A stretch of DNA of 64,000 nucleotides from Pseudomonas vranovensis DSM 16006 (GTDB lineage Bacteria > Pseudomonadota > Gammaproteobacteria > Pseudomonadales > Pseudomonadaceae), in contig NZ_KE384455.1 in NCBI RefSeq assembly GCF_000425805.1, positions 62,001 to 126,000 on the forward strand, given 5' to 3'. A program made the position numbers and the translations under genes. Each line of letters starts with the position of its first letter. The first letter of the stretch is position 1. Shown in pieces: positions 1-64,000 of this stretch. The notes under the pieces were generated by a model. That model saw only the letters and a list, made by a program, of their open reading frames with translations, was not told where the DNA came from and ran no database searches.

Positions 1-1278
<1,278 letters not shown>

Positions 1279-1384
1279 TCGATCGATCCAATCCGGTAGG
1301 CTTGCAACACAAGATGAAGGCAATTGCGGGCTTTTTCAAGTCCGCAGGTGGCGGGAAGGCCCAACCACCTGCTTTGGCGCCTTG

Positions 1385-2026
1385 TCAGACAGCCATTTGC
1401 CGCTTGTCGTGTACCGAGTCGATCAGACCGTACTCGGCGGCACGTTGCGCGCTCATGAAGTTATCGCGTTCGGTGTCACGCTTGATGGTCTCCAGGTCCT
1501 GGCCTGTGTGGTAGGCCAGCAACTCGTTCAAACGCGATTTGATGGAGAGGATTTCCTTGGCGTGGATCTCGATATCCGTCGCCTGGCCCTGGAAGCCACC
1601 CAGCGGCTGGTGAATCATCACCCGCGAGTTGGGCAGGCAATGACGCTTGCCCTTGGCACCGGCAGCCAGCAGGAAGGCGCCCATGGAGCACGCCTGACCG
1701 ATACAGGTAGTAGAGACATCAGGCTTGATGAACTGCATGGTGTCGTAGATCGACATGCCCGCAGTCACCGAACCACCCGGCGAGTTGATGTACAGATGGA
1801 TATCCTTGTCCGGGTTTTCCGCTTCAAGGAACAGCAGTTGCGCTGCAATCAGGTTGGCCATGTAGTCCTCTACCGGGCCGACCAGAAAGATCACCCGCTC
1901 CTTCAAGAGGCGCGAGTAGATGTCATAGGCGCGTTCGCCACGAGCGGATTGCTCGATAACCATCGGGACCAGGCCGCCTGCGGCCTGGATGTCAGAGCTC
2001 TGCTGATAATAAGAATTGCGGGACAT
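1385..2026 (-). CDS. clpP: ATP-dependent Clp protease proteolytic subunit ClpP
   Basis: Serine peptidase that forms the double-heptamer chamber of ClpXP and ClpAP in the cytoplasm. The 213-residue product has the catalytic serine in GQACSMGA, the histidine in [11 protein letters not shown] and the downstream catalytic aspartate region, and the usual family length. I chose the ATG at 2026 (MSRNSYYQQ) because it matches Pseudomonas ClpP from memory. A GTG three codons upstream (2035) is possible: a GGGAG sits only 3 bases before that GTG but 12 bases before the ATG, so neither spacing is ideal. It lies between tig and clpX, all on the minus strand. Confidence 0.97.
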
Positions 2027-2065
2027 GTCCTGCACTCACTCCCAAATAGTCATGTCTTGAATACG

Positions 2066-2093
2066 CACAAGCCAGCTCGAAGGCTGGCTTGTG
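2066..2093. repeat. Perfect 11-bp hairpin between tig and clpP
   Basis: CACAAGCCAGC (2066-2076) pairs perfectly with GCTGGCTTGTG (2083-2093) around a 6-base loop. In the direction of tig-clpP transcription (minus) no T run follows, so it looks like an attenuating or mRNA-stabilising stem rather than an intrinsic terminator. A short T run follows it only on the plus strand. Confidence 0.6.
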
Positions 2094-2117
2094 GTGTTTT
2101 CCTACGAGAGAAGGAAA

Positions 2118-3428
2118 TCAGTCAGCGGCAGGAGCCTGCGCTGGCTTGACAGCTTCTTCGTACGAGACCGATTTGTCGGTCACAGTCGCTTTCTGCAGAA
2201 CAGTATCCACAACTTGTTCTTCCAGCACAACCGAACGGACTTCGTTCAGCTGCTGGTCGTTCTTGTAGTACCAAGCTACGACCTGCTCAGGCTCCTGGTA
2301 GGCCGAAGCCATTTCCTGGATCATTTCGCGAACGCGGTCTTCGTCTGGCTTCAGTTCGTTCTGCTTGACCACTTCAGCAACGATCAGACCCAGTACGACA
2401 CGGCGCTTGGCTTGCTCTTCGAACAGCTCGGCCGGCAGTTGCTCTGGCTTGATGTTGCCGCCGAACTGCTGGACCGCTTGAACGCGCAGGCGGTTGACTT
2501 CGTTTTCCAGCAGGGCCTTGGGCACTTCAATCGGGTTGGCAGCCAGCAGGCCGTCCATTACCTGGTTCTTGATCTTGGTCTTGATGGCCTGACGCAGTTC
2601 ACGCTCCATGTTCTTGCGAACTTCGGTGCGGAACCCTTCCAGGGTTGCTTCCTTGATGCCGAACTGGGCGAAGAACTCTTCGGTCAGCTCAGGCAGCTTA
2701 GGCTCGGAAACGCTGTTGACGGTAACGGTGAACTCGGCGGTTTTGCCAGCCAGGTCCAGGTTCTGGTAGTCCTCGGGGAAGGTCAGGTTCAGAACGCGTT
2801 CGTCACCAGCCTTGGCGCCAACCAGGCCTTCTTCGAAGCCTGGGATCATGCGACCCGAGCCCAGTACCAGCTGGGTGCCCTTGGCCGAACCACCGGCGAA
2901 CACTTCACCGTCGACCTTGCCGACGAAGTCGATGTTCAGCTGGTCTTCGTTCTGGGCAGCGCGGTCGGCGGCTTCAAAACGGACGTTCTGCTTGCGCAGG
3001 ACTTCCAGCATGTTGTCCAGGTCGGCATCAGCCACTTCGGCGCTCAGGCGCTCGACGGCGATCGAGTCGAAACCGGCAACGGTGAACTCAGGGAATACTT
3101 CGAAGATGGCGACGTATTCCAGGTCCTTACCCTTTTCGAACGACTTTGGCTCGACGGCAGGGGCGCCAGCCGGGTTCAGCTTCTGCTCAACCACAGCTTC
3201 GTAGAAGGAAGCCTGAACCAGGTCACCGAAGGCTTCCTGGCGAGCGGCGTCTTCGTAGCGCTGACGGATCACGCTCATCGGCACTTTGCCAGGGCGGAAG
3301 CCTGGAACCTTGGCGCGACGGGCAGTCTGTTGCAGACGCTTGTTGACTTCGGTCTCGACGCGCTCGGCCGGAACGGCGATGGTCATGCGACGCTCGAGAG
3401 CAGAAGTATTTTCAACAGAAACTTGCAT
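2118..3428 (-). CDS. tig: Trigger factor, ribosome-associated chaperone and prolyl isomerase
   Basis: Trigger factor binds nascent chains at the ribosomal exit tunnel. The 436-residue product starts at [15 protein letters not shown] (ATG 3428). An open frame runs 21 codons further upstream but has no family similarity. The ribosome-docking signature appears as the [20 protein letters not shown] segment near residues 35-55, followed by the FKBP-type isomerase domain ([14 protein letters not shown]) and the helical substrate-binding C-domain ending near [14 protein letters not shown]. It is the first gene of the tig-clpP-clpX set. A stem-loop separates it from clpP. Confidence 0.97.
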
Positions 3429-3693
3429 GGATATTCCTCGTTGCACAGACGTTAGCCGGCGATACCCGACTCCAGAATCAAGGGCAAGCATTCTAGTGGC
3501 TCAAAGGCCAGAAGTCACCCCGTTCAAGACGACGGGAAAGTACGCCGGTCCATTTCATTTACAGCCCCCGGCAAAAAGTGTGTCCGGGGACGCTCAAGAC
3601 CCGCCGCCCAAGGCTTGGCTACAGCCGGCACTCGGTGGATATGCCAGGCCTCGGGCAGCCAGAAATACATGTCAAAACACTACAAACAGCGCC

Positions 3694-3996
3694 TCAGGGC
3701 GCTGATTCGTCGATCTCGTTGAAGCTGCAGTAGTCTTCCCACTCAAGCCCCAGCGCCTGGGCCACTTCCCGATGCACTTCAAGACGCATGGCCTTGAGCT
3801 CATCTTCAGAGCCTGCGATCAACTGCAAGGTCAACTCCCAGGGCTCGAGCCCCTGCTCCTGGGCGGCATCCTCGAACGCCCACTCGATCTGCTGTTGCTG
3901 CTCATGCTCACTGAGCCCGGCAATCTCTTCAAGCAACTGCGGATTGGCCTGGGCGAAGCGCTGCAACGCGCTGGCCTGGCGTTCTTTTGAAACCAT
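3694..3996 (-). CDS. Small acidic hypothetical protein (DUF6388-like)
   Basis: A 100-residue soluble protein beginning MVSKERQASALQRFA and rich in Glu and Gln (a helical ELSEHEQQQQIEWAF-like stretch near residues 25-40), with no signal peptide or membrane segment. From memory it resembles a Pseudomonas family annotated DUF6388; no function is known to me. The ATG at 3996 is preceded by GAGGAC. An in-frame extension to 4176 reads through the Fur-box region and is unlikely to be translated. It is divergent from the ECF sigma gene at 4185 and could share its iron-responsive control region, but I have no direct evidence for that. Confidence 0.7.
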   Translation of the reverse strand: MVSKERQASALQRFAQANPQLLEEIAGLSEHEQQQQIEWAFEDAAQEQGLEPWELTLQLIAGSEDELKAMRLEVHREVAQALGLEWEDYCSFNEIDESAP

Positions 3997-4127
3997 GGGA
4001 CTGTCCTCATCACACCTTGCCGCTGACCACGGCCTCAACCGGCTGAAATCTATCAGCTTTTGGCCCTTTGTCACCAGTGCACCGCAGCACCGGCCTGCAA
4101 CAACCCAAATACTATTTATTATCATTT

Positions 4128-4146
4128 GATAATGATAATCGATATA
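4128..4146 (+). promoter_or_regulatory. Fur box upstream of the ECF sigma gene
   Basis: GATAATGATAATCGATATA matches 16 of 19 positions of the Fur consensus GATAATGATAATCATTATC, including the first 13 in a row. It lies 39 bases before the ATG of the sigma gene at 4185, so it should overlap its promoter and shut it off under iron sufficiency. The same gap contains the upstream region of the divergent gene at 3996. Confidence 0.85.
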
Positions 4147-4184
4147 CTGCGGCACCTTTTCGCTCCACACCGGCAAGCATCCCG

Positions 4185-4700
4185 ATGGAACCCAGCCCTA
4201 CCCCCACCTCACTCAACGCCTGCCTGCACACGCTCTACCAGGATCATCATCACTGGCTGCACCGCTGGCTGCGTCAGCGCATCGGTTGCCCGGAGCATGC
4301 TGCCGACATTGCCCAGGACACGTTCCTGAGCATCCTCAGCACCAAGGACTTGTTCCAGATCCGCGAACCCCGTTCCTTCCTGTCCACGGTGGCCCGGCGC
4401 CTGATGGCCAATGCCTATCGCCGGCGCATGGTCGAGCAGGCCTACTTTGAGGCATTGGCGCTGCTGCCCGAGACAGTGGAACCCTCACCGGAAGTCCGCC
4501 TGCTGGCCCTCGAAGCCCTGACCCTGCTTGACCGTATGCTCGACGCCCTGCCTGCCAGGGTGCGCGAGGCGTTTTTGCTGTCGCACCTGCAAGGCCTGAA
4601 AATAGCCGAGATTGCCGAACGCCTGCAGGTCAGCACCCGTTCGGTAAAGCTGTACCTGGTGCGCGCCAATCAACACTGCTTTTTTGCCCAGCCATCATGA
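4185..4700 (+). CDS. Iron-starvation ECF sigma factor (FecI/HurI type)
   Basis: A sigma70-family ECF factor of 171 residues. Region 2 runs through LHTLYQDHHHWLHRWLRQR and AADIAQDTFLSIL near residues 15-60. Region 4 ends in LKIAEIAERLQVSTRSVKLY near residues 140-160, a helix-turn-helix for -35 binding. The ATG at 4185 (MEPSPTPT) was chosen over longer in-frame starts because the upstream codons run through the Fur box. It overlaps the following FecR-like gene by four bases (ATGA). With that gene and the convergent haem receptor and importer it matches the HurI-HurR/BhuR arrangement known from Bordetella, so its expected target is the receptor promoter near 12.6 kb. Confidence 0.9.
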   Translation: MEPSPTPTSLNACLHTLYQDHHHWLHRWLRQRIGCPEHAADIAQDTFLSILSTKDLFQIREPRSFLSTVARRLMANAYRRRMVEQAYFEALALLPETVEPSPEVRLLALEALTLLDRMLDALPARVREAFLLSHLQGLKIAEIAERLQVSTRSVKLYLVRANQHCFFAQPS

Positions 4701-5650
4701 GCCGACCCAGCCCGTTCAACGCCCGCACCACTCGCGAAGCGGCCCAGTGGTTGACCGAGACCATGGACGGCCCGCTCAACCCCGAACAAGAACAGGCTCT
4801 GCACCGCTGGCGCATGGCCGACCCGGAGAACGAGCGCGCCTGGCTGCATATTCACGCTTTGCGCCAACGCTTGTCGGGCCTGGACCGGCGCGCCGGCTAC
4901 CAGAGCCTGTCCAAGGACCAGGGCAGCAGTCGCCGCAGCGCAATCAAGGCCCTGGCCTTGCTCGGCCTGTTTGGATGCGCAGGGCAACTGCTCTACCGCA
5001 GCCAGTCCACCGCCGGTATTGCCTACAACAACGGCGCCAGCTCGCCCCGTACCCTGCACCTTGATGACGGCAGCCAGCTGACCCTGGATGCCGAGACCGA
5101 AGTGGTGGTGTACCTGACCGCCGAGTACCGACACCTGCAACTCAACAGCGGTCGCCTGATGATCAACAGCGGCCATGCCGCCCCTTACGCCGCAGCGCCA
5201 TTGAGCGTGTTGACCCCGCAGGGCAGCATTCGCGCCCTGGGCACGCGCTTCCTGGTCGAACTGCTGGACACCAGCACCCGGGTGTCGCTGTTTGAAGGCA
5301 GCGTGGAACTCCAGCCACAGAACGCCCCTTTGAATACCTTGCGCCTGAAACCCGGCGAACGCAGCCGCCTGGACACCTGGCAGGCCAGCGCAAACACCCC
5401 CGATGCCCTGGAACCGGCCTGGAGCAAAGGGCTGCTGGTGGCCGAGGACATGCGCCTGGACGCCTTTGCCCGGCAACTGGCGCGCTACCGCCCAGGCGTG
5501 CTGCGCTGCAGTGAAGACGTGGCCGGCCTGCGTATTTCCGGCGTGTATCCGCTGAGCGACAGCGACGCAGTACTCCATGCCCTGAGCCACGCGCTGCCCA
5601 TTCAAGTACAACGCCGCTCCCGCTACTGGATCACCCTGAGCGCCCGTTGA
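4697..5650 (+). CDS. FecR-family transmembrane anti-sigma regulator (HurR type)
   Basis: A 317-residue inner-membrane regulator that would pass the receptor signal to the ECF sigma factor. The N-terminal cytoplasmic part (TTREAAQWLTETMDGPLNPE, residues 11-30) is the sigma-binding domain. A single hydrophobic segment (AIKALALLGLFGCAGQL, about residues 81-98) is followed by the periplasmic FecR core (LHLDDGSQLTLDAETEV, then TPQGSIRALGTRFLV near residues 173-187). The C-terminus contains an STN-like fold able to meet the receptor signalling domain. It starts inside the sigma gene stop (ATGA) and ends 13 bases from the convergent ABC ATPase gene. Confidence 0.9.
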   Translation: MSRPSPFNARTTREAAQWLTETMDGPLNPEQEQALHRWRMADPENERAWLHIHALRQRLSGLDRRAGYQSLSKDQGSSRRSAIKALALLGLFGCAGQLLYRSQSTAGIAYNNGASSPRTLHLDDGSQLTLDAETEVVVYLTAEYRHLQLNSGRLMINSGHAAPYAAAPLSVLTPQGSIRALGTRFLVELLDTSTRVSLFEGSVELQPQNAPLNTLRLKPGERSRLDTWQASANTPDALEPAWSKGLLVAEDMRLDAFARQLARYRPGVLRCSEDVAGLRISGVYPLSDSDAVLHALSHALPIQVQRRSRYWITLSAR

Positions 5651-5663
5651 CCGGGCACGACGC

Positions 5664-6431
5664 TCACGACAGCAGATCGATGCGCACGCCCTGCGACTGG
5701 TCCGCGACCACCTTGACCTGCGCCCCGAACACGTCGGCGATCCGCTCCTCGCTGAGCACCTGCACCGGCGTGCCCTCGGCGCACAGCCTGCCGTGCTCCA
5801 GCAACCACAATCGGTCGCAGTAGCGCGCGGCCAGATTCAGGTCGTGCAGCACACACACCACCGCAATGCGTGGCAAGCGCGCCAACGAGCGCAGTACCCG
5901 CATCAAATTCTGCTGCTGGCCGACATCCAGCGCACTGGTGGGTTCGTCAAGTAACAGCAAGCGCTCCTGGTTGTCACCCCGCACATTGGCAGCCGGACTC
6001 ACCGCCAACTGGTTCATGGCGCGGGCGATGGTCACCCGCTGCAACTCCCCGCCCGACAGCGACAACACGCCGCGTGACAATAGATGACGGATATCCAGGG
6101 CATCGATGATTCCCGGGCACGGTTCGCCGATATGCTGCTGCCCCAACTGGATGAATTCCAGCACCTGCCAGTCAAACACGCTGTCCATTTGCTGGGTGAC
6201 CAGGGCGCGCCGGCTTGCCAGTTGCCTGGCGCTGAAATCGGACAGCGGCCGGCCAAGCAAGCGAATCTGGCCACTGTCTGGCCGGGTGTAGCCGGAGATC
6301 AGGGAGAGCAACGTGCTTTTGCCGGCACCGTTGGGCCCGATCAGGCCAAGCAACTGCCCTTCCTTTATAGAGGCTTTCAAAGGCCCCAGCGCAAACGGCT
6401 GCGCCAGACTGACATCGATCAGTTCAAGCAT
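5664..6431 (-). CDS. hmuV: Haemin ABC importer, ATP-binding subunit HmuV/PhuV
   Basis: The 255-residue ATPase energises haem uptake through HmuU. It shows Walker A GPNGAGKST, the signature LSGGELQR, Walker B LLLLDEPTSALD and the H-loop histidine in VCVLHDLNLAARYCD. Between signature and Walker B there is the extra loop (ANVRGDNQER) common in haem ATPases. The ATG at 6431 (MLELIDVSLA) lies one base after the hmuU stop region, so they are translated together; an earlier in-frame start overlaps hmuU and is less likely. It is the last gene of the haem operon and converges with the fecR-like gene. Confidence 0.93.
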   Translation of the reverse strand: MLELIDVSLAQPFALGPLKASIKEGQLLGLIGPNGAGKSTLLSLISGYTRPDSGQIRLLGRPLSDFSARQLASRRALVTQQMDSVFDWQVLEFIQLGQQHIGEPCPGIIDALDIRHLLSRGVLSLSGGELQRVTIARAMNQLAVSPAANVRGDNQERLLLLDEPTSALDVGQQQNLMRVLRSLARLPRIAVVCVLHDLNLAARYCDRLWLLEHGRLCAEGTPVQVLSEERIADVFGAQVKVVADQSQGVRIDLLS

Positions 6432-6432
6432 T

Positions 6433-7443
6433 TCAGAACTCCCGCACCTTGCGCCCAAGCAGCAGCCATAAAAAGTAGGGCCCGCCGATCACACTGGTGA
6501 CCAGCCCTACCGGAATTTCTGCGGGGCTGGTCAGGCTTCTGGCCAGGGTGTCGGCCAGCAGCAGCAAGATGGCGCCACTCAGCATCGACGCCGGTATCAG
6601 CAACCGATGTCCAGGCCCGAAGCACAGGCGCAAGCAATGCGGCACCAGCAGGCCGATGAAACCGATGATCCCGGTCAGCGCCACGCACAGCCCCACCCCC
6701 AGCGAGGACGCCAGGACCACCCGGCTTTTCAGGCGACCGCCGTTCAGGCCGGCAGCATGGGCTGACACCTCGCCCAGCTGGAACAGGTCCAGGTCCGCCG
6801 CGCACCGCGCCAGCACCCACAGCGCCGGCGGCAGCACCATGCAGGCCACGCTCAGGGTCGACCACTGGGCGCTGCTGAGACTGCCCATGCCCCACAAGCT
6901 CAACTGACGCAGCTGCTCTTCGCTGGCGACATAGGCAAGAATGCCGCCCACCGCGCCCGTCAGGGTGTTGATGACCAGCCCTGCCAACAGCAAGGTAATA
7001 GTGGACTCACGCCCCCGATTGCCCCGTCCGATGCGGAAAATCACCAGGGTCACTAGCAAGGCACCGATAAAGCCTGCAAAAAACTGCCCGTACAGCTCAA
7101 AGCCCGGCAAACGGCCATTGACCAGCACCACCCAGACCGATACCGCAAGCCCGGCGCCACTGGCCTGACCGAGCAAGGTCGGATCTGCCAGCGGATTACG
7201 GAACAGGCCCTGCATGGCCGTACCGCCCGCCGCCAGGGTGGAGCCCACCAGCACAGCCAGCAGCAGGCGCGGCAGGCGCACTTCGTACCAGACTTGCCAC
7301 TCCAGCGGTGCAGGCATCACGCCGACAAATATCGCCGGCGACAACCCGATGCTGCCCACCAACGAGCACACCGCCAGTAACAGGCACAACCCCACCAGCA
7401 TCAACAGAAGAGTCTGCGTCGAAGCACCTCGCACCTGCATCAT
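6433..7443 (-). CDS. hmuU: Haemin ABC importer, permease HmuU/PhuU
   Basis: An inner-membrane permease of 336 residues, FecCD/BtuC family, expected to form a homodimer with about ten transmembrane helices per subunit. Family marks are the VRLPRLLLAVLVGSTLAAGG stretch, the QGLFRNPLADPTLLGQASGA motif near residues 78-98, and the cytoplasmic coupling segment GFIGLLVPHCLRL near residue 265. The PAEIPVGLVTSVIGGPYFL stretch near the C-terminus is also typical. It overlaps hmuT by four bases and nearly abuts hmuV. Confidence 0.94.
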   Translation of the reverse strand: MMQVRGASTQTLLLMLVGLCLLLAVCSLVGSIGLSPAIFVGVMPAPLEWQVWYEVRLPRLLLAVLVGSTLAAGGTAMQGLFRNPLADPTLLGQASGAGLAVSVWVVLVNGRLPGFELYGQFFAGFIGALLVTLVIFRIGRGNRGRESTITLLLAGLVINTLTGAVGGILAYVASEEQLRQLSLWGMGSLSSAQWSTLSVACMVLPPALWVLARCAADLDLFQLGEVSAHAAGLNGGRLKSRVVLASSLGVGLCVALTGIIGFIGLLVPHCLRLCFGPGHRLLIPASMLSGAILLLLADTLARSLTSPAEIPVGLVTSVIGGPYFLWLLLGRKVREF

Positions 7444-8276
7444 GGGAACAAGGCTCCGGCATCACGGCGCAACTGCAACATGGCCTGGACCGTGCGCGGC
7501 CCCAGGTTGAGCAATGCCTGGTCATCAACCTGGACCAGGCGGCGCTGCTGTCCGGCGGGCGTATGGGCCAGGCCGCCGAGTTGCCAGAGGTTTTCTTCCC
7601 CACCCAGCGCCTCCAGCCCCGCCTTGCTGACAATGACAAAATCAGGCGCCAGGGCCACCATGGCCTCCGCCGCCACCTGCTTGTAGGCGTTGAAGGGCGC
7701 ACTGTTTTCGATACCCGCCTGTTCAAGAGCTGCGTGGGCTTCGGTGCCCCGGCCCATGATCAATGGGGTCATGCCGGCCCGATTGAAAATGAACAGTGCC
7801 CTTGGCCCTTCGAGCACCGGCATCCGGGCCAGCTCGGCCGCCAGGCGCTGCTGTTCCTCGGCCAACAGGTGCCCTTGCGCCTGGCGGTCCATCACCCGGG
7901 CAACCTGTTCGATTTTGCCGGCTATGTCGCCGATCCCTTTGCCGCGAGCGACACTGATCACTTCAAGATCCAGCGCTTGCAGTTGACGCAACACGATCAC
8001 CGGCCGCGCCGCATCGCTGATCAACACTCGCTTTGGCTTGAGCGAGAGGATTCCTTCGGCTGACAACTGACGCAGGTAGCCCACCGAAGGCAAGCTGGCG
8101 ATTGCTGGCGGATAGCGGCTGGAGTCATCACGCCCGACCAACTGCGCACCGGCATCCAGGCGCTCGACAATTTCAGCGAGGTCGTTGCCAATGACCAATG
8201 TGTCCGCCGCCTGACCACCTGCATACACCCCTATGCTGCCAACCAACAGGCATACGCCCAGACAAAGCCCCTTCAT
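7440..8276 (-). CDS. hmuT: Haemin ABC importer, periplasmic haem-binding protein HmuT/PhuT
   Basis: A 278-residue class III binding protein that carries haem from the receptor to HmuU. A signal peptide (MKGLCLGVCLLVGSIGVYAG) is followed by TLVIGNDLAEIVERLDAG and by the VGYLRQLSAEGILSLKPKRV segment typical of the family. The ATG at 8276 overlaps the hmuS stop (ATGA). The gene overlaps hmuU at its end, so this stretch of the operon is continuously coupled. Confidence 0.93.
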   Translation of the reverse strand: MKGLCLGVCLLVGSIGVYAGGQAADTLVIGNDLAEIVERLDAGAQLVGRDDSSRYPPAIASLPSVGYLRQLSAEGILSLKPKRVLISDAARPVIVLRQLQALDLEVISVARGKGIGDIAGKIEQVARVMDRQAQGHLLAEEQQRLAAELARMPVLEGPRALFIFNRAGMTPLIMGRGTEAHAALEQAGIENSAPFNAYKQVAAEAMVALAPDFVIVSKAGLEALGGEENLWQLGGLAHTPAGQQRRLVQVDDQALLNLGPRTVQAMLQLRRDAGALFP

Positions 8277-9217
8277 TGCATCACCTCCAGCGCATCCAGC
8301 CACTGGCGCCAGGCCACTTGCTCCGGCTCACCGGCCGGACGGCGGGCAAACACCTGAACGATCAAGCGCTGCCCGGCATCAAACAACTCAAGACTGGTCA
8401 CTCCACCGCGCTCGTTGGGTTTGTGCACGCGCCAGGTCTGCGCCTCCATGGCATCCACAATGCTGAAACAGGTTGCAGCGGCCAGCGACGTTGCAGGCAT
8501 TTCGAACACCAGGCGGTTTTCATAGGCATGCATGCCCGACAACTGCCCGGTAAATATCTGCACACTGCCCGCACTGTAGACAAACAGCATCAACTCCAGC
8601 CCGCTGCCGGCCAGTTGACGAAACAGCGCAACCGGGCTGCGCTCGGCCAGGCGCCGGGCGAATTGGGGCGTCACCAATTCATTGCCCTCGTAACGCGTCA
8701 GGCCATGTCGCTTGAGCAAGGCAAAATGCTCATGGACATTGTTCATTGCCGCCCACTCCTCCACTAGCCCCGGCACAAGCAACTCACGCCTGACGAAGGG
8801 TTCCTTGAGGGCGAATTCAGGCCGACGCTCCACACAACGGCCATACAGTTGCCTCCACTCCGCCAGCGAGGATTCAGGCACCGACATCACGCACAACAAC
8901 AGCCTCCCGTGACGATCGAACACCTTCAGGGCATAGCTGCCGGCGCCGGCATCATGAGACACGCCCACCCAGTACCAGGCACGCAGATTCAGCCGCAGGT
9001 CCAGGCCATCGTCGCCAATCACCAGGCCAGCCTCGCTGATGTCGTCCGATTGCGGATAACGCCCCAACTGTTCGATCCACGCATGGCTGGCGGGCGTGCG
9101 GGTAAGCACCGGCCCCAGCGCATGCAGGTGCGCGGCCACCTCTACGGCAGGGACATCAAGGTGCAGACAATCGGCATCCAGGCACACGCCGGGTTCGGCT
9201 GCAGTCAGTACAGTCAT
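8273..9217 (-). CDS. hmuS: Haem-degrading or haem-chaperone factor, HmuS/PhuS family (short N-terminus)
   Basis: A cytoplasmic protein that receives haem from the importer and hands it to haem oxygenase or degrades it. The 314 residues contain two HemS/ChuX-like halves. The likely haem-ligating histidine is in NNVHEHFALLKRHGL near residues 160-170, matching the conserved His region of PhuS and HemS. I chose the ATG at 9217 because AAGGA precedes it by 8 bases; a TTG at 9247 would overlap the previous gene by four bases but adds nothing family-like. Most relatives are about 340-355 residues and begin with a DNA-binding-like helix rich in Arg and Glu, which is absent here. Confidence 0.88.
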   Translation of the reverse strand: MTVLTAAEPGVCLDADCLHLDVPAVEVAAHLHALGPVLTRTPASHAWIEQLGRYPQSDDISEAGLVIGDDGLDLRLNLRAWYWVGVSHDAGAGSYALKVFDRHGRLLLCVMSVPESSLAEWRQLYGRCVERRPEFALKEPFVRRELLVPGLVEEWAAMNNVHEHFALLKRHGLTRYEGNELVTPQFARRLAERSPVALFRQLAGSGLELMLFVYSAGSVQIFTGQLSGMHAYENRLVFEMPATSLAAATCFSIVDAMEAQTWRVHKPNERGGVTSLELFDAGQRLIVQVFARRPAGEPEQVAWRQWLDALEVMQ

Positions 9218-9243
9218 CGGTAAATTCCTTGTAGAAGGCAGGC

Positions 9244-10176
9244 TCAATGCCCGGCGGTTGAAACGGGTTGATCACATTCGGCAGGGGCTGCAACCAGCGC
9301 AGAGCCATCGGCATCATGGGCAGGCAGCAACCAGAGAAAGTCGGCATCGGTAGCGGCCAGGCTCTGGCCCTGCTCGCCAATCACCAGCACCTTCAGGCCC
9401 GGGTCCAGCGGCCCCTTGGCCAGGTACTGGGGAGCACCCAGGCCCTTGAGCGTATGCAGGGTTCCGGCGAACAACAGTCGGGGCGCCTCGGCGCTGTCGA
9501 GTACCTGGGCCATGCGCAGATCGCGGGCATGCTGGATCGCAAGCATGCCGTTCAACCGCTCCTGATCAATCTGGCCGCAATGCATCCTGACGATATGTTG
9601 GCGTTGACGCGCCGCAATGGCGGGCGTAGGAGACAGCGCATGCACAGAAGCCCCCGAGGCACTCATCAAGCGCTTGCGCTCGGTGACCGACAGATTGCCT
9701 GCCAACAGCGGAAACGGCGCCGGCATCAACGCTTCCACCAGCGAACCGTACTGCTCCCAGGGCCAGCGCTCATTCCAATGCATGATCTGGCGCAAGCGCG
9801 GTGGCCGCACCTGATTGCCCTGGCGCAGCCAGGCCTGCACATCGGCAACCGGCCGCTGCTGGTCGCTGTCGAGCATTTCCAGCACCACAGCGCCCTGGGC
9901 ACGGCGCTCGGCCAGGCGGGTGACCAGCCATTGCTCGATCAAATGATGGGCCAGGTTGTCATGCACTTCGCCGACCATCAGCGTACTGGCCGGGGCTAGT
10001 GCATCGATCAGCTCAGCCGCGCTGATCTGGCGGCCACTGCCGAGCTCGACAATCGCTCCCCACTGCGCGATGTTCGCTTCCATCGAGGCGTAAACCGACT
10101 CCCGTGGCGCGGTATTGACGCTGGCGCAGCCCATCAGCAGCGCCAGGCACAGCGCTGCAAATCCTTGCTTGTACAT
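9244..10176 (-). CDS. ChaN-family haem-binding lipoprotein (PhuW-like)
   Basis: A 310-residue lipoprotein: MYKQGFAALCLALLMGCASV has a clean lipobox with the modified cysteine at residue 17. The rest is the ChaN/DUF399 domain (LMVGEVHDNLAHHLIEQWLV near residues 67-86, VVLEMLDSDQQ, and MHWNERWPWEQYGSLV). Campylobacter ChaN binds haem, and Pseudomonas aeruginosa carries phuW at the end of its phu operon, so a periplasmic haem-handling role fits. It follows the receptor by 24 bases and overlaps the sequence upstream of hmuS. The ATG at 10176 has a GGGGAG ribosome site. Confidence 0.88.
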   Translation of the reverse strand: MYKQGFAALCLALLMGCASVNTAPRESVYASMEANIAQWGAIVELGSGRQISAAELIDALAPASTLMVGEVHDNLAHHLIEQWLVTRLAERRAQGAVVLEMLDSDQQRPVADVQAWLRQGNQVRPPRLRQIMHWNERWPWEQYGSLVEALMPAPFPLLAGNLSVTERKRLMSASGASVHALSPTPAIAARQRQHIVRMHCGQIDQERLNGMLAIQHARDLRMAQVLDSAEAPRLLFAGTLHTLKGLGAPQYLAKGPLDPGLKVLVIGEQGQSLAATDADFLWLLPAHDADGSALVAAPAECDQPVSTAGH

Positions 10177-10200
10177 TCATTACTCCCCAGCCTGCGCCAC

Positions 10201-12612
10201 TCAGTACTCGAAGGTGAAACCGATCGAAGCGGTACGGCCGCGACCGGTACCACGATCCAGGGAGGCAGACATGATCGAGTCCACCGAGGCGTTGTAGCTG
10301 TAGACCTTGTTGGCGACGTTCTCGACGTTGAAGAACACACTCAGGCTCTTCTGCACCTGCAGGCTGCCGTACACATCCCAGAGCACACCGGTAGAAGGCG
10401 TCTTCTTGGTTTCATACCAGTCCCAGCTCTCTTCGGCCGAGCCCGAATACTCACCGCGCGCGCCAAGTACCAAGCGCTCGTCGAACCAGCGTGTGCCGAC
10501 ATCCAGCGTCCAGTAGCGGTCCGGCTGGCTGTTGATGTCTTCGAGTTCGATGCCGGAAGTGGTCGGCGCCTTGGTGGTGGCGCGGGTCCAGGACAGGTTG
10601 GTATAGAAGAAGCCGACGTCGTAGCGACCTTCCACCTCATAGCCATCCATGCGCACTTGTTCGGGCCAGTTAACCCAGTTCATCTTCGCCGAATACTCGC
10701 CATCGTCGTCGACAATATCGAAAGACTGCGGGGTGATATAGCCGTCGATCTTGCTGATGAAGCGGTTGATCTTCAGTTGCCCGTAGTCCGAACTGCTGAG
10801 CAACCCGGCACGACTGAAGTTGACGCCGAGCTCATAGTTGGTGGAACGCTCCTGTCGCAGGAATGGGTTGGCCCCTACCCCATCGGCGTCGCTGGCATCG
10901 GCTTCGAGCGGGACTTTTTCGAAGAACATTTCCTGCACCCGCGGCGCCCGCGTGGTACGCGACCAACTGGTGTAGAGCTGCACCCAGTCGTAGGGCTTGA
11001 CGGCAAAGCCGACGCGCGGGTTGAAGCTGTGTTCACGGCGGGTGATGTCGATATCGCCACCGCCGATGTCCAGGCATTGGCCGATGATCGAGCACTTGGG
11101 TACGTGACCGCTGACCTTGTAGCCGTCGTAATGGCCCGCCAGGGTCAGGGCATAGATGTCGTAGTTGAGCTCCAGGGTGCTGAACACGCTGTGGGTAGCT
11201 TGCTCGCCCTCGGGGTTGGCACCGCGTTTCTCCGGGGTCTTGGCGACGAAGTCATCAGTGTAGTAGCGAGCACCATTGCTCCAGTTGGCCTCCACCTCGC
11301 CCAGGTTGAAGCGACTGACGTTGGTGAAATCGAAACCGTGGGCATCGTCACGGGTCTTGCGGCCAATGTAGCTGGAGTCTTCTACCGGCGGATACTCAAG
11401 CCGGGTCGTGTTCTGATAGGCATTGACCGTCAGGTTTACCCATTCGCTGTAGGGGGTGTAGGCGTATTTGGCCCGATAGGTTTCGTTGTCCAGCTGCCAG
11501 GGGTAGTTGTGGTAGAACTCGTTGCGGTACTTCACCCCGCTCAGGTCCAGGCGGTGCATGTCATTGGGCTGCAGGCGCAGCTTGAGCAGGCCGGAGCGCG
11601 GATTCTGTTTGGTGGTGTCGTACTCGTTGGTCTGCCCGGAACTGGTCTCGTACTCGCCAGTCTGAGTGCTGCTGACGGCGGCGGCGATACCGTACACACC
11701 ATCGACATCTTCAGGTTGCGTCCTGGCACCAGCGGCGAACATACGGGTATTGCCATAGCCGTTGTTGCCGGTGCGGTAGGTGGAACGAAAGCCCACGCGG
11801 TGGTCAGGCTTGACGATGTCATCGATGTCGAAGGTACGAAAATTCGCCGTGCCACCCAGGGTGTTCGCCCCTTCGGCGCCGTCCACCGAACCACGCTGCA
11901 CATCGACCCCGGCCAGCAGGTTGGGATCGACAAAAGCCATTGGCCCTCCCGAACCGTGGCCTGCATTGTTGCGGAAGGTCTGGGTGACACCATCGATCAT
12001 GGTGTTGACCCGCCCAAGGCCCGACAGGCCTCGGATATTCACCGACACGCCCGGCTGGCTACGCGAATGCATCGTGTAGGTGCCCGGCATCGACCGCACC
12101 AGGCTGTTCAGGTCCTGGCGCTCCGGGTGCGCTTCGCGGCTGCTCTGGATAGCGCCCGGCCGCTCGGCCAATGCCCCGACCATGGTTGGCGCGACTTCCA
12201 GGGCATCTGAACGCTGCTCATTGACCCGCAGCACATACGTACGGTCCTTGAGCCGCTCGATCCACAGACCGGTGCCCATCAACAGCAGGTCGAAGGCTTC
12301 CTTGACGGTGTAGTCGCCGCTGAGGCCTTGGGTGCTGCGGTTTTCGCTGAGTTCAGGAGCGTAGGTCAGCATGATGCCGGTTGCGCCGGCGAGCTGATTC
12401 AAGGCAGGCGCCAGGGGCCCGGAAGGAATCTCGTAATGCTTGCGGGCGCTGGCCTGCTCGGCGGCCTTGGTCTCGCCCGCCATCGCCGCCGAACCACCTG
12501 CCATCCCGATGGCCAGCGTCAAGGCTGTCAGCGCGCCACGCGCCAGCTTCAATGCATTGCTCTTGTCGTTGTGCTGCAACCACTGCACGGCGGCTGGCTG
12601 TGTGCTCTTCAC
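10201..12612 (-). CDS. TonB-dependent haem receptor with STN signalling domain (HasR/BhuR type)
   Basis: An outer-membrane haem receptor of 803 residues. After a long signal peptide ending near GGSAAMAG comes an STN domain (YEIPSGPLAPALNQLAGATG through YVLRV) that would touch the FecR-like protein. The plug has SVNIRGLSGLGRVNTMIDGV, and the barrel ends in GRTASIGFTFEY with a terminal aromatic. In the barrel, TTRAPRVQEMFFE followed by GANPFLRQERSTNYE resembles the FRAP and NPxL boxes of haem receptors. The start is probably the GTG at 12612, preceded by AGGGAG at 6 bases; an ATG six codons upstream (12630) has no ribosome site. It heads the haem operon. Confidence 0.9.
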   Translation of the reverse strand: MKSTQPAAVQWLQHNDKSNALKLARGALTALTLAIGMAGGSAAMAGETKAAEQASARKHYEIPSGPLAPALNQLAGATGIMLTYAPELSENRSTQGLSGDYTVKEAFDLLLMGTGLWIERLKDRTYVLRVNEQRSDALEVAPTMVGALAERPGAIQSSREAHPERQDLNSLVRSMPGTYTMHSRSQPGVSVNIRGLSGLGRVNTMIDGVTQTFRNNAGHGSGGPMAFVDPNLLAGVDVQRGSVDGAEGANTLGGTANFRTFDIDDIVKPDHRVGFRSTYRTGNNGYGNTRMFAAGARTQPEDVDGVYGIAAAVSSTQTGEYETSSGQTNEYDTTKQNPRSGLLKLRLQPNDMHRLDLSGVKYRNEFYHNYPWQLDNETYRAKYAYTPYSEWVNLTVNAYQNTTRLEYPPVEDSSYIGRKTRDDAHGFDFTNVSRFNLGEVEANWSNGARYYTDDFVAKTPEKRGANPEGEQATHSVFSTLELNYDIYALTLAGHYDGYKVSGHVPKCSIIGQCLDIGGGDIDITRREHSFNPRVGFAVKPYDWVQLYTSWSRTTRAPRVQEMFFEKVPLEADASDADGVGANPFLRQERSTNYELGVNFSRAGLLSSSDYGQLKINRFISKIDGYITPQSFDIVDDDGEYSAKMNWVNWPEQVRMDGYEVEGRYDVGFFYTNLSWTRATTKAPTTSGIELEDINSQPDRYWTLDVGTRWFDERLVLGARGEYSGSAEESWDWYETKKTPSTGVLWDVYGSLQVQKSLSVFFNVENVANKVYSYNASVDSIMSASLDRGTGRGRTASIGFTFEY

Positions 12613-12680
12613 TTGGCGCTCCCTGAACATTGAAAAATGATCTTTGTAGAGAGGTCACGCGAAGATCCGAAAAGGGGAAA

Positions 12681-12710
12681 TGAAAATAATAATTATTTAA
12701 ATAATTTTCA
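12681..12710 (-). promoter_or_regulatory. AT-rich palindromic operator, probable Fur box, before the haem receptor
   Basis: A 30-base palindromic stretch bounded by TGAAAAT and its exact complement ATTTTCA, containing repeats of the NATWAT hexamer type seen in Fur boxes (AATAAT, AATTAT). It is 70-100 bases upstream of the receptor start, where a promoter used by the ECF factor would lie. The match to the Fur consensus is looser than at 4128. Confidence 0.5.
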
Positions 12711-12780
12711 GAGGCAGATGCTCGGCAGCCAATCCGCATCAGATTTTTGGGGAAGGGAGAGAAGCGAATCGCCAGAAACG

Positions 12781-12807
12781 AAAAAAGCCGCTCTAGGCGG
12801 CTTTTTC
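12781..12807 (-). terminator. Intrinsic terminator after the tRNA cluster
   Basis: GCCGC/GCGGC stem extended by A-T pairs to about 9 bp with a 5-base loop, followed on the minus strand by a run of six T. It lies 43 bases past tRNA-Leu and separates the tRNA transcript from the haem receptor promoter. Confidence 0.85.
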
Positions 12808-12849
12808 TGTGCTTTCTCGCACTTCAGCGAAGGGCGGTGAAAGCTTGGA

Positions 12850-12934
12850 TGGTGCGGACGAAGAGACTCGAACTCTTACAGCTTGCGCCGCTGGAACCTA
12901 AATCCAGTGTGTCTACCAATTTCACCACGTCCGC
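12850..12934 (-). tRNA. tRNA-Leu (anticodon TAG)
   Basis: An 85-base class II tRNA read on the minus strand, starting GCGGACGTGGTGAAATTGG and ending in an encoded CCA. The anticodon loop TTTAGGT gives TAG, decoding CUA and CUG-family codons. It is third of three tRNAs on the same transcript. Confidence 0.97.
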
Positions 12935-12988
12935 GTGAAGCTTTTAAAGCAAAGGCGCCAGATTTTCATCAGGCGCCTTTCTGGAATA

Positions 12989-13065
12989 TGGGGTGGACGA
13001 TGGGGATCGAACCCACGACAACAGGAGTCACAATCCTGTGCTCTACCAACTGAGCTACGCCCACC
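12989..13065 (-). tRNA. tRNA-His (anticodon GTG)
   Basis: A 77-base tRNA on the minus strand beginning GGTGGGCGTAGCTCAG, with the extra 5' G typical of tRNA-His, anticodon loop TTGTGAC (GTG) and encoded CCA. Confidence 0.97.
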
Positions 13066-13105
13066 ATATTGCATTTACCGCTTTACTTGTGCCTAAGCTG
13101 CCTAT

Positions 13106-13182
13106 TGGCGCACCCGGCAGGACTCGAACCTGCGACCATCCGCTTAGAAGGCGGATGCTCTATCCAGCTGAGCTACGGGCGC
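13106..13182 (-). tRNA. tRNA-Arg (anticodon TCT)
   Basis: A 77-base tRNA on the minus strand beginning GCGCCCGTAGCTCAGC. Its anticodon loop CTTCTAA reads TCT (AGA/AGG), with encoded CCA. It is the first gene of the Arg-His-Leu cluster. Confidence 0.97.
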
Positions 13183-13309
13183 ATATTTAATCTGCTTTCT
13201 GTTACGATTACAAATTAACTTTTAGCCGTACCGAACAAGCTACCAAATCCGCTCATTCTGCCTGACCTTGCTAACCAGTGCTAGGCTCTGCCCGACAAGT
13301 GCGACGAAT

Positions 13310-13336
13310 GTTATAGACGAGTGGTTAGGTCGTCAA
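13310..13336 (-). promoter_or_regulatory. Candidate promoter of the tRNA cluster
   Basis: On the minus strand TTGACG and TATAAC are separated by 15 bases, about 130 bases before tRNA-Arg. Both hexamers are good, but the spacing is shorter than optimal. Confidence 0.4.
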
Positions 13337-13398
13337 CTCTTTTTTGAAAAAAATTCATTTTATTTAAGGGCTTAGGGGAATTGCCGGACCAAGCGCCT

Positions 13399-13427
13399 TT
13401 GCCCTCGGGCCCCTTCATGCGAGAATG
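13399..13427 (+). promoter_or_regulatory. Candidate sigma70 promoter of folD
   Basis: TTGCCC and AGAATG are separated by 17 bases, with the -10 ending 40 bases before the folD ATG. The hexamers are moderate matches. The region from 13183 to 13467 otherwise holds only the divergent tRNA promoter and an AT-rich stretch. Confidence 0.4.
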
Positions 13428-13467
13428 CGCGCTCTTTTTATTCCCTCTCGATGGTTAATCACGCGTC

Positions 13468-14322
13468 ATGACTGCACACCTTATCGACGGCAAGGCGATC
13501 GCCGCCAGCCTGCGCCAGCAGATCGCCCAACGTGTCGTGGAGCGTCGCCAGCAAGGCCTGCGTACGCCTGGCCTGGCGGTGATCCTGGTCGGCACCGACC
13601 CCGCCTCTCAAGTCTATGTCTCGCACAAGCGTAAAGATTGTGAAGAGGTCGGCTTTATCTCCCAGGCGTTCGACCTGCCCAGCGAGACCTCCCAGCAAGC
13701 GCTGACCGACCTGATCGATCGCCTCAATGATGACGCGAACATCGACGGTATCCTGCTGCAGCTGCCATTGCCTGCCCACCTGGATGCTTCGCTGCTGCTC
13801 GAGCGTATCCGTCCAGATAAAGACGTCGATGGTTTCCATCCTTATAACGTCGGCCGCCTGGCCCAGCGGATCCCGCTGCTGCGTCCATGCACCCCCAAAG
13901 GCATCATGACCTTGCTCGAAAGCACCGGTCAGGACCTGTACGGCATGAATGCCGTTGTCGTCGGCGCCTCGAACATCGTCGGTCGCCCGATGGCCATGGA
14001 GCTGCTGCTGGCCGGCTGCACCGTGACCGTTACCCACCGCTTCACCAAAGACCTGGCCGGCCATGTCGGCCGCGCCGACCTGGTGGTGGTTGCCGCTGGC
14101 AAGCCGGGCCTGGTCAAGGGTGAGTGGATCAAGGAAGGCGCCATTGTCATCGACGTCGGCATCAACCGTCAGGACGATGGCAAGCTGGTGGGCGATGTGG
14201 TCTACGAGACCGCCCTGCCCCGCGCCGGCTGGATCACGCCGGTGCCGGGTGGCGTCGGGCCGATGACCCGGGCCTGCCTGCTGGAGAACACTTTGTATGC
14301 AGCGGAAGAACTGCATAAGTAA
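13468..14322 (+). CDS. folD: Bifunctional methylene-THF dehydrogenase / methenyl-THF cyclohydrolase
   Basis: FolD interconverts methylene-, methenyl- and formyl-tetrahydrofolate with NADP in the cytoplasm. The 284-residue protein has the active-site lysine context [13 protein letters not shown] near residues 50-62. It also has [26 protein letters not shown], the NADP-binding [14 protein letters not shown] near residue 166, and the C-terminal VPGGVGPMT. Length and order are normal. It is divergent from the tRNA cluster and ends before a strong terminator. The last residues ([13 protein letters not shown]) differ somewhat from the most common ending, but no frameshift is apparent. Confidence 0.96.
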
Positions 14323-14340
14323 GGTGTGGAGCGGGTAGTG

Positions 14341-14373
14341 AAAAAACGGCATCTGTGAAGATGCCGTTTTTTT
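14341..14373. terminator. Bidirectional terminator between folD and the ABC operon
   Basis: A 13-bp stem, AAAAAACGGCATC pairing with GATGCCGTTTTTT around a 6-base loop, with A and T runs on both sides, so it can stop both converging transcripts. Confidence 0.93.
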
Positions 14374-14387
14374 GTGCCCGCAATGGC

Positions 14388-16127
14388 TTATTTGCGTGCC
14401 GCATCCCAGGACTTGAGCAGTTCGCTGTAGCTGACGGTCTCGCCTTTTGGCTTCTCGTTGGCGAGTTTGGACTTGGGCGCGCCCGGCTGGTCAAACCAGT
14501 ACTGGGCATCCCGCTCCGGGTTCAGCTTGGGCGCACAGGTGGCCTGGGCCTTGGAGCGCTCGAGCCGTTCGAGGATTTTGTCCTGGTCGCGGGCCAGGCC
14601 ATCCAGGGCTTGTTGCGGGGTCTTTTCACCGCTGGCCGCTTCGGCGATATGACTCCACCACAACTGGGCCAGGCGTGGGTAATCCGGCACGTTGGTGCCA
14701 GTGGGCGTCCATTGCACCCGCGCCGGGCTGCGATAGAACTCCACCAGCCCACCGAGCTTAGGCGCCAGGTCAGTCATGGCCTGGGAGTTGATGTCCGACT
14801 CGCGGATCGGCGTCAGGCCGACGATGGTTTTCTTCAGCGACACGGTCTTGGAGGTCACGAACTGAGCATACAGCCAGGCCGCCAGGCGCTGCTTCTCCGG
14901 CGTCGACTTGAGGAAGGTCCAGGAACCGGCATCCTGGTAACCAAGTTTCATCCCCTCCTCCCAATACGGCCCCTTGGGCGACGGCGCCATGCGCCATTTC
15001 GGTGTGCCGTCGGCGTTCATCACCGGCAGGCCAGGCTTGGTCATGTCGGCGGTAAAGGCGGTGTACCAGAATATCTGTTGAGCGATGTTGCCCTGGGACG
15101 GTACCGGCCCGGATTCCGAAAAGGTCATGCCCTGGGCTTCCGGTGGCGCGTAGGCACGCATCCAATCGACGTATTTCTGGGTCGCATACACCGCCGCCGG
15201 GCCATTGGTGTCGCCGCCGCGGGTGACGCTGGAGCCGACCGGGTGGCAGTCCTCCACACGAATGCCCCACTCATCCACAGGCAAGCCATTGGGCAGCCCC
15301 TTGTCGCCACCACCGGCCATGGAGAACCAGGCATCAGTGAAGCGCCAGCCCAGCGACGGGTCTTTCTTGCCGTAGTCCATGTGCCCGTAGACACGCTTGC
15401 CGTCGATCTCTTTCACGTCTTCGCTGAAGAACTTGGCGATGTCTTCATAGGCTGACCAGTTCACCGGCACGCCGAGTTCATAGCCGTACTTTTCCTTGAA
15501 CCTGGCCTTGAGGTCCGGGCGATCGAACCAGTCGGCACGGAACCAGTAGAGGTTGGCGAACTGCTGGTCCGGCAACTGGTAGATCTTGCCATCAGGCGCG
15601 GTGGTGAACGAGATGCCGATAAAGTCCTTCAGGTCCAGCGTTGGCGAGGTGTAGTCCTTGCCTTCGTTGGCCATAAGGTCAGTGATGGACTCGGTCTTGC
15701 CATAGCGAAAATGCGTGCCGATCAAGTCCGAGTCGTTGACCCAGCCGTCATAGATGTTCTTGTCCGACTGCATCTGGGTCTGCAGTTTTTCCACCACGTC
15801 GCCTTCCTGCAGCAGGTCGTGGGTCAACTTGATGCCGGTGATTTCGCTGAAGGCTTTGGCCAACACCTTTGATTCATATTCATGGGTGGCAATGGTTTCC
15901 GACACCACGTTGATTTTCATGCCGCGAAACGGCTCGGACGCCTTGATGAACCACTTGAGCTCCTCAAGCTGTTGCTCCGGGGTCAGGGTCGAAGGCTTGA
16001 ACTCGCTGCCGATCCATTTCTTTGCTGCATCTTCATAGGCGTCTGCCCAGGCGCTGGCGTTGAAGCTGCCCAGTACGAGCAATGCAGCCAGGGTCAAATG
16101 TCGCCGGTTCTTGTTGTTGTCGAACAT
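14388..16127 (-). CDS. ABC importer solute-binding protein, glycerol/polyol type (GlpV-like)
   Basis: A 579-residue periplasmic binding protein of the large extracellular family 1 type. The signal peptide (HLTLAALLVLGSFNASAWADA, cleaved near residue 29) is followed by a long mature protein with the LTHDLLQEGDVVEKLQTQMQ-type ligand pocket region. ATG 16127 (MFDNNKNRRHL) has GGGAG upstream; an in-frame extension to 16208 runs back into the next gene. The operon order matches glpSTPQUV of Rhizobium leguminosarum, where it transports glycerol. Substrate here is inferred; no glycerol kinase or dehydrogenase gene lies beside it. Confidence 0.85.
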   Translation of the reverse strand: MFDNNKNRRHLTLAALLVLGSFNASAWADAYEDAAKKWIGSEFKPSTLTPEQQLEELKWFIKASEPFRGMKINVVSETIATHEYESKVLAKAFSEITGIKLTHDLLQEGDVVEKLQTQMQSDKNIYDGWVNDSDLIGTHFRYGKTESITDLMANEGKDYTSPTLDLKDFIGISFTTAPDGKIYQLPDQQFANLYWFRADWFDRPDLKARFKEKYGYELGVPVNWSAYEDIAKFFSEDVKEIDGKRVYGHMDYGKKDPSLGWRFTDAWFSMAGGGDKGLPNGLPVDEWGIRVEDCHPVGSSVTRGGDTNGPAAVYATQKYVDWMRAYAPPEAQGMTFSESGPVPSQGNIAQQIFWYTAFTADMTKPGLPVMNADGTPKWRMAPSPKGPYWEEGMKLGYQDAGSWTFLKSTPEKQRLAAWLYAQFVTSKTVSLKKTIVGLTPIRESDINSQAMTDLAPKLGGLVEFYRSPARVQWTPTGTNVPDYPRLAQLWWSHIAEAASGEKTPQQALDGLARDQDKILERLERSKAQATCAPKLNPERDAQYWFDQPGAPKSKLANEKPKGETVSYSELLKSWDAARK

Positions 16128-16177
16128 CGTGATCTCCCGATTGTGTATTCCCACGGAGCCTGGCCGAACCTGTCCGG

Positions 16178-16450
16178 TCAGCCCCAACGCATCACCACCA
16201 ACAGCCACACCAGTGACAGCAGCGAGGCCACCCAGATATTCCAGTCGCCGCCCCCGATCACCAGCAGGTGCAGGTAAGCGCTGACCAGGAGGCCGATGAA
16301 CAACCGATCGCCACGGGTGGTGGCAATCGGTAGGAAACCCCGGCGTTCCACGCAGGGCTTGCGCAACTCGAGCAGGGTCATGCCCAGCAGCAAACAGCCG
16401 ATCGCGCTAAAAAACAGCGCCGTCGGCAAGGTCCAGGCCATCCACTCCAT
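16178..16450 (-). CDS. Small membrane protein of the glycerol-type ABC operon (DUF2160, GlpU-like)
   Basis: A 90-residue integral membrane protein with about three hydrophobic helices (WTLPTALFFSAIGCLLLGMT, LFIGLLVSAYLHLLVIGGG, WVASLLSLVWLLVVM). It matches the DUF2160 family that accompanies GlpSTPQV transporters in rhizobia (GlpU); its role in transport is unknown. It lies 11 bases after the second permease gene and 50 bases before the binding-protein gene. Confidence 0.82.
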   Translation of the reverse strand: MEWMAWTLPTALFFSAIGCLLLGMTLLELRKPCVERRGFLPIATTRGDRLFIGLLVSAYLHLLVIGGGDWNIWVASLLSLVWLLVVMRWG

Positions 16451-16461
16451 CGCACGCCTCC

Positions 16462-17262
16462 TCAGACCCGGCCCAGGGCAAAGCCCTTGGCCACGTGGTT
16501 GCGGACAAACCAGATCACCAGCATGCCCGGCAGAATCGTCAACACCCCGGCCGCCGCCAGCACGCCCCAGTCGATACCCGAGGCCGACACCGTGCGGGTC
16601 ATCACCGCCGCGATCGGCTTGGCGTTCACCGAAGTCAGCGTGCGCGCCAGCAGCAGCTCGACCCAGGAAAACATGAAGCAGAAAAACGCCGTCACGCCGA
16701 TGCCCGAGCCAATCAGCGGCACGAAGATCTTCACGAAAAAGCGTGGAAAGCTGTAGCCGTCGATATAGGCGGTCTCGTCGATTTCCTTCGGCACGCCAGA
16801 CATGAAGCCTTCAAGGATCCACACCGCCAGTGGCACGTTGAACAGGCAGTGGGCCAGGGCCACCGCAATGTGGGTATCGAACAGGCCGATGGAGGAATAC
16901 AGCTGAAAGAACGGCAGCAAGAACACCGCCGGCGGAGCCATGCGGTTGGTCAGGAGCCAGAAGAACAAGTGCTTGTCACCGAGAAAGCGGTAGCGCGAAA
17001 AGGCATAGGCCGCCGGCAAAGCCACGCCCAGCGATATCACCGTGTTCAGGCACACGTAGTAGAGCGAATTGATGTAGCCGCTGTACCAGCTCGGGTCAGT
17101 GAAAATGACCCGATAGTTGTCGAGGGTAAACGCCTGCGGCCACAAGGTCAGGCCGCCGAGAATCTCGGTGTTGCTTTTGAACGACATGTTCAGCAGCCAG
17201 TAGATCGGCACCAGCAGGAACAGGATGTACAGCAACAAGGGCAGCGTCTTGCGCGGGTTCAT
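16462..17262 (-). CDS. ABC importer permease, MalG-like (GlpQ-like)
   Basis: A 266-residue inner-membrane permease with six predicted helices. The EAA coupling loop appears as PKEIDETAYIDGYSFPRFF near residues 158-176, as in MalG-type permeases. The N-terminal TLPLLLYILFLLVPIYWLL is the first helix. It is preceded by the partner permease with a 12-base gap. Confidence 0.9.
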   Translation of the reverse strand: MNPRKTLPLLLYILFLLVPIYWLLNMSFKSNTEILGGLTLWPQAFTLDNYRVIFTDPSWYSGYINSLYYVCLNTVISLGVALPAAYAFSRYRFLGDKHLFFWLLTNRMAPPAVFLLPFFQLYSSIGLFDTHIAVALAHCLFNVPLAVWILEGFMSGVPKEIDETAYIDGYSFPRFFVKIFVPLIGSGIGVTAFFCFMFSWVELLLARTLTSVNAKPIAAVMTRTVSASGIDWGVLAAAGVLTILPGMLVIWFVRNHVAKGFALGRV

Positions 17263-17274
17263 GCGGGCCGCCTC

Positions 17275-18134
<860 letters not shown>

Positions 18135-18138
<4 letters not shown>

Positions 18139-19232
18139 GGCATGGCCTCCACCAGCACATCGTTGGCATAGAGCATCAGCCACTGGGATGGAAAACTGAT
18201 CCAGGCATGCCCCTCCGGCACTGCGCGGTCTTCACCCAGGCGTACCTTCAGCGCCACACCCTCAAGCTCCAGGGTCAGGATCCGGTAGGTGCCCAAGTCT
18301 TCGATATCCACTACGCGAGCCTTGAAGGCATCATCGAAGGGGGCCTCCCGCACCTGGACGAACTCCGGGCGGATACCGACCTGCAAGCGTGCAGTGGGCA
18401 GCTGTTCCAGGCGCTCGCGCAGCGATGCCGGCAAGGGCAGCACCACGGCACCAAAGCGCACGCCGCCCGCCGCGACCTGCACCTCGATCAGGTTCATGCC
18501 CGGGCTTCCGATGAAGTAGCCGACGAAGGTATGGCGCGGCCGCTCGAAAAGTTCGCGCGGGGTGCCGAACTGAACGATCTGGCCGCCATACATCACCGCG
18601 ATCTTGTCCGCGAAGGTCGAGGCCTCCAACTGGTCGTGGGTGACGTAGATCATGGTGATGTTGAACTGCTCGTGGATCTGCTTGAGCTTGCGTCGCAGCT
18701 TCCACTTCAGGTGCGGGTCGATCACTGTCAGCGGCTCATCGAAGAGGATTGCCGAGACGTCGTCACGCACCAGGCCGCGCCCCATCGAGACTTTCTGCTT
18801 TTCGTCGGCAGTGAGGTTGCGAGCTTTTCTTTTCAGTGCCGGGCCCAGGTCCAGCACTTCGGCGATTTCCGCCACCTTGCTGCGCACCCGCGCCTCATCC
18901 ATGCCCTGGTTGCGCAGCGGAAAGGCCAGATTGTCGAACACGGTCATGGTGTCGTACACCACCGGGAACTGAAATACCTGGGCAATGTTGCGCGCCTGGG
19001 GCGAGAGGTCATTGACCACCTTGCCATCGAACAGTACCTGGCCCTGCAACGGGCTGAGCAGGCCGGAAATGATATTGAGCAAGGTCGACTTGCCGCAGCC
19101 CGAAGGCCCGAGCAAGGCGTAGGCACCGCCCTGCTCCCACACGTGTTCCAGCTCACGCAAGGCGTAGTCGTCAGCGCTACCGGGTGTGCGGCTGTAGCTG
19201 TGGGCCAGGTGCTGCAAGCGGATCTCGGCCAT
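18135..19232 (-). CDS. ABC importer ATPase with degenerate signature motif (GlpT-like)
   Basis: A 365-residue MalK-type ATPase with C-terminal regulatory domain. Walker A GPSGCGKST, the Q-loop VFQFPVV, Walker B AILFDEP and the H-loop histidine in IYVTHDQLEA are intact. The signature, usually LSGGQ, reads LTADEKQKVS. The D-loop (TVID) is also unusual. It pairs with the upstream ATPase, whose own signature is normal but whose H-loop histidine is lost. The two genes overlap by one base (TGATG), so the subunits should be made in equal amounts for a heterodimer. Confidence 0.9.
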
Positions 19233-20326
19233 CAGACACCCCTTGCTTCACGGACGCCCGGCGCCTGCACCAGCTTGCCCACGCTGTCGAACACGAACAA
19301 TTTATGCGTGGGAATGAACACCCGGATCGACGCATCGACGTTGTACTCATGCACGCCGGGCAAGTGCAGGATGATGCGAAAGTGCTCGTTGCGCACATGC
19401 AGGAAGGTTTCCGAACCGCTGATTTCTGCCAATTCCACCAGCACCGCCAGCTCCAGGTCGTCGTCGTTGGAAGGCACCAGGCTGATATGGCTGGGGCGCA
19501 CACCAAAGCGGTATTCGCCGTCGCCGATACGGCGCAGGTCAGCGTTCATCGCAAAATGCACGGCACCGGCGAAACTCACTTCGTTGCCATTGATGCGCCC
19601 GGGAATCAGGTTGATCGGCGGCTCGGAAAACAGCTCCGCCGCCAACACCGTGCGCGGCTGGTGATAGACCTTTGCGGTGGGGCCGCTCTGCACGATGCGT
19701 CCCTCATGCAGAACGGTGGTGGTGCCACCCAGGGCCAGCGCCTCATTGGGTTCGGTGGTGGCGTACACGGCAATGCAGTGACGCTGGGCAAACAGCGCGC
19801 GCATCTCCTGACGCAGCTCTTCGCGCAACTTGTAGTCCAGGTTCACCAAGGGCTCGTCGAACAGGATCAGCTCGGCATCCTTGACCAGCGCCCGAGCCAT
19901 GGCCGTGCGCTGTTGCTGCCCGCCCGACAGCTCCAGGGGCATACGCGTGAGAAACGGCTCGATACGCAGCATCTGCGCGGTCTGGTACACCTTGTGGCGA
20001 ATCTCTTCGTCGCTCACCCGTGCCTGGCGCAACGGCGAGGCAATGTTTTCGAACACGCTCAGGGTCGGGTAATTGATGAACTGCTGGTAGACCATCGAGA
20101 CATTGCGCTGGCGCACCGGCTGGCCCGTGACATCCACCCCGTTCATCAGCACCCGGCCGTGGTCGGGACGATCGAGCCCGGCCATCAGGCGCATCAGGCT
20201 GGTCTTGCCCGACAACGTGCGACCGAGCAGAACATTGAACGAGCCCGGCTCAAAACTGAGGCTGGCATCGACAATCCACGGCTGGTTATCGACGGTGCGG
20301 CTGACATGTTCCAGCGTTAGCGACAT
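19232..20326 (-). CDS. ABC importer ATPase lacking the H-loop histidine (GlpS-like)
   Basis: A 364-residue MalK-type ATPase. Walker A is GRTLSGKTS, the signature is a canonical LSGGQQQR, and Walker B is LILFDEPLVNLD. Where MalK has VTHDQ after Walker B, this protein has YATTEPNEA, so the switch histidine is a threonine. C-terminal TOBE-like domain from about residue 245. It is the first gene of the operon and starts 31 bases past the predicted transcription start of a -24/-12 promoter. Confidence 0.9.
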   Translation of the reverse strand: MSLTLEHVSRTVDNQPWIVDASLSFEPGSFNVLLGRTLSGKTSLMRLMAGLDRPDHGRVLMNGVDVTGQPVRQRNVSMVYQQFINYPTLSVFENIASPLRQARVSDEEIRHKVYQTAQMLRIEPFLTRMPLELSGGQQQRTAMARALVKDAELILFDEPLVNLDYKLREELRQEMRALFAQRHCIAVYATTEPNEALALGGTTTVLHEGRIVQSGPTAKVYHQPRTVLAAELFSEPPINLIPGRINGNEVSFAGAVHFAMNADLRRIGDGEYRFGVRPSHISLVPSNDDDLELAVLVELAEISGSETFLHVRNEHFRIILHLPGVHEYNVDASIRVFIPTHKLFVFDSVGKLVQAPGVREARGV

Positions 20327-20368
20327 GGGCGGCCCTGGTTGTTGTTATCAGACAGGCATTGGCCACAA

Positions 20369-20383
20369 AGCCAGATCCGTGCC
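20369..20383 (-). promoter_or_regulatory. Sigma54 (-24/-12) promoter of the GlpSTPQUV-like operon
   Basis: On the minus strand TGGCAC-N5-TGGC gives the GG and GC dinucleotides of the sigma54 consensus TGGCAC-N5-TTGC at the right spacing, with one mismatch in the -12 element. The start of transcription would lie near 20357, about 30 bases before the first ATG. The divergent gene encodes a sigma54 activator. Confidence 0.75.
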
Positions 20384-20448
20384 AGTACCGGGCGCTTCAG
20401 CTAAGCCATTGTCAACGCGGTATTTTTCCGGGAACCCCGGCCAATGCC

Positions 20449-20528
20449 TGTTCGCCGTTGAACACGATTGAACAGCAAGCGTTGAACACTTGAACAACCC
20501 ACGCATTGACAATGAACAGGACTGAACA
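20449..20528. promoter_or_regulatory. Cluster of TGAACA repeats, likely activator binding sites
   Basis: Six copies of (N)TGAACA begin at 20458, 20468, 20482, 20490, 20512 and 20522. Four are exact TTGAACA. The first is part of an inverted repeat, TGTTC-N5-TGAACA, at 20449-20464. The cluster lies about 90-170 bases upstream of the predicted sigma54 start and 50-130 bases before the activator gene, the usual place for enhancer sites and autoregulation. Confidence 0.7.
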
Positions 20529-20578
20529 ACACTGGATCACACAAAAACAACAGCACTGCCCCGGCAGAGGGAAGGCCC

Positions 20579-22360
20579 ATGGCCGTATCCGCCCCCACCC
20601 ATGCCCAACTGATCCAGGCGTCCTGGGCGCGCTGTCGCGAGTACGGCCTGACACCGCAAAACACACCCGACTTCGATCAGTTGTCCGGCACTCACCTTGG
20701 CGAGCTGCTCGAGCGCCAGCAGGTGCTGTTGCGCACCACCCGCGACGAGGTCATGCCGCAGTTCAGTCACCTGTTGGGCAACTCCAGCTACCTGATCATG
20801 CTCAGCGATGAGCAAGGTCGCCTGCTGGACACCTGGGGCACCCGGCGCTTCATCGACCCGCATCAGCAGCACGGTTTTGTCGCCGGTGCCCGCTGGCTGG
20901 AACAGGGCGTGGGCACCAACGCCATTGGCACCGCGCTGGCCTGCGCCCAGGCTGTGCATGTGGGCCAGGATGAACACTTCCTCAAACTCAACCGCTACAT
21001 GGCCAGCGCCGCTGCGCCGCTGATCGATGCCGAGCGCCGCCTGATCGGCGTGCTCGATGTATCCAGCGACAGCTACCTGCCCGCCTCGCAAACCCTGGGC
21101 CTGGTGCGGATGATGAGCCAGAGCCTGGAAAACCGCCTGATCATGGCCCGCTATGCCGGGCACTGCCGGCAACTGAGCTTCAACTCAGGCTCGAACAACC
21201 TCGACAGCCAATGGGCCGGCCTGCTGCTGTTCGATGACCTGGGACGCATCCTTGCCGCGAATCGACGGGCCGACAGCCTGCTCGGCCAGTCGCCCCTGCA
21301 GCAGCGTCTTGAGCAAGTCTTCCAGACACCGCTGACGGAGCTGCTCAAGCACGCACCCGGTGAGCCCTTTGCCGTGCAGGTGACCGGCCGCAACCGCTTT
21401 CATTGTTTATTGCATGAGCCGCTGCAACGTCCCGCTCCGTTCGCCGTCAAGCCACCTGCACATGAAGGCGACCCACGGATCGGCAAGGCCCTGCAACAGG
21501 CCGGCCTGCTGCTGGAAAAAGACATCCCGGTGTTGATCCAGGGCGAAACCGGGGTCGGCAAGGAAGTGTTCGTCAACGCCCTGCACGCCGCCAGCAGCCG
21601 TCGTCACCAGCCGCTGATTGCCGTCAACTGCGCTTCAATCCCGGCAGAACTGGTAGAGTCGGAACTGTTCGGCTATGAAAAAGGCGCTTTCACAGGCGCC
21701 CACCACAAGGGCAACCCGGGGCTGATCCGCAAAGCCGACCACGGTATCGTCTTTCTCGACGAAATCGGCGACATGCCGCTGTCGACCCAAGCGCGGTTGT
21801 TACGCTTTCTTCAGCAACGCAGCATCCAGCCACTGGGCAGTGGCGAGCCGGTAGCGGTGGATATCCGAGTGGTCTCTGCCACCCACCAGGACCTGCCCGC
21901 ACTGGTACGCCAAGGTCGTTTCCGCCAGGATCTCTACTACCGCATCGCCGGCATGAGCCTGACCTTGCCGCCTTTGCGCGAGCGCAGCGACCGCCTGGCC
22001 CTGATCAGGCAGATCCACCAGCAGCACCGCGCCCCCGATGCGCCCGGGCAGCTCGACAGCAACATCCTGCAGCACCTGTTGCAACACCCTTGGCCAGGCA
22101 ACCTGCGCCAGTTGAGCAGCACCCTGCAGGTAGCCCTGGCCCTGGCCGACGGCCAGCCCATTGCCGTGGAGCATTTGCCGGACAGTTTCCTGGCCGAAAC
22201 GGTGGCCCCTCCGTGTGTCGGGCGCAATGCAGCCGAAGAGGACCTGAGCCTGCGCCTGCGGGCACTCAACGGCAACGTATCGGCCCTGGCCCGAGACCTG
22301 GGAATCAGCCGCACCACCCTCTACAAGCGCCTGCGCGACCAGGGCCAAATAGTCGGTTGA
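20579..22360 (+). CDS. Sigma54-dependent activator, AcoR family
   Basis: An enhancer-binding protein of 593 residues. Residues 60-190 form a GAF-like sensor (EQGVGTNAIGTALACAQAVHV is the AcoR-type signature). A second linker domain follows, then the AAA+ domain: Walker A GETGVGKE near residue 324, the sigma54-contact loop ESELFGYEKGAFTGA near residues 360-375, and Walker B GIVFLDEIGDMP. The C-terminus has a Fis-type helix-turn-helix (VSALARDLGISRTTLYKRL). It is divergent from the ABC operon and almost certainly controls it. The inducer is unknown. Confidence 0.92.
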   Translation: MAVSAPTHAQLIQASWARCREYGLTPQNTPDFDQLSGTHLGELLERQQVLLRTTRDEVMPQFSHLLGNSSYLIMLSDEQGRLLDTWGTRRFIDPHQQHGFVAGARWLEQGVGTNAIGTALACAQAVHVGQDEHFLKLNRYMASAAAPLIDAERRLIGVLDVSSDSYLPASQTLGLVRMMSQSLENRLIMARYAGHCRQLSFNSGSNNLDSQWAGLLLFDDLGRILAANRRADSLLGQSPLQQRLEQVFQTPLTELLKHAPGEPFAVQVTGRNRFHCLLHEPLQRPAPFAVKPPAHEGDPRIGKALQQAGLLLEKDIPVLIQGETGVGKEVFVNALHAASSRRHQPLIAVNCASIPAELVESELFGYEKGAFTGAHHKGNPGLIRKADHGIVFLDEIGDMPLSTQARLLRFLQQRSIQPLGSGEPVAVDIRVVSATHQDLPALVRQGRFRQDLYYRIAGMSLTLPPLRERSDRLALIRQIHQQHRAPDAPGQLDSNILQHLLQHPWPGNLRQLSSTLQVALALADGQPIAVEHLPDSFLAETVAPPCVGRNAAEEDLSLRLRALNGNVSALARDLGISRTTLYKRLRDQGQIVG

Positions 22361-22515
22361 TCGACAACATTTCCCACCGGGCTGGCGCGCAGCCGATTCT
22401 GCTGTAACACCCTGGATTTCAGCTTTACCGGCTGAGCGCCCGCTGTGCTTCAGCCGGGATTTATCCCCCGTCGCATCGACAATAGCCATACCGCCAACCC
22501 CGGATGCGTGCCTCG

Positions 22516-23433
22516 ATGCAAACAACAAATACAGTCTTGATGATCCGCCCGGCGCGGTTCGCCTTCAACCCGGACACCGCCCTCAACAACCGCTTCCAGC
22601 AAGCACTGCTCGACCCGGACCGGGCACAGCAGAAAGCGCTGGAAGAGTTCGATGACTATGTCGATACCCTGCGCCAGCATGGCGTCGAAGTGCTGGTGGT
22701 GCAGGACACCCCGGCACCCCACACCCCCGACTCGATCTTCCCCAATAACTGGTGGAGCAGCCACGCCGATGGCAGCCTGGTGCTCTATCCGATGGAAGGC
22801 CAGAACCGCCGGCTGGAGCGCAACAAAGGCGTACTCAAGGTGCTTGAAGAACGCTTCGCCGTTCGTCAGACCATCGATCTGAGCCCGCTGGAACAGCAGA
22901 GTATGTACCTGGAAGGGACTGGCAGCATGGTCCTGGATCGCCAGCACCGGATCAGCTACGCCTGCCATTCCGGTCGCACTCACACCCAGGCCCTGCGCCT
23001 GTTTGCCGAACAACTCGACTACCGCCTGTGCGTGTTCCACGCCGTCGACCGGCACCAGGCGCCGATCTATCACAGCAACGTGATGATGAGCGTGGGCCGC
23101 GGGCTCTCGGTGGTCTGCCTGCAAGCCCTTCCCGACGCCAACGAGCGCCGCGCCCTGGAGCACTCATTGCGCGACACCGGCAAGGACATCCTGGCCCTGG
23201 ACTTCGACCAGCTCGAAGGCTTTGCCGGCAACATGCTCGAAGTCCACGACAAGCAAGGCCAGCCGCTGCTGGTGATGTCGCGCAGCGCCTGGCGCTCGCT
23301 GTCGGTCGAGCAACGCAGCCAGGTCGAGCAGCACAGCCACCCGGTGGTGGTAAACATCGACCATATCGAACGCATCGGCGGCGGCAGTGCCCGCTGCATG
23401 CTCGCCGAAGTGCACCTGCCGGTGCGCCACTGA
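22516..23433 (+). CDS. ctlX: Amidinotransferase-family hydrolase, CtlX-like (citrulline utilisation)
   Basis: A 305-residue cytoplasmic guanidine/ureido-group hydrolase. The family pattern is MIRPARFAFNPDTA, the catalytic region SIFPNNWWSSHADG near residues 70-85, the histidine in PIYHSNVMMSVG, and the nucleophilic cysteine near the C-terminus in GGSARCMLAEVH. From memory the closest family is CtlX, described in Francisella as converting citrulline to ornithine. The ATG at 22516 is favoured over 22504, but neither has a clear ribosome site. It is followed 20 bases later by ornithine cyclodeaminase, which would use the product. Confidence 0.8.
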   Translation: MQTTNTVLMIRPARFAFNPDTALNNRFQQALLDPDRAQQKALEEFDDYVDTLRQHGVEVLVVQDTPAPHTPDSIFPNNWWSSHADGSLVLYPMEGQNRRLERNKGVLKVLEERFAVRQTIDLSPLEQQSMYLEGTGSMVLDRQHRISYACHSGRTHTQALRLFAEQLDYRLCVFHAVDRHQAPIYHSNVMMSVGRGLSVVCLQALPDANERRALEHSLRDTGKDILALDFDQLEGFAGNMLEVHDKQGQPLLVMSRSAWRSLSVEQRSQVEQHSHPVVVNIDHIERIGGGSARCMLAEVHLPVRH

Positions 23434-23453
23434 TTACAACAAAGGAGTTCATC

Positions 23454-24500
23454 ATGACCCGCTATATCGACATTACCGATCTCAGCCACCTGGTGGCGCG
23501 CAAGGGCCTTGGCACCTGCATCAGCGAGATGGCCGAGTACATTCGTGAGGACTACCTGCGCTGGCACGACTTTGAAAAATGCGCGCGCCTGGCCAACCAC
23601 TCACCCGATGGCGTGATCGAGTTGATGCCGGTGTCCGATGCCAACCTCTATGCCTTCAAGTACGTCAACGGCCACCCCAGGAACACTCAACGCGGCATGC
23701 TCACTGTCATGGCGTTCGGCGCCCTGGGCGATGTCGATACCGGCGCACCGGTGCTGCTCAGTGAGATGACCCTGACCACCGCGATCCGCACCGCCGCCAC
23801 CTCGGCCCTGGCCGCACGCTACCTGGCGCGCCCGGGCAGCCGACGCATGGCCCTGATCGGCAATGGCTCGCAGAGCGAATTCCAGGCCCTGGCTTTCCAC
23901 ACCCTGCTGGGTATCGACGAGATCCGCCTGTACGACCTGGACCCTGCGGCCAGCGCCAAGCTGGTGGCCAACCTCAGCACCTTCCCTCAGCTCAAGGTGA
24001 GCATCGCAGGCTCTGTGGCCGAGGCAGTACGCGGCGCCGACATCGTCACTACGGTGACCGCCGACAAGGCCTACGCCACCATCCTCACCCCGGATATGAT
24101 CGTACCCGGCATGCACCTCAACGCCGTGGGTGGCGACTGCCCGGGCAAGACCGAACTGCACCGCGACATCGTCGAACGCGCCCGGGTAATCGTCGAATAC
24201 GAACCGCAAAGCCGTATCGAAGGCGAAATCCAGCAGATGCCCTCCGATTCGCCCACCACCGAGTTCTGGCAGGTGGTCAACGGCCAGGTGCCGGGTCGCG
24301 AGAGCGACGAGCAAGTCACCCTCTTCGACTCGGTCGGCTTCGCCCTTGAGGACTATTCGGCCCTGCGCTACGTACTGGATGTAGCCACGGCCCTGGACAT
24401 CGGTCACGACATTGCCCTGGTGCCCGAGCTGGACAACCCCAAGGACCTCTTCGCCTTGCTGCGCCAGCCGCTGACCAGCGCCCAGAAAAAGCGCGCCTGA
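23454..24500 (+). CDS. ocd: Ornithine cyclodeaminase
   Basis: A 348-residue NAD-dependent enzyme of the mu-crystallin/OCD family that turns L-ornithine into L-proline and ammonia. The Rossmann fold is in ALIGNGSQSEFQALAFHTLL near residues 135-155, with DLDPAASAKL after the second strand, GADIVTTVTADKA, and the substrate-site motif PGMHLNAVGGDCPGKTELH near residues 218-236. The ATG at 23454 follows a strong AAAGGAG. A longer in-frame reading from 23028 runs through ctlX and is not coding. Confidence 0.92.
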   Translation: MTRYIDITDLSHLVARKGLGTCISEMAEYIREDYLRWHDFEKCARLANHSPDGVIELMPVSDANLYAFKYVNGHPRNTQRGMLTVMAFGALGDVDTGAPVLLSEMTLTTAIRTAATSALAARYLARPGSRRMALIGNGSQSEFQALAFHTLLGIDEIRLYDLDPAASAKLVANLSTFPQLKVSIAGSVAEAVRGADIVTTVTADKAYATILTPDMIVPGMHLNAVGGDCPGKTELHRDIVERARVIVEYEPQSRIEGEIQQMPSDSPTTEFWQVVNGQVPGRESDEQVTLFDSVGFALEDYSALRYVLDVATALDIGHDIALVPELDNPKDLFALLRQPLTSAQKKRA

Positions 24501-24507
24501 GGCCCCT

Positions 24508-24539
24508 CGGTTGCGCCGCGCCAACGCACGGCGCAACCG
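24508..24539. repeat. Perfect 11-bp hairpin after ornithine cyclodeaminase
   Basis: CGGTTGCGCCG and CGGCGCAACCG flank a 10-base loop, 7 bases after the ocd stop. No T run follows, so it would stabilise the message or act with Rho rather than terminate alone. The rest of the gap to 24748 shows no other feature I can name. Confidence 0.6.
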
Positions 24540-24748
24540 TAACCGCTGTCACTCAAACCCAAACAGGAGGTGGCGCAGCCGATCCGGCTGCAATTACACG
24601 TTCAACAGCAGAATCCGGCAGCCGACGCCGGTTGAAACGACACAAAAAAATCGTCGCCATCGCGCATTCTTGGCCCGACCAATCAGTCACTGACTGACCG
24701 AAGCGCTCCACTGCCCTACATCAATTATAAAACTCAGGGATTACCACC

Positions 24749-25528
24749 ATGACTTCGCTGCGCAAGCTCCTCGGCGTGCTGCTCCTTCCTTTGTGCGTAA
24801 ACAGTGTCCAGGCCAAGGAATGGACTGAAATCCGCTTCGGCGTCTACCCCGAATACCCTCCCTTTGAGTCCGTTGCCGCTGATGGCAGCCTGCAAGGCTT
24901 CGACATCGAACTGGGCAATGCCATCTGCGCCAAGCTGCAGGTCAAGTGCACCTGGGTACACAACGAGTTCGACGGCATGATCCCGGCCCTGCGGGCACGC
25001 AAGTTCGACGCCATCATGTCGTCGATGGCCGTGACCCCTGCACGCCTCAAGCAGATCGACTTCAGCGCCCGGCTGTTCCTCAGCCCCACCTCGGTGATCG
25101 TGCGCAAGGGCGCCGACTTCGGTGACACGCCCGAATCGCTCAAGGGCAAGCAGGTCGGTGTGCTGCAGGGTTCGCTACAGGAAGCCTACGCCCGTGCCAA
25201 GCTGGCGCCACTGGGTGCCCAGGTCAAGGCCTACCAGGCCCAGGACCAGAACTACGCCGACCTGATCAACGGCCGCCTGGACGCCACCCTCACCGACAAG
25301 CTCGAAGCCCAGCTCAACTTCCTGTCCCGGCCTGAAGGCGCCGACTTCCAGAGCGGCCCGGCGGTCAAGGACCCTACCCTGCCCCTGGACATCGCCATGG
25401 GCCTGCGCAAGAACGACACCGAGCTCAAGGCCTTGCTCGACAAGGGCATCGCCGCCGTCCACGCCGACGGCACCTTTGCCGCGATCCAGAAGAAGTACGT
25501 GGGCGACCTGGATATCTACAACGATTGA
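24749..25528 (+). CDS. Polar amino-acid ABC importer, binding protein
   Basis: A 259-residue periplasmic protein of the HisJ/ArgT family. Signal peptide MTSLRKLLGVLLLPLCVNSV with a cleavage after QA; the mature chain starts WTEIRFGVYPEYPPFESVA and has the LQGFDIELGNAICAKL and MSSMAVTPARLKQIDFS motifs of basic and polar amino-acid binders. Its place after ocd and before the matching permeases suggests citrulline, ornithine or arginine. It is about 250 bases from ocd, so it may have its own promoter. Confidence 0.9.
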   Translation: MTSLRKLLGVLLLPLCVNSVQAKEWTEIRFGVYPEYPPFESVAADGSLQGFDIELGNAICAKLQVKCTWVHNEFDGMIPALRARKFDAIMSSMAVTPARLKQIDFSARLFLSPTSVIVRKGADFGDTPESLKGKQVGVLQGSLQEAYARAKLAPLGAQVKAYQAQDQNYADLINGRLDATLTDKLEAQLNFLSRPEGADFQSGPAVKDPTLPLDIAMGLRKNDTELKALLDKGIAAVHADGTFAAIQKKYVGDLDIYND

Positions 25529-25601
25529 TTCGCACGCCGCCGGCCAGGGTTGACCTGGCCGGCGCTGCGCCTTGTCTTGTGTGCTGACGAGAGCCTTCAA
25601 A

Positions 25602-26327
25602 GTGAACAACTTTTTCCACTCTACCGGCTTGCATGCCTTGAGCTTGCAGGGCTTCGGCCCGCTGCTGCTGCAAGGTACCTGGATGACCGTGAAACTTGCC
25701 CTGTTGTCATTGGCCCTGAGCCTAGGTCTGGGCCTGCTGGGCGCCAGCGCCAAGCTGTCACGCCTGCGTGCGCTGCGCGTGCCGGCCACCCTCTATACCA
25801 CCCTGATCCGCAGCGTGCCGGACCTGGTACTGATCCTGCTGATCTTCTACACCCTGCAACTAAGGCTCAACGACCTGACCGAGCTGCTGGGCTGGGACTA
25901 CTTCGAGATCGACCCCTTCACGGCTGGGGTCATTACGCTGGGCTTTATCTACGGCGCCTATTTCACCGAAAACTTTCGCGGCGCGATCCTCAGCGTGCCA
26001 GCCGGGCAACTGGAGGCGGCGACCGCCTATGGCCTGAGCCGTGCGCAACGTTTTCGCCTGGTGCTGTTCCCGCAACTGATGCGTTTTGCCCTGCCGGGCC
26101 TGGGCAACAACTGGCTAGTGCTGCTCAAGTCCACCGCCCTGGTGTCGATCATCGGCCTGGCCGACCTTGTGAAGGCAGCGCAGAACGCCGGCAAGACTAC
26201 CAACAACACCCTGTACTTCCTGATCATCGCCGGGTTGGTCTACCTGCTCATCACCACCCTTTCCAACCGCCTGTTCAAGCACCTTGAGCGGCGCTACAAC
26301 ACCGGCATCAAGGAGCTGGCGCGATGA
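25602..26327 (+). CDS. Polar amino-acid ABC importer, permease (HisQ-like)
   Basis: A 241-residue inner-membrane permease. It contains the EAA coupling region PAGQLEAATAYGLSRAQRFR near residues 135-155, and the start of the fold GTWMTVKLALLSLALSLGLG. The start is uncertain: GTG at 25602 (VNNFFHSTG) fits the usual family length; earlier GTG and TTG codons in frame extend by up to ten residues. The end overlaps the second permease gene by four bases. Confidence 0.9.
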   Translation: MNNFFHSTGLHALSLQGFGPLLLQGTWMTVKLALLSLALSLGLGLLGASAKLSRLRALRVPATLYTTLIRSVPDLVLILLIFYTLQLRLNDLTELLGWDYFEIDPFTAGVITLGFIYGAYFTENFRGAILSVPAGQLEAATAYGLSRAQRFRLVLFPQLMRFALPGLGNNWLVLLKSTALVSIIGLADLVKAAQNAGKTTNNTLYFLIIAGLVYLLITTLSNRLFKHLERRYNTGIKELAR

Positions 26328-27037
26328 TCGAACTGATTCAGGAATACGGCCTGGCCTATCTCTTCAGTGATGGCACCGGGCTCTCGGGACTGGCCATGAC
26401 GTTGTGGCTGTTCATCGTCACCATGGTGCTGGGTTTCGTGCTGTCGCTGCCACTTGCCCTGGCACGCGTTTCACACACCCGGTGGCTGCGCTGGCCGGTG
26501 GAGGCCTACACCTTCGTGTTTCGCGGCACCCCGTTGTATATCCAGTTGCTGATCTGCTACACCGGCTTGTACGGCCTTGAAGTGGTGCGAGACAACGCCC
26601 TGCTCGACCAGTTTTTCCGCAATGCCTTGAACTGCACCCTGCTGGCCTTTGTGCTCAACACCTGTGCCTACACCGTGGAAATCTTCGCCGGGGCCATTCG
26701 CAACATCCCCCACGGCGAGATCGAAGCGGCCCACGCCTACGGCCTGCACGGCTGGCGCCTGAATCTGTTTGTGATACTGCCGGCCGCCCTGCGCCGTTCG
26801 CTGCCGGCCTACAGCAACGAGCTGATCCTGATGCTGCACGCCACCTCCCTGGCCTTTACCGCCACCATCGCCGACATCCTCAAGGTGGCCCGCGATGCCA
26901 ACGCTGCCACCTTTCTGACCTTCCAGGCCTTTGGAATCGCGGCGTTGCTGTACATGTTGCTGTCGTTTGCACTGGTCGGCGGCTTTCGCCTGGCCGAACG
27001 ACGCTGGATGCGTTTTCTTGTTCCTGCCCGAGGCTAA
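26324..27037 (+). CDS. Polar amino-acid ABC importer, permease (HisM-like)
   Basis: A 237-residue permease paired with the HisQ-like one. EAA loop IPHGEIEAAHAYGLHGWRLN near residues 127-146, and the N-terminal GLAMTLWLFIVTMVLGFVLS helix, with VEAYTFVFRGTPLYIQLL typical of HisM. It starts within the ATGA overlap and ends 3 bases before the ATPase. Confidence 0.92.
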   Translation: MIELIQEYGLAYLFSDGTGLSGLAMTLWLFIVTMVLGFVLSLPLALARVSHTRWLRWPVEAYTFVFRGTPLYIQLLICYTGLYGLEVVRDNALLDQFFRNALNCTLLAFVLNTCAYTVEIFAGAIRNIPHGEIEAAHAYGLHGWRLNLFVILPAALRRSLPAYSNELILMLHATSLAFTATIADILKVARDANAATFLTFQAFGIAALLYMLLSFALVGGFRLAERRWMRFLVPARG

Positions 27038-27040
27038 TCC

Positions 27041-27889
27041 ATGACTACCACCGCAACCGCCTTGTCGACCGCCGCGACGCCAGCCCTCCGCCCCAGCCCG
27101 CGTATCGCTGCCGTGGCCCAGGACGCCTCCGTCAAACTCAGCGTCCAGGAACTGCATAAAAGCTACGGTGAACACCAGGTGCTCAAGGGTGTATCCCTCA
27201 ATGCCCGCAAGGGCGACGTGATCAGCCTGATCGGTGCCAGCGGCTCGGGCAAAAGCACTATGCTGCGTTGCATCAACTTCCTCGAACAACCCGATGCCGG
27301 CGTCATCACCCTCGATGACCAGCGCATTGAAATGCGCCAGGGCCGTACCGGCAGCCGGGCGCCACACCCCGCACAACTGCAGGATTTGCGCACGCGCCTG
27401 GCGATGGTGTTTCAGCACTTCAACCTGTGGAGCCACATGACGGTACTGGAGAACATCTGCCTGGCGCCCCGCCGAGTACTGGGCGTCAGCGCCGAAGAAG
27501 CCCACGCGCGGGCGCGCAAGTACCTGGACAAGGTCGGCCTGCCGGCCCGCGCCGCCGACCAGTACCCGGCCTTCCTGTCCGGCGGTCAGCAGCAACGGGT
27601 GGCCATCGCCCGGGCCCTGGCCATGGAACCGGAGATCATTCTGTTCGACGAGCCCACCTCGGCGCTCGACCCCGAGCTGGTGGGCGAAGTACTCAAAGTG
27701 ATACAGACGCTGGCCGAGGAAGGTCGTACCATGCTCATGGTCACCCACGAGATGGGCTTTGCCCGTCAGGTGTCGAGCCAGGTGTTGTTCTTGCATCAGG
27801 GCCGGGTCGAGGAACAAGGAAGCGCCGAGATACTTGACCAGCCGCAGAGCGAACGCCTGCAGCAATTTCTTTCCAACCGTTTGAAGTGA
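27041..27889 (+). CDS. Polar amino-acid ABC importer, ATPase (HisP-like)
   Basis: A 282-residue ATPase with Walker A GASGSGKST near residues 65-73, Q-loop AMVFQHFNLW, signature LSGGQQQR, Walker B IILFDEPTSALD and H-loop VTHEMGFA. The first 30 residues (a low-complexity TTTATALSTAATPALRPSP tail) precede the normal family start, so the true start could be internal. None of the downstream candidates has a better ribosome site that I can see. Confidence 0.93.
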   Translation: MTTTATALSTAATPALRPSPRIAAVAQDASVKLSVQELHKSYGEHQVLKGVSLNARKGDVISLIGASGSGKSTMLRCINFLEQPDAGVITLDDQRIEMRQGRTGSRAPHPAQLQDLRTRLAMVFQHFNLWSHMTVLENICLAPRRVLGVSAEEAHARARKYLDKVGLPARAADQYPAFLSGGQQQRVAIARALAMEPEIILFDEPTSALDPELVGEVLKVIQTLAEEGRTMLMVTHEMGFARQVSSQVLFLHQGRVEEQGSAEILDQPQSERLQQFLSNRLK

Positions 27890-27901
27890 AGCCGAACCTG
27901 C

Positions 27902-28396
27902 ATGGATACCAAGGTCAACAGCCCACACGCCGCGCCGCCCCTGGACCGGATCGACGAAGCGATCATCGATGTGCTGCGCCATAACGGACGCATCACCTAC
28001 GAAAAGCTTTCGTCACTGGTACACCTCACCCCCCGACCTTGTCTGGAGCGGGTGCGCAAGCTGGAAAGACGGGGAGTGATTCGCGGCTATGGCGCGATCA
28101 TTGATGTGCAGATGGTTTCGCCGGGGCTGTCGTTGCTGGTGCTGGTGGCCTTGTCGAACCAGAGCGGGCGCAGCGCGCAGAAGGCCTTCGAGGCGTGCGT
28201 GCGGGCCTGCCCGCAGGTATTCGATTGCCAGTTGATCAGTGGCCATTTCGACTACAGCCTGCGCATGCGTTGCCGCGACATGGAGCATTACCGTGTGCTG
28301 ACCGAAACCTGGATGAACAACGACGAACTGCATATCGACAAACTGGTGGCACATCCAGAGCTGGCAGTGGTGAAAAACACCGCCCCGCAGCTCTGA
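27902..28396 (+). CDS. Lrp/AsnC-family transcriptional regulator
   Basis: A 164-residue feast/famine regulator. The N-terminal helix-turn-helix (IDEAIIDVLRHNGRITYEKL, then LTPRPCLERVRKLERRGVI) is followed by the RAM ligand-binding domain from about residue 72. It follows the ABC ATPase by 12 bases on the same strand, so it probably controls the uptake and ocd genes in response to an amino acid such as ornithine or proline. It ends next to the convergent AI-2E-family gene. Confidence 0.9.
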   Translation: MDTKVNSPHAAPPLDRIDEAIIDVLRHNGRITYEKLSSLVHLTPRPCLERVRKLERRGVIRGYGAIIDVQMVSPGLSLLVLVALSNQSGRSAQKAFEACVRACPQVFDCQLISGHFDYSLRMRCRDMEHYRVLTETWMNNDELHIDKLVAHPELAVVKNTAPQL

Positions 28397-28408
28397 ACGC
28401 TCCTTGAC

Positions 28409-29476
28409 TCAGGCGCGTGGCGGCACTTGCTGCTCGCTGCGCGACCAGTCCAGCAACAGGCTGTAGGCCACGGCCAGCAAGGTCGGGCCAATGAACAGGC
28501 CGATGAAACCAAAGGCCAGCAAGCCGCCAAACACCCCCAGCAGCACGATCACCAGCGGCAGGTTGCCGCCGCGGCTGATCAGGTACGGCTTGAGTACGTT
28601 GTCCACGCCGCTGATGATGAACGTACCCCAGATCCCGAGAAACACCGCCATGCCATACTCGCCCTGCCAGGCCAGCCAGGCCGTGGCCGGCACCCAGGCC
28701 AGCGGTGGCCCCATGGGAATCAGACTGAGCATGAAGGTAACAATCGCCAACACCAGCGCACCGGGAACACCGGCAATCAAAAAGCCGATCAGGGCCAGGA
28801 TTGCCTGGGCTGCTGCTGTCCCGATCACCCCGTTGACCACCCGCTGCACCGTGCCAGCAACCAGCCCCAGGTAATATTCGGCACGCTCGCCGATCAGTCG
28901 CTCCAGAAGGCGCAGGACAAAAGCTGCAAGGCGCGGCCCGTCGCGGTAGAAGAAGAACACGAACACCAGGCTCAGGGTCAGCTCGAGGATACCGCTGCCG
29001 ATCTGCGCGCTGCGCGCCAGCAGCCAGTTGCCGACCTGCCCCAGGTATGGCTTGACCGTGGTCAGCAAGGCGGCGCCCTGTTGATCGATGGTGTCCCACA
29101 TCGCCACCAGCCGTGGCCCCACCAATGGCACGCTGCCCAGCCAGCTCGGCGCATCCGGCAGGCCATCGACCTGGACATCGCGAACGAAGGCGGTGGCATC
29201 GCGGATATGGTCGGCCAGGTTGAACCCCAGCCACACCAGCGGCAAGGCCACCAGCAGTATCCATAACGTGGTCAGCAGGCCGGCCGCCAGGGTTTCGCGC
29301 CCGCCCAGCACACGAGTCAGCAGGCGCATCAGCGGCCAGCTGGCATAGGCCAGGATGGCGCCCCAGAGCAGCGCCGACATGAACGGAGCCATCACCCACA
29401 GGCCCGCACCGAGCAGGCCAAGCAGGATGATCTGTACCAGCAGGCGATCATTGTTGGGCATGCGCTTCTCGCTCAA
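28409..29476 (-). CDS. AI-2E family transporter-like membrane protein
   Basis: A 355-residue integral membrane protein of the AI-2E transporter superfamily (formerly UPF0118), with about eight transmembrane helices. Recognisable parts are LLWGAILAYASWPL near residues 36-49, FFYRDGPRLAAFVLRLLERL, and FIISGVDNVLKPYLISRGGN near residues 286-305. The substrate is not known for most of this family. The ATG at 29476 overlaps the stop of the DUF4892-like gene (ATGA); the next in-frame ATG is five codons later. Confidence 0.88.
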   Translation of the reverse strand: MSEKRMPNNDRLLVQIILLGLLGAGLWVMAPFMSALLWGAILAYASWPLMRLLTRVLGGRETLAAGLLTTLWILLVALPLVWLGFNLADHIRDATAFVRDVQVDGLPDAPSWLGSVPLVGPRLVAMWDTIDQQGAALLTTVKPYLGQVGNWLLARSAQIGSGILELTLSLVFVFFFYRDGPRLAAFVLRLLERLIGERAEYYLGLVAGTVQRVVNGVIGTAAAQAILALIGFLIAGVPGALVLAIVTFMLSLIPMGPPLAWVPATAWLAWQGEYGMAVFLGIWGTFIISGVDNVLKPYLISRGGNLPLVIVLLGVFGGLLAFGFIGLFIGPTLLAVAYSLLLDWSRSEQQVPPRA

Positions 29477-30267
29477 CGAATCAGTTCGACGTGAAAACCG
29501 TCAGTCTTGGCATCACCCACTTCAAGCCTGGCCATGCGTACCCCGGCCTTGCCCAACTGCTCGCGCCAGGCTTCGGCCTGGACGCCGCTCAGGGTGACAC
29601 GCAAGGTGCTGTCCAGGTTCAGGCTGCGCCCCAGCAGCGTGACCCAGGCCGGTTGAGGCTCACCCAGATCAGGGTAGTCGAGCTTGCCGGTGTCGCGCAG
29701 TTCGCGCAGCACCGTTGCCGGGGTCGGCAGCACTTCACCCAGCGGGGCGTCGGCAACGAATTCTTCTACGTGAAGGTAGGCGCGCTTGTTGCCACGGGTG
29801 ATGCTGTAGAGGGCTACCAACGTGTTGCTCTGCTCGGCGGAGCGGCGCAGCAGGATGAAGGCCTGTTGATCGTCGGCGCCACCGAGGCGCGAATTCTTGA
29901 ACACCTCGTTGGCCCACAGGCTGTTTTCGCCACAATCGCGGGCCTGGCACCAGAACAGCGGATAGCCACCCTCTTTCTGCAAGGCTTCACGGGCGGAGGT
30001 AAAGGCTTCGTTGGCGCTGCGCTCAGGCGGCAGCTCGTAGGTGACCGAACTGACCTGGCCCCGGCTTTCGATCTTGCCTTCGGCCCGCAGTTGGCCGCTG
30101 ATCTTGCGCAAGGAGCCAAGCGGGTAGATCCGCTCCTGGTCGGCAGCGCTGCGCTCGACCACCACCTTGGCGTCGACCGGCACCGGTAGCCCCTCGGCCA
30201 GCAGTGGCGCACTGAACAGCACGGCGATACCCGCCGCCACGGCTTGTCTGTAGCGTGTGATACTCAT
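29473..30267 (-). CDS. Periplasmic DUF4892-like protein
   Basis: A 264-residue exported protein with a signal peptide (RQAVAAGIAVLFSAPLLAEG). The N-terminal part (ERIYPLGSLRKISGQLRAEG near residues 45-65) and the conserved cysteine-containing FWCQARDCGENSLWANEVF near residue 120 agree with a Pseudomonas DUF4892 family from memory. The C-terminal half looks like an OmpA-type fold or similar. Function unknown. It starts inside the stop of a 22-codon upstream ORF (ATGA) and overlaps the AI-2E gene, so its translation depends on its neighbours. Confidence 0.8.
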   Translation of the reverse strand: MSITRYRQAVAAGIAVLFSAPLLAEGLPVPVDAKVVVERSAADQERIYPLGSLRKISGQLRAEGKIESRGQVSSVTYELPPERSANEAFTSAREALQKEGGYPLFWCQARDCGENSLWANEVFKNSRLGGADDQQAFILLRRSAEQSNTLVALYSITRGNKRAYLHVEEFVADAPLGEVLPTPATVLRELRDTGKLDYPDLGEPQPAWVTLLGRSLNLDSTLRVTLSGVQAEAWREQLGKAGVRMARLEVGDAKTDGFHVELIR

Positions 30268-30332
30268 TGGCTGGCCACGCCGCACGGGGCGCCAAGGCTG
30301 AATATGGGTGAAACGTTGTCGTGCTTGTTCAT
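30264..30332 (-). CDS. Short leader ORF coupled to the DUF4892-like gene
   Basis: A 22-codon frame starting MNKHDNVSPIF and ending GVASQ. Its ATG is preceded by a strong AGGGAG at 7 bases, and its TGA overlaps the ATG of the DUF4892-like gene (ATGA), whose own ribosome site is weak. It could be a translational-coupling leader or, less likely, the true N-terminus of the next gene separated by a frameshift. It has no recognisable domain. Confidence 0.5.
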   Translation of the reverse strand: MNKHDNVSPIFSLGAPCGVASQ

Positions 30333-30382
30333 GGTTGTCTCCCTGTTCAACCCGCCAAGCCTCGACAGTTGCCCGCCGCAAG

Positions 30383-31237
30383 TCAAGAAATGCCAAAAAA
30401 CTGATTGAAACAGTCTGCAACAAGCCTTGCACCCGACTCGTCGTTCAAGTGCAGGTGGTGACCGCCCGGCAACGGCTCCCAGGCAAAGGGCAACTGTTCA
30501 AGCAACTCGGGATGACGGGGCAACATGCCGTCGGCGGCGACCACCAATTGAGCCGGGCAGGCAATACGCTGAACAAAGCTGAGTGCCTGGGCCTGACTCA
30601 GGCGCGTGGGTGATGGCAGGGTCAGCCGGCTGTCGCTGCGCCAGGAATAGCCTCCCGGCACGGGCATCACGCCGCGCTGGGCCAGCAGTTCGGCGGCTTC
30701 TCGACTGACCGCCACCTGTCCGCGCATCCTTGCCTCCACCGCCCGCTCCAGCGTCGGATGCACGGCCTTGCGCTTGCCGTCCAGGCGCAGTTGCGCATCC
30801 AGCGCCATGCCCAGGCGTTCGGCGGCATTCTCGGGGCCACTGGTGGGCGGGACTACCCCGTCGATCAGCGCAAGCCGTGTCACGCGTTCGGGTAGCGAGC
30901 CGGCCAGTACCACCGAAACGATCGCACCGAGCGAATGCCCCAACAGGGCAAAGCGTTCCCAGCCCAACTGCTCGGCAACGCGCAGCACATCATGGGCATA
31001 GTCCCACAGGGCGTAACCCGCGCCCGCGGGACGATGTTCGGAGTAACCGTGCCCGGCCAGGTCCAGTGCGACAATGCGCAGCCCCGCCAGCTTGGGTGCC
31101 AGCCGGGCAAAGCTGTTGGCGTTGTCCAGCCAGCCATGCAATGCGATGACCGGTTGCCCATCGGCTGGGCCGAACAGATGAGCCGCCAGTTCGATGTGCC
31201 CCAAGTTCAACCGCACCTCTTCCACGTCATGACTCAT
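30383..31237 (-). CDS. Alpha/beta hydrolase
   Basis: A 284-residue alpha/beta-fold hydrolase. The oxyanion region is IALHGWLDNANSFARLAPKL near residues 29-48, the nucleophile serine is in LLGHSLGA near residue 95, and the catalytic histidine is in LPGGHHLHL near the C-terminus. The substrate is unknown. ATG 31237 (MSHDVEEVRL) overlaps the stop of the upstream hydrolase; an extra 6-residue start is possible. It is followed by the leader ORF after 50 bases. Confidence 0.85.
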   Translation of the reverse strand: MSHDVEEVRLNLGHIELAAHLFGPADGQPVIALHGWLDNANSFARLAPKLAGLRIVALDLAGHGYSEHRPAGAGYALWDYAHDVLRVAEQLGWERFALLGHSLGAIVSVVLAGSLPERVTRLALIDGVVPPTSGPENAAERLGMALDAQLRLDGKRKAVHPTLERAVEARMRGQVAVSREAAELLAQRGVMPVPGGYSWRSDSRLTLPSPTRLSQAQALSFVQRIACPAQLVVAADGMLPRHPELLEQLPFAWEPLPGGHHLHLNDESGARLVADCFNQFFGIS

Positions 31238-32028
31238 GCTTGTCGCTCCTGCCAACGCCCCAGCAGTCGCCTGATCAGGTGGGCGGTGTCATCGGGCCGT
31301 TCCAGCGGAAACATGTGCCCGCCCGGCAGACTGTGGTATTCCCCCAGGGGCAAGCGTCGTACTTCGCGGGCATGGTGCTGCTTCACCACCCGGCTGTGGC
31401 TCCCGCGCACCATTGCCAGCGGCACCTGCAATTGCTGGGCGCGTCCGGGCCGAGTGTGAGGAATGCTGCGGTAGATGCTGATTTCTGTGGCAGGGTCGAA
31501 ACACAAGCGCAGCGACTCGCCCTCCTGGCGCAGCCCATGCTGCAAATAGGCCTCCAGGCACTCGGGGTCGAAACCGCGGAACAGGGTCTTGCTGGCAAAG
31601 TAGGCCCGCGCCTGGTCCAGGTCGTTGAACGCTTCCCGGCGCCCGAGTGTTCGACCGGCCGGGGTGATCCTGTCGATAAACCCCCAGCACTTGGCCAATT
31701 GCAGGAACCAGCGCTCGGCCTGGGTCAGTACGGGCGAGTCGAGCATCACCACCCCTCGGTAGCGCTCCGGACAACGCAATGCGGCGTGCAGGTGCAGCAC
31801 CCCGCCCAGGGAGTGCCCCACGCCCCACACAGGTTCGGGAAGTTGTTCGAGGTGGTGGATCAGCTCGTCGACCAGTGTCTGCCAGTTGTCGTCCACCGGA
31901 AAGCGCGGGTCGTGGGCATGCTGTGACAAATGGCTCACGGTGTAGTCCGGACCCAGGCCGGCAAAGAGCTTGCCGTAGGTGGCCGAAGGAAAGCCGTTGG
32001 CGTGAGCGAAAAAGACCTGTTGCGACAT
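31234..32028 (-). CDS. Alpha/beta hydrolase
   Basis: A 264-residue alpha/beta hydrolase of a different subfamily from its neighbour. It begins MSQQVFFAHANGFPSATYGK, has the nucleophile in VGHSLGGVL near residue 71 and the histidine in LPGGHMFPLERPDD near residues 240-253. It has no signal peptide. The first of a coupled pair, it probably heads the operon that ends with the AI-2E protein. Confidence 0.85.
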   Translation of the reverse strand: MSQQVFFAHANGFPSATYGKLFAGLGPDYTVSHLSQHAHDPRFPVDDNWQTLVDELIHHLEQLPEPVWGVGHSLGGVLHLHAALRCPERYRGVVMLDSPVLTQAERWFLQLAKCWGFIDRITPAGRTLGRREAFNDLDQARAYFASKTLFRGFDPECLEAYLQHGLRQEGESLRLCFDPATEISIYRSIPHTRPGRAQQLQVPLAMVRGSHSRVVKQHHAREVRRLPLGEYHSLPGGHMFPLERPDDTAHLIRRLLGRWQERQA

Positions 32029-32167
32029 ACCCGGCTATCCGTAGGAAAAACAGGTCTCAATTGTCCGCAACTGACCAGGGCCGGGCAATGACCGTAACAG
32101 CCATCGGCGACGGCACTCCGGTCAATAGCGCCAGGCCCTGTAACCCGGGTGCCCCGAGGGGCAGCCG

Positions 32168-32623
32168 TCAGGCGTGGGTCATGCTACGCAGGGTCATCAA
32201 GCCGGCCAGCGGCCAGTCGCCTTCGAGTTGAGCCAGGCTCGCGGTGCTCATGCCTTCGGTGGCACGGGCATGGCCGTGTTGAAGGATGCCGACCAGGTTC
32301 CCTACCAGCGGTTGATGGCTGACCAGCAATACATGCTCGAGGCCCAGGTTATCGAGCGCGGCAATGACCTGGCCCGGATCGGTGTCTGGCGTGAGCCAGG
32401 GCACTGTTACCACCGGCTTGCCGAAGCCCAGGGCCTCGTGGACCAATGCCGCAGTTTGCTGCGCCCGCACATAGGGGCTGGCCAGGATTGCCTGCAACGG
32501 CTGGCCCAACAGCTGGGCCGCGCTGCGCACCACTTGCTCACGACCGTGGGCCGTGAGGTTGCGCTCGGCATCGCTACGTGCGCGGGGTTCGGCTTCGCCG
32601 TGGCGCAATACCCAGAGCTTCAC
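32168..32623 (-). CDS. sixA: SixA-like phosphohistidine phosphatase
   Basis: A 151-residue histidine phosphatase with the RHG catalytic motif right at the start (LWVLRHGEAEP, residues 3-13), a second histidine in LLVSHQPLVGNLV and conserved SPYVRAQQTAAL. The family removes phosphate from histidine-containing phosphotransfer domains; in E. coli SixA acts on the PTS-Ntr branch. Starts in an ATGA overlap with the DUF4389-like gene. Confidence 0.88.
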   Translation of the reverse strand: MKLWVLRHGEAEPRARSDAERNLTAHGREQVVRSAAQLLGQPLQAILASPYVRAQQTAALVHEALGFGKPVVTVPWLTPDTDPGQVIAALDNLGLEHVLLVSHQPLVGNLVGILQHGHARATEGMSTASLAQLEGDWPLAGLMTLRSMTHA

Positions 32624-32967
32624 AGCTTGGGTTCCTCGTCACGCGCCGGGTGCGCTGCCGACGGCACGCTATGGGCCGCTTCACCCTCTGGAGCGCGAGG
32701 CGCCGGCCAGTCGGCAAATGGCCAGGGTTTCTGGTCGGTATGAAACGTGCCGAAGCGGCCGATCTGTGCCAGGAACTGGCTGAGGCTGTCGCCGAAGTTC
32801 ATCAGGCTGGCACTGGGTGCGCCGTAAATCAGACGGTAGATCAACTGCACCAGCACCAGGCCGCCCAGCAGGGTTTGCGCCACTTGCCACACCAGCAAAA
32901 ACACCAGCATCCACAGCACGCGCAATATGATCGACTCGCGCCGGGCCTGGTTGGGGGATTCGTTCAT
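32620..32967 (-). CDS. DUF4389-like membrane protein
   Basis: A 115-residue protein with one long hydrophobic stretch (ILRVLWMLVFLLVWQVAQTLL, extending to about residue 45) followed by NFGDSLSQFLAQIGRFGTF, the hallmark of the DUF4389 family, and a charged, Pro-rich tail. Function unknown. It lies 15 bases after gpsA and overlaps sixA. Confidence 0.8.
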   Translation of the reverse strand: MNESPNQARRESIILRVLWMLVFLLVWQVAQTLLGGLVLVQLIYRLIYGAPSASLMNFGDSLSQFLAQIGRFGTFHTDQKPWPFADWPAPRAPEGEAAHSVPSAAHPARDEEPKL

Positions 32968-32982
32968 GTGTTGCTCCTGTAC

Positions 32983-34008
32983 TCAGTTGAAACCGCTGGT
33001 GGAGATGAAGTCGACATCGGTTTTCGGCTCGGCGCGCATCAGCAGCTCGATGACCTGGGTCAGGGTGCGACCTTCAAACAGGATCGCATGCAAGCCCGCC
33101 ACCAGGGGCATGTACACCTGCACCTGTTGCGCCTTTACCTTCAGCACCTTGAGGGTATTGACCCCTTCGGCGACTTCGCCCAGGCGATTGACCGCCTCTT
33201 CCAGGCTCAAGCCTTGCCCCAGGGCGTAGCCTACCTGGTAGTTGCGGCTCTTGGGCGAGGAGCAGGTCACGATCAGGTCACCGACACCGGCCAGCCCGAG
33301 GAAGGTCATGGGGTTGGCGCCCTGGCTTACCGCAAAGCGGGTCATCTCGGCCAGCGCGCGGGTAATCAGCATGCTCTTGGTGTTCTCGCCCATGCCCAGA
33401 GCCACGGCCATGCCGGCAATGATCGCGTAGACGTTCTTGAGTGCTCCGCCCAGCTCGACGCCAAAGCGGTCGCTACTGGCGTACACGCGGAAGGTGCGCC
33501 CGTGCAGTACGGCCTGCACGCGCTGGCAAAGCGCTTCGTCTTCACTGGCCACCACGGTGGCGGTGAGGGCATGCTCGGCCACTTCGCGAGCCAGGTTGGG
33601 CCCCGACAGCACGCCGATGCGTGCTTGTGGCGCGATTTCTTCGAGAATCTGGCTCATCAGCTTGAAGCTTTGTGCCTCGATGCCCTTGGTCAGGCTGACC
33701 AGCATCTTGCCCGTGAGCAGCTGCGCATGCGGTGCCAGCACGCTGCGCAAGGCGCTGGAGGGCAAGGCGACGAAGATCAGTTCGCAATCGTTCAACGTGG
33801 CCAGCAGGTCATTGACCGGCTCGACACCCGGGTGGATCTTCACCCCCTTGAGGTAGCGCGGGTTTTCCCGGTTGTCGCGCATGGCCTGGGCCTGTTCGGA
33901 GTCGCGCATCCATTGGCGTACCGCGATGCCGTTTTGCGCCAGCAGATTCGCCACGGCGGTACCGAAACTCCCGCCTCCCAGAACTCCAACCGGCTGCTGT
34001 TCAGTCAT
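32983..34008 (-). CDS. gpsA: NAD(P)-dependent glycerol-3-phosphate dehydrogenase
   Basis: A 341-residue cytoplasmic enzyme that makes glycerol-3-phosphate for phospholipids. The dinucleotide site [20 protein letters not shown] is at residues 8-27; the active-site lysine context [13 protein letters not shown] and the substrate motif [18 protein letters not shown] follow. The ATG at 34008 (MTEQQPVGV) is preferred over a TTG two codons earlier. It is divergent from the second TonB-receptor gene. Confidence 0.96.
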
Positions 34009-34179
34009 ATCCAATCCGTTAAAACCAATAATAGTGGCGACCCTCGCATTATACGGAGCGACAAGGCCAGGACCAGCGCCACATCAGCAAATTGACGCGT
34101 ACATTGCCCTGCCCGCGACTGAAAAATACTGGCCACTCGGTTAACATGCCCGGCTTTAACCCGATACCAAGGCCACGCC

Positions 34180-36291
34180 GTGTCATTTGGCCCGCCCTCC
34201 TCTCGCCCAGCTGTACTGTTGACCGCCTTGTTGAGCGCCCCTGCGGTAGCCGACGACCTGTTCGTAGACACCCAGGCCGTGCCCCAGGTACTGACTGCCA
34301 CCCGGCTCAAACAGTCGCCGGCAGCCGTACCCGGCAGCATGACCGTGCTCGACAGCACCTTGATTCGCGCCAGCGGCGCCCGCGATGTCCCTGAATTGTT
34401 GCGCCTGGTGCCGGGGATGATGATCGGCTACGGCGCCGCCAACCAGCCGACGGTCAATTACCACGGCAGCAACGTCAACGACGCCAGGCGCATGCAGGTG
34501 TTGATCGACGGTCGCTCGGTATACCGCGCGGGCCTGGCCACGGTCGACTGGAGCGACATCCCCCTGGCCATGGAAGACATCGAGCGCATCGAGGTGTTTC
34601 GTGGCCCCAACACCGTCAGCTACGGCGCCAATGCGCTGATGGCGGTGGTCAACATCCTTACCCGCAAACCGGCCGACAGCCACGGCACGCGCCTGAAAGT
34701 CACCCGCGGTCAGCGCGGGATCAACGACTGGTACGCAAGCCAGGGAACAGGCTGGGAAGATGGCGACCTGCGCCTGTCGCTCTCCGGCATGCAAGACGAC
34801 GGCTTCGACGAAGACCGCCACGGCAATGACTACCGTGACAGCCGCCGGCTCAATCGACTTAACCTCAGTGTCAGTCATGCCTTGGCGAGCAACCAGAGCC
34901 TGGATTGGCAACTGGCGGTCAAAGAAGGCAGCAACCAGCGCCCCTACACCTATCAGCCGGTGTTCTATGGTGTCACCGAAAATGGTGACAATTCCGATGC
35001 CAACGCCAAGAACTATGCAGGCTCGGTGCGCTGGAACATCGATCTGAATCCCGAGCACAGCCTGTACGTGCAAGGCACGACCCAGCACTGGGAGCGCAAG
35101 CAGGTATGGCGCGCCTGTGATGCCGCGTTGTCGTTCAGCCCGCAGTTGACCCGCCTGTGGCAGCTCGACCCGAACTACGCCGAGCAGGTGGCGCGCAACA
35201 TCCTCGCCCCGCTACCCCCTGCCAGCCCTGAAAAGTACGCCCTGGCAAGCGAGGCCCAGCAACAATGGCGCAACGGTGGCTCTGAACAGGTGTGTGGCGA
35301 CATCGACCAGAGCACCCGGGAAACCCGCATGGACCTTGAGCTGCAGGACACCCTGAGCCTGTCCGACAGCCTGCGCCTGGTCAGCGGTGTCAATTACCGC
35401 TATGACCGGGCCGATTCGCAGACTTTCTTCAATGGCAGCCTGGACGACAGCACCTGGCGCTTGTTCGGCCACCTTGAGTGGCGTGCCAGCGAGCACTGGA
35501 TCCTCCAGGGCGGAGCAATGTTCGAAGATGCCCGGCTGTCCGGCAGTTCGCTGACGCCGCGCGTGGCAGTCAACTACCTGATCACACCGCGCCATGGCTT
35601 GCGTGCGGTGTACTCCGAGGCGGTACGCTCACCCGACATGTTCGAGAACAACGTCAACTGGAGCTACCAGGTCAATAACCTGAGCCCCGCAGCCTTCGGC
35701 CAGAACAGCGCGCGCTACTTCGTCAGGACCCGTGGGCCGGGCGACCTCGACCAGGAGCACATGCGCTCGCGAGAACTGGGCTATAACGGTTACTTCGCCG
35801 ACGCCGATATCAGCGTCGACCTCAAGCTGTTCTACGACGAAATCACCGGCATGATCAGTGAGCCGCTGCGCAACAACCAATACATTGCCAGCAACAGCAA
35901 CAAAGCCCGCTTCAGCGGAACCGAGGCACAGATGGACTGGCACCTGAGCCTGGCCGATCGCTTTCGCCTGACCTACGCTCACGTCGATGCCTGGGCCAGC
36001 AACGCTGCCGACCGGCAAATGAGCGCACACAACAGTGGTTCGGCCGGCTGGCTGCGCAACTGGGGCCGAGGCTGGTCCAGCGCCCTCTTCTATTACGGTG
36101 ACGACGCGCTCAACCAGTACCGCTTCGAGCGGGTGGACCTGCGCGTTGCCAAGCAAATCACATGGGATCGCACCCAGCTCGAGTTGGCGGGCATGCTGCA
36201 GCAGCGCCTGGACGATGAGCCCACCAGCAACGTCGATAACTACTACGACAGCCGTCACGTGCTGTACTTCAGTGCGGAGTTGACGTTCTGA
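34180..36291 (+). CDS. TonB-dependent outer-membrane receptor, CirA/COG4771-like
   Basis: A 703-residue receptor with signal peptide (PAVLLTALLSAPAVA). The plug follows: LTATRLKQSPAAVPGSMTVL, SGARDVPELLRLVPGMMIGY, GRSVYRAGLATVDWSDIPLA and IERIEVFRGPNTVSYGANAL near residues 120-160. It ends with the strand SRHVLYFSAELTF carrying a C-terminal phenylalanine. There is no STN domain, so it cannot signal like the haem receptor. Unusually it is coupled to a solute-binding protein gene (TGATG overlap) and a hybrid kinase, not to a transporter. Confidence 0.85.
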   Translation: MSFGPPSSRPAVLLTALLSAPAVADDLFVDTQAVPQVLTATRLKQSPAAVPGSMTVLDSTLIRASGARDVPELLRLVPGMMIGYGAANQPTVNYHGSNVNDARRMQVLIDGRSVYRAGLATVDWSDIPLAMEDIERIEVFRGPNTVSYGANALMAVVNILTRKPADSHGTRLKVTRGQRGINDWYASQGTGWEDGDLRLSLSGMQDDGFDEDRHGNDYRDSRRLNRLNLSVSHALASNQSLDWQLAVKEGSNQRPYTYQPVFYGVTENGDNSDANAKNYAGSVRWNIDLNPEHSLYVQGTTQHWERKQVWRACDAALSFSPQLTRLWQLDPNYAEQVARNILAPLPPASPEKYALASEAQQQWRNGGSEQVCGDIDQSTRETRMDLELQDTLSLSDSLRLVSGVNYRYDRADSQTFFNGSLDDSTWRLFGHLEWRASEHWILQGGAMFEDARLSGSSLTPRVAVNYLITPRHGLRAVYSEAVRSPDMFENNVNWSYQVNNLSPAAFGQNSARYFVRTRGPGDLDQEHMRSRELGYNGYFADADISVDLKLFYDEITGMISEPLRNNQYIASNSNKARFSGTEAQMDWHLSLADRFRLTYAHVDAWASNAADRQMSAHNSGSAGWLRNWGRGWSSALFYYGDDALNQYRFERVDLRVAKQITWDRTQLELAGMLQQRLDDEPTSNVDNYYDSRHVLYFSAELTF

Positions 36292-37190
36292 TGCACCTTG
36301 TGCGGCGCTGGCTGTTGCTCATCTGCTTGTGGCCTCTGGGCGGACCGTGGGCCAGTGAAATCCTGCTCACCGCGAGCCAGGACGGCCCCAGCGTCGAGCA
36401 ATTTGTACAAGCGCTGCGCGAACGCCGACCCGCCGACATCGTCCGCTTCGTGCCGGTCGATGAACTTGGCCGCCCGGCCAAGCTCGACCCAACCATACGC
36501 CTGATTCTGCTCGACAGTGCCAGTCTCGAGTGGCGCCTGAGCGAAAACCCCGGGCCACCGGCCCTTGCCTTGCGCGTAAGCCGAGTGCAAGCGGAAAAAC
36601 GCCTGGGCAAACTGCGTCCGGCTTACCTGAGCCTGCTCTGGAGCGACCCGCCACTGGATCGCCAATTGCGCCTGACCCGCCACCTGCTGCCCCAAGCCCG
36701 CCGCATTGGCGTGCTGTATGGCCAGCACAGCCAGTTCTTGCTCGAAGAGTTACGCCGCGCCGCCCAGCCCATGGGCCTGGAGATCGTCGCCCAGGCCTGG
36801 CCAGACTTGCGCGACAGTCGCCCTTTGCAAACCCTGCTGCAAAACAGCGATGTACTGCTGGGCATCGACGACCCCCAGCTGTACAGCCCCAAGACGGCCA
36901 AGAATCTGTTACTCAGCAGCTACGCCCGGCAAATGGCACTGATCGGCCCCACGGCCGGGTTTGTCCGTGCCGGTAGCCTGGCCAGTACCTTGAGCGACCA
37001 GGACGACTGGTTGGCGGTGCTTGACCGCCTGCTCGACCAATCACCCGGCAAATGGCCCCGAGCCCAGTACCCGACGCACTTCCACGTCGTCGGCAACCAG
37101 CAGGTCGCCCGTGCCCTGGGGGTTGAAACCATTGATCCGCTGGCCGCCGCGCAGGCCCTGGCCCTGGCCGAAGGAGAACGCAGACCATGA
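36291..37190 (+). CDS. Orphan ABC-type solute-binding protein (COG2984/PF04392-like)
   Basis: A 299-residue exported protein: signal peptide [18 protein letters not shown], then a two-lobe binding fold with [20 protein letters not shown] near residues 113-132, a second lobe [20 protein letters not shown], and [17 protein letters not shown] near the end, as in the TrpX/COG2984 binding proteins. No permease or ATPase gene is nearby. Between a TonB receptor and a sensor kinase it is more likely to present a ligand to the kinase than to feed a transporter. It overlaps the kinase gene by four bases. Confidence 0.78.
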
Positions 37191-39112
37191 GGCGACGCCT
37201 GAGCTGGGACATCCACACCCGCACGCAGATCATCAGCCTGGGCCCAGCCCTGTTGCTGACCTTGCTGCTGATCAGCTTTTTCACCTTCGTGCGCATTCAG
37301 GACCTGCGCCAGGAGCTCAATCACACGGGCCAACTGATTGCCAACCAACTGGCGCCGGCCTCCGAGTATGGTGTGATCGCCGGAAACGATGAAGTGCTCG
37401 AAAGCCTGATGCGCGCCACCTTGAGCATCCCACACGTACGTTTTCTCGAGGTCCAGGACAGCAGCAACCATATCCTGGTGTATGTCGAGCAGCCGGATGA
37501 ACACGCCAATCGCGCCCAGCAGGTCGAGGTGTTCCAGGCCCCCATCCGCCTGCAGCAGATTCGCCTGGACAACGACTTTCTGCACAACAGCAAACCACCG
37601 GTGAAGAACATCGGTGACGACTACCTGGGCCGGGTAATCGTCGGCATGTCCAATGACGCCTTCAGCCAGCGCCAGCAGGAGATCGTGATCAAGGCCGCGA
37701 TCCTTGCCTTGTTCGCCCTGCTCTTTACCTTTCTGTTGGCCAGGCGCCTGGCCATGAGCCTGGCTAAGCCGATCAGCGAGATGGGGCATGCGGTCAAGGC
37801 CATCCAGCAAGGCGATTTCAACGCCCCTCTGCCTGTGGTCGATGACAGTGAACTGGGGCATCTGGCCCAGCACATCAACAACCTCGCCTGCGCCCTGGCC
37901 CAGGCCAGCCATGAGCAGCAGCAGGCGATGTCACAACTGATCCAGGCCCGCGAAGAGGCTGAACAGGCGAACAAGGCCAAGTCCGATTTCCTGGCCATGA
38001 TGAGCCATGAGTTGCGCACGCCCATGAACGGCGTACTGGGCATGCTGCAATTGCTGGAAACCACGGCCTTGAGCGAAGAACAGGCCGAGTACACCGAGGT
38101 GGCCAGCGAGTCGACCGGCCATCTGCTCAAAGTGATCAACGACATTCTCGACTTCTCGCGGATCGAGCGTACCAACCTTGAGCTTGAACACATCAACTTC
38201 AATCTGGGCGAACTGATCGGCAGCAGCGTGCAGTCTTTCCAGCACCTGGCAGCCCAGCGCGGCCTGGACCTCGTCCTGCTGCTGCCACCTGGCATGGAGC
38301 AGCTTCATGTGGTGGGCGACCCGACACGCATCCGGCAGATCCTGCTCAACCTGGTCGGCAATGCCCTGAAGTTCACCGAGCACGGCAGTGTGCGCATCGA
38401 GCCGCGCTGGCAGGTACTCGACCGCCAGTTGATCTGGTTCGGCTGTGCGGTACACGACACCGGTATCGGCATCGACAGCAAACGCCTGGAAACCATGTTC
38501 GTTGCCTTCCAGCAGGCAGACAGCTCGATCTCCCGCCGCTATGGCGGCACGGGCCTGGGCCTGTCGATTGCCCGTACCCTGGCCGAACGGATGGGCGGTA
38601 CCTTGCGCGGCGAAAGCCGTGAAGGCCTGGGTTCGACCTTCACCCTGGAGATGCCGCTGGCACTGGCAGACAAGCCCTCGGCCCACGTACCCAGCCTGCT
38701 CGGCGACCCTGAAGACGAAGGTCAGGGCCGACGCATCCTGCTGGTGGAGGACAACCCGGTGAACCAGACCGTGATAGAAGCCATGTTGCGCAGCCTGGGA
38801 TTCGAGGTGTGCGTGGCCGTGGACGGCGCCCAGGCAGTGACCCAGGTCGCCCGCCAGCGCTTTGCCGCCACCCTCATGGATTGCCGGTTGCCGATTCTCG
38901 ACGGCTATGAAGCCACCCGGCGCATTCGCCAGCTGCCCCAGGCCGCTGCCATGCCGATCATCGCCCTGACGGCCAATGCCCTGCAGGGCGATCGTGAACG
39001 CTGCCTCAACGCGGGCATGAACGATTACCTGGCCAAGCCATTCAAACGGACTGATCTGCAGCAGATTCTTCTGCGATGGCTGCCCGATCAGTCAGCTGCG
39101 ACTGGCGATTAA
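37187..39112 (+). CDS. Hybrid sensor histidine kinase with receiver domain
   Basis: A 641-residue inner-membrane kinase. TM1 is about residues 14-35 and TM2 about 166-187, bounding a 130-residue periplasmic sensor. HAMP follows (about 188-240), then HisKA with [11 protein letters not shown] (His274) and HATPase with N392 in [15 protein letters not shown] and GGTGLGLS. The C-terminal receiver has Asp565 in [13 protein letters not shown] and Lys617 in LAKPF. It resembles BarA without an Hpt domain, so phosphate must pass to a separate Hpt protein. The sensor part is the natural partner of the co-transcribed binding protein. Confidence 0.92.
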
Positions 39113-39175
39113 TCTGAAATTGCGGCAGTCTTATGGACTGGACAGGCCCCTCGAAAGGCCTGAAAATAAAATTTC

Positions 39176-39191
39176 AGTGCACAAGTGTACT
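39176..39191. promoter_or_regulatory. DesT/FabR-like palindrome upstream of fabA
   Basis: AGTGCACAAGTGTACT resembles the palindrome bound by DesT in Pseudomonas aeruginosa (which controls desCB and fabAB) and the FabR site of E. coli, from memory AGTGAAC-type half sites. It lies about 130 bases before the fabA ATG, in the gap 39113-39323, which otherwise shows nothing I can name. Confidence 0.45.
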
Positions 39192-39323
39192 TCTTTGCCC
39201 CGTGCGCTGTGACTTTCACTACAACGCAATAGTCTATGTGTAGGCTGCCGCCCCAAGCACAAGCGTTTTGGGTCGGCCGGGAAGATTTGCCCCCTGCCGC
39301 ACGGGGACTATTGAGGAGCTCGC

Positions 39324-39839
39324 ATGACCAAACAAAACGCCTTTACTCGGGAAGACCTGCTGCGCTGCAGTCGCGGTGAGCTGTTCGGCCCAGGTAACGC
39401 GCAACTGCCCGCCCCGAACATGCTGATGGTGGATCGCATTACCCACATCAGCCAGGAAGGCGGCAAGTACGGCAAAGGTGAATTGGTCGCCGAGCTGGAT
39501 ATCAATCCGGACCTGTGGTTCTTCGCCTGCCACTTCGAAGGTGATCCGGTGATGCCAGGCTGCCTGGGCCTGGACGCCATGTGGCAACTGGTCGGTTTCT
39601 TCCTCGGCTGGCAAGGCCTGCCAGGCCGCGGTCGCGCCCTGGGTTCGGGTGAAGTGAAATTCTTTGGCCAGGTCCTGCCGACCGCCCAGAAAGTCACCTA
39701 CAACATTCATATCAAGCGCGTCCTCAAGGGCAAGCTGAACATGGCCATCGCCGATGGTTCGGTCAGCGTCGACGGTCGCGAGATCTACACCGCCGAAGGC
39801 CTCCGGGTCGGCGTATTCACCTCCACTGACAACTTCTAA
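39324..39839 (+). CDS. fabA: 3-hydroxydecanoyl-ACP dehydratase/isomerase
   Basis: A 171-residue enzyme that introduces the cis double bond in anaerobic unsaturated fatty-acid synthesis. The active-site histidine is in [20 protein letters not shown] (His near residue 71) with the catalytic aspartate in [14 protein letters not shown]. Strong ribosome site TTGAGGAG. Followed 11 bases later by fabB, as in most Pseudomonas. Confidence 0.97.
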
Positions 39840-39850
39840 GGGTTATCCGC

Positions 39851-41071
39851 ATGCGCCGCGTCGTTATCACTGGTCTGGGCATCGTTTCGTGCCTGGGCAA
39901 TGACAAAGAGACCGTCTCCGCCAACCTGCGTGCAAGCCGCCCTGGCATCCGATTCAACCCGGAATATGCCGAAATGGGTCTGCGTAGCCAGGTTTCCGGC
40001 TCCATTGACCTCAACCTCGAAGAACTGATCGACCGCAAAGTCTTCCGTTTCGTGGGTCACGCCGCTGCCTATGCCTACCTGGCAATGGCCGACGCGATCA
40101 AGGACTCGGGCCTGACCGAAGAACAGGTGTCCAACCCGCGTACCGGCCTGATCGCAGGCTCCGGCGGCGCATCGACCCTGAACCAGATGGAAGCGCTGGA
40201 CATCCTGCGCGAAAAAGGCGTCAAGCGCGTCGGCCCGTACCGCGTCACCCGGACCATGAGCAGCACCGTCTCGGCGTGCCTGGCCACCCCGTTCAAGATC
40301 AAGGGTCTGAACTACTCCATCGCCTCGGCATGCGCCACCAGCGCACACTGCATCGGTACCGCGATGGAACAGATCCAGATGGGCAAGCAAGACATCGTCT
40401 TCGCCGGTGGCGGTGAAGAAGAACATTGGAGCCAGTCGTTCCTGTTCGACGCCATGGGCGCTCTGTCCAGCAAGCGTAACGACACGCCGGAACTGGCCTC
40501 CCGCGCCTACGACAACGACCGTGACGGCTTCGTTATCGCCGGCGGCGGTGGCATGGTCGTGGTTGAAGAGTTGGAACACGCCCTGGCTCGTGGCGCCAAG
40601 ATCTACGCCGAAATCGTCGGCTACGGTGCTACCTCCGACGGCTACGACATGGTCGCCCCAAGCGGCGAAGGCGCCATCCGCTGCATGCAGATGGCCATGT
40701 CCACCGTCGACAGCCCGATCGACTACCTGAACACCCACGGCACCTCGACCCCGGTCGGTGACGTTGCCGAAATCAAGGGCGTTCGTGAAGTATTCGGCGA
40801 CAAGGCCCCGGCCATCAGCTCGACCAAGAGCCTGTCCGGTCACTCCCTGGGCGCCGCCGGCGTTCACGAAGCGATCTACTGCATGCTGATGATGGAAGGT
40901 AACTTCATCGCCGGCTCCGCCAACATCGACGAACTGGACCCTGCGGTTGCCGACATGCCGATCCTGACCAAGACCCAGGAAAACGCCAAGATCGATACCG
41001 TGATGAGCAACAGCTTCGGTTTCGGCGGCACCAACGCCACCCTGGTGCTCAAGCGCTGGGAAGGTAAATAA
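39851..41071 (+). CDS. fabB: 3-oxoacyl-ACP synthase I
   Basis: A 406-residue condensing enzyme that elongates the unsaturated intermediate from FabA. The catalytic cysteine is in [13 protein letters not shown]-like [13 protein letters not shown] near residue 163, the histidines in [13 protein letters not shown] and [14 protein letters not shown], and the C-terminal [14 protein letters not shown] closes the fold. Ends before a strong terminator. Confidence 0.97.
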
Positions 41072-41089
41072 GGGCCAGCCCCTTATGTG

Positions 41090-41119
41090 AAAACGCCCCG
41101 ACTGGTTCGGGGCGTTTTT
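41090..41119 (+). terminator. Intrinsic terminator after fabB
   Basis: Stem ACGCCCCG / CGGGGCGT with a 7-base loop and a T run, with flanking A residues, so it can also serve the minus-strand chemoreceptor gene on the other side. Confidence 0.92.
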
Positions 41120-41166
41120 GTTTGTGTCGCCATCGCGGGGCAAGTCGAAACGCCGCACCACCGCGC

Positions 41167-42792
41167 CTACACTGAAAACCTCCCGACCAGCCCATTCAAT
41201 TCGATCGCCAACTGCGACAATGCCTGGCTCGCCGCATTGGTCTGGTTAGCCCCCGCCGACGTCTGCAGCGCCAGATCGCGAATGTTGGTCAGGTTGCGAT
41301 CCACCTCCCGCGCTACCTGCGCCTGCTGCTCGGACGCACTGGCAATCACCAGGTTGCGCTCATTGATCTGGCTGATGGCCGTGGTGATTTCATCCAGCGC
41401 AACCCCAGCCGCGTGCGCACCGTCCAGGGTGATACGGGCGCGCTCGTTGCTCTGTTGCATCCCCGACACCGCACGGTCGGTACCCTGCTGGATGCCATCG
41501 ATCATCTGCTCGATTTCCCGGGTCGACTGCTGGGTACGATGCGCCAGCGCCCGCACCTCATCGGCCACCACGGCAAAGCCGCGCCCGGCATCACCGGCGC
41601 GGGCAGCCTCGATGGCAGCATTGAGTGCCAACAGGTTGGTCTGCTCGGCAATGGCGCCGATCACATCCAGCACCTTGGTGATGCCATGCACCTGCTGCGC
41701 CAGCTGCTCCACCTCCTCGGCATTGGAGGTGACACCCGCCGCCAGCGATTCGATCGAAGCAACAGTCAGGCGCACTTGCTCACGACCTTGCCGGGCAATC
41801 CGGTCCGACTCTCGAGATGCCTCTGAGGTGGCCACGGCGTTGCTCGCCACTTCCTCCACCGCCGTGGTCATCTGGTTGACGGCCGTGGCAGCCTGCTCGA
41901 TTTCCTGACTTTGCTGCATCAAGCCGCGGGTAGCGTCATCGGTCACTGCGCTCAGCTCTTCGGAGGCAGAGGCCAACTGATTGGACGAGTCGGAGATTCG
42001 CCCGATGGTGTCGCGCAAGCTCTGCTGCATCTGCTTGAGCGCTGCCAGCAAGCGCGCCGGCTCGTCCTTGCCCTGTACAGAAATCTGCGGGGTCAGGTCA
42101 CCGGTGGCGACCACCTCGGCCACTTGCAACGACTGGCCCAGAGGCCGAACGATGCTGCGGGTCAAGGTCAGGGCAAGAATCACCGTCAGCACCAGCGCCG
42201 CCACCAGCAATGCAACCACCCATACCCGGGCACTCTGGAACACCGCCTCGGCAAGGTCGGTGGCGGTGTTGGCGTGGTGGTGGTTGAGAGCAATCAACTC
42301 GTTGAGCGTGGCGGTCAATTGGTCGGCCAGCTGGTTCATTTCACCGTTGACCCGGGCAATGGCCGCCTCGACCTGGTTTTGCGCCGAGAGCTGCGTCACC
42401 TGGGCCTGCAAACCGAAGTACTGGCGCTCAAGATTCAGGTAGCGATCAAACAGGGCCTGCTCCTCAGGCAGGACGATCAGCGCCTGGTACTGCTGCTGTG
42501 CCTTGCCAAGGCCGGCCTTGATCTCTTCGACACGCTCCTTGTTCTGCTGCAGCGCCTGGGGATCACGATTGATCAACAGGCGCAAGGTCAAGGCCCGGAT
42601 GCGCATGGTGTCCTGAGCCATCTGCCCTACTGCAATCACACTGGGTAGCCAGTTGCTGTCGACCTGCTCGGACTGCTGGCGCATGCTGGTCATTTGCAGC
42701 AAGGCAAACCCACCCAAGGCAACCACCAGTAGCGCGACCAAGCCAAAACCGAGGCCAGCCCTGGGCGCGATATTCATGTTTCTCAAACTCAT
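41167..42792 (-). CDS. Methyl-accepting chemotaxis receptor with four-helix-bundle sensor
   Basis: A 541-residue receptor. TM1 is about residues 12-32, the periplasmic domain about 33-190 (four-helix bundle like; [20 protein letters not shown] near residues 45-65), TM2 about 190-210, HAMP about 211-265. The signalling tip [20 protein letters not shown] is near residues 370-390. No C-terminal CheR-binding pentapeptide is visible. The ligand cannot be told from the sequence. It is a single gene with no chemotaxis neighbours. Confidence 0.93.
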
Positions 42793-42931
42793 ACACTGGC
42801 TCCTTCCGAAAGCGCCGCAATGCGATGCAGCAGTCCTTGCTTCTAGAAGGTATCGGCCAGTGGAGAATTTGCGTAAGACGAAAAAGTGATATCAAAGTGC
42901 CTTATCATCACACTGCCAACTGCGCCCTGGC

Positions 42932-43396
42932 TCAGCGCACGGTAAAGCGCTGCTCGGCCAGCAGGCGATCGCCCTGGAACACCATGAAATGCCATTGGCC
43001 CGGTACCACTTCGTGGTTTTCAGTGAACTCATAGGCCATCACATCCTGGGCAGCGCCAGGCACCAGCTTTTGCACCACTTCGAATTTGTCATGGCGCTTG
43101 CCGTCGGGGGTGCGTACGCCTGGGGTGAGGTACAGCAGGGTCAGCGGCGTGTCTTCGGCGACCTTGCCCTCCAGGCGATAGCGCATGCCGAACTTGCTGC
43201 CCAGGCGCGCCGGAATCTCTTCGGTTTGCTGGATGGTCTGGTTGCTCATGGTCAGCACCCGCTCGCCGGGCTGGAAGTTCTGGTGTCGGGTTTCAAACAG
43301 ACCGTACTCAATAGGGCCCTGGACGCGAACCTCGGCACTGGTCAGGCCACTGACCAGCAAAAGCCCGCACACAGCGCTGAAACGACTGAAAAACAT
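42932..43396 (-). CDS. Exported DUF3859-like protein
   Basis: A 154-residue exported protein with a signal peptide (FSAVCGLLLVSGLTSAEV). The mature part, VQGPIEYGLFETRHQ near the start and ENHEVVPGQWHFMVFQGDRL near the end, resembles the DUF3859 family as I recall it. Likely a beta-sandwich periplasmic protein; no function is known to me. The ATG at 43396 follows TGGAG; an in-frame ATG four codons earlier lacks such a site. Confidence 0.7.
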   Translation of the reverse strand: MFFSRFSAVCGLLLVSGLTSAEVRVQGPIEYGLFETRHQNFQPGERVLTMSNQTIQQTEEIPARLGSKFGMRYRLEGKVAEDTPLTLLYLTPGVRTPDGKRHDKFEVVQKLVPGAAQDVMAYEFTENHEVVPGQWHFMVFQGDRLLAEQRFTVR

Positions 43397-43463
43397 GATG
43401 CACTCCATCAGGGTTGATGGCGGCAGGCTATGACACGGTCATGACAGACTGATGACAAACACG

Positions 43464-44471
43464 TCACTCACGCGGCCTGGGCAGTACGGCAAGAAAGTTG
43501 TCCCGCGCCACCTTGCGCCCCACGTCTTCAGGCAAAGCATCAAGGAACACATCAAAGCCGTGCATCTGCTCGCCCAGGCTACCGAACTTCCCCACCACGT
43601 CGGAACCGAGCATGAAGCGCTCCGGGAAGCGTTCGACCAACCTGAGCCACTGCTCACGGGGCTTGCCCTTGTCGTCCAGCAGGTAAGGCTGCAGCACGCT
43701 CCAGGACAGGTCTATGTACAGGTTGGGATAGTCCTGGAGCATGCGCGACAAGGTTGGCAGGAGAAAATCCAGCTGCGTCTGGTGGCGATGGATCTCCATG
43801 CTGGTGCCGGCGTGGGCCCAGATGAAGCGCGTGTGCGGATGATTGCGCAGCGGCTCTTCGATTTCCGCGAGGTACAGCGGATTGCGCTCGCGCTTGGAGG
43901 TGATATTGGAGTGGATCAGCACCGGCAAGTCCTGCTCGGCCGCCAGGTGATAGATGCGGGTCATGGCTTCGTTGTTGGCCCGGGGCGTGTCGCCGCTGGT
44001 GAGGGCCGTGAGGTCGTCATGACGGGTAAACACCTCACCAATGCCCTGCCACAATCCCGGATGCAACTCGAGCATGCGCTCGATGTGCGCCACGGCGTTC
44101 TTGTCTACCGGATTGAAGCCGGTGAGAAACGGATGAAATCGCTGACGCTGGGCCGGCGTGAGCTTTTGCAGGGCGGCGGCCACATAGATATCGGTAGCGC
44201 TGTACCAGTAGGCATCGGCATCGTCGCCTGCGTAGTAGCGCGGGCGCTTGGGTTCATCCTCATGCCATTTTTTTGCCACCGGAATGCCAGAAATCATCGA
44301 CTGGTCGATACGCGCCTCATCCATCGCCTTGAGCAACGCATCCATGCCTTCGCTTTCCTGGAAAAAATCCACGTAGTGCAGGTGCGCATCACTGTAGTGG
44401 TATTCCCGCGCCTGTACGTTTTGCAGGGTCAACCCCATCAACAGCACCCAGCCCAGCCCTTTGGCGAACAT
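43464..44471 (-). CDS. Exported amidohydrolase-family protein
   Basis: A 335-residue exported metal-dependent hydrolase of the amidohydrolase 2 type. Signal peptide MFAKGLGWVLLMGLTLQNVQ, cleaved after ARE-like. Metal ligands are expected in YSDAHLHYVDFF near residues 26-37, the histidine of DLPVLIHSNI, FIWAHAGTSMEIH near residues 218-230 and the terminal SDVVGKFG. Most relatives are cytoplasmic decarboxylases or lactonases, so the export signal is unusual. Substrate unknown. Confidence 0.78.
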   Translation of the reverse strand: MFAKGLGWVLLMGLTLQNVQAREYHYSDAHLHYVDFFQESEGMDALLKAMDEARIDQSMISGIPVAKKWHEDEPKRPRYYAGDDADAYWYSATDIYVAAALQKLTPAQRQRFHPFLTGFNPVDKNAVAHIERMLELHPGLWQGIGEVFTRHDDLTALTSGDTPRANNEAMTRIYHLAAEQDLPVLIHSNITSKRERNPLYLAEIEEPLRNHPHTRFIWAHAGTSMEIHRHQTQLDFLLPTLSRMLQDYPNLYIDLSWSVLQPYLLDDKGKPREQWLRLVERFPERFMLGSDVVGKFGSLGEQMHGFDVFLDALPEDVGRKVARDNFLAVLPRPRE

Positions 44472-44586
44472 TGCACATTCCTTCCTGGCGATTCAGACAG
44501 GGTAGACCGGCTGCGGCGCCGCACAGTTCAGCCGTGGCTGCGAACAGGCTATGATCCAGGCAATCATTCCCGGCCTGGAGCCCACC

Positions 44587-45447
44587 GTGAGCATTCCCCT
44601 GGTCATCCGTCCTCGCGCTGAATCCGTCGAAGGACAACCTATCCTGCGCCCATTGCCTTCGGCGCAACGTCGCAGCGTGGGGCCGTTCGTTTTCTTCGAT
44701 CACATGCTTGAAACCGACTACGCCCCGGGTAGCGGCGTGAACATTCGCCAGCACCCGCATATCGGCCTGTCTACCCTCACCTACCTGTTTGAAGGCGAGC
44801 TGCTGCACAAGGACAGCCTGGGCTCCGATCAACGAGTCAAGGCCGGGGAAGTCAGCTGGATGACTGCCGGGCGCGGCATCGCCCATGTCGAGCGAACCCC
44901 CGCCGACCTGCTGGCAAGTGGCTCGCGACTGCATGGCCTGCAAGTGTGGCTGGCGTCACCCAAGGAGGCTGAACAGGGCGAAAGCCACTACAGCCATCAC
45001 CCGGCCACCAACTTGCCGGTCAGCGACAGCCTGGGCGTGAGCATCCGCATGATTGCCGGTAGTGGCTTCTGCCTGCAGTCGCCGGTGCCCGTGCTCTCGC
45101 CCACCCTGTATGCCCTGGTACAGATGCAGTCCGCCACGACCCTGACCGTTCCCACTGAACATGCCGAGCGCGCGCTGTATGTGCTGGAGGGGGATGTGAG
45201 CCTGAACGAGGAGCCGATTGAGCCGCACAGCCTGGTGATACTGCCGGAGGCTGAAGAGATGAGCCTGTACGCCGACAGCGAAAGCCGGCTGGTGCTGTTC
45301 GGTGGCGCTCCGCTGGACGGGCCGCGGCGGATGAACTGGAACTTTGTGGCCAGTGATCCGGCCTTGATCGATCAGGCCCGGGCGCGCTGGGCGGCGGGCG
45401 ATTGGCCGACTGTGCCAGGGGAACGTGAGCGGATCGAGCTACCCTGA
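44587..45447 (+). CDS. Pirin-like cupin protein
   Basis: A 286-residue pirin of the cupin superfamily. The metal motif appears in NIRQHPHIGLSTLTYLFEGE near residues 55-75, with the second histidine and glutamate following, and the SWMTAGRGIAHVER segment near 95-110. The GTG at 44587 is preceded by GGAG at 8 bases; an ATG at 44551 has no ribosome site. Pirin homologues range from quercetin dioxygenase to regulators, so the reaction here is not known. Confidence 0.86.
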   Translation: MSIPLVIRPRAESVEGQPILRPLPSAQRRSVGPFVFFDHMLETDYAPGSGVNIRQHPHIGLSTLTYLFEGELLHKDSLGSDQRVKAGEVSWMTAGRGIAHVERTPADLLASGSRLHGLQVWLASPKEAEQGESHYSHHPATNLPVSDSLGVSIRMIAGSGFCLQSPVPVLSPTLYALVQMQSATTLTVPTEHAERALYVLEGDVSLNEEPIEPHSLVILPEAEEMSLYADSESRLVLFGGAPLDGPRRMNWNFVASDPALIDQARARWAAGDWPTVPGERERIELP

Positions 45448-45457
45448 TGAGTTGATG

Positions 45458-45518
45458 GCGGGGCAAGCCCGCTCCCACCAACGGCTAAATAGCTGTGGGA
45501 GCGCGCTTGCGCCGCGAT
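45458..45518. repeat. Inverted pair of Pseudomonas REP-like elements
   Basis: Two REP-like copies in opposite orientation, GCGGGGCAAGCCCGCTCCCA near 45458-45477 and its relative TGTGGGAGCGCGCTTGCGCC near 45494-45513, in the 77-base gap between the convergent pirin and dienelactone hydrolase genes. This is the classical P. putida intergenic REP pattern. Confidence 0.75.
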
Positions 45519-45523
45519 CCGGC

Positions 45524-46249
45524 TTATACCTTGAACACTTCATCCAGCAAATTGAACATCGCTCTGAACGCCCGTTTGGACGTGCGCGCGTCGTACTTCA
45601 TCTTGCCGGGGATGTTGGCCGCCGTGTCGGTGAACGAGTGCACCGCACCGCCATAGCTGACCAGTTGCCAGTCGACCTTTGCCGCATCCATCTCCGCCTC
45701 GAAGGCAGGCAGTTGCGCTTTAGGCACCAACGGGTCGGCAGCGCCATGCAGCACCAGCATCGACGCCTTGGCCTTGCCTTCCTGTGCCGGCAGCGGTGTG
45801 TCCAGGGTGCCGTGGAACGAGACGGCTGCCTGCAAGCGCTCGTCCATGCGCGCCAGTTCCAGTGCGCAGCAACCGCCGAAGCAGAAACCGAATGTCGCCA
45901 GCTTGCCGGGTTCCAGCACAGCCCTGGATTGACCGAGCAACTGGTCCAGCGCCTCTTTCATGCGCTTGCGCAGCTCTACACGGTCATCCTTGAGCGGTGT
46001 CATCGCCGCCCCGGCTTCATCCATGTTCGAGGGGCGCAGCGTCTGGCCATAGAGGTCAGCGATCAACACCACGTAGCCCTGGGCGGCAACCTCCTTGGCG
46101 ATACGCTCTGCGCCCTCGCCAATCCCCATCCAGTTGGGCGCCATCAGCAGCCCGGGTTGTCCCGAGGCACCCTGGGTGTAGACCAGGCGACTCTCATAGG
46201 CTTTGCCGGCAACATGATAGACCAGCGACTCGATTGTGACTTTGCTCAT
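45524..46249 (-). CDS. Dienelactone hydrolase family protein
   Basis: A 241-residue alpha/beta hydrolase with a cysteine nucleophile in TFGFCFGGCCALELARM near residues 115-130, the aspartate in HGAADPLVPKAQLP and the histidine in YGGAVHSFTD near residue 200. This triad is typical of dienelactone hydrolases, though many chromosomal copies act on other lactones or esters. Start ATG 46249 with GAGAGGA upstream. Confidence 0.86.
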   Translation of the reverse strand: MSKVTIESLVYHVAGKAYESRLVYTQGASGQPGLLMAPNWMGIGEGAERIAKEVAAQGYVVLIADLYGQTLRPSNMDEAGAAMTPLKDDRVELRKRMKEALDQLLGQSRAVLEPGKLATFGFCFGGCCALELARMDERLQAAVSFHGTLDTPLPAQEGKAKASMLVLHGAADPLVPKAQLPAFEAEMDAAKVDWQLVSYGGAVHSFTDTAANIPGKMKYDARTSKRAFRAMFNLLDEVFKV

Positions 46250-46270
46250 GCAGTCCTCTCCTTGCACCAT

Positions 46271-46294
46271 GAAAAAAGCCCGCCGAAGCGGGCT
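46271..46294 (-). terminator. Intrinsic terminator after htpG
   Basis: On the minus strand AGCCCGC-TTCG-GCGGGCT is followed by six T. It sits directly after the htpG stop (46308). Confidence 0.92.
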
Positions 46295-46307
46295 TTCCTG
46301 ACTCTAC

Positions 46308-48212
<1,905 letters not shown>

Positions 48213-48317
48213 GGTCTTCAACACTCCAATCTGATGGCAGTTGTCGCTCGGCAGGCGAGCCCTATGGCCCAAGCCTGCTTTTACGGCGGGATGTCCTGCA
48301 GATGGGGGCACGGGACG

Positions 48318-48779
48318 CTATTTCAAGGGCGAGGTCATTTCTTCGACCTTGAAATGTGCTCGGGCCGTGGCGATCGGTTCGTCCTGGCTGCCCTGCCAGG
48401 CGGTGATCGCCACGTTGGTCACCCGCCGCCCCTGGCGCCAAAGCTGGCACTGGGCGTAGGTATCGCGAAAATACCCGGCGCGCAGGTAGTCGATGGAAAA
48501 ATCGATGATCTTCGGGATCGCGGCGCTTTCGCTGTAGATCAGCAAGTACAACGCTGCCGACAATTCCATGAAGCCTGCGATCACCCCTCCGTGAATGGCC
48601 GGCAGCAGTGGATTACCAATGTTGTCCTTGTTGGCAGGCAGGCAGAACAGCAAGTCATCGCCCTGGCGGCTGCATTGAATGCCGATCAACCCGGCGTAGG
48701 GAATCAGTTGCAGCAGCGGCTGGTAATTGCCTTCGGCATGGGCCTGGCGCAATTGCTGGTGGACTTCTGGCGGAATCAT
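48318..48779 (-). CDS. Hotdog-fold thioesterase (PaaI-like)
   Basis: A 153-residue single hotdog domain. The active-site helix follows HGG in LLPAIHGGVIAGFMELSAAL (residues 59-78), where the usual catalytic acid is a glutamate (FMELS). The family hydrolyses acyl-CoA thioesters; the substrate is unknown. It overlaps the next thioesterase gene by four bases. Confidence 0.84.
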   Translation of the reverse strand: MIPPEVHQQLRQAHAEGNYQPLLQLIPYAGLIGIQCSRQGDDLLFCLPANKDNIGNPLLPAIHGGVIAGFMELSAALYLLIYSESAAIPKIIDFSIDYLRAGYFRDTYAQCQLWRQGRRVTNVAITAWQGSQDEPIATARAHFKVEEMTSPLK

Positions 48780-49252
48780 TGCGCACCACCCTTAAGACGG
48801 TTGCCGAAGTTCAGGCCACCCTTCACGCCCTTGCCCAGTCGCATGAAGGTTCCTACCACCTGGGCAATCGGTTGCTCGGGGTCGTCCTGATACGCCATGC
48901 CACGGGTAAAGATCACGTCACGGGTCACGCGGTAGCACTGGGCATAGCCGTAGATATCCTGGCCGGCCTTGGCCGGGTGCATGTAGTCGATGCGCAGGTC
49001 CAGGGTCGGACACACCTCGAACTCTTTCAACGCACAGAGGGTAGCCATGCCGCAGGTAGTGTCCATCAGTGTGGTCAGTGCGCCGCCATGAATGGCGCCG
49101 GTCTGAGGATTGCCTACAATGTTGGCCGAGTAAGGTAGTATCAGGGTCATGCCCTGAGCGTCAGCGTGATGCACACGCATCTGCAACAGCTGGCAATGAC
49201 GCAAGGCAGAAAGAAAACGCTCCGCCATGGCCATCAATGGATTGTCATTCAT
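48776..49252 (-). CDS. Hotdog-fold thioesterase (PaaI-like)
   Basis: A 158-residue hotdog thioesterase, related to its neighbour. The motif is GAIHGGALTTLMDTTCGMAT near residues 52-71 with an aspartate as the acid, and LDLRIDYMHPAKAG near residue 84. The two genes are coupled (ATGA), suggesting a paralogous pair that may form a heterodimer or act on different acyl-CoAs. Confidence 0.86.
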   Translation of the reverse strand: MNDNPLMAMAERFLSALRHCQLLQMRVHHADAQGMTLILPYSANIVGNPQTGAIHGGALTTLMDTTCGMATLCALKEFEVCPTLDLRIDYMHPAKAGQDIYGYAQCYRVTRDVIFTRGMAYQDDPEQPIAQVVGTFMRLGKGVKGGLNFGNRLKGGAQ

Positions 49253-49407
49253 TTCATCAGGCCTTCAGGATGATTGAGGCAACGCACAAGGCTGAAAAAA
49301 AGTCTATATATATCCACACGTTATATATCTTTAACACGAACGGAACTTCTTTTGATTACTTGCGCTCAAAGGAACAAGCAACTTATTCCCACAAGGAGAA
49401 ACACCCC

Positions 49408-49677
49408 ATGCGTAAACCTTTTGCTTTTGCCGTAATGCTGGCCGCCGCCCTGGGTCTCGCTGCTTGCGATAAAGCCAGCGAAGACAAGGCTCAGGATGCT
49501 GCGCAACATACCGAGAACGCTCAGCAGAAGATGGACGAAGCTCAGGATAAAGTGAACGAAGCTGCAAAAGAAAACGCTGAAGCTGCCAAAGACAGTGCTG
49601 AAGCGCAACAGAAAGCCGCTGAAGAAGCCGCTCCTGCTGCTCCGGCCACTCCAGCGCCAGCTGAGCCTGCTAAATAA
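49408..49677 (+). CDS. Small Ala/Lys-rich lipoprotein
   Basis: An 89-residue lipoprotein: MRKPFAFAVMLAAALGLAAC has a lipobox with the modified cysteine at residue 20. The mature part is a charged helix with coiled-coil-like repeats of Asp, Glu, Lys, Gln and Ala (QQKMDEAQDKVNEAAKENAE near residues 41-60). It then ends in an Ala-Pro tail with a terminal lysine (APAEPAK). The AAGGAG at 49393 precedes the ATG. A region rich in A and T lies upstream, and a terminator follows directly. Confidence 0.85.
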   Translation: MRKPFAFAVMLAAALGLAACDKASEDKAQDAAQHTENAQQKMDEAQDKVNEAAKENAEAAKDSAEAQQKAAEEAAPAAPATPAPAEPAK

Positions 49678-49694
49678 GCACGCGCACCAGAATG

Positions 49695-49723
49695 AAAAAA
49701 CCCGACTTCAGTCGGGTTTTTTT
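49695..49723. terminator. Terminator after the small lipoprotein gene
   Basis: AAAAAACCCGAC-TTCA-GTCGGGTTTTTTT, with A and T runs on both sides of a 6-bp GC stem, so it can also serve the convergent DUF599-like gene. Confidence 0.93.
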
Positions 49724-49750
49724 ATGGCCACCGGAACCGGATTAATCGAT

Positions 49751-50494
49751 TCAGTTCGCACTTGTCTCTTTTGCTGTCTCGGCAACGGGTGCTTCGGTGG
49801 GGGTAAATACCATCACCTCCAGCACATCGGAATGAAACTCGCGACGGTACAGCACCAGTACCACACCGGTACTCATCAGCATGAACAACCACGGGCTGAT
49901 AAACCAACTGAGCATTGCCATGCCAAAGTAATAAGAGCGCAGGCCGAAGTTGAACTGGTTGGCCGCCATCGAAATAACCCGCGCTCCGCGCTGGGCAAAC
50001 GCTTTGCGCTCCAGCTCACTGACATGGCGCTCACCGATCATCGGCGCAGAGCCCACCAGTACCGCGGCGAAGTTGTACTGGCGCATGCACCAGCTGAAGG
50101 TGAAGAAGGCATACACAAAAACGGTCGCCAGGCACAGCAGCTTGATTTCCGACATGCCCTGGGACGCCTGCTGCACTAGCGGCAGGTCTGCCAGTAGCGA
50201 CACCGCACGATCCGATGCGCCCAGTACAGTGAGAATACCGGCCAGGATAATCAGGGTGCTGGAGGCGAAGAACGAGGCGTTGCGCTCCAGGTTGCCGATC
50301 ACACTGGCATCGGCAATTCGGTTGTCGCGCATCAGCATGCGACGCATCCAGTCTTCACGGTACAGGTGCATCACACTGGCCAGGCACGCCGTGTCGCGCC
50401 CCTTCCAGGTGGCGTAGCGGGTATAGCCGCCCCAGCAAATCACAAACCAGCAGGCTGCCAGAAAATGGATCAGGTTACTTTGTATGAAGCTCAT
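49751..50494 (-). CDS. DUF599-like membrane protein
   Basis: A 247-residue integral membrane protein with about four to five hydrophobic helices (FLAACWFVICWGGYTRYAT at the start, LIILAGILTVLGASD, LLCLATVFVYAFFTFSWCM, AMLSWFISPWLFMLM). The family DUF599 is widespread and uncharacterised. A short acidic tail follows the last helix. Confidence 0.8.
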   Translation of the reverse strand: MSFIQSNLIHFLAACWFVICWGGYTRYATWKGRDTACLASVMHLYREDWMRRMLMRDNRIADASVIGNLERNASFFASSTLIILAGILTVLGASDRAVSLLADLPLVQQASQGMSEIKLLCLATVFVYAFFTFSWCMRQYNFAAVLVGSAPMIGERHVSELERKAFAQRGARVISMAANQFNFGLRSYYFGMAMLSWFISPWLFMLMSTGVVLVLYRREFHSDVLEVMVFTPTEAPVAETAKETSAN

Positions 50495-50589
50495 TCAAGG
50501 TTCCGGTAAAAGGTTTCGTGCACAGTAAAGCGCATTGATCGCCTTTCGACGTTTATCCACAAAAAAAGACACGTCTTTACGCCAGCAAT

Positions 50590-50622
50590 GAAAAAGCCCC
50601 GCACCCTTTCGGATGCGGGGCT
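50590..50622 (-). terminator. Intrinsic terminator after brnQ
   Basis: On the minus strand AGCCCCGCA pairs with TGCGGGGCT and is followed by five T, about 60 bases past the brnQ stop. Confidence 0.85.
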
Positions 50623-50682
50623 CTGGAATCGACCCTGCCCGGCGCGCTTGGCTTGTGGCCTGCGCCGGGCCCAAGCCTATTC

Positions 50683-51996
50683 TCAGGCCAGCGCTTCGGC
50701 CGGCTTGCCCAGCAAACGGTCGCAGACCACGGCCACGGCCAGGGTCACCACCGAGGGGACCAGCCAGGCCAGGCCTTGCTCGCTCAGTGGCAGGTGCGAC
50801 ATCGCATCGGGCAGCACGGACGCAAGGCTGGTGCCCTTGATGGCGTCAATCATGCCGAACAGCAGCGAGACAGCCATGACCGGTGCCAGGATGCGGACTT
50901 GGGAGTTCCACAGATCCTTGCAGAAGCTCAGGCCCACTACCACGATGCACGGTGGGTAAATCGCGGTCAGTACCGGGATCGAGAACATGATCAGCTTGGT
51001 CAGGCCCAGGTTGGAAATCAGCAGCGAAAAGCCGCAGAGGATCACCACCAGGGTGCGGTACGACAGCGGCAGTACCTGGCTGAAGTACTCGGCACAGGCG
51101 CAGGTCAGGCCAACCGCCGTGACCAGGCACGCCAGGGCAATCAGCACCGCAAGAAAGCCGCTGCCCAGGGAGCCGAAGGTGTGCTGTACATACGCATGCA
51201 ACACCGCTGCACCATTGGTCGCGCCAGCGGCGATTTCATGGCTGCTGGCACCCAGCCGGAACAGGCTGATGTACACCAGTGCCAGGCCGACACCAGCGAT
51301 CAGGCCGGCGATGATGGCATAGCGGGTGATCAGCCTAGGCGACTCGACGCCGCGGGAACGGATGGCGTTGACGATAACGATGCCGAATACCAGGGCACCC
51401 AGGGTGTCCATGGTCAGGTAACCATTGATGAAACCTTGGGAGAACGCCGAGGCCTGGTAGGCCGGCTCAGCGTCACCGCTGGTGCCGGCTGGCAGCATGA
51501 AGGCGGCAATGCCCAGCGCAGCCAGGGCAATGATCTTTAGCGGCGCCAGGAAGCGCCCCACGGTGTCCAGCAGCTTGCCGGGGTACATCGACACCGCCAG
51601 CACAATCACGAAGTACACCAGGCTGTAGAGGAACAGCGCTGTCGGGCTTTCACCCGTCAGTGGGGCCACACCTACTTCAAAGGAGACCGTCGCCGTGCGC
51701 GGGGTGGCGAACAACGGGCCGACCGACAGATAGCAGACTGCAGCCAACAGGCCGCCAGCGACTTTGCCGATAGGACTGCTCAATGCGTCCATGCCACCGC
51801 CGACCTTGGCCAGGGCGACCACGGTGATGACCGGCAGGCCTACCGCCGTGATCAGAAAGCCCAGTGCCGCCATCCATACATGAGGACCGGACTGCAGGCC
51901 GACGATCGGCGGGAAGATGATATTGCCCGCACCGACGAACAACGCGAACGTCATAAAACCAAGCGCCAGGATGTCCTGGCCTTTCAACACTTTCAT
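50683..51996 (-). CDS. brnQ: Branched-chain amino-acid transporter BrnQ/BraB
   Basis: A 437-residue sodium-coupled carrier for leucine, isoleucine and valine with about twelve transmembrane helices. The start [20 protein letters not shown] is followed by [17 protein letters not shown], a family signature near residues 20-37. The ATG at 51996 has no Shine-Dalgarno sequence in front of it: TTTCCTTA occupies the site. A long untranslated leader precedes it, and an in-frame extension to 52299 reads through that leader. Confidence 0.93.
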
Positions 51997-52342
51997 TAAG
52001 GAAATACCACACTTCTGAAATCGGGATTTAGAGAGGGATTTCCCCTTGGGTGAGGGAAAATGTAGCCCGTCCGATGAGACCGGCCCTTTAAAGCATGCCC
52101 GAACCCTTTTGGGGTGCGGACACGAAAGTGGAGACAGTGTAACCAAGTTGCACCGGCTACGCACCGCAGACTGACGAGGTGTCCGATGTGCGCATGTGAT
52201 TGTCGCGAAAGTGACACGACAAAAAGGTACTACCTGGTACAACCACTGGAAGTAGCGGCCTTGTCCCGCGATCAGCGATCCAGAAAGCACAAAGGCCACC
52301 CGAAGGTGGCCTTTGTGGCTGGAGCGAAGTGTCAGCCGAAGC
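51997..52342 (-). promoter_or_regulatory. Long leader region before brnQ
   Basis: The 346 bases between sucD and brnQ hold the sucD terminator at one end. The rest can form an imperfect stem around 52020-52062 (TTTCCC with GGGGAAA on the minus strand) and several short GC stems nearer 52065-52130. No strong promoter hexamers or ribosome site are visible. The start may be controlled by RNA structure, but this is only a suggestion. Confidence 0.35.
52286..52314 (-). terminator. Terminator of the sucCD transcript
   Basis: On the minus strand AAAGGCCACC-TTCG-GGTGGCCTTT is a 10-bp stem with the stable UUCG-type loop, followed by a modest T run. Confidence 0.85.
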
Positions 52343-53227
52343 TTACTTCTTCACTTCCCAGCCAGTCAGCTCGGCCAGGGCCTTGCCGATGTCTGCCAGC
52401 GAACGCACGGTTTTCACACCAGCGTCTTGCAGCGCAGCGAATTTCTCGTCTGCAGTGCCTTTGCCGCCGGAGATGATGGCACCAGCGTGGCCCATACGCT
52501 TGCCCGCAGGAGCGGTCACACCAGCGATGTAGGAAACCACAGGCTTGGTAACGTGTGCTTTGATGTAGGCAGCCGCTTCTTCTTCAGCCGAACCGCCGAT
52601 CTCACCGATCATGACGATCGCTTCGGTCTTCGGGTCTTCCTGGAACAGCTTCAGGATGTCGATGAAGTTGGAGCCTGGAATTGGGTCACCGCCGATACCA
52701 ACGCAGGTGGACTGACCGAAACCGGCGTCAGTGGTCTGCTTGACGGCTTCATAGGTCAGGGTGCCGGAACGCGAAACGATACCGACCTTGCCTGGCAAGT
52801 GGATGTGACCTGGCATGATGCCGATCTTGCACTCGCCCGGAGTGATGACGCCTGGGCAGTTAGGGCCGATCAGGGTAACACCCAGCTCGTCGCACTTGAC
52901 CTTGGCATCCAGCATGTCCAGGGTAGGAATGCCTTCGGTGATGCAGACGATCAGCTTGATACCGCCGAAAGCAGCTTCCAGGATCGAGTCTTTGCAGAAA
53001 GGAGCCGGAACGTAGATGACCGAAGCGTCAGCACCGGTAGCCGCAACGGCTTCTTTGACGGTGTTGAACACTGGCAGGCCCAGGTGAGTGGTACCGCCTT
53101 TGCCTGGGGTCACGCCGCCAACCATCTTGGTGCCGTAGGCGATGGCTTGTTCGGAGTGGAAAGTGCCCTGCGAGCCGGTGAAGCCCTGGCAGATGACTTT
53201 GGTGTCTTTATTGATCAGGACGCTCAT
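52343..53227 (-). CDS. sucD: Succinyl-CoA synthetase, alpha subunit
   Basis: A 294-residue subunit that carries the phosphorylated histidine in [20 protein letters not shown] (His near residue 246). The CoA-binding [20 protein letters not shown] is at residues 16-35. Family length is normal. It overlaps sucC by one base. Confidence 0.97.
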
Positions 53228-54393
53228 TACTTGCCCTCCGCAGCTTTGACAACTTGTTGAGCAGCGTCGGTCAGGCTGGTTGCCGCAATGATGTTCAAAC
53301 CGCTTTCTGCCAGTACTTTAGCACCCAGTTCAGCGTTGTTGCCTTCCAGGCGAACAACAACCGGTACCTTAACGCCGACTTCTTTCACAGCGCCGATGAT
53401 GCCTTCGGCAATCATGTCGCAGCGAACGATGCCGCCGAAGATGTTGACCAGAACGGCCGCAACATTGCTGTCGGACAGGATGATCTTGAAGGCTTCGGTA
53501 ACGCGCTCTTTGGTAGCACCACCACCTACGTCGAGGAAGTTGGCTGGCTTGCCGCCGTGCAGGTTGACGATGTCCATGGTACCCATGGCCAGGCCAGCAC
53601 CGTTGACCATGCAGCCGATGTTACCTTCCAGGGCCACGTAGTTCAGCTCGAAGCTGGCAGCGTGGGCTTCACGAGGATCGTCCTGGGACGGGTCGTGGAA
53701 GGTTTTCAGCTTAGGCTGACGGTACATTGCGTTGGCGTCGATGTTGATCTTGGCATCGAGGCAGTGCAGGTCGCCGTCGGCCTTGATGACCAGCGGGTTG
53801 ACTTCCAGCAGGGCCAGGTCGTGTTCCTGGAACAGCTTGGCCAGACCTACGAAAATCTTGGCGAACTGTGCAACTTGCTTGCCTTCCAGACCCAGCTGGA
53901 AAGCCAGTTCACGACCCTGGAATGGCTGAGCGCCAACCAGTGGATCGATAGTAGCCTTGATGATCTTCTCAGGAGTGTCGTGAGCGACTTTCTCGATGTC
54001 CACGCCACCTTCGGTGGAGGCCATGAACACGATGCGACGGCTCGAACGGTCGACTACAGCGCCCAGGTACAGCTCTTTGGCGATGTCAGTGCAGGATTCG
54101 ACCAGGATCTTGGTCACTGGCTGACCGTTGGCGTCAGTCTGGTAGGTCACCAGACGCTTGCCCAACCACTGCGCAGCGAACGCCTTGGCGTCTTCCTTGC
54201 TGCGAACCAGCTTGACGCCGCCCGCTTTACCGCGACCACCGGCGTGAACCTGGGCTTTGACAACCCACTCGGTGCCACCGATCTTGTCGCAGGCTTCTGC
54301 TGCAGCTTCAGGGGTGTCGACTGCGAAACCCTTGGATACTGGCAGGCCGTATTCAGCGAACAGCTGCTTACCCTGATACTCGTGAAGATTCAT
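53227..54393 (-). CDS. sucC: Succinyl-CoA synthetase, beta subunit
   Basis: A 388-residue nucleotide-binding subunit with ATP-grasp domain. [20 protein letters not shown] is the canonical start, [19 protein letters not shown] near residue 45, and the C-terminal [20 protein letters not shown] is the CoA-site region. The gap to lpd is 175 bases. Confidence 0.97.
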
Positions 54394-54515
54394 GCTTTTT
54401 ACCGTCTTCGTTAGGTACTGCGCTTCGGCGCTGCGCTCTTTCAGAGTGCCGCGCCACCTGTGACCACTTGCCCCCGGTATGCTCCGGGAGTTCGAGTCCG
54501 GCGGACGTTCCGCGG

Positions 54516-54539
54516 TGAGTCATGCACGCAAGACTCACG
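54516..54539. repeat. Hairpin in the lpd-sucC gap
   Basis: GTGAGTC and GACTCAC form a perfect 7-bp stem around a 10-base loop, 30 bases after the lpd stop. No T run follows. Confidence 0.5.
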
Positions 54540-54568
54540 ACGGGCTGCCCGCCGTGGTTTCTTATTGT

Positions 54569-56017
<1,449 letters not shown>

Positions 56018-56031
56018 TTAGCTTCAAGCCA

Positions 56032-56089
56032 CAAGCTGCAAGCGGCAAGACGACCGGCTTCTGAGGTGAAGCCTGTCGCTTGCAGCTTG
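56032..56089. repeat. Nested hairpin in the sucB-lpd gap
   Basis: CAAGCTGCAAGCG (56032-56044) and CGCTTGCAGCTTG (56077-56089) form a perfect 13-bp outer stem, with an inner GGCTTC/GAAGCC stem at 56056-56073. No T run follows in the direction of the operon. The sequence resembles a repeat common in Pseudomonas intergenic regions. Confidence 0.6.
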
Positions 56090-56099
56090 CAGCTGTTTT

Positions 56100-57320
56100 T
56101 TAGATGTCCAGCAGCAGACGAGCCGGGTCTTCCAGCAGGTTCTTGATGGTCACCAGGAAGGTCACGGCCTCTTTACCGTCGATCAGACGGTGATCGTAGG
56201 ACAGCGCCAGGTACATCATTGGGCGGATCACGACCTGACCGTTAACGGCCATAGGGCGCTGGATGATGTTGTGCATGCCCAGGATAGCGGCCTGTGGCGG
56301 GTTGACGATCGGGGTCGACATCATCGAACCGAAGGTACCACCGTTGGTGATGGTGAAAGTACCGCCGGTCATTTCGTCGATCGACAGTTTGCCGTCACGG
56401 GCTTTCTTGCCGAAGGTGGCGATGCCGTTCTCGATTTCGGCCAGGCTCATCAGCTCGGCGTTACGCAGAACAGGCACGACCAGACCACGGTCGCTGGAAA
56501 CGGCAACGCCGATGTCCGCGTAGCCGTGGTAGACGATATCCGAACCGTCGATCGAGGCGTTGACAGCCGGGAAGCGCTTCAGTGCTTCGGTGGCCGCCTT
56601 GACGAAGAACGACATGAAGCCCAGGCGTACGCCGTTGTGGGTCTTCTCGAACAGGTCCTTGTACTTCGAACGCAGGGCCATGACTTCGGTCATGTCGACT
56701 TCGTTGAAGGTGGTCAACATGGCCATGTTCGACTGTGCTTCGACCAGACGCTTGGCAACGGTGGCACGTACGCGAGTCATCGGTACACGCTTCTCGGTGC
56801 GGTCACCAGTGGCGACAACAGGAGCGGCGGCAGCAGCGGTAGGTTTGGCGGCTGGAGCGGCAGCCGGAGCGGATTTCTTCGCTTCGATGGCAGCTACAAC
56901 GTCTTCCTTGGTGATGCGACCGTCTTTACCGGTGCCCTTGATGCTGTTCAGGGCGATGCCGTTCTCTTCAGCCAGCTTGCGGGCAGCTGGCGCGCCAATG
57001 GCGTCTTCGTCCGAAGCAGCAGCGGCTGGAGCAGCAGCGGCAGCCGGAGCGGCGGCAGCGGCTGGAGCGGCGGCAGCAACACCGCCCTCCTCGATCGAAC
57101 CCAGGACTTCGTCGGACAGGACAGTTTCGCCCTCGCCCTTGACGATTGCGCCCAGCACGCCGTCAGCGGTAGCCAGTACTTCCAGGACAACCTTGTCGGT
57201 CTCGATGTCGACGATCAGTTCGTCACGCTTGACGGCTTCGCCCGGTTGCTTGTGCCAGGTGGCAACGGTGCCATCGGCAACCGATTCCGGGAAAGTAGGG
57301 GCTTTGATCTCGATAGCCAT
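56100..57320 (-). CDS. sucB: 2-oxoglutarate dehydrogenase E2, dihydrolipoyl succinyltransferase
   Basis: A 406-residue core enzyme. The lipoyl domain is at residues 1-75 with the lipoylated lysine in ETDKVVLEV near residue 43, followed by an Ala/Pro linker (about residues 80-105) and the peripheral-subunit-binding domain ([19 protein letters not shown]). The catalytic domain ends in [14 protein letters not shown] with the active-site histidine. Confidence 0.97.
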
Positions 57321-57362
57321 TATCAGTGGTTCCTTAAATTCGGTTTCTAGTGCGCGATGGCA

Positions 57363-60194
57363 TTAAACAGTGAAGGCATCTTGCAGCAGTTTTTCCTGCT
57401 GCTCGGCGTGCATCGAAGCGTAGCCACAAGCAGGTGCTGCCGAGGCATCACGGCCCGCGTACTCCAGAACCAGTTCTTTATTGTGGCGGGTCAGGATACG
57501 GCGCATGTGGTGCTGGCTGCTGTACCAGGCGCCCTGGTTCATCGGCTCTTCCTGGCACCACACCACATCCTTGAGATTGGTGTACGGCGCGAGGATCTCG
57601 ACCAGATCGTCCTCAGGGAATGGATACAGCTGCTCGATACGCACGATGGCGATGTCTTCGCGGCCTTCGGCACGGCGTTTTTCCAGCAGATCGTAGTAGA
57701 CCTTGCCGCTGCACAGGACCAGGCGAGTGACCTTTTTCGGATCGAGGGTATCGATTTCCGGGATCACGGTCTGGAACGAGCCTTCGGCCAGTTCTTCCAG
57801 GGTCGAGATGGCCAGCTTGTGGCGCAGCAGCGACTTCGGTGTCAGTACGATCAGCGGCTTACGCAGCGGACGGATGACCTGGCGACGCAACAGGTGGTAG
57901 ATCTGAGCCGGCGTGGTCGGTACGCAGACCTGGACGTTGTGCTCGGCGCACAGCTGCAGGTAACGCTCCAGACGTGCCGAGGAGTGCTCAGGCCCCTGCC
58001 CTTCATAACCGTGTGGCAGCAGCATGGTCAGACCGCACAGACGGCCCCACTTGTGCTCACCGCTGGTGATGAACTGGTCGACAACCACCTGGGCACCGTT
58101 GGCGAAGTCGCCGAACTGGGCTTCCCAGATCACCAGCGCGTTTGGCTGGGTGGTCGAGTAACCGTACTCGAATGCCAGTACCGCTTCTTCGGACAGGAAC
58201 GAATCGTACAGGTCGAAACGTGGCTGACCTTTATAGAGGTTCTGCAGCGGGATGTAGGTGCTGGCGTCTTTCTGGTTGTGCAACACCGCATGGCGGTGAG
58301 AGAACGTGCCGCGACCGATATCCTGACCCGTCATACGAATCGGGTGACCTTCGAATGCCAGGGTGGCGTACGCCATGGTTTCGGCGTAACCCCAGTTGAT
58401 CGGCAAGCCACCGGCCTGCATCTTCTGGCGGTCTTCGTAGATCTTGGAGACCTGACGCTGAACCACGAAGCCTTCCGGCAACTCCAGCAGCTTGGCCGAC
58501 AGTTCCTGCAGGGTCTTCAGGTCGAAGCGGGTGTCATGACGCGCGGTCCAGGCATGACCCAGGTACGGACGCCAGTCCACGAACAGCTCTTTGTTCGGCT
58601 CTTTGACCAGGCTCTTCACTACGTGCAGGCCGTTGTCCAGCGCATTGCGGTACTCGTCGACCTTGGCCTGGACGCGGTCCAGATCAAGACGGCCGGCCTG
58701 GATCAGGCTGTCGGCGTACAGCTCGCGCGTGGTGCGCTGCTTGGAGATCTGCTGGTACATCAACGGCTGGGTGCCATTCGGCTCGTCGGCCTCGTTGTGG
58801 CCGCGACGACGGTAGCAGACCAGGTCGATAACCACGTCACGCTTGAACTGCATGCGGTAGTCGACGGCCAGCTGGGTCACGAACAGAACGGCCTCAGGGT
58901 CGTCACCGTTAACGTGCAGGATCGGCGCCTGGATCATCTTGGCGACGTCGGTGCAGTACTCGGTGGAGCGCGAGTCCAGCGGGTTGCTGATGGTGAAACC
59001 AACCTGGTTGTTGATCACGATGTGCACGGTACCGCCGGTCTTGAAACCGCGGGTCTGCGACATCTGGAAGGTTTCCATCACCACGCCCTGACCTGCGAAT
59101 GCAGCGTCACCGTGGATGGAGATCGGCAGCACCTTGTCACCAACGGAATCGTTGCGACGGTCCTGACGGGCACGTACCGAACCCTCTACCACTGGCGAGA
59201 CAATTTCCAGGTGCGAAGGGTTGAACGCCATGGCCAGGTGGACTTCGCCGCCGGCAGTCATCACGTTGGACGAGAAGCCCTGGTGATATTTAACGTCACC
59301 GGAACCCAGCTCGACCTTCTTCTTACCTTCGAACTCGTCGAACAGGTCGCGCGGGTTCTTGCCGAAGGTGTTGACCAGCACGTTCAGACGGCCACGGTGG
59401 GCCATGCCGATCACAACTTCCTTGGTGCCATAGGAACCGGAACGCTGAATCAGCTCGTCCAGCATCGGAATCAGGCTTTCGCCGCCTTCCAGGCCGAAAC
59501 GCTTGGTGCCCGGGTATTTGGTACCCAGGTACTTCTCCAGGCCTTCTGCTGCGGTCACACGCTCGAGCAGGTGGCTCTGGATATCTGCCGAGAAAGCCGG
59601 GCGCCCACGAACGCTCTCCAGACGCTGCTGGAACCAGCTGCGTTGCTCGGAGTCGACGATGTGGGTGAATTCGGCGCCAATGGTGCGGCAATATGTCTGC
59701 TGCAAAGCGTCGAAGATTTCGCGTAGGCTCGCTTCCTCTTTGCCGATGAACAGGTCGCCGGCACGGAAGGTCGTATCAAGATCGGCATTGGTCAAGCCGT
59801 AGTGATTGATCGACAGGTCTACTGGCGCAGGGCGCTGCCACAACCCCAGGGGGTCGAGCTTAGCGGCTTGGTGGCCGCGCATACGGTAGGCCTGGATCAG
59901 ACGCAATACTTCAACCTGCTTCTTCTCGTGTTCACTGCTCACGCTCCCGGCGGAAACCGGTTGGGCGCGGCGCTGGTTCTTTGCCAGCAGTACGAAATGG
60001 TCGCGGATTGTAGAGTGCGATACATCGGTAGCGGTGCTGCCTTCGGCGGGCAACTTCTGGAAGTAAGTGCGCCACTCTTCTGGCACAGCGTTAGGGTCGT
60101 GCAGGTAGAGCTCGTAGAGCTCTTCCACATATGCAGCGTTACCACCTGAAAGGTGGGCGCTTTCCCACATGCGCTGCATCACGCTTTCTTGCAT
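57363..60194 (-). CDS. sucA: 2-oxoglutarate dehydrogenase E1 component
   Basis: A 943-residue thiamine-pyrophosphate enzyme that decarboxylates 2-oxoglutarate and succinylates E2. IGMAHRGRLNVLVNTFGK near residue 255 and HGDAAFAGQGVVMETFQMS near residue 365 are TPP-site motifs, and the C-terminal WCQEEPMNQGAWY is conserved. Length is normal. A 42-base gap separates it from sucB. Confidence 0.97.
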   Translation of the reverse strand: MQESVMQRMWESAHLSGGNAAYVEELYELYLHDPNAVPEEWRTYFQKLPAEGSTATDVSHSTIRDHFVLLAKNQRRAQPVSAGSVSSEHEKKQVEVLRLIQAYRMRGHQAAKLDPLGLWQRPAPVDLSINHYGLTNADLDTTFRAGDLFIGKEEASLREIFDALQQTYCRTIGAEFTHIVDSEQRSWFQQRLESVRGRPAFSADIQSHLLERVTAAEGLEKYLGTKYPGTKRFGLEGGESLIPMLDELIQRSGSYGTKEVVIGMAHRGRLNVLVNTFGKNPRDLFDEFEGKKKVELGSGDVKYHQGFSSNVMTAGGEVHLAMAFNPSHLEIVSPVVEGSVRARQDRRNDSVGDKVLPISIHGDAAFAGQGVVMETFQMSQTRGFKTGGTVHIVINNQVGFTISNPLDSRSTEYCTDVAKMIQAPILHVNGDDPEAVLFVTQLAVDYRMQFKRDVVIDLVCYRRRGHNEADEPNGTQPLMYQQISKQRTTRELYADSLIQAGRLDLDRVQAKVDEYRNALDNGLHVVKSLVKEPNKELFVDWRPYLGHAWTARHDTRFDLKTLQELSAKLLELPEGFVVQRQVSKIYEDRQKMQAGGLPINWGYAETMAYATLAFEGHPIRMTGQDIGRGTFSHRHAVLHNQKDASTYIPLQNLYKGQPRFDLYDSFLSEEAVLAFEYGYSTTQPNALVIWEAQFGDFANGAQVVVDQFITSGEHKWGRLCGLTMLLPHGYEGQGPEHSSARLERYLQLCAEHNVQVCVPTTPAQIYHLLRRQVIRPLRKPLIVLTPKSLLRHKLAISTLEELAEGSFQTVIPEIDTLDPKKVTRLVLCSGKVYYDLLEKRRAEGREDIAIVRIEQLYPFPEDDLVEILAPYTNLKDVVWCQEEPMNQGAWYSSQHHMRRILTRHNKELVLEYAGRDASAAPACGYASMHAEQQEKLLQDAFTV

Positions 60195-60387
60195 GCTTGG
60201 TCACCCTCGGTTAGGGGACGGATCGGCGAGAGCCACAGCAAGCCTGGAAAAGTCCTAATGCAGCGACCGAACCAAGCCACCAAGGATCCCACAGATTTTC
60301 CGGGTACCAGCCCGGAAGCCCCTGCTGGTCTCATATCTTCATAGGTAAAAGCTCGGGCTTTATGAGCCCTTGCTCGAGTTTCACCTT

Positions 60388-60409
60388 GGTGCGGGCAAAG
60401 GCCCGCACC
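60388..60409. repeat. Hairpin in the sdhB-sucA gap
   Basis: GGTGCGGGC and GCCCGCACC form a perfect 9-bp stem around AAAG, in the 245-base gap between the sdhB stop and the sucA start. No T run follows on the operon strand. The gap otherwise shows nothing I can name. Confidence 0.55.
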
Positions 60410-60439
60410 TCGGCGTGCTACGGGTACAACACTTTTGAA

Positions 60440-61144
60440 TCAGGTACCGCTTTGCAGCAGCATGTTACGTACGTGACCGATTGCCTTGGTCGGGTTCAGA
60501 CCTTTAGGGCAAACGTTTACGCAGTTCATGATTCCGCGGCAGCGGAACACGCTGAACGGGTCGTCCAGCGAAGCCAGACGCTCCTGGGTCTTGGTGTCAC
60601 GGCTGTCGGCCAGGAAGCGATAGGCCTGCAACAGTGCAGCTGGACCCAGGAACTTGTCAGGGTTCCACCAGAACGATGGGCAAGACGTCGAGCAGCAAGC
60701 ACACAGGATGCACTCGTACAGACCGTCCAGCTTCTCACGCTCTTCAGGCGACTGCAGACGCTCGATGGCCGGAGCCGGCGTGTCGTTCTGCAGGAATGGC
60801 TTCACCTTCTCGTACTGCTTGTAGAAGATGCTCATATCGACGACCAGGTCACGAATCACCGGCAATCCAGGCAATGGACGGATGACCAGCTTGTTGCGCT
60901 TGACCACTGCCGACAGCGGCGTGATGCAGGCCAGACCGTTCTTGCCGTTGATGTTCATACCGTCGGAACCGCAAACACCTTCGCGGCAAGAACGACGATA
61001 CGAGAAACCTTCATCCTGTTCTTTGATCAGCGCCAACACATCCAGCACCATCAGGTCTTTGCCACCGGTATCGACCTGGAACGTCTGCATTTTCGGCGCA
61101 GAGTCGGTATCGGGGTTGTAACGATAGACTTCGACTTGCAACAT
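60440..61144 (-). CDS. sdhB: Succinate dehydrogenase iron-sulfur subunit
   Basis: A 234-residue electron carrier with three Fe-S clusters: the 2Fe-2S site CREGVCGSDGMNINGKNGLAC near residues 55-75, then CILCACCSTSCPSF and CRGIMNCVNVCPKGLNP for the other two. The ATG at 61144 is preceded by AAGGGG; a GTG three codons earlier (61153) is less likely. Confidence 0.97.
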   Translation of the reverse strand: MLQVEVYRYNPDTDSAPKMQTFQVDTGGKDLMVLDVLALIKEQDEGFSYRRSCREGVCGSDGMNINGKNGLACITPLSAVVKRNKLVIRPLPGLPVIRDLVVDMSIFYKQYEKVKPFLQNDTPAPAIERLQSPEEREKLDGLYECILCACCSTSCPSFWWNPDKFLGPAALLQAYRFLADSRDTKTQERLASLDDPFSVFRCRGIMNCVNVCPKGLNPTKAIGHVRNMLLQSGT

Positions 61145-61156
61145 AGCGACCACCCC

Positions 61157-62929
61157 TTAGTAAGTCCGGACTTTTGGCTCGAAAGCCGGTACGGTTTTCG
61201 GCGCGAAGTTGACAGCGCGCTTGGCAACCCGCTTCTCGCCCGGGAAGTACAGGGTATGGCACAGCCAGTTTTCGTCGTCACGGTCTTCGAAGTCTTCACG
61301 GGCGTGAGCACCGCGGGACTCTTTACGGACTTCTGCAGCAATTGCAGTGGCTTCAGCGACTTCCAGCAGGTTCTGCAGCTCCAGCGCTTCGATACGCGCG
61401 GTGTTGAAGGCCTGGGACTTGTCGTTGATTTTGACGTTGGCGATACGCTCGCGCAGCTGGGCCAGCTGCTCGATACCCTTCTGCATGTATTCGCCAGTAC
61501 GGAATACACCGAAGTAGTTCTGCATGCAGCTTTGCAGCTCGCGACGCAGGGTAGCCACGTCTTCGCCGGTGTTGCGCTCGTTGAGCTTGTTCAGGCGGCT
61601 CAGGGCAACATCGATGTCGGTGTCGCTGGCGTCGAGGTATTCGATACCGTCGGTCAGCGCCTTTTCCAGGTGCAGGCCGGCAGCGCGACCGAAGACCACC
61701 AGGTCGAGCAGCGAGTTGCCGCCCAGGCGGTTGGCACCGTGAACCGATACGCACGCCACTTCACCTACCGCGAACAGACCTGGAATGATCTGGTCTTCGC
61801 CATTGGCGTCCTGGGTCATTGCCTGGCCATGAATGTTGGTGGCAACGCCGCCCATCATGTAGTGGCAGGTTGGAACGACTGGCACCGGGGCGACGACAGG
61901 GTCGACGTGAGCGAAGGTCTTGGACAGTTCACAGATACCTGGCAGGCGGCTGTGCAGTACCTCTTCACCCAAGTGGTCGAGCTTGAGCATCACGTGGTCG
62001 CCATCAGGGCCACAGCCGTTGCCGGCAATGATCTCTTTAACCATGGAGCGGGCCACAACGTCACGACCCGCGAGGTCCTTGGCGTTAGGCGCATAGCGCT
62101 CCATGAAACGCTCGCCGTGCTTGTTGATGAGGTAACCACCCTCACCACGACAACCTTCGGTAACCAGTACACCCGCGCCGGCGATGCCGGTTGGGTGGAA
62201 CTGCCACATTTCGATGTCTTGCACCGGGACGCCTGCACGCAGCGCCATGCCGACGCCGTCACCGGTGTTGATCAGGGCATTGGTGGTGGATGCGTAGATA
62301 CGACCTGCACCGCCGGTGGCCAGTACGGTGGCCTTGGACTTGATGTACAGGGTTTCGCCGGTTTCGATGCAGATGGCGATCACACCGACGAACGCGCCTT
62401 CCTGGTTCTTCACCAGGTCAACAGCGTAGTACTCGTTCAGGAAGGTGGTGCCTGCCTTCAGGTTGCCCTGGTACAGGGTGTGCAGCAGCGCGTGACCGGT
62501 ACGGTCGGAAGCTGCACAGGTACGGGCGGCCTGACCACCTTTACCGTAGTCCTTGGACTGACCACCGAATGGACGCTGGTAGATACGGCCGGTTTCGGTA
62601 CGCGAGAACGGCAGACCCATGTGGTCCAGCTCGAATACGGCTGCAGGGCCTTCTTGACACATATATTCGATAGCGTCCTGGTCACCGATGTAGTCGGAAC
62701 CCTTGACGGTATCGTACATGTGCCAGCGCCAGTCATCGTTCGGGTCGGCCGAAGCGATGGCGCAGGTGATGCCACCCTGGGCCGATACGGTGTGCGAACG
62801 GGTCGGGAAAACCTTGGTGATCACGGCAGTCTTGTGACCGCCCTGGGCCAGCTGCAGCGCAGCGCGCATGCCGGCACCGCCACCACCGATGATGATGGCG
62901 TCGAATGAAATCGTTGGAATGTTAGCCAT
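61157..62929 (-). CDS. sdhA: Succinate dehydrogenase flavoprotein subunit
   Basis: A 590-residue subunit with covalent FAD. The histidine that holds FAD is in [14 protein letters not shown] near residues 45-58, with FAD motif [20 protein letters not shown] at residues 11-30 and the active-site [20 protein letters not shown] near residue 240. It lies 12 bases from sdhB and 3 bases from sdhD. Confidence 0.97.
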
Positions 62930-62932
62930 GAA

Positions 62933-63301
62933 TCAGATACCCCAGAGAATCTGCACACCCCAGACGAAGTACGCGAACATCGCGACACCACATACCGCCT
63001 GGAACAGGAAACGTACGGCAGTCGCCGACTTGCCCAGCGCCATCGGCGTCAGGTAGTCGGTGGCAATGGTCCACATGCCGACCCAGGCGTGAGCGCCCAG
63101 GGCAACCAGTGCCAGCAGACTGAAGATACGCATCGCGTTGTTGGAGAACAGAGCGTGCCACTGGGCAAACTCGATGCCCGGGTGCGCGACCAGGTATCCG
63201 ATCAGGAAAATGAAATAAGCCGCGAGAACGACCGCAGAAACGCGCTGCGCCATCCAGTCATAGAGGCCCGAACGCGAGAGGTTCGTGACGTTGGTTACCA
63301 T
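62933..63301 (-). CDS. sdhD: Succinate dehydrogenase membrane anchor, subunit D
   Basis: A 122-residue anchor with three transmembrane helices (SAVVLAAYFIFLIGYLVA, FSLLALVALGAHAWVGMWTI, FLFQAVCGVAMFAYFVWGV). The haem or quinone-site histidine lies in ALGAHAWVGMW near residue 73. The ATG at 63301 overlaps sdhC by 7 bases. Confidence 0.95.
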   Translation of the reverse strand: MVTNVTNLSRSGLYDWMAQRVSAVVLAAYFIFLIGYLVAHPGIEFAQWHALFSNNAMRIFSLLALVALGAHAWVGMWTIATDYLTPMALGKSATAVRFLFQAVCGVAMFAYFVWGVQILWGI

Positions 63302-63681
63302 ATCCAAACTCCTGCCAGCACGATCACCACCACAGAGACGGCGATGATAATTTTCGAGCCCAGTCTTCCGCCTTCCAGCGTTTCACCGATGCCCATGTCC
63401 ATGATCAAGTGGCGCACACCGGCTACCAAGTGATACAGCAAGGCGGACAGGAGGCCCCATGCCACGAACTTGGCCAGCGGACTGGTCAAGCATGCCTTCA
63501 CCTCGGCGAAACCTTCCTCCGAACCCAGGGATTTGCCCAATGCATAAAGCATGATGCCAAGGCCCAGGAAGAGGATGATGCCGGAAACACGATGAAGAAA
63601 TGACGTAACGCCGGTAATGGGGAGTTTGATGGTCCTTAGGTCTAGGTTTACAGGTCGTTGGCTTTTCACGGCTTTTTTCAC
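63295..63681 (-). CDS. sdhC: Succinate dehydrogenase cytochrome b556 subunit C
   Basis: A 128-residue membrane subunit with three helices. The conserved SFLHRVSGIILFLGLGIML near residues 27-45 carries the quinone-site Ser and Arg, and the haem histidine is in LYHLVAGVRHLIMDMG near residues 82-97. It starts with GTG at 63681 (AGGGGC upstream); an in-frame GTG at 63669 is also possible. First gene of the TCA block. Confidence 0.95.
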   Translation of the reverse strand: MKKAVKSQRPVNLDLRTIKLPITGVTSFLHRVSGIILFLGLGIMLYALGKSLGSEEGFAEVKACLTSPLAKFVAWGLLSALLYHLVAGVRHLIMDMGIGETLEGGRLGSKIIIAVSVVVIVLAGVWIW

Positions 63682-63802
63682 ACTGAAGAGCCCCTAGCAA
63701 GCAGGGCAAAGTTGTTGGTAAGTGTACTGGTCAGGTACCCACCACCCAGGGAGTGACGACCCCAGCAACACGGGCTTGCAAGCCCCTGGCGGTCGGGGGC
63801 CG

Positions 63803-63831
63803 ATTATAGACAGTTAGGCTACTAATGACAA
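63803..63831 (-). promoter_or_regulatory. Sigma70 promoter of the sdhCDAB-suc block
   Basis: On the minus strand TTGTCA and a perfect TATAAT are separated by 17 bases. Transcription would start near 63795, leaving an untranslated leader of about 115 bases before sdhC. Confidence 0.85.
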
Positions 63832-63945
63832 CGCGAAGACCTAGCCCAAATAGCGCATTGCCTTTAATGCACAAAAGGCGTAAACGGGCGGCAATTTCGC
63901 GGAAAAACAGCGCTCAGAGCCCTATACAACCATGCTTTAGGCAAA

Positions 63946-63973
63946 TTGACATTCGGATTTATCTCACTATAGT
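63946..63973 (+). promoter_or_regulatory. Outward sigma70 promoter at the window end
   Basis: A perfect TTGACA and TATAGT separated by 16 bases on the plus strand, 27 bases before the end of the window. In Pseudomonas the gene beyond sdhC on this side is usually gltA, so it is probably the gltA promoter, although gltA itself is not visible. Confidence 0.7.
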
Positions 63974-64000
63974 GGTGCGGGCCCTGCGTGGGGGGTCTGT

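Follow-up and report, generated by a model that had tools for sequence, protein, structure and literature searches.

A TGAACA array phased with a sigma54 promoter between an activator gene and a GlpSTPQUV-type transporter operon in Pseudomonas: a candidate glycerol-responsive switch

Which protein reads a dense cluster of TGAACA repeats lying between two divergent transcription units, and to which signal does it respond? The cluster is found in a window of 64,000 nucleotides (the whole stretch of DNA that was analysed). There, the gap between the gene of a sigma54-dependent activator and an ABC transporter operon contains a -24/-12 promoter element followed by the repeat array. These parts, their conservation, their spacing in helical turns and the gene content are read directly from the DNA. 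We consider it probable that they form a glycerol-responsive sigma54 switch, in which the divergent activator acts on the array, turns on a GlpSTPQUV-type transporter and represses its own promoter. Judged by sequence comparison, the regulatory region is real and well conserved, a known kind of switch with an unusual enhancer architecture. A search of the open-access PMC literature revealed no study that we recognised as dealing with this array or its inducer.

Components of the intergenic region

All 16-mers of the window were scored on both strands against TGGCACG-N4-TTGCW, with 12 scored letters. The site ahead of the first transporter gene, where a preliminary description of this DNA had placed a -24/-12 element, is the only one to reach 11 of 12; no 16-mer reaches 12, and eleven others reach 10. 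The array had been set 66 bases upstream of this element, but 64 bases separate the -24 side from TGTTCG; the array's extent of 80 bases, TGTTCG included, was correct. Six TGAACA copies are indeed present (Table 1). The claim that one of the six is inverted does not hold, because all six lie on the plus strand; what is inverted is an additional, imperfect half-site, TGTTCG, the seventh of the array. The divergent gene was rightly described as a sigma54 activator with a Fis-type helix-turn-helix (HTH): its product contains GAF, Sigma54_activat (PF00158, E 4e-64) and HTH_8 (PF02954, 28.0 bits, cut-off 22) domains, as well as the GAFTGA loop. The uniform orientation of the copies, the glycerol-type operon and the A-rich motifs in both leaders had been missed.

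Table 1. Features of the intergenic region and the flanking genes (window positions; half-sites are numbered H1 to H7).
Feature	Position	Strand	Basis or remark
Substrate-binding protein (GlpV-like)	14388..16208	-	homologues; true start probably ~16127
DUF2160 small membrane protein (GlpU-like)	16178..16450	-	PF09928, E 6.9e-36
Permease (GlpQ-like)	16462..17262	-	Pfam and homologues
Permease (GlpP-like)	17275..18183	-	Pfam and homologues; true start probably ~18138
ABC ATPase 2 (GlpT-like)	18135..19232	-	profile matches and homologues
ABC ATPase 1 (GlpS-like)	19232..20326	-	profile matches and homologues; first gene of the operon
AACAACAA, Crc/Hfq-type (CA) motif, ABC operon leader	20339..20346	-	motif counts in 84 regions
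-24/-12 (sigma54) promoter element of the ABC operon, TGGCACG-GATC-TGGCT	20369..20384	-	11/12 letters, unique in the window
H1, imperfect inverted half-site (TGTTCG on the plus strand)	20449..20454	-	GTTC is the consensus in an alignment of 51 regions
H2, TGAACA	20459..20464	+	copy in the window; 51-region alignment
H3, TGAACA	20469..20474	+	copy in the window; 51-region alignment
H4, TGAACA, absent from contracted arrays	20483..20488	+	copy in the window; 51-region alignment
H5, TGAACA	20491..20496	+	copy in the window; 51-region alignment
TTGACA, presumed sigma70 -35 of the activator gene, inside the array	20506..20511	+	TTGAC in 84/84 regions (TTGACA 66, TTGACT 18)
H6, TGAACA, inside the presumed sigma70 spacer	20513..20518	+	copy in the window; 51-region alignment
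H7, TGAACA, inside the presumed sigma70 spacer	20523..20528	+	copy in the window; 51-region alignment
AACACT, weak -10-like element of the activator gene, 16-bp spacer, 1-base overlap with H7	20528..20533	+	AACACT in 61/84 regions, close variants in 23/84; function inferred
AAAAACAA, Crc/Hfq-type (CA) motif, activator gene leader	20543..20550	+	motif counts in 84 regions
Sigma54 enhancer-binding protein, GAF - AAA+ (GAFTGA) - Fis-type HTH	20579..22360	+	Pfam; GAFTGA loop and C-terminus

The TGAACA half-sites are mostly direct repeats, with steps of 10, 14, 8, 22 and 10 bp, and H1 and H2 together form TGTTCG-N4-TGAACA. Direct repeats are unusual for Fis-type activators, which are dimers. One possible way of reconciling the two is to regard TGAACA-N4-TGAACA as a quasi-palindrome, TGWWCA-N4-TGAACA, although the H4-H5 pair, with its step of 8 bp, does not fit this reading. 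The sequence TGTTCA-N4-TGAACA is an inverted element of the TGT-N10-ACA kind, as described for FhlA and NifA and for 15 groups of sigma54 activators (PMC6615313). A bolder idea, which we find doubtful but possible, is a polar ladder: the Fis-type activator would read the directly repeated half-sites as such, with one oriented ring over all seven, facing the sigma54 promoter on one side and blocking its own sigma70 promoter on the other, and evolutionary moves would occur almost only by whole helical turns.

The layout resembles that of AcoR/DhaR-kind activators in the GAF - AAA+ (with GAFTGA) - Fis-type HTH protein, the upstream array, the -24/-12 site and an inverted element of the TGT-N10-ACA type, as in many such activators (PMC6615313). 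In contrast to these, most half-sites here are direct repeats, and the array also covers the presumed promoter of the activator. The activator itself is not DhaR, scoring 246.5 bits against a cut-off of 551 (NF008485), and it falls under the curated cut-off of every other named NCBIfam equivalog listed. NtrC was rejected as the reader of the array, which is unlike the NtrC site TGCAC...GTGCA.

The position of TTGAC inside the array is fixed in all 84 Pseudomonas regions compared below, and H6 and H7 sit between it and the -10-like element. Because the -10-like element is poor in Pseudomonas, the sigma70 promoter of the activator can only be presumed; it would be covered upon occupancy of the array. 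In a distant homologue (L072), TTGACA and TATACA were found by eye 17 bp apart. Autorepression is expected, since H6 and H7 lie within this presumed promoter.

Conservation and helical phasing of the array

Of 119 Pseudomonas genomes searched for the activator, 115 contain at least some match at E <= 1e-80, and 85 carry an orthologue-grade activator (best E <= 4.2e-112, identity at least 54%, next matches near 40%; judged from the table of matches). The comparison set consists of the intergenic regions of 84 of these 85 genomes, with duplicates removed; the remaining one (G035), with array and activator on different contigs, is not among them. The divergent ATPase gene is present in all 84 regions, and so is the -24/-12 site, with 11 of 12 letters in 72 and 10 of 12 in 12. 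Exact TGAACA copies number four in 21 regions, five in 20, six in 41 and seven in 2, the commonest form having TGAACA at 0, 10, 24, 32, 54 and 64. Since 200 windows generated by an order-2 Markov model reach at most three TGAACA/TGTTCA starts per 75 bp (in 3 of the 200), against six here, the array is not a product of chance.

Scored against one fixed template (H1, H2-H7 and TTGACA; 48 letters), 62 regions reach at least 40 and 22 score less. The lower-scoring regions include arrays about 22 bp shorter, with H4 and H5 gone as judged by eye, and this contraction arose at least twice (L012; the L080 group). Six loci (L019, L031, L042, L052, L053 and L067) have an additional TGAACA 9 bp past H5. 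Together with the contracted arrays, those with the extra copy form a natural series for determining which half-sites matter. In two loci, L106 (genome G034) and L049 (G052), the activator frames are 476 and 460 aa long and the match stops at residues 450 and 439 of 593, respectively. Both keep the array and the sigma54 site, and the shortened activator represents recent damage or a sequence error.

The array is also specific to this locus. The spaced pattern TGAACA-N4-TGAACA-N(6-9)-TGAACA-N2-TGAACA occurs in 54 of the 119 genomes, once in each (reversed control 0), and all 54 belong to the 85 with the orthologue-grade activator. A collection of named species contains at least 120 array stretches; the 80 listed with titles are all from Pseudomonas. 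In 119 of the 120 matches listed (79 of 80 titled, 40 of 40 remaining), the array has the activator or ATPase 1 no more than 500 bp away, the sole exception being a 344-bp fragment (L166). Among the titled matches, the activator is within 500 bp in 72 and the ATPase in 73, and most of those lacking one end at the locus edge.

Within its own genome, TGAACA-N(2-5)-TGAACA occurs 11 times, three times in this array and eight times scattered singly, while the reversed pattern is absent. The two isolated pairs with N4 or N2 spacing were examined (the remaining six are all N3), and neither has a close sigma54 site: the nearest candidates score 10/12 at about 670 and 980 bases from one pair (L005) and 9/12 at about 1270 bases from the other (L256). 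The inverted form TGTTCR-N4-TGAACA has 10 exact places in the genome, including that of the array. With the array seen only beside the activator-ABC pair, the regulon seems to comprise one operon and the activator, perhaps with single sites elsewhere.

An activator that loops to polymerase requires phase-locked spacing. Measured from the -24/-12 element, the TTGACA core lies at 89/90 bp in 20 regions, 100/101 in 13, 111/112 in 21, 120/121 in 12, 123/124 in 9 and 131-134 in 9, thus shifting in steps of about 10.5 bp. The phasing conclusions rest on this distance, since in many rows it is ambiguous which inverted element to take. At a period of 10.5 bp, phase coherence reaches 0.85 for the complete set of regions and 0.78 when each of the 14 distinct values is counted once; the maximum is broad, at 10.5-11 bp. 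For the distinct values of ABC leader length and array-to-activator distance it is 0.18 and 0.14, respectively. As most leaders are nearly equal in length, the ABC leader with all rows included gives 0.57-0.69 whatever period was tried, and its 0.66 at 10.5 bp falls within that range. The nine regions of the 123/124 bp class deviate from phase by about 2.5 bp and count against the rule.

On a quick DNA tree built from 675 bases per region, with weak support for 33 of its 81 inner branches, no fewer than 18 changes are needed to account for the six length classes. We compared 13 independent pairs with non-overlapping tree paths and spacings differing by more than 3 bp. The promoter-array distance differs by whole helical turns, within 1.5 bp, in 12 of the 13 pairs, three of the 13 reflecting the internal 22-bp contraction. 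For the neighbouring spacers of the same pairs, again with differences above 3 bp, whole turns are found in 1 of 5 (leader) and 2 of 9 (activator side). Since the spacing changes mostly by whole helical turns, array and promoter appear to act jointly, and we regard this phasing as the strongest evidence that they work together. The phase-locked array would then be the trace left by an activator that loops to sigma54 polymerase. With promoter-to-core distances of ~90, 100, 111, 121 and 132 bp, the natural length series offers a ready set for studying the DNA-loop geometry of sigma54 activation.

Transporter cargo and the P. putida counterpart

The six genes of the operon, encoding two ATPases, two permeases, a DUF2160 protein and a binding protein, have the composition of GlpSTPQUV, a glycerol ABC transporter that is under the repressor GlpR in Rhizobium and Cupriavidus (PMC7912956). 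The component set and its order are identical to those systems; unlike there, where the operon adjoins GlpR, it is here divergent from a sigma54 activator (PMC7912956). The binding protein matches no Pfam family above its cut-off, and both ATPases match UgpC best among the NCBIfam models, at scores far below its cut-off. None of glpR, glpD and glpK lies near the operon in the window; the genome's own glpFKRD genes are on contig C4 and the window is on contig C6. A class-level search of 274 genomes detected ATPase 1 at E <= 1e-100 in nine genomes besides its own. All nine loci adjoin glpR and/or glpD, and the activator is present in none of the stretches read, four of which span only 3.5-4.1 kb. 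In partial alignments, the binding protein shares 58-70% identity with its counterparts in eight of these activator-free loci; in the ninth the counterpart lies beyond the stretch.

Because of this operon composition and the linkage of homologues to glpR and glpD, glycerol or a close derivative is our best guess for both cargo and inducer. The preliminary description held that the inducer was apparently not obvious from known AcoR-type systems, but a GlpSTPQUV-type operon makes a glycerol-related compound the obvious candidate. The link is further supported by an activator homologue located directly beside glpR (L072, a 3953-bp contig without ABC genes) and by the Cupriavidus and Rhizobium precedent (PMC7912956). 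Against the glycerol reading stand the UgpC match of the ATPases and the treatment of PP_2260/3, discussed below, as a glycerol-3-phosphate transporter (PMC9358898). GlpF and GlpR are also encoded in the genome, and a second glycerol system is thus not required.

The locus PP_2259 / PP_2260-2264 of P. putida KT2440 is presumed, from gene order and annotation, to be the same; two P. putida strains (L167 and L191) carry the array. There too a sigma54 regulator adjoins a sugar-type ABC operon, and PP_2259 has already been proposed as the regulator of PP_2260-2263 (PMC7801951). The parts of that article used here give no binding site, inducer or promoter structure (PMC7801951). Nitrogen limitation on gluconate, with no added glycerol, raised PP_2260-2263 by 17.4, 39.9, 11.3 and 9.8 fold in the wild type; in an rpoN mutant the corresponding values were 6.7, 8.0, 6.3 and 7.6 fold (PMC7801951). 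PP_2259 is not significant in the table for any of the three strains, while the discussion calls it significantly upregulated (PMC7801951). That induction is lowered yet persists in the rpoN mutant speaks against a strict requirement for sigma54. However, these data are hard to read, because the urt genes, cited as NtrC-induced, respond in the rpoN mutant as well (PMC7801951). Expression in an rpoN mutant was one of the two points on which the preliminary description had staked its sigma54 switch, and the published counterpart data give a mixed answer: induction is reduced, but still 6-8 fold (PMC7801951). Its proposal of an inducible switch that may also control the activator gains from the comparison, in which the -24/-12 site, TGAACA and TTGAC are kept together in 84/84 regions with turn-wise spacing, and loses from this persisting induction. 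In other work, a transposon was found in PP_2260 in a fast xylose grower (PMC8601172).

The same activator, array and sigma54 promoter could respond to another signal or move another cargo, such as glycerol-3-phosphate, another polyol or a nitrogen-status signal. The response of PP_2260-2263 to nitrogen limitation on gluconate would suit this, as would the treatment of PP_2260/3 as a glycerol-3-phosphate transporter (PMC9358898) and the GlpF already present. We nevertheless judge it unlikely, given the operon composition, the linkage to glpR/glpD in 9/9 activator-free loci and the identity of the binding protein to those of eight of them.

Proposed mechanism and the GlpR alternative

For the glycerol-responsive sigma54 switch, we propose that oligomers of the activator bind the TGAACA array, about 90 to 170 bp upstream of the expected transcription start. 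The DNA would loop, allowing the activator to contact sigma54 polymerase at the -24/-12 site and to open the promoter by ATP hydrolysis. A glycerol-related ligand at the GAF domain would thus switch on the GlpSTPQUV-type transporter, while occupancy of H6 and H7, between TTGACA and the -10-like element, would hold down expression of the activator. The binder, the inducer, the direction of autoregulation and the action of Crc are what we infer here.

Catabolite control may add a further layer. Target mRNAs of Crc/Hfq carry an A-rich CA motif, AANAANAA, near the start codon. This motif occurs no more than 34 nt ahead of the first ABC gene in 77 of the 84 regions (3.3 in mononucleotide shuffles) and no more than 70 nt ahead of the activator start in 76 (4.8 in shuffles). 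Carried by both leaders, motifs of this type would impose an additional, translational repression as long as the cell has better carbon sources. In P. putida, the binding protein PP_2264 is up 2.3-9.2 fold on overexpression of CrcY or CrcZ, and the CA motif is mentioned (PMC12533007). The main text of a Crc-regulon prediction does not contain the numbers 2259, 2260 and 2264 (PMC3003667).

Relatives outside Pseudomonas bear on the identity of the reader. Among 194 genomes searched at the level of the order, four beyond the genus have the activator at E <= 1e-130 (L072-L075). The activator is divergent from ABC genes in L132, L133, L134 and a Photobacterium replicon (L255), and in L134 glpR and glpD follow about 1.9 kb past the activator. 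The activator-ABC gaps contain nine (L073), five (L074), four (L075) and two (L255) TGAACA/TGTTCA half-sites, against 0.16-0.29 in shuffles, in arrangements that differ from the Pseudomonas array. The best -24/-12 scores are 10/12 in L073 and L255 and 9/12 in L074. L075 counts against the rule: TGGCACG is visible by eye, without GC at -12, and its best scored site reaches 6. The GlpR-type, activator-free operon leaders (six leaders from five loci) have no sigma54 site above 8/12. Upstream of the activator homologue in L072, the repeats are CGAACA instead of TGAACA, and both the activator and GlpR could claim them.

GlpR, the DeoR-family repressor of glycerol genes, might itself read the array as a tandem operator, instead of the activator or in competition with it; we consider this quite improbable. 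The E. coli GlpR operator is the palindrome TGTTCG-N4-CGAACA, similar to the TGTTCG-N4-TGAACA of the array. The genome's own glpR-glpD gap (L126 1776-1791, contig C4) holds TGAACATTAATGTTCA, a possible GlpR operator resembling the half-sites, the CGAACA repeats of L072 point the same way, and loss of GlpR derepresses the homologous operon in Cupriavidus (PMC7912956). The likeness to GlpR operators lies in related half-site letters and in glycerol genes. Yet it is a resemblance only: the TGAACA copies are mostly direct, without the CG of the operator, and TGAACATTAATGTTCA is differently arranged, so that the palindrome is found in neither. Moreover, the activator-free leaders contain 0-1 TGAACA/TGTTCA half-sites, against 2-9 in the activator-linked gaps, and by eye show TTTCG/CGAAA or CGAACA elements instead. 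The upstream region of the genome's own glpF has a single TGTTCA only. Finally, the array is phase-locked to the sigma54 site, which would be needless for a repressor. A chance or neutral cluster without function is practically dismissed by the Markov windows and by an array kept in 84/84 regions at fixed geometry while the flanking lengths differ.

The sigma54 switch points to a second, probably glycerol-responsive, control circuit besides GlpR, with a probable recognition sequence, in a genus that is in use for growth on crude glycerol. The comparison also suggests how this transporter family switched between control by the GlpR repressor and control by a sigma54 activator. In Cupriavidus metallidurans, derepression of the homologous ABC operon leads to zinc and cadmium resistance (PMC7912956).

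The block next to the activator (22504-27889) is of the arginine/ornithine type and apparently unrelated to the switch. It contains a citrulline hydrolase, CtlX (22504-23433), beside the activator and an ornithine cyclodeaminase (23433-24500), both over their NCBIfam cut-offs, and an ArgT-like binding protein (24749-25528, below cut-offs) with ABC-type ORFs.
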